Below are positions 1-24,823 of a stretch of DNA of 24,823 nt, piece by piece. The position numbers and the translations under genes were made by a program. Source of the DNA: a virus; the IMG/VR virus record IMGVR_UViG_3300011252_000463, positions 1 through 24,823 of that record; one strand, given 5' to 3'. Under the pieces are notes generated by a model. It was given only the letters and a program-made list of their open reading frames with translations, was not told the origin of the DNA and searched no databases. The stretch's first letter is position 1. Each line of letters starts with the position of its first letter.

Positions 1-1
1 T

Positions 2-547
2 TGGGTGATAAAGGCATTATCTGAAATCGGTAATGGTAAATGGTTTACGGTGTTAGAGCGTGTATCGCTGGATAGTTTGACAAAAGAACGTCAGATTATA
101 CGACAAGCAAGATCAAGTGTGGATGATAAAAGAAAACTTCCACCGATGTTATTTGCTGGAGTTTTAGTTGAAGGTTCTATAACTGGATACGACTCGAATA
201 CGCTTACAGGTGGAATGGCTGCCAGATACTTAGGCATTGGTCCATCAACACAATATAAGCAAGATATTGTAACAGTGAGTATGCGTTTAGTAAGTACACA
301 AACAGGAGAAATTTTGTTAAATGTTAGTGTCACTAAAACCATTGTGAGCACAGGTGACCATACTACACTATTTCGGTTTATAGATATGGGAACGAAAGCA
401 TTAGAGGTAGAAATAGGAACTACTGAAAATGAACCAGTAAATTATGCTGTAAGAACTGCCATAGAACAGAGCGTTTTAGAAATGGTGAAAGAAGGGGAGC
501 GCAAGAAACTTTGGCAATATAAAACACAAAAAGGAGAAGGCACATGA
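2..547 (+). CDS. csgG: CsgG-type curli outer-membrane secretion channel, C-terminal part
   Basis: The reading frame is open from the window edge, so the true start lies upstream; the GTG at base 5 is only an internal codon. About 180 residues are visible. They contain CsgG landmarks: the SYDN-like segment followed by GGMAARYLGIG and a TQY motif, then STGEIL, FRFID and NEPV, and a C-terminal AIE...W. In E. coli CsgG these segments belong to the periplasmic and barrel portions of the nonameric lipoprotein pore that exports curli subunits. The lipobox and the first part of the protein are outside the window. The stop overlaps the start of the next gene (ATGA), and that gene is a curlin-like protein, so channel and substrate are translationally coupled. 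By similarity alone the call is firm; whether the phage protein builds its own pore or serves host curli is not shown. Confidence 0.93.
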   Translation, partial: WVIKALSEIGNGKWFTVLERVSLDSLTKERQIIRQARSSVDDKRKLPPMLFAGVLVEGSITGYDSNTLTGGMAARYLGIGPSTQYKQDIVTVSMRLVSTQTGEILLNVSVTKTIVSTGDHTTLFRFIDMGTKALEVEIGTTENEPVNYAVRTAIEQSVLEMVKEGERKKLWQYKTQKGEGT

Positions 548-1215
548 ACAAGGCGATAATTGCTTTGTTATTGGGTATCTTTATGACTGGTGATGCTTAT
601 GCTGCAGGAGTCTATATTGATCAAGCAGGTTCAAGTTCAACCATTGACATCACACAAACAGGATCTGGTAACGAGGTCACTGGTGATGACGATACTACCA
701 CAAAAGCTGCAATAGATGGCAGCAATATTGATCTCGACATAAATCAAATCGGCAATTACAACGAAGCAGAGGTAAATCTTAGCACTGCTGGAACCACCAC
801 ATTAGATGCCGATTTTACTGGAGACAGTAATCAATTTGACGTTATGGTTAATGGCGGAACAGGTGGCACACATACACTAGACGTAACTGGTGATGGAAAC
901 GATATTACAATTTGTGGAACGAACGCAGGCGGAACAATGTCTACCTCTGGATCTCTCGCAACTGGAACCTCTTGTAGCACAGGGATATCTGCTAATGATG
1001 TAACAAATACATTAACAACGTATGGCGATTATAACATCGTTAATATCGAGCAAGGCAGTGGTACTGCAAACAGCACAAATACAATTAACATAGGAACTTC
1101 TTTGTCAGACAGTAACAATAATTTGGTAAACGTACATCAAGATAATACTGAAACCAACACAGTAACTATGGATATTGAAGGTGCAAGCAATACAGTTAAT
1201 ATTACTCAAGACTAA
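544..1215 (+). CDS. Secreted curlin-like repeat protein (CsgA/CsgB type)
   Basis: A 223-residue protein with a clear signal peptide (charged MNK start, hydrophobic core, probable cleavage after AYA at residue 20). The mature part is rich in N, T, G, S, D and I and carries degenerate curlin units of the kind ID-I-x-Q-x-G-x-x-N, for example DQAGSSSTIDITQTGSGNEV near residues 26-46, DINQIGNYNEAEV, and a C-terminal unit ending in NTVNITQD. Such strand-loop-strand repeats form the amyloid core of curli. Two cysteines lie in a central non-canonical stretch (around residues 124 and 143), unusual for curlins. A good Shine-Dalgarno (AAGGAG, 531-536) precedes the ATG, which overlaps the csgG stop. It is most likely the substrate of the CsgG channel next door; the repeats are too diverged to say whether it acts as major fibre (CsgA) or nucleator (CsgB). 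Confidence 0.82.
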   Translation: MNKAIIALLLGIFMTGDAYAAGVYIDQAGSSSTIDITQTGSGNEVTGDDDTTTKAAIDGSNIDLDINQIGNYNEAEVNLSTAGTTTLDADFTGDSNQFDVMVNGGTGGTHTLDVTGDGNDITICGTNAGGTMSTSGSLATGTSCSTGISANDVTNTLTTYGDYNIVNIEQGSGTANSTNTINIGTSLSDSNNNLVNVHQDNTETNTVTMDIEGASNTVNITQD

Positions 1216-2323
1216 TTTACTGATACTGCTAGGGTTGGTATTTTGCACACCGACTCTAGCAGCAATTGGTAATATTATCGATCAAGATGGACCAGACGCT
1301 GAGTTGAAACGTCAGGAAGAAAACCTTGTTGCTAAAAAAGGAACAAGTCTTGAAATGAGCGATGTCTTGACTACCACAAAAACCAAACTCAATCTGAAGT
1401 TTGCTGATGACACTTACGTCGCAATGACGGAGCAAAGTAAACTAATCATTGACGATTTTGTTTACGATCCTGATGCAAAGAAAGGTAGTCTCTCAATGGA
1501 AGTTGCCGCAGGAACGGTGCGTTATGCTTCTGGTAAGATAGCAAAAAATAATCGCAGAAATGTAAGACTCAAAACACCAACTGCTACAATATCTGTTCGA
1601 GGAACTGACTTCAGTATGACGGTTGACGAGATTGGTAGAAGTATGGTTGTTTTATTGCCCTCTTGCGACGACTTCGGTTTGATAGAAAATAAAGACGATG
1701 AGAACAACTGCCCTGTTGGTGAGATTATGGTATCCACCGATGCAGGTCACGTGATAATGAATCAGGCATATCAGGCAACAGTAGTTGCATCTGCTTATCA
1801 AACACCAACCAAACCAAGAGTATTAGAAGATAAACCATTACTCAACAATCTACTTATCATTGCACCACCTGAAGAATTTCCTAAAGGGTTTAATTCTGAT
1901 GATGAAGAAGAATATGTTCAAGTTACATTCTTAGATCAAGACCTGTTAGAGTTCGACGAATTAGTACAAGATTTATTAAGCGGTGGTGTAGATGATCTAA
2001 ATGACACCAGTGAGTTAGATCGAAATTATTTGGACGGAGACTTTTTGGTTAATTTACTTGACCTAGCAACTGATCCTGGTCTTGGTGATGCACTACAAGA
2101 GTTTGATGGTGTGCTGCCTACAATCGGCGAGCATCCATGGGTCAATTATTACTACAACGAAGAAGTGGTCAATCTATACTCAGAGCAACCACCTCATGTT
2201 GCTGAGATACAAACTGAACGAGATACCAATGCAACAACAATCATAAATCAAAATGATGTTAGAGCGTACATTATTCAGAATGGAGGGGATGATGTTCAAA
2301 TTAATATCATTCAGTCTAATTAG
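1181..2323 (+). CDS. FecR-domain periplasmic protein with curlin-like C-terminal tail
   Basis: The N-terminus has a hydrophobic signal segment ending in TPTLAA, followed by a FecR-type domain: KKGTSLEMSDVLTT, LKFADDTYVAM, a G-T-V-R-Y turn, and the diagnostic TPTATISVRGTDF. The later half is acidic, low in recognisable motifs (many D/E/L), and ends with a curlin-like unit (INQND...IIQNG...INIIQSN). FecR domains are periplasmic and often sit beside CHASE2-cyclase genes in bacteria, and a CHASE2 cyclase follows in this operon. The start is uncertain: no ATG exists before the signal segment, only GTG at 1181 or TTG at 1175, both inside the curlin gene. The gene therefore overlaps curlin by about 35 bases in another frame and may rely on translational coupling. 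The family call is firm, the start is not. Confidence 0.8.
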   Translation: MQAIQLILLKTNLLILLGLVFCTPTLAAIGNIIDQDGPDAELKRQEENLVAKKGTSLEMSDVLTTTKTKLNLKFADDTYVAMTEQSKLIIDDFVYDPDAKKGSLSMEVAAGTVRYASGKIAKNNRRNVRLKTPTATISVRGTDFSMTVDEIGRSMVVLLPSCDDFGLIENKDDENNCPVGEIMVSTDAGHVIMNQAYQATVVASAYQTPTKPRVLEDKPLLNNLLIIAPPEEFPKGFNSDDEEEYVQVTFLDQDLLEFDELVQDLLSGGVDDLNDTSELDRNYLDGDFLVNLLDLATDPGLGDALQEFDGVLPTIGEHPWVNYYYNEEVVNLYSEQPPHVAEIQTERDTNATTIINQNDVRAYIIQNGGDDVQINIIQSN

Positions 2324-3614
2324 TCTATTCTTTTGTTCTGTCGCTCAAGCAGAAACAGCGTTCATCTATTACAGCACAGGTAGCACAAACACTAGCTCTC
2401 AATACACGAATCTAAAGAGCGAACTTGAAGGATTAGGATTTACTGTAACAGGCAGTACAAGTGGTACAGTTAGTTCAACTGATATATCAGGTAAAGATTT
2501 AGTCATTGATATTGCTGGTTCTTCAAACTGCGGCAGTACTTGCAAAACAAACTACAACAACTATGTATCTGGTGGTGGCAAATTGCTTGTAGTGGGATCT
2601 AACGGAGCAACCAATAGAAATGCTAGTATAGAATCATTGATTGAAAGTAAAATGAGTGTAGGCAGTTTTACTCAAGGTGGAGGTTGCAGCACTTGCTATG
2701 CTAGTACAGCAGTAGGAGATTATGCAAGTAGCACTTCAAGTGAAAATACACTTCCTGGATCAGACAAATATATGTACAACATGTCAGGTGGTACACCAAT
2801 GGCAACTAATGGTTCATCAAGTACAATTTCAATATGGTACAAATGGGATTATGGATCTAACGGTGGAAGTGTAGCAGTTACTTTTGGTTATGGTCAATTT
2901 TTATCAACTCATACATATGCTAATAATATGGATGCATTTTTAGCAAGGGTGCTCGAAGAAGAAGGATTGTATACATCATCTAGTAGTTCATCACCAACAC
3001 CATCATATTCTTCTGGACCAACTTCTGCACAACAAACTAGAATAAACTCTGCTATATCTAATGTTACGACTAGTGGCGATGGACCGAAGATAGACGTTGA
3101 TATTACAGGAATGGATAATACTATTTACATTGATCAGGCAGGGGAACCGAGTTATTTACTATTAGATGTAATAGGTAATACAAATATGATTGATATCGAT
3201 CAAGACGCAACTGGTGCTTCAAATTTCGGGCATTATTCAGAGGTGCTTATAGATGGTGATAGAAACGATTTAGATTTACTACAATCAGGCACTGGTAACA
3301 AAGCTGCATTTGTAGATATCGGTGGGGATGATAATGTGATTGATATAATACAGAGAGATGGTGGTAGTCATTATCTACAACTTGATTTAATAGGTGATGA
3401 TCATAATGCAAACGTATTACAAGAGGGATCTGGTAATCATGCCGCAACAGTAGAACTAACAAACAGTGGTGGCGGTTGGGACTTTGATTTAATACAAAGT
3501 GGAACGAACAATAAAACATATAGTCTACCGCATAGTATGAGTGATGGAACCACTACTAGCGGAACTTGCTCTAACGTAGCAGGGTGCAGTTTAAGCGTCA
3601 CGCAAGGCGACTAA
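2292..3614 (+). CDS. Two-part secreted protein: unknown N-domain plus curlin-like repeats
   Basis: 440 residues from the ATG at 2292, chosen because GGAGG at 2282-2286 lies at proper spacing and a signal peptide (MFKLIS...SVAQA) starts there; the frame is open further upstream. The gene overlaps the end of the FecR gene. Residues 21 to about 235 look like an alpha/beta fold: a first strand TAFIYYSTGS, a helix with LKSELEGLGF, a strand KDLVIDIAG, then GGGKLLVVGSNG, resembling ThuA/flavodoxin-like folds. It has two close cysteine pairs (CGSTC, CSTC). A Ser/Pro linker (SSSSSSPTPSYSSG) leads to about 150 residues of curlin-like units such as NTIYIDQAG, NMIDIDQD, NDLDLLQSGTGN and NVIDIIQRDG. I do not recognise the N-domain. 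It may be an adaptor or cap that anchors a globular head to a curli fibre; that is inference. Confidence 0.75.
   Translation: MFKLISFSLISLFFCSVAQAETAFIYYSTGSTNTSSQYTNLKSELEGLGFTVTGSTSGTVSSTDISGKDLVIDIAGSSNCGSTCKTNYNNYVSGGGKLLVVGSNGATNRNASIESLIESKMSVGSFTQGGGCSTCYASTAVGDYASSTSSENTLPGSDKYMYNMSGGTPMATNGSSSTISIWYKWDYGSNGGSVAVTFGYGQFLSTHTYANNMDAFLARVLEEEGLYTSSSSSSPTPSYSSGPTSAQQTRINSAISNVTTSGDGPKIDVDITGMDNTIYIDQAGEPSYLLLDVIGNTNMIDIDQDATGASNFGHYSEVLIDGDRNDLDLLQSGTGNKAAFVDIGGDDNVIDIIQRDGGSHYLQLDLIGDDHNANVLQEGSGNHAATVELTNSGGGWDFDLIQSGTNNKTYSLPHSMSDGTTTSGTCSNVAGCSLSVTQGD
3084..3520 (+). repeat. Degenerate curlin-type repeats inside the two-part protein gene
   Basis: About six to seven units of roughly 22-25 residues show the spacing N-x-(I/L/V)-x-(I/L)-x-Q-x-x-(G) with D or N at the turn. 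Examples are NTIYIDQAG, NMIDIDQDATG, NDLDLLQSGTGN, NVIDIIQRDG, NANVLQEGSGN and a final DFDLIQSGTNN. The DNA itself is not repeated; only the protein periodicity is visible. Confidence 0.6.
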
Positions 3615-3617
3615 ATA

Positions 3618-3640
3618 TATTTGCGAAAGCGAATTTTATT
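3618..3640 (+). terminator. Small GAAA-loop hairpin with U-rich tail, weak terminator or mRNA stem
   Basis: After the stop of the two-part curlin gene, a 5-6 bp stem (ATTTGC / GCGAAT, with one G-U pair) closes a GAAA tetraloop at 3625-3628 and is followed by TTTTATT. It is short for a terminator and sits 15-25 bases upstream of the next start codon, so it could equally be a partial attenuator or a stabilising 5' hairpin of the downstream message. Confidence 0.35.
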
Positions 3641-3654
3641 ATAAGGATATTATT

Positions 3655-4098
3655 ATGTTTAAAATGTTATGTGTAGCACTCGCAGCACTGTTAAGTTTTC
3701 CTGTTTACTCTCACGAAATGTTACTTGACCCAGCACTACAAGTGCGGGAAGGACTTGACGAACTAAAGTTTGATCATTCTGATATCAAACCAATCCGTGG
3801 AACCGATTTAAAAGAAGCATACTGGGGCATCTACGGGCACTATCCCTCAAAAGTAAAGTTATACAAACGACGAATGATGTTTACCGTCGACTGTAATCCC
3901 CTTTCGAAAGAGGATGATTTTTTAGAAGATGGGCCACAACCACCAAAGGTTGCGCTCGCTACTATTGCATTAGGAACTATCGATAATTTTATGATAAAGA
4001 TTATTCAAATACCACCTGGAGCAGAAGAATGGATTCAGTGGGATGAAGTGTCTTTCATAAGTCAAGAACATATAACTAAAATTTGTATAAGAGGATAA
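3655..4098 (+). CDS. Exported protein of unknown function, 147 aa
   Basis: An N-terminal signal peptide is visible (MFKMLCVALAALL then FPVYS-H, cleavage near residue 20). The mature part has no motif I recognise. It contains a GTDLKEAYWGIYGHYPSK segment, a basic KLYKRRMMF strand and two cysteines (one in VDCNPL, one in the last residues KICIRG) that could form a disulfide. It does not resemble CsgE or CsgF in length or motifs. AAGGA at 3642-3646 precedes the ATG. It lies between the curlin-repeat proteins and another small exported protein in one transcription unit, so a role in the same surface system is plausible but unproven. Confidence 0.7.
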   Translation: MFKMLCVALAALLSFPVYSHEMLLDPALQVREGLDELKFDHSDIKPIRGTDLKEAYWGIYGHYPSKVKLYKRRMMFTVDCNPLSKEDDFLEDGPQPPKVALATIALGTIDNFMIKIIQIPPGAEEWIQWDEVSFISQEHITKICIRG

Positions 4099-4102
4099 TA
4101 TT

Positions 4103-4411
4103 ATGAAATATCTAGCATGTTTATTATTGTTGTTTTCGTTTGCAGCACAAGCAGACGATTCACCTTATTGTTTGACCAAAGGACACTTGGCAAGGGACAT
4201 GGCATCACAAATTCTTCAGGGATTAGATCCAAGTAAGATTAACTTTGCGTTTCCTAATGTAAGAAGTCCAGAAGAAGCAAAAAGAGCAAAAGAGTTTGCA
4301 GATCAACTTATGGCAGAAGTGTTAGAGATGATTAAAACTGAAGATGATACAAGAGTAATATATGAAACCGTGAAAGCAAAATGTAATGAATCAATTAGTG
4401 ACGCTATCTAA
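4103..4411 (+). CDS. Small exported protein of unknown function, 102 aa
   Basis: A clean signal peptide (MKYLACLLLLFSFAAQA, cleavage near residue 17) is followed by an acidic, mostly helical mature chain of about 85 residues. Two cysteines (YCLTKG near the start, AKCNES near the end) probably pair. A charged helix with SPEEAKRAKEFADQLMAEVLEMI dominates the middle. It starts 4 bases after the previous stop, and its last 26 bases overlap the kdsA start in another frame. No family is recognised. Its position suggests a periplasmic accessory factor of the curli-like system, by context only. Confidence 0.7.
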   Translation: MKYLACLLLLFSFAAQADDSPYCLTKGHLARDMASQILQGLDPSKINFAFPNVRSPEEAKRAKEFADQLMAEVLEMIKTEDDTRVIYETVKAKCNESISDAI

Positions 4412-5189
4412 CGATAAAGAAATACAATTCATACTTGGTCCATGTCAAATAGAAAGTTATAATCATGCTTTGTTTTTGACATCGGAAATTAAAAAGATAT
4501 GTGATAAATTAAATGTGAAGTTTATCTTTAAAGCAAGTTTTGATAAAGCAAACAGAACTAGCATTAATGGTAAACGTGGTCTTGGAATGGAAGAGGGATT
4601 AACTGCTTTATATGCGTGCAAGCATGCTCATGGTGTCCCTATTCTAACTGATATACACGAACCATCGCAAGCAGAAAGAGTAGCAGAAGTTGTAGATGTA
4701 ATACAAATCCCTGCTCTCTTATCACGGCAAACTGATCTACTCATTGCTGCAGGTAAAACTGGCAAGATTGTAAACGTAAAGAAGGGGCAGTTTATGTCAC
4801 CCTTTGATATGAAGCACGTTGTCGATAAAATCAAATCTACAGGCAATGATAACATTTGGTTGACAGAGCGTGGAACGTTCTTTGGTTATAACAATCTAGT
4901 CAACGACATGCGTGGTTTAGTTCAGATGCGCGAAAGTAATTGCCCTATAATCTTTGATGCAACACATAGCGTACAGTCACCGAGTGGTCAAGGTGATAGT
5001 AGTGGTGGGGATAGAACTATGGTTCCTCACTTAGCACGTGCAGCAACTGCGGTAGGAATAGCAGGGTTGTTTATGGAAGTACACGACGATCCTGATAATG
5101 CAGCAAGTGATGGACCAAACTCAGTAAGATTAGATAATTTAGAAGGTATACTAGAATCAATAATAAAAATTGACAAGGCAGTCAAATGA
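4386..5189 (+). CDS. kdsA: 3-deoxy-D-manno-octulosonate-8-phosphate synthase (metal-dependent class)
   Basis: 267 residues, near the usual 270-285. KdsA condenses phosphoenolpyruvate with arabinose-5-phosphate to give Kdo-8-phosphate, the precursor of the lipopolysaccharide inner core. Family motifs appear in order: LGPCQIES (17-24), FKASFDKANR (48-57), TDIHEP (88-93), IPALLSRQTD (108-117), NVKKGQF (130-136), ERGTFFGYNN (161-170), DATHSVQ (191-197). Cys20, His194, Glu231 and Asp242 match the metal ligands of the Aquifex-type enzyme, where E. coli KdsA has Asn at the Cys position, so this is the metal-dependent class. The ATG lies inside the preceding gene, and the stop overlaps the cyclase start (ATGA). 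No other Kdo gene (kdsB, kdsC, kdsD) is in the window, so product use would rely on the host or on genes elsewhere. Confidence 0.95.
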   Translation: MNQLVTLSNDKEIQFILGPCQIESYNHALFLTSEIKKICDKLNVKFIFKASFDKANRTSINGKRGLGMEEGLTALYACKHAHGVPILTDIHEPSQAERVAEVVDVIQIPALLSRQTDLLIAAGKTGKIVNVKKGQFMSPFDMKHVVDKIKSTGNDNIWLTERGTFFGYNNLVNDMRGLVQMRESNCPIIFDATHSVQSPSGQGDSSGGDRTMVPHLARAATAVGIAGLFMEVHDDPDNAASDGPNSVRLDNLEGILESIIKIDKAVK

Positions 5190-7255
5190 AAAAACTATTA
5201 TCACCATATTGGGCACTGATAACTCTTGCGTTGCTCACGTTTGTATTTCTACAAAAACCAAACTTCACGGAAAGTATAAAACTCAACTACTTTGATTCGT
5301 TGATTACTTCTCGTGATGCAGTAGAAAATAATATCTACACAGCAAACATTGACGAACTAGCATTAGAAAAATATGGACAGTATCCATTTCCGCGTGATGT
5401 CTATGCTCAGATAATTGAAGATCTGTATAACAGTGGTGCTGGTTTAGTTATATGGAATATTATGATGCCTGAGGCAGATCGCTTTGGTGGTGATGAACAG
5501 TTATCTACAACCATGATGGATTATCCTGTTATCTTAGCAAGTAGACCGAGTGATAAAACTAAGAACGAACCAGTAAATCCAGGTGCAGTTATTATCAACG
5601 ATAATTATCTTGATACATTATTGCCTTATGCTGGAATTATTGCTAATGTTCCTTTGTTAGAAAACTCTGCTGTTGGTGCTGGTATCGTATCTACTGAACC
5701 AGAAATAGACGGTGTAAATCGTAGACTACCTACAGTTGCCGTAGTCGACGGTGTATTGTATCCCAGTCTAGCATTAGAAACTTTGCGTATAATCGCAGGC
5801 GATCCTAGTTTTCAAATAAAATTATCTCCGCTTGGTATTGATAAGATGCGTGTTCCTCAGTTTGGACCAATCACCACAGATGCTGAAGGTAGAGTTTGGA
5901 TAGATTGGGCACAACGAAGTAAGTCATTCTCCGTAGCAGATATGCCTGAGGATATCGGTGGCGCAGTGGTCATTGTCGATGTAACTGCTGCAGGTATCGC
6001 TAATCCAGTTCCTACTCCTATGGGAGCGATGTTCCCTGCTGAGATACAAGCATCTATGTTAGGGACTATGTTCAATCAAACCAATATAGAGCGTCCTTAT
6101 TGGGCAGAGAATATAGAGGTTCTAGGACTGTTTCTCGCGTCTCTCCTGATCATTATCGTGTCAAGGTGGATATGGGTAGGTTTAGGACTAACGGTGCTCT
6201 TAGGCGCGTCTCTCGTCCCTCTGAGCATGTATTATTTCAATAAAAACCTCTTTTTACTGGATGCAACCGCTCCAACCATCACTATAATACTTGTTGCACT
6301 GCACACCTATGGTATCAAGTTCGTCAGAGAATATCTAGAGAAACAAGCAATAAAGAAGCAATTTGCTGGATATTGCTCACCAGAGGTGGTGAAACTATTG
6401 CAAGAGAATCCATCATTAGTTCAAGACGGTATCAAGAAAGACATTACTATTTGTTTCAGTGATCTGCGAGGTTTCACAAATCTAGGCGAAAAGTATGGCG
6501 ATGATGTAAAGGGTTTGACTGAAGTGATGAATGGTTATATGGATGCAATTACGCAACCAGTGCTTGATGCAAACGGTATGGTAATTAAATATATTGGTGA
6601 TGCGTCAATGCATATACATAATGCACCAATGGATGACCCCAATCACGCACATAACGCAGTTCAAACAGGACTAAATATGCTTTCTGCAGTAGATAAATAC
6701 AATGAGTTTTTGAAAACCAAAGGAATACCTGAAGTTGGCATGGGTGCTGGCATAAATTCAGGATTCGGATTTATTGGCGAGATGGGTTCAACTTCTCGTC
6801 ATGCTTATGATGTATTAGGTGATGCTGTAAGTACAACTGCAAGACTTGAGAGTCAGTGTAAAAATTATGGTGTGTTGTTGATTGTTGGTCCAGAAACATA
6901 TACTAGAACTAAAGAAGATTTCTTTTATTTAAAACTTGATGATTTAGCAGTAAAAGGTAAGTCATACGGATTAGATATATATACAGTACTGCGAGGAAAA
7001 GAAGGAGATACGTTTTCTTGGTCCAATCACTATATGGTAGATTGGTCTGCTGATAAAGAACTGCACCATCATATGCATAAACTTTATCAAGACAAAAATT
7101 TTCAAATGGCAATTGGTGTATGCAATAAGTTAAAGGGTTCATTTGATGGACAAATGGATTCTTATTATGATATGTGGATTGAACGATGTAAGTTTATGAA
7201 GACGCAAAAACTTCCAAAAGATTGGAATGGCGTGTTCGTTGCCACAACAAAGTAG
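5186..7255 (+). CDS. CHASE2-domain membrane adenylate cyclase (class III)
   Basis: 689 residues. A first membrane segment (about 7-23) leads to an extracytoplasmic CHASE2 sensor (about 28-300; NIDELALEKYGQYPFPRD, EPEIDGVNRR). Three membrane helices follow (about 312-327, 330-350, 354-376), then a cytoplasmic class III cyclase domain (about 393-602). Metal-binding Asp426 (FSDLRGF) and Asp472 (KYIGDA), adenine-selecting Lys468 and Asp542 (AYDVLGDAV), and transition-state Arg553 are present. The transition-state Asn is Ser549 (DAVSTTAR), which could lower activity. A C-terminal extension of about 85 residues (HHHMHKLYQDKNFQ) looks helical, perhaps TPR-like. The product would be cAMP. CHASE2 cyclases commonly neighbour FecR-domain genes in bacteria, as here, so sensing of envelope or fibre state is a reasonable inference. 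It is translationally coupled to kdsA. Confidence 0.92.
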   Translation: MKKLLSPYWALITLALLTFVFLQKPNFTESIKLNYFDSLITSRDAVENNIYTANIDELALEKYGQYPFPRDVYAQIIEDLYNSGAGLVIWNIMMPEADRFGGDEQLSTTMMDYPVILASRPSDKTKNEPVNPGAVIINDNYLDTLLPYAGIIANVPLLENSAVGAGIVSTEPEIDGVNRRLPTVAVVDGVLYPSLALETLRIIAGDPSFQIKLSPLGIDKMRVPQFGPITTDAEGRVWIDWAQRSKSFSVADMPEDIGGAVVIVDVTAAGIANPVPTPMGAMFPAEIQASMLGTMFNQTNIERPYWAENIEVLGLFLASLLIIIVSRWIWVGLGLTVLLGASLVPLSMYYFNKNLFLLDATAPTITIILVALHTYGIKFVREYLEKQAIKKQFAGYCSPEVVKLLQENPSLVQDGIKKDITICFSDLRGFTNLGEKYGDDVKGLTEVMNGYMDAITQPVLDANGMVIKYIGDASMHIHNAPMDDPNHAHNAVQTGLNMLSAVDKYNEFLKTKGIPEVGMGAGINSGFGFIGEMGSTSRHAYDVLGDAVSTTARLESQCKNYGVLLIVGPETYTRTKEDFFYLKLDDLAVKGKSYGLDIYTVLRGKEGDTFSWSNHYMVDWSADKELHHHMHKLYQDKNFQMAIGVCNKLKGSFDGQMDSYYDMWIERCKFMKTQKLPKDWNGVFVATTK

Positions 7256-7265
7256 ATAAGCTTTG

Positions 7266-7302
7266 GTATTTGTGCTTGTACCAAAAAACAAATACTATTT
7301 TT
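7266..7302 (+). terminator. Putative terminator after the cyclase gene
   Basis: GTATTTGT (7266-7273) pairs perfectly with ACAAATAC (7288-7295), followed by TATTTTT. A competing stem, TTGGTA (7263-7268) with TACCAA (7279-7284), uses some of the same bases. The loop is long (14 nt) and the stem AT-rich, so termination may be partial. Confidence 0.45.
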
Positions 7303-7324
7303 CAATAACATAAGGAGACTTAAA

Positions 7325-7411
7325 ATGTCTTTAGATTGGAACTTAGCAGTGCATGTTGCTGTCGTTACTGTAGTTGTTAACTTAGTAGGTAATGCAACAG
7401 GTTGGTGGTAA
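7325..7411 (+). CDS. 28-aa single-pass membrane peptide
   Basis: An ATG at 7325 is preceded by AAGGAG (7312-7317) at 7-base spacing. It opens a 28-codon frame reading MSLDWNLAV, then a run of V/A/T/L residues, ending NATGWW. The central stretch is one hydrophobic helix long enough to cross a membrane, with aromatic Trp residues at both ends as interface anchors. It is flanked by two hairpins (7266-7302 and 7448-7476), so it may be a separate short message. It resembles small phage membrane peptides in general build, but I know no homolog. The strong ribosome site is the main argument that it is real. Confidence 0.6.
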   Translation: MSLDWNLAVHVAVVTVVVNLVGNATGWW

Positions 7412-7447
7412 ACCACAAACCACGTTAAATATATGAATCAAAGGTTT

Positions 7448-7476
7448 TGGTGGGTTCCTTAAAAACCCACCATTTT
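7448..7476 (+). terminator. Intrinsic terminator
   Basis: A perfect 9-bp GC-containing stem, TGGTGGGTT (7448-7456) with AACCCACCA (7464-7472), closes a 7-nt loop and is followed by TTTT. It separates the 28-aa peptide from the DUF1353 gene. Confidence 0.75.
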
Positions 7477-7497
7477 CGTTAAACAGGAGAAGAGATT

Positions 7498-8088
7498 ATG
7501 GATTTTATAATAGAACAGTTGACCACGTGGTGGCAATTTACTGTTGTAGGTATCTTAATTATAATTGGTTGGATTGCTAATATGTTTGGCGTCGATCAAA
7601 AAGAACAAACACTCATTGGGTTCTCATACAAAGATATGCCCTCAATGAAACCAATAAAGATAGCAACTTCTGGTAAAGGTTTTTGGGGTGCTATTTGGTT
7701 GTGGTTGACAGGATCAAGAAAGTGGGAAATAGATAAAGACTTCCACTATACAATCAATGGCGAAAACTACATCATACCAAAAGGATTCGAGTTTGATGGT
7801 GCTAGTGTTCCTAAGTTTCTAGCATCATGGTTATCTCCTACTGGCGTTCTGCTAATGGGTGGTTTGATACACGACTACGCATACAAGTATGAGACGCTTC
7901 TCAAGAAAAACAAAAAAGACACCATGGGTAAACTTACTCAAAAGGGTGCAGATATCATATTCCGTGATATCAATATCGAACAAAATGGATTCCATTTATT
8001 AAACTATCTTGCATACTGGGCATTACGCATCGGTGGATTTATGGCATGGAATGGTCATCGAAAGCGTAATAGTCAAATTAAGGATTAA
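7498..8088 (+). CDS. DUF1353-family membrane-anchored protein
   Basis: 196 residues. One membrane helix lies near the N-terminus (about 13-30). The later part carries the DUF1353 signature: IIPKGFEFDGASVPKFL (about 93-109) followed by LMGGLIHDYAYKYE (about 121-134), with the Asp and the His-Asp pair typical of the family. DUF1353 proteins occur in many phages and prophages; their function is unknown, and a structural or lysis-related role has been guessed for some. AGGAG at 7484-7488 precedes the ATG. It is the first gene after a strong terminator and is followed 3 bases later by the oxygenase gene. Confidence 0.8.
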   Translation: MDFIIEQLTTWWQFTVVGILIIIGWIANMFGVDQKEQTLIGFSYKDMPSMKPIKIATSGKGFWGAIWLWLTGSRKWEIDKDFHYTINGENYIIPKGFEFDGASVPKFLASWLSPTGVLLMGGLIHDYAYKYETLLKKNKKDTMGKLTQKGADIIFRDINIEQNGFHLLNYLAYWALRIGGFMAWNGHRKRNSQIKD

Positions 8089-8091
8089 TGA

Positions 8092-8763
8092 ATGATTGTT
8101 TGTAATGATTTTTGTGATACTGCCCCTCGTATTGATATAAGTGACAATGTACTTAATAATAATTTAGATTTTGATAAGATAAGAAAAGAATATGAAGAAA
8201 ACAAGATAGTAATAATTGACGACATATTAGATTATAATGTTGCTAAAAATCTTCAAGAATATATGTTGAATCTTAATGAAGACGATTTTGATGATTATTA
8301 CAATGGATACTTTGCATTAAATTTACCTTATGTTGAATTAACTTATCCAATATCATTACAATTGCAACAAAAATTAAAGTTTGAGAAATATAATAGATCA
8401 TGGTCGTTTATATATGATAACATATCGAATGGGGTTCATCTACATGCAGATCCTTCAAGCACAAATGTAAATATATGGGTGACACCAAATGAATCAATGG
8501 TATTAGATTCTAACCTTAATGGATTAATAGTTTATCCTGTTGCTGCACCAAAAGATTGGACACATGATCAATACAATAAAAACGTAAAAAAATCCAAAGA
8601 ACGATGTAAAAATGTAAATCCGATTATTTCAAAATATAAATTTAATAGAGCAACAATATTTGACTCTATGTTTTTTCATGAGTCACAACCAGTAAGATCA
8701 AAAGAGGGTCATCATAATAAAAGAATTAGTTACACTTGGCTTTTTGGAGAGGAGAGGGATTAA
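8092..8763 (+). CDS. 2-oxoglutarate/Fe(II)-dependent oxygenase-like protein
   Basis: 223 residues with the facial-triad pattern of 2OG-Fe(II) oxygenases: HLHAD gives His118-x-Asp120, and the distal His196 lies in MFFHESQPV. The 2-oxoglutarate-binding Arg is probably Arg211 in KRISYTW. The N-terminal part (IVIIDDILDYNVAKNL) matches the usual opening helix of prolyl-hydroxylase-like phage oxygenases. Such genes are common in marine T4-like phages, and their substrates (protein, sugar or nucleotide) are mostly unknown. The codon composition is more AT-rich than in the curli operon. It lies between DUF1353 and a small membrane protein, with no neighbour that points to a substrate. Confidence 0.82.
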   Translation: MIVCNDFCDTAPRIDISDNVLNNNLDFDKIRKEYEENKIVIIDDILDYNVAKNLQEYMLNLNEDDFDDYYNGYFALNLPYVELTYPISLQLQQKLKFEKYNRSWSFIYDNISNGVHLHADPSSTNVNIWVTPNESMVLDSNLNGLIVYPVAAPKDWTHDQYNKNVKKSKERCKNVNPIISKYKFNRATIFDSMFFHESQPVRSKEGHHNKRISYTWLFGEERD

Positions 8764-8765
8764 TA

Positions 8766-8960
8766 ATGTCAGTAGAAGATAATGACGGAAGTTTAGAAGT
8801 ATCGCTTAGAGTTCTTGGCAACGAGTTACTTGGATTCAAGATGAAGGTTGATGACTTCAAAATGAAATGGATGATACTAGGAGTTGCAGCAATCGCAGCA
8901 GTCGGTGCAGTTGCTATGACAGTTGGACCACATCTAATGCAGATGGCAGGGGGAAATTAA
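8766..8960 (+). CDS. Small single-pass membrane protein, 64 aa
   Basis: The start at ATG 8766 was chosen over an upstream ATG in the same frame because a purine-rich ribosome site (GGAGAGGAGAGGG, about 8746-8758) lies just before it. The first half is polar (MSVEDNDGSLEVSLRVLGNELLGFKMKVDDFKMKW). The second half is one hydrophobic helix (MILGVAAIAAVGAVAMTVG), ending in a short tail MQMAGGN. It starts 2 bases after the oxygenase stop and ends 2 bases before the nuclease gene, so it is clearly part of this operon. Its function is unknown. Confidence 0.75.
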   Translation: MSVEDNDGSLEVSLRVLGNELLGFKMKVDDFKMKWMILGVAAIAAVGAVAMTVGPHLMQMAGGN

Positions 8961-8962
8961 AC

Positions 8963-9403
8963 ATGTATGAATATAAATGTAAAATAAGAAGAGTGGTTGA
9001 CGGTGATACAGTTGACGTAGATATTGATCTAGGATTTGGTATTGTATTAGCTAACGAGCGTGTAAGAGTTATGGGTATCGATACACCTGAGTCGCGCACT
9101 CGTGATAAAGTAGAAAAGAAGTTTGGTCTTGCTGCAAAAGAAAAACTCAAAAGTTTATTAGGTAAAACCTCTATATTGAAAACACAAATCAATAAGAATG
9201 GCGAAGATATGAAAGGCAAGTTCGGAAGAATACTTGGTGACTTTGCTGTTGAATATAAAGGACAAGAAGAATGTCTTGTTACTGATATTATGATTGATGA
9301 AGGGTTTTGCGTTCCTTACTTCGGTGGTTCGAAAGAAGAGTTAGAGGAAATGCATATGGAAAACAGAAAAAGACTTATCAAAGACGGTATTGTCGTTCTA
9401 TAA
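8963..9403 (+). CDS. Staphylococcal-nuclease-like (thermonuclease family) protein
   Basis: 146 residues from ATG 8963; GGGGGAAAT just upstream serves as ribosome site, and the longer open frame upstream overlaps the previous gene and adds nothing family-like. Motifs match the SNase fold: VVDGDTVDVDIDLG (11-24), RVRVMGIDTPESR with Arg35, Asp40 and Glu43, and the second catalytic Arg89 in KFGRILG. These correspond to the calcium-binding and catalytic residues of staphylococcal nuclease. There is no signal peptide, so it would act in the cytoplasm, most plausibly on host or damaged nucleic acid; similar genes are frequent in marine myoviruses. It is the last gene of the left-hand + strand block and faces gene 32. 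Confidence 0.88.
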   Translation: MYEYKCKIRRVVDGDTVDVDIDLGFGIVLANERVRVMGIDTPESRTRDKVEKKFGLAAKEKLKSLLGKTSILKTQINKNGEDMKGKFGRILGDFAVEYKGQEECLVTDIMIDEGFCVPYFGGSKEELEEMHMENRKRLIKDGIVVL

Positions 9404-9426
9404 AAAAAGGAGACCCGAAGGTCTCC
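9402..9426 (-). terminator. UUCG-tetraloop intrinsic terminator for the gene 33-59-32 transcript
   Basis: Read on the - strand, GGAGACC, a TTCG loop and GGTCTCC form a perfect 7-bp stem (9409-9426), followed by seven T's (9408-9402). This is the classic T4-style terminator with a stable UUCG loop. The T-tract reaches into the stop codon of the convergent nuclease gene. On the + strand the stem has no U-tract, so it should act mainly on leftward transcription. Confidence 0.88.
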
Positions 9427-9451
9427 TCAAAGGGTAGGATAGAAGAGGTCA

Positions 9452-10354
9452 TCACTCCTCTGCTAGTTTTTCAAAGAAAGAAAGACTTTCGTCATCCTCA
9501 TCCCCGAAAGATACTTCATCACTTACTTTAGGTGCTGGCGCACTTTTTGGTGCAGGTGCAGCAGCAACTGGTGCAGGTTCATAATCTTCTGCTGTAGAGG
9601 CAGGAGCATTCAAACCTAATACACGATCAAGTTTTGCTTTGAGTTCTACATAAGACTTGAAGTTTTTTGGATCTAAGAACTCTTGTAGAGAATGCTGTTG
9701 ATTATACACTTTCTCTAACTCGTCATCATCACCTGCCAATAGTGGCGAAGTAGAATCAAACTCAGACTTATCATAGTTCCGATATCCCTCAACCTTACGA
9801 ATCTTCAATTTAAAGTCAGCACCTTCCCAGAAGTCAAATGGGTTTACTGGTGTTTCATCTTCAAACTCAGGATTCATTGATTCGTTGAGTTTATCCCAAA
9901 TCTTTTTACCAAAGGAGTATAAGAAAACTTTACCTTCATTGGCAGGATTAGCAGGATCTTTCACAACATAGATGTTAGCATGATACTTCAATCGACGTTT
10001 TTGTTTCCTTGCTTGCTCTTTACCCGCTTCAGTTCCGTTGTTCCATAATGTAGAATTAAACTCACCAACTGGATCTTTTTGTCCGATACTTGTAAGAGAG
10101 TTTTCAATATACCATCCACCTGGACCTTGGAACCCATGATCAAAGATACGCACCCATGGCACGTCCTCATTAGCAGGAGCAGGTAGAAAACGAATCACAG
10201 CAAAACCATTACCTGACTTATCAACCTCTGGTTTCCAGAAGCGATCGTCACCACTGCGCGACTGTTGTTGTGCGCCAGCAGATAGTTTGTTAGATTCAGA
10301 GACTAGATGTGACAAAGAACTGCCACGGGACTTCTTTAGACTTGCAAAAGACAT
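9452..10354 (-). CDS. 32: T4 gp32-like single-stranded DNA-binding protein
   Basis: 300 residues, same size as T4 gp32. The N-terminus is basic (MSFASLKKSRGSSLSHL), as in the cooperativity domain. The core has FWKPEVDKSGNGFAVIRFLPAP, WVRIFDHGFQGPGGWYIENS, a KQKRRLKYHANIYVVKDPANP strand and VFLYSFGKKI, all diagnostic of phage gp32. The tail is Ala/Pro-rich and then strongly acidic (DEVSFGDEDDESLSFFEKLAEE), as expected for the protein-interaction tail. There is no cysteine anywhere, so the zinc site of T4 gp32 is absent. A strong promoter lies about 55 bases upstream and a UUCG terminator just downstream, so it can be made as a monocistronic message as well as with genes 33 and 59. Confidence 0.96.
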   Translation of the reverse strand: MSFASLKKSRGSSLSHLVSESNKLSAGAQQQSRSGDDRFWKPEVDKSGNGFAVIRFLPAPANEDVPWVRIFDHGFQGPGGWYIENSLTSIGQKDPVGEFNSTLWNNGTEAGKEQARKQKRRLKYHANIYVVKDPANPANEGKVFLYSFGKKIWDKLNESMNPEFEDETPVNPFDFWEGADFKLKIRKVEGYRNYDKSEFDSTSPLLAGDDDELEKVYNQQHSLQEFLDPKNFKSYVELKAKLDRVLGLNAPASTAEDYEPAPVAAAPAPKSAPAPKVSDEVSFGDEDDESLSFFEKLAEE

Positions 10355-10416
10355 ATGTTTACCTCGTATTTGCGTTGTATGTTAATCGTATCCACAATAT
10401 CATAATATAAGCATCT

Positions 10417-10445
10417 ATTATACTACATTTAGGCAAAGGAGTCAA
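10417..10445 (-). promoter_or_regulatory. Sigma70-like promoter for gene 32
   Basis: On the - strand, TTGACT (10445-10440), exactly 17 bases, then TATAAT (10422-10417). The predicted transcript starts near 10410 and leaves a leader of about 55 nt before the gene 32 ATG. The -35 box and part of the spacer lie within the last codons of gene 59. Confidence 0.85.
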
Positions 10446-11034
10446 GCACTATTTTACGATACTTGCCTTTGTCTATTTGTATCGCCTGATGAAAAAACGG
10501 ACGATACTTATTCATTAGAAACAACAAATCATTCATCATTCTATCATCATACTTTAACCATAATTTAGAATATCCAACCAAATCATCAAGAATGATAAGT
10601 GTTTCCAACGAAACCTTTTTACGAAGATACAAACGATATAACAATGGATGTCTACCGTCTTGCATCTTCAAACACGAATCAAGAGATACATCTTGATCCA
10701 CAATACCTATTATATCCTCTTTAAAGGTATAAGTCAAGGAATCTATTTTCTTTTTCCACTTCTTCATCTGTATCAGATTCTCACCTGACATTAGATTCCC
10801 AATCCAGTGCTCAGTTCCAGAAGTGTAGTTCGCTAAAAGGAACTGAACAAATTCTTCTTTCTTAAACTTGCGCGATGCCTTCTCAAAAAAGTATCGATCC
10901 TTTCTACTGAGAAAGGCAGTTTCACTTGCTCGCACTTTGCCATTATATTTAAAGTAATCATAAGTCTTGCGAGTGAAGTGTTGATTCAACGCAAGATATA
11001 TTCTGTATGTATCAAACGCAGTCATCAGTATCAT
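10429..11034 (-). CDS. 59: T4 gp59-like loader of replicative helicase
   Basis: 201 residues from the ATG at 11034, which overlaps the gene 33 stop (ATGA); the frame is open further upstream but that part runs through gene 33. T4 gp59 is 217 residues. The match is clear in the N-terminal domain: TAFDTYRIYLALNQHF, YDYFKYNGKVRAS, then SRKDRYFFEKASRKFK, compare KRRDKYFFQKLSEKYK of T4. A later LIILDDL matches the T4 ILLDSF helix. gp59 loads gp41 helicase on forks coated with gp32, so its place between genes 33 and 32 makes sense. A second in-frame ATG three codons on (11025) is an alternative start. Confidence 0.93.
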   Translation of the reverse strand: MILMTAFDTYRIYLALNQHFTRKTYDYFKYNGKVRASETAFLSRKDRYFFEKASRKFKKEEFVQFLLANYTSGTEHWIGNLMSGENLIQMKKWKKKIDSLTYTFKEDIIGIVDQDVSLDSCLKMQDGRHPLLYRLYLRKKVSLETLIILDDLVGYSKLWLKYDDRMMNDLLFLMNKYRPFFHQAIQIDKGKYRKIVLDSFA

Positions 11035-11255
11035 ATAGGAAGTTTTGCACCTTCCCTTTTGATCATTCTCAACTCTTGACACTCAACTGTCATCTTTTGT
11101 TTGATCAGTGGTGATATGAGTTTTGCTGCAGTTTCAACTTCCATTTGATTCTTTTCGCACCAATGTAGTACTGCGTCGAGATACGTTAGTTTATGATCTC
11201 TTACTAGTTCTTCTACGATAATAGAGAACTTTTCTTTCGTCATTACATCGATCAT
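11031..11255 (-). CDS. 33: T4 gp33-like late-transcription co-activator
   Basis: 74 residues. AAGGGA (11268-11263) sits 7 bases before the ATG. The chain is helical, with LTYLDAVLHWCEKNQMEVETAAKLISPLIKQK in the middle and ELRMIKREGAKLPI at the end; this Y-x-D-A-V-x-x-W-C-E pattern is shared by gp33 proteins of marine T4-like phages. T4 gp33 binds the RNA polymerase beta flap and, through its C-terminus, the sliding clamp gp45, linking late transcription to replication; the terminal LPI could play the clamp-binding role. It heads the gene 33-59-32 unit, has its own promoter, and overlaps gene 59 by ATGA. The TATAAATA promoters elsewhere in the window are the expected targets of the system it serves. 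Confidence 0.85.
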   Translation of the reverse strand: MIDVMTKEKFSIIVEELVRDHKLTYLDAVLHWCEKNQMEVETAAKLISPLIKQKMTVECQELRMIKREGAKLPI

Positions 11256-11287
11256 TCGGAATCCCTTATTGGTTTAGAATAGACTCT

Positions 11288-11316
11288 ATTATAAAGGATT
11301 TACACCAAAAAGTAAA
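11288..11316 (-). promoter_or_regulatory. Sigma70-like promoter for gene 33-59-32 unit
   Basis: On the - strand, TTTACT (11316-11311), 17 bases, TATAAT (11293-11288). Transcription should start near 11281 and give a leader of about 25 nt before the gene 33 ATG. It sits in the gap between the IscA-like gene and gene 33 and allows early expression independent of the late genes upstream. Confidence 0.75.
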
Positions 11317-11321
11317 GTTTT

Positions 11322-11633
11322 TTATGCAGCGAAACTTTGTCCGCAACCACAGGTTGCTGTTGCGTTTGGATTCTTTATGGTAAACTGTGCATTGAGACCA
11401 TCATCCTGATAATCTACTGTGCATCCTTGAAGATATTGCATACTTATAGAGTCTACTAGAAGATTATCGACTTCGAAGTCATCCTCCTCTGCCTTCTCCT
11501 CAAACGTGAATCCATAGTTATAACCAGAACAACCGCCACCTGTAATGAATAACCTAATTTTCATTGTGGTCAGAGATTGCTCTAGCGCAATGTCAGAGAT
11601 TTTCTTTTTTGCTGCTTCAGTAAGTTCTATCAT
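11322..11633 (-). CDS. A-type iron-sulfur carrier (IscA/ErpA/HesB family)
   Basis: 103 residues, close to the usual 107. The three invariant cysteines are present with standard spacing: Cys35 in FITGGGCSGYNYGF and Cys95/Cys97 in TATCGCGQSF. The N-terminal ELTEAAKKKISDI helix and DDGLNAQFTIKNPNA strand are also typical. An additional Cys71 (LQGCTVDY) is not part of the motif. A-type carriers bind an iron-sulfur cluster or iron and pass it to client proteins. Its ATG overlaps the stop of the tape-measure-like gene (ATGA), so it is translated with a tail protein and is the last gene of the late - strand unit. Whether it acts in host metabolism or in tail assembly is open. IscA and ErpA cannot be told apart here. 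Confidence 0.95.
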   Translation of the reverse strand: MIELTEAAKKKISDIALEQSLTTMKIRLFITGGGCSGYNYGFTFEEKAEEDDFEVDNLLVDSISMQYLQGCTVDYQDDGLNAQFTIKNPNATATCGCGQSFAA

Positions 11634-14062
11634 GGCATCACCATATCTTGTCTTACACCAGTATTATTTGTTCTTCTCGGAGAAACTTGTTGAGTATACG
11701 AATTACTACTTGACGCACTGGTAGAATTATCAGTAACTGTTGTGCTGTTATCGACCACAGTTACTCCATTTCCAGATTGTGCCTGTGATGCAGATATAGA
11801 ATTTACCGCACTACCACCAGCCGATGCTGATCCTGTTCCAGATGGACCGAAATTTCCGCCAGTTTGAGATCCAACACCTATGTTATAATATTCACTAGAC
11901 TTACTTCCATAAGCATCTTGTTTGACATTACCAGCTTTTAGTTGTGCTGCACCACCTGCTCCAACTAAGTGTGCTGCAGCGAGAAATCCTGCAACTTCTT
12001 CTGGACTAGACTGATTATCAATAACCTTTTTGCTCTTCAAATATCCTATTTGTTTATTGGTATATTTTCTCATAGCATCTTCTTGCATAGCAGGATTTCT
12101 TAGAAACTCTTCCTTGCTACCCTTCAACCAATTTTTAGGATCATTTAATGCTTTATTGCTATTAACACCTGACTTAACATATCCTGCGTCTTGTAGTGCC
12201 ATAGCACCCATTTGGTACATACCCAAATATCCTATGGTATTTTCAGCACCATAATTGCCACTACTTTCTCGTACACCTATTGCAGTTTTATATGAAGCGT
12301 AATCAAATCCACCAGAACTAGAAGAAGATGTAACTTGACCGCCAGTAACTTTTGGTTGTGGTTTATTCAACATTTCTTGAGTTAGTGTACCTGCTGCCAA
12401 AGCAGCTACTGCTGCATCACCACCTAATCCTTGTACTTGTTTTACGAACTGACCCTGAGCGACACCATCGCCAGTCTTTTTTGCTGCATTAAATCCTTTT
12501 TGTAGTGTAGTTGCAGTATCATCAATTGCACCTGGATCACCACCAATACCAGTTGACATATTGAGTGCTTTTTGCACTAACAATTTATCCGAATCTCGTA
12601 AATCGTCATGAGCTAAAATTCCTCTAAGTTCAGCTTGGGACAATTCACCAAGACGTGATGCATCAATCTCACTCGCTCCAATATAATCGTGGTCATATAT
12701 ACCTTTATCGATAGCGGATTTTAAAGCAAGTTTTTCGTTTAATTGTTTTTCAAATTCTTTTGCTTGCGCATCAAATCTATCATCCGCTTCATTAAAACTA
12801 TTTTCTGCAGCCTTAAGTGATCGAAGTAATGATTCACCTGCAGTACCACCAGAATCTTCAATTGCTTTAACTTGTCTAGCAATTTCGTTATATTCATCTG
12901 CAGCAGATTGTCTTTGCTCAAATAGTTTTTGAATAGTAGCCTGTTCAATAGTCGCTGAATCTAAAAATTGTTTTTCACGCATCAACTTATCATGTTCTAG
13001 TTTATATTCTCTCTCACTCATATTACCTTTGTCAGCTTCTAACGCTGCAAGATTTGCTGCTAATCCTTCTTTTCTTGCTATTAAATTTTCACTAGATTGA
13101 ATAAACTCTTTATCAAAATTAGGATCAAAGTAATCACCAACCCATCCCCCAACCATATTACCTAATGATGCACCGAGTACTGCACCCATTGGTCCACCGA
13201 TCAGACCTATCGCCCCACCAATAGCACCACCGATAACTCCACCAATATCTTCACCTTGTAGTTCAGTTTCAATTTTATTATCTAGTCCAGCAGAGAAAAG
13301 ATCATATCCATCTTTAATGTTGACTGCAAGTGATTCTGCAATTGCTAACGGTGGGAAAATTCTAGCAAATATTTTTGATGCTTTGCTAGCATCTAATGCT
13401 GTATCTGCAACCTTTCCAGCTTTAACTGCATCATCTGCTAATGATCCAGTTACTTTTCCTGTTTTACCACTTCTAATTTTTTCATCACGAATTTTTGTTT
13501 CTGCATCTGCTTGAACTTTAAGTCTATTTCGAGTTTCTTTTGAGGATTTGTTATTTGCCCGTCTTTCCTTTATTTCTTCCTTTAATGCTTTGTTTGATTC
13601 TACTTGTGCCTTACTAAGATTTTTAGTTTTTTTAGTAAGATCATCTATAGCACCTGTTGCTTTAGGTGTGCTTTTGAAAAATTTACTTATTTGCTTGAGA
13701 CCAAATGCACCTGCTACAGCACCAGCAACAGTTTTAGCGATAAAAGATCCAACACCACTACCACCATCGGATTGACCATTACCGCCAGTGGTAGCACCGA
13801 CACTAGCACCTGCTAACTTTTGTCTCCGAAGTTGTCGCATTCTTTCTCGACGTGCTTCATCTTCTGATTGGTAGAATTCTCTATGAAGTTCGTAAGTTTC
13901 ATCTAACCAATTTTCAACTCTACCTAATATTTGAGTTTGATTATCTAGTTTATCGCCAATATTATTGAACCCACTCTTTATCTTTGACGAAAGTTGAGTT
14001 TGATTTTTTAGAGACTTTTCTTGGTATTCTTTAGTCTTTGAATTAAAAAATGGTAGTGCCAT
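11630..14062 (-). CDS. Tape-measure-like tail protein with C-terminal lytic domain
   Basis: 810 residues. The N-terminal third is helical and charged (for example ELHREFYQSEDEARRERMRQ), typical of tape measures. Two glycine/alanine-rich hydrophobic stretches (about 104-123 and 273-311) resemble membrane-inserting segments of ejected tail proteins. Long coiled-coil-like helices follow (about 320-450). Around residues 590-730 is a probable muramidase/transglycosylase-like domain: AIGVRESSGNYG with Glu599 as candidate catalytic acid, then GYLGMYQMGAMAL. The last 80 residues are Ser/Thr/Asn-rich. It follows the gene 26 pair, where tape measures normally sit. It could replace T4 gp29, though no direct gp29 similarity is obvious. 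The catalytic role is inferred from motif shape only. Confidence 0.72.
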   Translation of the reverse strand: MALPFFNSKTKEYQEKSLKNQTQLSSKIKSGFNNIGDKLDNQTQILGRVENWLDETYELHREFYQSEDEARRERMRQLRRQKLAGASVGATTGGNGQSDGGSGVGSFIAKTVAGAVAGAFGLKQISKFFKSTPKATGAIDDLTKKTKNLSKAQVESNKALKEEIKERRANNKSSKETRNRLKVQADAETKIRDEKIRSGKTGKVTGSLADDAVKAGKVADTALDASKASKIFARIFPPLAIAESLAVNIKDGYDLFSAGLDNKIETELQGEDIGGVIGGAIGGAIGLIGGPMGAVLGASLGNMVGGWVGDYFDPNFDKEFIQSSENLIARKEGLAANLAALEADKGNMSEREYKLEHDKLMREKQFLDSATIEQATIQKLFEQRQSAADEYNEIARQVKAIEDSGGTAGESLLRSLKAAENSFNEADDRFDAQAKEFEKQLNEKLALKSAIDKGIYDHDYIGASEIDASRLGELSQAELRGILAHDDLRDSDKLLVQKALNMSTGIGGDPGAIDDTATTLQKGFNAAKKTGDGVAQGQFVKQVQGLGGDAAVAALAAGTLTQEMLNKPQPKVTGGQVTSSSSSGGFDYASYKTAIGVRESSGNYGAENTIGYLGMYQMGAMALQDAGYVKSGVNSNKALNDPKNWLKGSKEEFLRNPAMQEDAMRKYTNKQIGYLKSKKVIDNQSSPEEVAGFLAAAHLVGAGGAAQLKAGNVKQDAYGSKSSEYYNIGVGSQTGGNFGPSGTGSASAGGSAVNSISASQAQSGNGVTVVDNSTTVTDNSTSASSSNSYTQQVSPRRTNNTGVRQDMVMP

Positions 14063-14071
14063 AGTTGACTC

Positions 14072-14242
14072 TTATCTTTTTTGGTTATTGAGTTCTTCTA
14101 TATCTTGTAAATGCTGTTTCAATAAAGTTACATACACGTCTCGTTCAAATGGTATCATATTTTCTAGTTCTGTCAATGAATACTTATGATGATGAACCAA
14201 AGCAAAATTCATCTGATACATGTTTATCAAACTTTCATGCAT
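14072..14242 (-). CDS. Small -1-frame ORF after gene 26, probable tail-assembly chaperone extension
   Basis: From its own ATG (14242, overlapping the gene 26 stop as TGATG) it gives 56 residues: MHESLINMYQMNFALVHHHK, then YSLTELENMIPFERDVYVTLL and a short charged tail. The frame is open upstream as far as 14317, across a T7 slippery run at 14260-14254, so it can also be made as a C-terminal extension of the gene 26 product, by a -1 frameshift, giving about 290 residues. The own-start version has no good ribosome site within 15 bases. The HHxYS-x-x-E-L-E-x-M-x-PFER-x-V-Y pattern looks conserved-type, as in small ORFs at this place in marine T4-like phages. It lies directly before the tape-measure-like gene. 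Confidence 0.75.
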   Translation of the reverse strand: MHESLINMYQMNFALVHHHKYSLTELENMIPFERDVYVTLLKQHLQDIEELNNQKR

Positions 14243-14260
14243 CAGACCAACATAAAAAAA
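14211..14260 (-). promoter_or_regulatory. Putative -1 programmed ribosomal frameshift signal
   Basis: On the - strand: TTTTTTT (14260-14254), read in the gene 26 frame as T TTT TTT, so both tRNAs can re-pair perfectly after slipping back one base. A spacer of 6-8 nt follows. Then a stem pairs 14247-14236 with 14222-14211: a 10-bp core, CTGATGCATG with CATGTATCAG containing one G-U pair, extendable by a U-A and a G-U pair, with a 13-nt loop. The gene 26 stop lies within the 5' arm of the stem. The next ORF is in the -1 frame. Confidence 0.65.
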
Positions 14261-14943
14261 TCTTTGAGACCCTCCACCAACGCATAATCTTTTTCCCCAC
14301 ACTCTGCACAGTCCCATTCAATCAAATGACTTAACGATGGACCATCAGTAAAAAATGCTAATATTTTTTCAAACTGATCTTTATTTAAATGATCCAACCA
14401 TTCATCTAATTCTTCTGTAGTAAACTCATCATAAACATTATCATTATCGTAAATATATTCAACATTATCTTTCACCATAGCAAATAGATTTGAAGCAGTT
14501 CTTTCCATCATTTTTTCATCACTGTAAGTCGGATATGTTAGTTTAATTCCGATGCTATTATCTAATTCAATTTTGCCATCACTCACGCTACCAGTAATCG
14601 ATAAATCTTCAATGTCAAATACATATTTTGTTCTTGCTTTGCATTCACTATCACCATTGTGACTGAGAGTCATTTCTATTTGCTCGCCTACCGACTTCGA
14701 TCGTATTTGCATAAACAACCATTCAACATCAAATGTTGATAGTTTGTCTATATCAATACCTTTAGTTAATATACAATTTTTTAATAAATCTTTAACTGCA
14801 CCAATAATCGTTTCTTTTTCTCCATCTTCTAATGCAATTAAAAGTATCTTTTCTTCCTTTACCAAAAATGGTCTAAATTTTATATTTTTGTTCGTAGATG
14901 GTAATTTGGTCTTAAACTCAGGTACAGATAATGTAGGTAACAT
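14242..14943 (-). CDS. 26: T4 gp26-like baseplate hub/assembly protein
   Basis: 233 residues from ATG 14943 (GGAG 7 bases upstream; a TTG two codons earlier is less likely). The N-terminus has MLPTLSVPEFKTKLPST and the family-typical KFRPFLVKEEKILL. The C-terminus has a CxxC pair (WDCAECGEKDYALVEGLKDFF), as in the T4 baseplate-protein family of gp26. In T4 gp26 is needed for hub assembly. Its stop overlaps the ATG of the next ORF, and a candidate -1 frameshift site lies three codons before the stop. The pair, just upstream of the tape-measure-like gene, resembles G/GT chaperones of long-tailed phages, so an assembly-chaperone role is a serious alternative to a structural hub role. Confidence 0.85.
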   Translation of the reverse strand: MLPTLSVPEFKTKLPSTNKNIKFRPFLVKEEKILLIALEDGEKETIIGAVKDLLKNCILTKGIDIDKLSTFDVEWLFMQIRSKSVGEQIEMTLSHNGDSECKARTKYVFDIEDLSITGSVSDGKIELDNSIGIKLTYPTYSDEKMMERTASNLFAMVKDNVEYIYDNDNVYDEFTTEELDEWLDHLNKDQFEKILAFFTDGPSLSHLIEWDCAECGEKDYALVEGLKDFFMLV

Positions 14944-14971
14944 TCTCAATCTCCATAATTAAATTGTTTGT

Positions 14972-15664
14972 TTATTGTCCAGATGCTAATCCTGTAAACA
15001 CTCTATTTGATGGAGCAGGCGTTACAGCTTCTCTTTGCTCTAATCCAATTAATATAGGTTTATTTGTATTGTTTGGTTGAATCACGGTCTCTTTGCTTTC
15101 TTCAACCTCTTCCTTATGTGTTGTTATATTATAATAACGATGCGCAAACTGCAACGAAAGTTTAGCAAGACTATCATCACCCCAACCCATTTGCACTCCA
15201 TTCATAATAATAGGATATGAATCGACAAGTTCTATTGTGGTTCTTAATTTTCCTGTCACATCAAACTGCCTTATATAGACATTTGATTTGTAATTATCAA
15301 AATACTTTACATTAAACGATCCACCAATTCCTTGTGGGGTTGTATCTATCATACTTTGCATCCATCTTTCAAAAAATATTTTTTCACTCATACTCTCACT
15401 TAATAGAAATGTAATCGTTACATCTGAATGCACTGCGGCATAAGGAACTTTATTAACTGGTCCATTCATAGAGAATCTTTGATCTATTGTCATTGCTGTT
15501 CGACCAGGAATTTCAACACTATCCGCTCTATATGTTAGATTTCTTATTTCCTCTGGATCTAAATTAAGTGCAGATGGTGGACTAATCAAAACTTCAAAGT
15601 GTGAAGTCTTAGCAACTCCATCTTTAAGTCCTTCACTAATCATCTTTCTTATGTTAAATGCCAT
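14972..15664 (-). CDS. Tail-tube-fold protein (gp19/gp54-like tube initiator)
   Basis: 230 residues. The core carries tail-tube features: an N-terminal SHFEVLISPPSAL strand, RADSVEIPGRTAMTIDQRF, an ITFLLSESMSEKIFFERWM segment, and the late IELVDSYPIIMNGVQMGW strand, typical of T4 gp19-type tube proteins that stack as hexameric rings. It is longer than gp19 (163 residues), with a polar tail of about 45 residues. A baseplate-side tube protein such as gp54 is therefore as likely as the main tube subunit. Its neighbours (gene 26 pair and gene 4) favour gp54, which initiates the tube on the baseplate. The start overlaps the preceding stop by one base (TAATG). Confidence 0.75.
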   Translation of the reverse strand: MAFNIRKMISEGLKDGVAKTSHFEVLISPPSALNLDPEEIRNLTYRADSVEIPGRTAMTIDQRFSMNGPVNKVPYAAVHSDVTITFLLSESMSEKIFFERWMQSMIDTTPQGIGGSFNVKYFDNYKSNVYIRQFDVTGKLRTTIELVDSYPIIMNGVQMGWGDDSLAKLSLQFAHRYYNITTHKEEVEESKETVIQPNNTNKPILIGLEQREAVTPAPSNRVFTGLASGQ

Positions 15665-16254
15665 TATAGTGCCCTTCTTGAGTCTCTATAAACTCTTTGT
15701 GTGCTTGCCTTTTCAAATCTCTGCGTCGGTAACATTAACGCTATATCCCATTCGGTTGCTGGCACGTTATAGAATCTAGATCTAACATTTGAAGCAAGGT
15801 AGTGTTTGAATGTTGGTTTGAACAATCTATACTTTGATGCACCTTGTAATGTTTCATATGATAGTCTAAGTCTTGTTGTTTTGTCGTATTTTTTATTTGA
15901 TACAATACCATAAAGATTATCCATCAACTTTGCTCTCAACACTGGCGGCAAATAATGTAAGTTTATACCATAGAAACCACCTGATGCTGGACCAACCATA
16001 AAAATCAAAGGAAACTTGTCATAGTATGGTAATGTTTTCTTGCCTTTGGGGTCATAGAAAAAATGATACATTTTACCCACCGCTGGCGATGATCTCATAT
16101 CTTTATCGTCAGCGTTCGACAATATCTTATCAGGATTTGCGCCTGCCGTTCGTTTAGCGGCTCTTCTAAACCAATCGCGTGCCTCTTGACTTCGAGCAGG
16201 TGTTTGACCAGCGCGAAGTCCTTTTGTTAATATGTCGTCGAATAAGGTTGCCAT
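15664..16254 (-). CDS. Conserved T4-like phage protein of unknown function, 196 aa
   Basis: A basic protein beginning MATLFDDILTKGLRAGQ, with WFRRAAKRT, GKMYHFFYDPKGKK, LPYYDKFPLIFMVGP and GFYGINLHYLPP in order, then ASKYRLFKPTFKHYL and EWDIALMLPTQRFEKAS. The combination PYYD-x-FP plus GINLHYLPP is familiar from marine T4-like phages, where it usually lies beside gene 4. Position next to the head-completion gene suggests a virion-maturation role such as DNA-end protection (gp2) or tail completion (gp3), but no motif decides this. It starts 4 bases after gene 4 ends and overlaps the tube-protein start. Confidence 0.75.
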   Translation of the reverse strand: MATLFDDILTKGLRAGQTPARSQEARDWFRRAAKRTAGANPDKILSNADDKDMRSSPAVGKMYHFFYDPKGKKTLPYYDKFPLIFMVGPASGGFYGINLHYLPPVLRAKLMDNLYGIVSNKKYDKTTRLRLSYETLQGASKYRLFKPTFKHYLASNVRSRFYNVPATEWDIALMLPTQRFEKASTQRVYRDSRRAL

Positions 16255-16258
16255 GATA

Positions 16259-16696
16259 CTATTTAGCCTTCTTGCCGAATAATTGATCTTCAGTTAACAC
16301 CTGAAATTTCCAGTTTCTATCCTTACAATAACGAACTGCTGCTTCCCACTTTGCTTGATTGACACCCCAAGTAGTTACCTCGTTAATGTATTTCTTTGTA
16401 ACACGACTCTTTTTTTCTGGAGGACGAGACTGTGCAGCAGGTTTTACTTCAAATACAACTATCTCACCTTTGCTAGTCTTAACAATGAAGTCTGGAAAGT
16501 ATCGATGAACCTTGCCGTCTATTGGTGATCGATAGGGTATAGCAAACTCTTCACTGCCCCACCATATTATATCTGGATTTTTATCAAAATAAGAACACAC
16601 ATTTAGTTCCCAAGAACTTCGATATATAATATTGGTTGGATCGCCTTTATACTTTTCGGGGAACTTAGGTTTAAATCTTCCTTGATGATACTTCAT
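16259..16696 (-). CDS. 4: T4 gp4-like head completion protein
   Basis: 145 residues from ATG 16696. A GTG eight codons upstream (16720) would lie almost at the predicted transcription start and adds residues outside the family. Motifs: QGRFKPKFPEKYKGDPTNII, YRSSWELNVCSYFD, WWGSEEFAIPYRSPIDGKVH, RYFPDFIV, then VVFEVKPAAQ and YINEVTTWGVNQAKWEAA. The E...D/E-x-K layout (PDFIV...FEVKP) resembles a PD-(D/E)xK nuclease fold, in line with views that gp4 (gp50/65) trims or completes DNA-filled heads. It is the first gene of the - strand late unit and lies divergent from the gene 48-like gene. No ribosome site is evident. Confidence 0.87.
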   Translation of the reverse strand: MKYHQGRFKPKFPEKYKGDPTNIIYRSSWELNVCSYFDKNPDIIWWGSEEFAIPYRSPIDGKVHRYFPDFIVKTSKGEIVVFEVKPAAQSRPPEKKSRVTKKYINEVTTWGVNQAKWEAAVRYCKDRNWKFQVLTEDQLFGKKAK

Positions 16697-16704
16697 ATAA
16701 TCTG

Positions 16705-16712
16705 TATAAATA
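16705..16712 (+). promoter_or_regulatory. T4-type late promoter driving the right-hand baseplate block
   Basis: Exact TATAAATA octamer, followed by G. The predicted start is near 16718, giving a leader of about 30 nt with AAAGGTG before the ATG at 16750. Confidence 0.8.
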
Positions 16713-16727
16713 GTTGACACAAAAATC

Positions 16728-16735
16728 TATTTATT
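16728..16735 (-). promoter_or_regulatory. Late-promoter-like octamer for the leftward gene 4 unit
   Basis: AATAAATA on the - strand, seven of eight matches to the T4 late consensus. Transcription would start near 16722 and give a leader of about 26 nt before the gene 4 ATG. It lies within the + strand leader, so the two late transcripts would overlap by a few bases. Confidence 0.5.
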
Positions 16736-16749
16736 ACAAAGGTGCATAA

Positions 16750-17823
16750 ATGTCTGCAGCGATGAAGCGAGAAGGTAGAGTAGGAGATGGATCTTTCTAT
16801 TACTTTTTCCCCCAAGAAGTTACCAATCAAAACTATATGATGCTTCAAGTGTTGGAAAAATCTCGTGGTGATAAGTTTCAGGTCCAAGAAGGCAAATCAG
16901 TTGGGCGTGTTTTTATTTTTCCAATCCCTGCGAATCTATCAGTTGCTTCTAAAACAGATTACGAAAACAAAGGTCTTGGGATGCTAGGCGCAATGGGCGC
17001 AGGGCGACTTAACACCACAGGTGCATTAGATGATGTTACTAATGCACTTATGACTGGTGCAGGAGATATACTTGATGGTGTAGGACTTAATACTGGTTCT
17101 GACACGCAAACAGCAGCGGCAGTTAGTGCAGTAGGAACTGCGTCTTTTGCTGCTTCATCGATAGGAAAGAAAATGGGGATTAGTGCCTTGGGGGCTGGTG
17201 GTCTTGCTGGTGCTGCAGCAGGTGCCACAGTAGTTGAATCATTAGGACTAAAAGCAGGACTTGCGGTAAATCCACATCTTGCTGTTTTGTTTAAGGGAGT
17301 TGGATTAAGAACATTTGCATTCCAATATAAATTTGTTGCTAGAAATCAACAAGAATCTAATCAACTGCGTGACATAATAAAAAAACTAAACTATCATATG
17401 CATCCAGATTATTTTGCTGGAAACTTTGCATTTAAATATCCAGATGAGTTTAGAATAGAGTTTTCACAAAATAGAAAAGAATGGTTATTCAATATTAAAG
17501 ATTGTGTAATGACAGACATGACTGTTAATTATAATGGAGAAGGTATGCCATTATTTTTTGAAGATGTTGGCGGACCAGTTTCTATTGATATTTCAATGTC
17601 GTTTCAAGAGACTAAGATATTTACAAAACGTGATTATGCTGAAGACTATGAAGTAGAAAAGGATCCTGAATCTGAAGCAGAACCGAAGTTTGACGGTAGA
17701 ATTGTTCAAGATCCAGAAGAAGTGAGGCAATTAGAAACTAGAAATTCAATAACATGCATTGATTGTTGGAGGAGGATAATAAATGAGCAATTACTTTTCA
17801 TATTTTCCTACAGTTCAACATGA
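16750..17823 (+). CDS. 48: T4 gp48-like baseplate tail-tube cap protein
   Basis: 357 residues, T4 gp48 being 364. The N-terminal part has YYFFPQEVTNQNYMML and RVFIFPIPANLSV. A middle Gly/Ala-rich segment (about 80-165) is followed by the conserved C-terminal half: NPHLAVLFKGVGLRTFAF, QYKFVARNQQESNQLRDIIK, LNYHMHPDYF, FKYPDEFRIEF, DCVMTDMTVNYN and DISMSFQETKIFTKRD. gp48 with gp54 joins baseplate to tail tube. Its last 41 bases overlap the gene 53 start in another frame, giving an odd Cys-containing tail (TCIDCWRRII...). It is the first gene after the late promoter at 16705. Confidence 0.86.
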   Translation: MSAAMKREGRVGDGSFYYFFPQEVTNQNYMMLQVLEKSRGDKFQVQEGKSVGRVFIFPIPANLSVASKTDYENKGLGMLGAMGAGRLNTTGALDDVTNALMTGAGDILDGVGLNTGSDTQTAAAVSAVGTASFAASSIGKKMGISALGAGGLAGAAAGATVVESLGLKAGLAVNPHLAVLFKGVGLRTFAFQYKFVARNQQESNQLRDIIKKLNYHMHPDYFAGNFAFKYPDEFRIEFSQNRKEWLFNIKDCVMTDMTVNYNGEGMPLFFEDVGGPVSIDISMSFQETKIFTKRDYAEDYEVEKDPESEAEPKFDGRIVQDPEEVRQLETRNSITCIDCWRRIINEQLLFIFSYSST

Positions 17824-18358
17824 TCTAACTAATATTGGTCAGACAGTTGATCTTACTAATATCATTAGAAGATTTAAAGTAAAGAGTTCTTTACTTGCAG
17901 ATACACGTGCTTATAATGAATACTCTATACAAGCAGGCGAAAGACCTGATATCGTAGCAGACAAGTTTTATGATGATCCTAGTTATGCTTGGTTGATTTT
18001 ATTATTCAACGAGATTGACGATCCAATATTTGGATGGCCATTATTCAACAAAGAGTTTGATGACTTTATAGTTGGTAAATATGGCAGTATATCAAGCGCA
18101 AAAGGCACTGTTCATGAGTATCGCAAGGTGTTAACTAAAAAATCAGTTAAGTTTGATGGAACTATTATCGGAAAAAGAACAGTCACCATAGATTTAACTA
18201 CATATAACACATTGAGTGAATCTGTAAGAGAGTCGATATCAAAGTATGATTACGAAGAAGAACTAAATGATGAGAAATCAGAAATAAAAATATTAAAACC
18301 AAGATATGTGTCAGAAGTGCGAAAACAAGTACAAGGTATTTTAAAAGATGGCATCTGA
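17783..18358 (+). CDS. 53: T4 gp53-like baseplate wedge protein
   Basis: 191 residues, T4 gp53 being 196. A very strong ribosome site (GGAGGAGG, 17768-17775) precedes the ATG. Family features: MSNYFSYFPTVQHDL, then YNEYSIQAGERPDIVADKFY and DDPSYAWLILLFNEIDDPIFGWPL, the counterpart of the T4 NPQLYWVLLMCN...DPYYGW segment. The basic/helical C-terminal half has FIVGKYGSISSAK and a closing YVSEVRKQVQGIL. The fold is LysM-like in its middle. gp53 links wedges and hub at the end of baseplate assembly. It overlaps genes at both ends (48 upstream, the gp27-like gene downstream), which implies tight translational coupling. Confidence 0.9.
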   Translation: MSNYFSYFPTVQHDLTNIGQTVDLTNIIRRFKVKSSLLADTRAYNEYSIQAGERPDIVADKFYDDPSYAWLILLFNEIDDPIFGWPLFNKEFDDFIVGKYGSISSAKGTVHEYRKVLTKKSVKFDGTIIGKRTVTIDLTTYNTLSESVRESISKYDYEEELNDEKSEIKILKPRYVSEVRKQVQGILKDGI

Positions 18359-19703
18359 TGGATACAGGCACGCTGGTGATGTTGAGGTAGAATCTGTAAC
18401 ACTGATACTTTCCAATCAACAGGTTATTGATATATCAGAACTTGTTGCCGAAACTAACATATACCAAGACTTATTTAATCACTACATCGAAGCAGATTTT
18501 GTGATGAATGATTCTTTCAATCTTTTTGCTCAGGGATGTTCTGGCACAGAGATAGTAGAAATATCATTTAGAAATAAAGTTGGCCCAGAGGCATCACCAC
18601 AACCAGAATTTATTCGTCATATTTTCTTTGTGTATGAAATTACAGATAAACAAAGACTATCTGAATTCAAAGAAGCATACATTATGAATTGTATTAGTTT
18701 CGAAAGATATCAAACAATTCCAGAAAAGATTAGTCGATCATATGGACCATCATCTATCAAAGATATGGTGCAGAAAATAAATTCAGAATTTATTTATAAT
18801 GATTCTGCTAAAGATTTTTATAGAGAAATTTCTAAAATAACAAATTATACTAAAACGAAAGAAGGTATATTTGACGAAACAAGTGGTCAGTTTCAGTATG
18901 TTATACCAAATTTAACGGTAGACGATGCAATAGATTTTTTGTCTAGTGAATCAGACTCTAGTGATCATATTCCATTTTATACTTTTTATGAAGACGCAAA
19001 TGGATTTAACTTTAGAAATATTTCTAATTTAATATCACAACCTATCGCTGCAACTTATCATCATTTGCCCACAAAAATTGATGCGGCAGCAAGAGATGAA
19101 ATTAACAATAGTCAGAATGACTCTTTGCAAAACTTCGATGACACATTTAAAATTATATCGTATAATGTAGTCAAGCAAAATAATATTTTACAAAATACAA
19201 ATTATGGAATGTATAAAAGTAAATCGGTAGATATTGACCTTCATCGAAGAAAAACAACTGTTTCAACATTTGACTATGATAAGTACTCTGACAAGTTTAA
19301 GTTTATTCAAAATAAAATTTTAGGTAGTTCAGATGGATCACCAGTATTATCTTTAAGAACTAGTAGAAAAGGTCATGAATCTGACAAATTATTGTCTGTA
19401 GAAAATCACCTACCAAAAAGAACGGATCAAACTAAACCGATTACTGATAGTTACAAAAGATCTGTATTTAATGTTGTAATGGAAGTGGTAGTTCCTGGAA
19501 GTGACACTATAATTGTTGGTCAAATGATCGAACTAATGTTTTATCGCACAATTGGTGATGAAGTAAGTTTAAATGAGTACGATAAGTATCTTAGTGGAAA
19601 ATATTTAATTACCAAAGTTCGCCAAAAACTTACTGGGGCGAAAACAGGTGTTGATTATGTAACTGTAATAGAATGTACCAGAGATGGTATAAAAGAAGAC
19701 TAA
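18348..19703 (+). CDS. 27: gp27-like baseplate hub protein
   Basis: 451 residues, T4 gp27 being 391. Typical hub pattern in the first half: SNQQVIDISELVAETNIYQD, LFNHYIEADFVMNDS, FFVYEITDKQRL, YIMNCISFERYQ and ISRSYGPSSIKDMVQKIN, shared with gp27/gpD-type hub proteins whose two similar barrel domains form a trimeric ring. The second half holds LHRRKTTVSTFDYDKYSD and VVMEVVVPGSDTIIVGQMIEL, close to the gpD-like final domain. Its position between genes 53 and 5 is the expected one, because gp27 trimers carry the gp5 spike. The ATG overlaps the gene 53 stop by 11 bases. Sequence identity to T4 gp27 is not obvious; the call rests on layout plus motif pattern. Confidence 0.78.
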   Translation: MASDGYRHAGDVEVESVTLILSNQQVIDISELVAETNIYQDLFNHYIEADFVMNDSFNLFAQGCSGTEIVEISFRNKVGPEASPQPEFIRHIFFVYEITDKQRLSEFKEAYIMNCISFERYQTIPEKISRSYGPSSIKDMVQKINSEFIYNDSAKDFYREISKITNYTKTKEGIFDETSGQFQYVIPNLTVDDAIDFLSSESDSSDHIPFYTFYEDANGFNFRNISNLISQPIAATYHHLPTKIDAAARDEINNSQNDSLQNFDDTFKIISYNVVKQNNILQNTNYGMYKSKSVDIDLHRRKTTVSTFDYDKYSDKFKFIQNKILGSSDGSPVLSLRTSRKGHESDKLLSVENHLPKRTDQTKPITDSYKRSVFNVVMEVVVPGSDTIIVGQMIELMFYRTIGDEVSLNEYDKYLSGKYLITKVRQKLTGAKTGVDYVTVIECTRDGIKED

Positions 19704-19714
19704 AGGAGAAAGAA

Positions 19715-19894
19715 ATGCCATTACCAGATTCAAAAAGAGCAAAACAAATGCTTGCAGAAATCGTAACTAACGAAGCACCAAAACCAAAGCGAACACGCAG
19801 AACTGCTACGGTAACAGAATCTACTATTAAACCTGCATTTTTGCAAGAGGTTGTAGAACCAGAAAATCAAATCCCAGAGGACGACGCTGAGTAA
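19715..19894 (+). CDS. Small charged protein between hub and spike genes, 59 aa
   Basis: ATG 19715 follows AAAGGAGAAAG (about 19703-19713). The frame is open upstream but only through the end of the hub gene. The protein starts MPLPDSKRAKQMLAEIVTNE, has a very basic patch (KPKRTRRT) and an acidic end (PENQIPEDDAE). It is probably largely disordered. It could be a small spike or hub assembly factor by position. No family is recognised. It stops 2 bases before the gp5-like gene. Confidence 0.65.
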   Translation: MPLPDSKRAKQMLAEIVTNEAPKPKRTRRTATVTESTIKPAFLQEVVEPENQIPEDDAE

Positions 19895-19896
19895 AT

Positions 19897-20799
19897 ATGC
19901 GCGAGTTTATTGGTAGAAAAGGTTTCACGTGGTTTGTTGGAGTTATAGAGGACAGAAATGATCCTGTAAAACTTGGACGACTGCGTGTACGATGCTTTGG
20001 TTGGCATACAGAAGATAAGGGACAGATTCCAACGGATAAACTTCCTTGGGCGATGCCGATGAATAGCATTAACTCAGCACAAACTAATAACATTGGAATA
20101 TCACCGACAGGATTAGTTGAGGGTGCTTGGGTTATAGGATTCTTTTTAGATGGTGATCGTGCGCAAGAACCTGTTGTTATGGGAACACTTGCTACTATCC
20201 CTTCCGAGTTAGCAAATACTCAGGAAGGATTCTACGATCCTAACGGAAAGTATCCGCAGGTGGTCGACGAACCTGACGTAAACCGTCTATCAAGAAACGA
20301 CAGCGATAAACCTCATGCCGTACTTGCCAGTAAAGAAAGCGGAAGAACAACAAATGTTACAACTGCTACTGGTGGAACTTGGAGTGAACCTGCTTCAGCA
20401 TACAAGGCAACGTATCCTTACAATCATGTAAAGGAAACTGAATCAGGGCACATTAAAGAGTTTGATGATACTTCAGGCAGTGAACGCATACACGAGTATC
20501 ACAAAAGTGGTACATTCTATGAGGTACAACCTGATGGAACCAAAGTAACACGTGTAGTTGGAGAAAACTATATGATTGTTGCTAAAGGCAACGATGTAAA
20601 CATAAAGGGTAACTGCAATCTAACGATTGATCAGAACTGCACTACTTACATCAAAGGCAATTGGGATATAAAGGTAGACGGAAATAAAACAGAAACTGTT
20701 CAAGGAACGGTGACTGAAACTTTTGCAAAGACTCAACAAACTACTGCTGGTGGTGATATTACCATTGTCGGTGGACCAAATATTAATCTAAACCCATAA
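19897..20799 (+). CDS. 5: gp5-like baseplate spike protein without lysozyme domain
   Basis: 300 residues against 575 in T4. The N-terminal OB-fold is evident (WFVGVIEDRNDPVKLGRLRVRCFGWH, DKLPWAMPM, GAWVIGFFLDGDRAQEPVVMG). Residues about 95-200 are a linker (YDPNGKYPQVVDEPDVNRL) with no lysozyme motif. The C-terminal third is the spike prism: strands with short V-x-G or K-G turns, such as NDVNIKGNCNLTIDQNC, TTYIKGNWDIKVDGN and TVQGTVTETF, as in VgrG/gp5 beta-helices. Thus the membrane-piercing needle is kept while T4's internal lysozyme is missing. The lytic function may lie in the tape-measure-like protein (11630-14062) instead, which is inference. It is followed by its PAAR tip gene 6 bases later. 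Confidence 0.9.
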   Translation: MREFIGRKGFTWFVGVIEDRNDPVKLGRLRVRCFGWHTEDKGQIPTDKLPWAMPMNSINSAQTNNIGISPTGLVEGAWVIGFFLDGDRAQEPVVMGTLATIPSELANTQEGFYDPNGKYPQVVDEPDVNRLSRNDSDKPHAVLASKESGRTTNVTTATGGTWSEPASAYKATYPYNHVKETESGHIKEFDDTSGSERIHEYHKSGTFYEVQPDGTKVTRVVGENYMIVAKGNDVNIKGNCNLTIDQNCTTYIKGNWDIKVDGNKTETVQGTVTETFAKTQQTTAGGDITIVGGPNINLNP

Positions 20800-20805
20800 A
20801 CGATT

Positions 20806-21102
20806 ATGCCAGCAATTACAAGAGTTGGATTAGATACTCATATAGGACATGCAAGTCCTACTCCTAATCCATTCCACAAAACATCATATGCAACTGGTTC
20901 ACCTAATGTATTCGTAAATGGTGCTGCTGCAGTTCGTATTGGTGATCTAACTTCTTGTGGCGATCCAGCGGTGGGTGGTAGTTCTACAGTCATTATAAAT
21001 GGTATTGGTGTACATAGACTAGGTGATGCGACAGGTGGTCACCAAAGTTGGGTTCCGAATGCATCTGCTTCAGGATCACCTAATACTTTTGCTGGTGGGT
21101 AG
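20806..21102 (+). CDS. 5.4: PAAR-domain spike tip protein (gp5.4-like)
   Basis: 98 residues. The PAAR pattern is plain: ITRVGLDTHIGHASPTPNPF, SPNVFVNGAAAVRIGDLTSC, a PAVGGSSTVIINGIGVHRLGD segment, and SASGSPNTFAGG. Repeated xVxVNGxxxxRxGD units build the conical beta tip. The candidate metal ligands are His17 or His14, Cys51 and a later His. PAAR proteins sharpen the gp5 spike of contractile tails, and this one directly follows the spike gene. The stop codon is followed at once by a late promoter octamer for the next unit. Confidence 0.9.
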   Translation: MPAITRVGLDTHIGHASPTPNPFHKTSYATGSPNVFVNGAAAVRIGDLTSCGDPAVGGSSTVIINGIGVHRLGDATGGHQSWVPNASASGSPNTFAGG

Positions 21103-21110
21103 TATAAATA
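21103..21110 (+). promoter_or_regulatory. T4-type late promoter upstream of the Hc1-like gene and genes 25-6-7
   Basis: Exact TATAAATA octamer starting one base after the PAAR stop, followed by G. The predicted start is near 21116, leaving a leader of about 70 nt before ATG 21188. Confidence 0.8.
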
Positions 21111-21143
21111 GACTAAACAAACTGTTCTCTCTTTAAAGGGGAC

Positions 21144-21182
21144 ATCCTTATTATAACGCGAAGGCGAATTGAAGTCAAGGAT
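21144..21182 (+). promoter_or_regulatory. Possible structured leader that pairs the ribosome site
   Basis: ATCCTT (21144-21149) can pair with AAGGAT (21177-21182), which contains the AAGGA ribosome site of the next gene. Between them is a small CGC-GAAG-GCG hairpin (21157-21166). The segment GCGAAGGCGAATT (21158-21170) closely matches GCGAAAGCGAATT at 3623-3635, which also lies just before an AAGGA and an ATG. Confidence 0.35.
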
Positions 21183-21187
21183 TTTTT

Positions 21188-21358
21188 ATGAATATTCATG
21201 ATTCTATAGTAAATTTATTTGAAACGTACACTTTTGAAAGTGAGAAGTTTGCTAGTGGTAACAAATCAGCAGGAACACGTGCTCGAAAGGCACTTGCTGA
21301 GATAGCAAAACTTTGTAAAGAACGTAGAGCAGAAATACAAAATTTAAAAAACGGATAG
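21188..21358 (+). CDS. Small Hc1-like basic protein, 56 aa
   Basis: ATG 21188 follows AAGGA (21177-21181) and a run of T's. The protein begins MNIHDSIVNLFETYTFESEKF and continues ASGNKSAGTRARKALAEIAK, then a basic helix KLCKERRAEIQNLKNG. The N-K-x-A-G-T-R-A-R-K-A-L motif is the one found in Hc1-type histone-like proteins of bacteria and in small ORFs of marine T4-like phages. It is basic in the second half and probably all helical. It may bind nucleic acid. It is the first gene downstream of the late promoter at 21103 and stops 4 bases before gene 25, so it should be a late protein. Confidence 0.75.
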   Translation: MNIHDSIVNLFETYTFESEKFASGNKSAGTRARKALAEIAKLCKERRAEIQNLKNG

Positions 21359-21362
21359 ATAA

Positions 21363-21761
21363 ATGGCAGAACCAAAGGCAGCTTTCTTCAGCGATATTGC
21401 ACTGGGATTCAACGCACATCCAGTTACTGGAAATCTGCAACGCAAAACCGATGATGAAGCAATCAAACAATCAGTAAAGTCTTTGGTTTTGACAGATTTT
21501 TTTGAAAGACCATTTAAACCTAATATTGGTTGCTCAATAAGATACCTGTTGTTTGAGTTATTTACACCTGCAACTAAACAAATGATGGAAAATGCGATTG
21601 GCGAGGTTATAAGGAACTACGAACCACGTGTGTTGTTGCAAACAGTAAATGTGAAAGAAGATCAAGATCGTAATCGTTTACAGGCGACCATTATCTTCCG
21701 AATTAAAAACCGACCAAACGAACCGATTAATTTAAGCATTATTCTAGAAAGAGTAAGATAA
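21363..21761 (+). CDS. 25: T4 gp25-like baseplate wedge protein
   Basis: 132 residues, same length as T4 gp25. Family motifs: FFSDIALGFNAHPVTGNLQR, then AIKQSVKSLVLTDFFERPFKP with the loop NIGCSIRYLLFELF, and the conserved E-P-R core motif (NYEPRVLLQTV) that organises the wedge. gp25 nucleates sheath polymerisation from the baseplate and is universal in contractile tails. The stop overlaps the gene 6 start (ATAATG). The ATG lies 4 bases after the Hc1-like stop, so ribosomes may pass on from that gene. Confidence 0.94.
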   Translation: MAEPKAAFFSDIALGFNAHPVTGNLQRKTDDEAIKQSVKSLVLTDFFERPFKPNIGCSIRYLLFELFTPATKQMMENAIGEVIRNYEPRVLLQTVNVKEDQDRNRLQATIIFRIKNRPNEPINLSIILERVR

Positions 21762-23530
21762 TGGCTACCAGCGCAAATACATATCTTAAGGTAACTGAAG
21801 TAGATTTTGATGATATCAGAACAAATCTTAAAAGTTACCTAAGTACACAAGATCAATTTCAAGACTATAACTTTGAGGGTTCAGCATTAGCAACTCTCTT
21901 AGATGTTCTTGCATACAATACTCATTACAATGCATTCTATTTGAATATGCTTGCGAATGAGATGTTCTTAGATACTGCTCAACAAAGAGACTCAGTTGTA
22001 TCGCGTGCTAAAGAACTTGGGTATCTGCCTTCATCTGCGATTGGTGCTCAGGCGAATGTCAGTCTTACATTTACAGGTATAGCAAATACAAATGCGCAGT
22101 TTACAATTCCACGTAATGCTACCTTTACCACTACGGTAGATGATGTTTCATATACCTATGTTGTTCCTACAGCAAAGACTGTTGTAAATGTAAGTAATAC
22201 ATTCAGCACTTCACTAATTATCAAAGAAGGCACACCGCTCACTCACAGGTTCACTGTAAGCGCATCGAACCCAGAGCGATACATTATACCGAATGTTAAT
22301 GTTGATACATCAAGCATTAAAGTCACAGTGCAAGAGTCTGCATCAGATACGACCACTACGGAATTCTTACGAGCAACCAATACCAAACAGATAACAGGCA
22401 CTTCGGCAGTTTACTTCTTAGAGGAATCTGCAGATAAAAAATATGAGGTGGTATTTAGTCCAGGAACTTTAGGCAAACCTGTAAAGAATGGTAATATAGT
22501 TATCATTGAATATTTGGTTTGTAACGCTAAAGACACAAATGGAGCAAAAACATTTACGGTTGACAATTTAAATCTTGGTGTGTCATACACTTCAGTTGCT
22601 GTCACAACCAACAAAGCATCATCTGGTGGCAACACTCAAGAGGCTATAGAATCAATTAAATTTAATGCGCCACGAAACTTCCAAACACAAAACCGTGCTA
22701 TCGTTAAGAACGATTACGAAAGAATCATTACTACTGAAAATGCAGATATACAATCCGTGATTGCTTTTGGTGGCGAGGATGCTGATCCTGCAGTATACGG
22801 AAAAGTGTATATTGCATTGAAACCTGTTGGTGCGTTACAAACTACTAACAATAAGAAGGCGCAAATAAAGACATCTATATCAGACCGAACGCCATTAGGT
22901 GTTGACCCTGTGATGATTGATCCAGAGTACACCTATATTATACCAACTGTGAAGGTGTTTTACAACAGAACTTTAAGTACAGCAACAACATCAGAAGTTC
23001 AAAGTGCAGCATTAACTGCTATTACAGACTTCTCTACAAATAATTTAGAGCAGTTTGATAAACGATTTAGATTCTCGCGGTTTGTTCGTGTTTTAGATAA
23101 TTTGACTGTTGCAGAAGTATTAAATACCGATGCTTCGGTTCAGATGCAAAAACGCATATCACCATCATTAAATATATCGCAAAGTATTGATATACTATTT
23201 AATAATCCTATTAGAACATCTACACTATCTTCTACTCAGTTTGTATTTGAAACATTTAATTGTTTCTTGGATGACGATGGATTAGGTACGGTGAGAGTTT
23301 ATCGGTTTGATGACACGAACGCGAAGGTTATACAAAACTCTAATATTGGAACAATAAACTACACAACTGGTAAGATTACATTGTCTAACTTCAAAGTAAG
23401 TAGCATCGTTGGAGCGCAACTAAAGATAAACGCTACACCAGATACTTTAGATGTTACACCACTTAGGGAACAGATACTAATCATGCAATCTGTTGATGCA
23501 GTTGTAACAGCAATCAGCGAGTTTGAATAA
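21761..23530 (+). CDS. 6: T4 gp6-like baseplate wedge protein (baseplate J family)
   Basis: 589 residues, T4 gp6 being 660. N-terminal part: LKSYLSTQDQFQDYNFEGSA, LATLLDVLAYNTHYNAFYLN, MLANEMFLDTAQQRDSVVSR, AKELGYLPSSAIGAQANVSL, all typical of gp6/gpJ proteins. In the middle: APRNFQTQNRAIVKNDYERI and FGGEDADPAVYGKVYIALKP, the second conserved block. gp6 dimers form the continuous ring that ties the six wedges together. The final region (TFNCFLDDDGLGTVRVYRFD) is less conserved. It shares one base with the gene 25 stop and one with the next start (TAATG). Confidence 0.94.
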   Translation: MATSANTYLKVTEVDFDDIRTNLKSYLSTQDQFQDYNFEGSALATLLDVLAYNTHYNAFYLNMLANEMFLDTAQQRDSVVSRAKELGYLPSSAIGAQANVSLTFTGIANTNAQFTIPRNATFTTTVDDVSYTYVVPTAKTVVNVSNTFSTSLIIKEGTPLTHRFTVSASNPERYIIPNVNVDTSSIKVTVQESASDTTTTEFLRATNTKQITGTSAVYFLEESADKKYEVVFSPGTLGKPVKNGNIVIIEYLVCNAKDTNGAKTFTVDNLNLGVSYTSVAVTTNKASSGGNTQEAIESIKFNAPRNFQTQNRAIVKNDYERIITTENADIQSVIAFGGEDADPAVYGKVYIALKPVGALQTTNNKKAQIKTSISDRTPLGVDPVMIDPEYTYIIPTVKVFYNRTLSTATTSEVQSAALTAITDFSTNNLEQFDKRFRFSRFVRVLDNLTVAEVLNTDASVQMQKRISPSLNISQSIDILFNNPIRTSTLSSTQFVFETFNCFLDDDGLGTVRVYRFDDTNAKVIQNSNIGTINYTTGKITLSNFKVSSIVGAQLKINATPDTLDVTPLREQILIMQSVDAVVTAISEFE

Positions 23531-24823
23531 TGGCAGTCAATGACAAAATATCGAAACTGGTAGCATCTCAGTTTCCATCATTCTATAAAGAAGATGGCGC
23601 AAACTTTCTTCAGTTCATAGAAGCATATTATGCTTGGATGGAAACTACAGGTCAGATGACCGATGGGATTCGTAATTTAGAATCATATCGTGATATAAGC
23701 ACCACAACAAACGACTTCATTGATTACTTCACCAAAACATTTTTACCCTCTGTTCCGACAAGCATACTAGCGGACAAAAAACTTGCAGTCAAAAATGTAA
23801 AGTTTTTTAATGAGTCACGAGGAACATTCGAAGCATATAAGTTAATGTTCCGTGCAGTGTTTGGTGAGGATATTGATCTCAATCTACCTGCTGATCAGAT
23901 ATTGATTGTTTCTGATGGTGATTGGGTTATAGATCGTTATGTCACAGCTCAATATGATGACGCAAACTATTCTTTAATTGGTCAAGAAATAGTTGGTGTA
24001 GAATCAGGCGCAACTGCTCTAGTAGAAGATATTATTCGCAGAAGAATTAATGGCAAAGATATTATGCAGATTCTTTTGTCTAATATCATTGGCACATTTG
24101 GTAATTTGGAGAACATTAGACTTTCCACTGACACCAACTCAAATGGACAAACTCCAGTTATTAATGCTGGCATCAGTACGATTACAATATCTACAGGTGG
24201 TGCGAGATATCAAGCAGGAGATGTGGTTGATTTAGTTTCTAACAAAACAGGTCTATTTGGTAAAGTTATTGTAACAAATGTTGAGCAACTAAATGGTGCG
24301 TTGACATTTACCATTACCGAAGGTGGTTCTGGTTATAGAACAACTACGTCATCACCTGGAAGTGAGGTTACTATTACAGGTGGTCTTGGAACTGATGCAA
24401 CATTTTCTGTTAATTCAACAGACCTGACAAACTCTTTCGCGTTATTCATTAACAGCAATAAAATAAACAACTTCACGCAGTTTTCTACTCTTGCGCCACG
24501 TATAACGAATACCGACAGCAAACCAAGACGTATGAGTCGGTTTGCTAATACCATTATTGCTGCACCTCGATATGGATTCCCAGAAGTAACAGTTGATGGA
24601 ATCCCAAGTGGATCAGACTATCACGAATATGCTAACTCTGTATTGCGTGTTGCCAATACAAAGGCAATAGCTGTTGGTGCTTCCTTATTTGGAAATAGTT
24701 CATTAGCAAATGCAACGGTTCAGTCTATTATCAGTGGTACTGCTGGCAACGCATATCTAAAAGTTACTGGATACAAAAAGTTTACCGCACTTGAAGGTTT
24801 GAATATGAATTTCAATTCAGGTG
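23530..24823 (+). CDS. 7: gp7-like baseplate wedge protein, 3' end outside window
   Basis: An open frame of 431 codons continues past the window edge. It begins MAVNDKISKLVASQFPSFYK, followed by EDGANFLQFIEAYYAWMETT and LESYRDISTTTNDFIDYF, then LPSVPTSILADKKLAVKNVK and FFNESRGTFEAYKLMFRAVFGEDID. This opening (FPSFYxEDGxNFxxFIxAYYxWME, then a DI-x-T-x-x-x-F-I-x-Y-F block) is the one seen in the large protein after gp6 in marine T4-like phages, usually called gp7. Beyond residue 150 come Gly/Thr-rich beta segments (TISTGGARYQAGDVV, TITEGGSGYR) that look like repeated binding or fibre-attachment modules. T4 gp7 has 1032 residues, so much is probably missing here. Confidence 0.82.
   Translation, partial: MAVNDKISKLVASQFPSFYKEDGANFLQFIEAYYAWMETTGQMTDGIRNLESYRDISTTTNDFIDYFTKTFLPSVPTSILADKKLAVKNVKFFNESRGTFEAYKLMFRAVFGEDIDLNLPADQILIVSDGDWVIDRYVTAQYDDANYSLIGQEIVGVESGATALVEDIIRRRINGKDIMQILLSNIIGTFGNLENIRLSTDTNSNGQTPVINAGISTITISTGGARYQAGDVVDLVSNKTGLFGKVIVTNVEQLNGALTFTITEGGSGYRTTTSSPGSEVTITGGLGTDATFSVNSTDLTNSFALFINSNKINNFTQFSTLAPRITNTDSKPRRMSRFANTIIAAPRYGFPEVTVDGIPSGSDYHEYANSVLRVANTKAIAVGASLFGNSSLANATVQSIISGTAGNAYLKVTGYKKFTALEGLNMNFNSG

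Follow-up and report, generated by a model that had tools for sequence, protein, structure and literature searches.

The locus raises the question of whether a gp26-like gene and the gp51-like reading frame that overlaps its end are two genes translated one after the other, or a single gene from which some ribosomes would slip into the –1 frame, yielding a short and a long form of one protein. The window (i.e., the whole stretch analysed, 24,823 nucleotides of IMG/VR virus record IMGVR_UViG_3300011252_000463) carries the gp26-like gene on the – strand at 14242..14943. Its 3′ end reads GTG GAG GGT CTC AAA GAT TTT TTT ATG TTG GTC TGA and contains the slippery heptamer U UUU UUU in the gp26 frame (14254..14260, –); further X XXY YYZ heptamers occur in this frame of gp26 only at 14782 and 14389, neither of them close to the stop codon. 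The –1 frame is open through the heptamer down to a stop at 14072, giving an extension of about 60 amino acids plus the stop (14072..14253, –). The unslipped product has 233 amino acids, and the conceptual long form via –1 slippage (14072..14943, –) has 290 (285 counted from residue 6). The gp26 stop codon shares bases with an ATG at 14242 (TGATG).

The short form (TAC-N) matched PF12322 (T4_baseplate, E 3.8e-57) and phrog_150 (E 5.6e-61), and the –1 extension, a gp51-like TAC-C domain, matched phrog_634 (“baseplate hub assembly catalyst”, i.e., gp51; E 3.9e-23) and could be aligned across 44 loci with its invariant residues present. Since PF12322 covers T4 gp26 as well as residues 1–201 of T4 gp51, these two T4 proteins are paralogs, T4 gp51 consisting of a gp26-like domain and a C-terminal extension. 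When 50 conceptual long forms (TAC-NC) were combined in a profile, hhalign aligned it with a T4 gp51 profile through the junction, over 236 columns (probability 99.1, E 1.3e-18). Taken separately, the extension matched the gp51 C-terminus (E 1.3e-9) and gp26 the gp51 N-terminus (E 1.7e-11), and hhalign gave no match when the domain pairs were swapped between long form and gp51. Moreover, the phrog_150 profile extends into the extension, although PHROGs keeps phrog_634 separate.

The AlphaFold model of gp26 (pLDDT 93) matched solved tail assembly chaperones in VIA-align, with the match confined to residues 1–89 and Z-scores of about 8, i.e., 3fgx (Z 8.1, rmsd 3.4, 84 aligned), 2ob9, the HK97 tail assembly chaperone (Z 7.9, rmsd 2.8, 78 aligned), and 3klu, YqbN (Z 7.6, rmsd 3.1, 80 aligned). 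3fgx and YqbN are reported to be phage tail assembly chaperones too (Pell et al. 2013). After these three structures the scores fell to Z 4.8 for 5ir0 and then to Z ≤2.9 for unrelated chains. Foldseek alone returned no E-value below 0.001 for the gp26 model against the PDB, and profile searches of PDB sequences with gp26 and with the extension yielded no significant hit. The extension was modelled as four helices (pLDDT 77), and a structure search with this model gave no noteworthy fold match. As an aside, 5ir0 is ORF19 of a Vibrio cholerae PICI-like element (gp26 residues 2–85, rmsd 3.7, 78 aligned), a satellite protein that may thus resemble a tail assembly chaperone.

Homologs of the junction were collected from IMG/VR and from annotated phages, yielding 128 unique junctions, which fall into 55 clusters that share less than 60% protein identity. 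In all 128, U UUU UUN directly precedes the gp26 stop codon, with 3–12 nt from the end of the heptamer to the end of the stop codon, and the –1 frame continues as an extension of 40 amino acids or more. The phages concerned comprise cyanophages, a methylophage, Caulobacter phage Cr30, and phages of Vibrio, Aeromonas, Rhizobium, Sinorhizobium and Stenotrophomonas. The combination of heptamer and –1 extension is far beyond chance.

Upstream of the heptamer lies a Shine-Dalgarno-like GGAGGG (14270..14275, –), of which the GGAGG core (14275–14271) ends 10 nt before the slippery site. In half of the junctions (64/128), the first base of GGAGG lies exactly 15 nt ahead of the heptamer, and GAGGG at –14 adds 22 more. 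The Leu-Glu-Gly encoded at this site is conserved, and the Glu codon is GAG in 86 cases vs. GAA in 22, while at other positions of these genes GAG makes up only 26.5% (p 1.5e-30, or 2e-10 on the 55 divergent representatives, which correct only partly for the treatment of related sequences as independent). Since GAG is preferred over GAA although the encoded Glu is the same, the nucleotides themselves appear to be selected. The 10-nt spacing falls within the 9–14 nt known for upstream Shine-Dalgarno elements that stimulate –1 shifting, as in dnaX (PMC5009743), and the GGAGG is probably a 5′ stimulator of slippage, as judged from its sequence and position.

Downstream of the heptamer, a 6-nt spacer (ATGTTG) is followed by a predicted hairpin (14211..14247, –) with a 12-bp stem and a 13-nt loop, its 3′ end at 14211. 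Its MFE is –17.6 kcal/mol (z –2.6 vs. dinucleotide shuffles), and 2 out of 150 synonymous shuffles of the window folded equally well. Across 93 loci the first 60 nt downstream folded more stably than their synonymous shuffles did (mean z –1.25), compared with mean z-scores of –0.17 for the following 60 nt and of –0.31 and –0.40 for two upstream control windows. Likewise, stems of at least 8 bp were present downstream in 60/128 loci vs. 10/128 in a control window. These stems vary from clade to clade; that of the window also occurs in six close relatives, where 91.7% of cells are paired. The spacing of 6 nt agrees with the 5–9 nt between slippery site and stem-loop in dnaX-type signals, and the hairpin probably acts as a 3′ stimulator. 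A preliminary description of this DNA had proposed the in-frame heptamer, a 6–8 nt spacer, a hairpin of 10–12 bp, and a –1 frame open across the site that would give about 290 instead of 233 residues, all of which hold here. It had also asked for conservation among relatives: heptamer and –1 overlap are kept in every one of the junctions, while stem covariation is thin, amounting to one two-sided pair (C-G, A-U, U-A) in six sequences that was reached by 154 of 500 shuffles.

As an alternative to frameshifting, gp51 could be translated alone from the ATG at 14242, by termination-reinitiation at TGATG helped by the upstream GGAGG. Besides the overlap of this ATG with the gp26 stop codon, such an arrangement draws on the separate gp51 genes annotated in S-PM2, P-SSM4, CZ01, PX29 and phiN3, and on the fact that a Shine-Dalgarno element close to a gene end can serve translational coupling (PMC5009743). 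However, within a stretch of the –1 frame that begins 30 nt ahead of the heptamer start and ends 54 nt past it, no ATG, GTG or TTG occurs in 41/128 loci and no ATG in 60/128, although the heptamer is present in all of them. Moreover, the Shine-Dalgarno-like element holds a fixed distance to the heptamer rather than to any start codon, and T4 gp51 is a covalent fusion through the junction. Two overlapping, separately initiated genes are thus quite improbable, and independent initiation was rejected as the general mechanism since many relatives have no start codon for it. Reinitiation at TGATG is nevertheless possible as the source of an additional product in this phage.

Fusion could also come about during transcription, if RNA polymerase slipped on the T run and produced mRNAs with one base more or less. 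The run of seven T in the window would lend itself to this, but the seventh base of the heptamer is C in 82 of the 128 relatives (U in 41, A in 4 and G in 1), leaving just six T followed by C in most of them. Six T is a short run for polymerase slippage. The conservation furthermore obeys the ribosomal X XXY YYZ phasing, with the Shine-Dalgarno-like element and the hairpin at ribosomal distances. Transcriptional slippage was rejected on the six-T-then-C pattern, and we regard it as very improbable.

The phasing itself is evident at the codon level. Two Phe codons are preceded by a T-ending codon in 128/128 junctions (AGT, GAT, AAT, TCT, GCT or GGT), even as the encoded residue varies between D, S, N, A and G (p 2e-27 on all 128 and 4e-13 on the 55 representatives), and the first Phe codon is always TTT vs. 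a background of 75% (p 2e-16 and 1e-8, respectively); as above, these p-values treat related sequences as independent. One could suppose that gp26 simply ends in a conserved Asp/Ser-Phe-Phe and that the AT-richness of the DNA turns this into the poly-T and the overlap; FF is indeed conserved in the protein, and these genes use TTT more often for Phe. This reading can practically be dismissed, since the remaining FF pairs of the same ORFs read T TTT TTN in 7/125 cases, as opposed to the fixed third-base T and TTT here, and since T4-type phages retain FF yet write it GA(A/G) TTC TTT.

This last comparison involved eight loci of T4-type phages in which gp26 and gp51 are encoded separately; all eight have the latter spelling, and the slippery site is absent from each of them. 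The site occurs where it is needed and is missing where a separate gene encodes the long form. The comparison is a clean one, with the signal present in some lineages and no signal in T4-type phages with separate paralogous genes.

Returning to –1 frameshifting, the gp26/gp51 locus very probably encodes a tail assembly chaperone made in a short and a long form. This reading, drawn from sequence comparison and structural models, is supported because the conservation of the junction, the codon constraint, the absent start codons, the gp51 fusion homology and the tail assembly chaperone fold all point to it. The same evidence bears out the earlier suggestion of a chaperone pair like lambda G/GT made by –1 slippage, and the collinearity of the PF12322 protein gp51 with the long form, together with the fold match, agrees with its recasting of gp26-like proteins as chaperones with a long form.

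For this phage we infer the following course of events, including slippage itself and how often it happens, what the stimulators do, and which partners the products bind. The majority of ribosomes would terminate at 14242 and produce TAC-N (233 amino acids). A fraction would be paused by GGAGG/anti-Shine-Dalgarno pairing 10 nt upstream and by the hairpin 6 nt downstream, and would shift –1 on U UUU UUU with both Phe-tRNAs, reading on to 14072 and producing TAC-NC (290 amino acids) with its helical C-terminal domain. If the pair works like lambda gpG/gpGT, the numerous TAC-N could coat the tape measure protein encoded by the next gene, and the scarce TAC-NC could bring in tube subunits. More tentatively, a two-stimulator cassette (i.e., internal Shine-Dalgarno element plus lineage-specific hairpin) might operate in T4-like marine phages, with a free gp51 C-domain arising by TGATG reinitiation in phages like this one and hence three products from one gene, a proposal that we consider rather doubtful.

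The next gene (11630..14062, –) encodes an 810-amino-acid tape-measure-like protein with a hydrophobic segment that gives Gly-zipper matches at residues 272–313, which lie under Pfam cutoffs, and a muralytic-like C-terminal domain (phrog_27932 at 582–753). Its counterpart in Cr30 is annotated as tail tape measure, while none of the tape measure family models matched the protein; we infer it to be the tape measure protein. The position directly upstream of a tape measure that had been proposed earlier thus stands as regards a tape-measure-like neighbour, the identity of that neighbour being presumptive. An A-type iron-sulphur carrier gene (PF01521, E 1.5e-14; 11322–11633, –) adjoins the tape-measure-like gene downstream.

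Elsewhere in the window of this T4-like marine phage, a curli-like cluster (2–547, 544–1215, 1175–2323 and 2253–3614, all +) comprises CsgG (PF03783, E 5e-43) alongside a FecR-domain protein and two proteins with curlin repeats (PF07012). Pelagimyophages and Melnitz have csgGF and no csgA or csgB (PMC9004378), so the curlin subunits in the window would make for a fuller curli module than that of csgGF-only phages. A gene for a DAHP/KDO8P-synthase-family enzyme (PF00793; 4386–5189, +) is followed by one for a CHASE2-adenylate/guanylate cyclase (5186–7255, +), and in Melnitz-3 a cyclase gene likewise lies near gp26/gp51.

With regard to annotation, the “baseplate hub” protein gp26 and the “hub assembly catalyst” gp51 of cyanophages and other marine T4-like phages are most likely one chaperone in its short and its long form. 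This reveals a frequent annotation error, in which gp51 is listed as a separate gene or overlooked entirely; the GenBank entries of ACG-2014j (KJ019089.1) and S-WAM1 (KU686210.1), for example, lack the gp51 extension, which the –1 frame nevertheless encodes.

Among known systems, lambda gpG/gpGT has a slippery sequence that differs from the U UUU UUU found here, and the likeness to it lies in the fold match to the related HK97 chaperone. The lambda slippery sequence is G GGA AAG. E. coli dnaX likewise combines a heptamer with an upstream Shine-Dalgarno element and a downstream stem-loop, but it is an unrelated gene with another heptamer. That heptamer is A AAA AAG, and the dnaX shift yields a shorter product. 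In E. coli, U UUU UUU is less prone to shift than A AAA AAG (PMC5009743). Closer to this locus, the tail assembly chaperone locus of the Vandenendeviridae (phage Adele, PMC12846349) has a conserved –1 frameshift at a poly-T site and a C-domain annotated as a separate gene, although its motif is GTTTTT and the phage family is a different one.

The closest precedent concerns T4-like phages themselves. Vladimirov, Gautam and Davidson (Virology 2022;566:9–15) reportedly identified their tail assembly chaperones, naming T4 genes 26 and 51, and described frameshifting in several groups and a short plus a long gene in others; the statement in the preliminary description that no such report was known for gene 26 of T4-like phages therefore does not hold. 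The part of the PRFect paper (PMC10885494) that summarises this work says that some T4-like phages have two genes, one short and one a long fusion, in place of frameshifting, and the passage of PMC12846349 that cites it does so for poly-T slippery sites within TAC-N genes of T4-like phages. Our full-text literature search for frameshifting in cyanophage tail assembly chaperone genes found no paper treating the subject. The protein family (PF12322) and the short and long forms are the same as in the 2022 proposal, whereas the statistics on the Shine-Dalgarno-like element and the hairpin and the IMG/VR survey were computed here. The gain over the 2022 principle consists of its confirmation, its extent and the anatomy of the stimulators, and the locus is a well-supported new example of that principle rather than a new kind of system.
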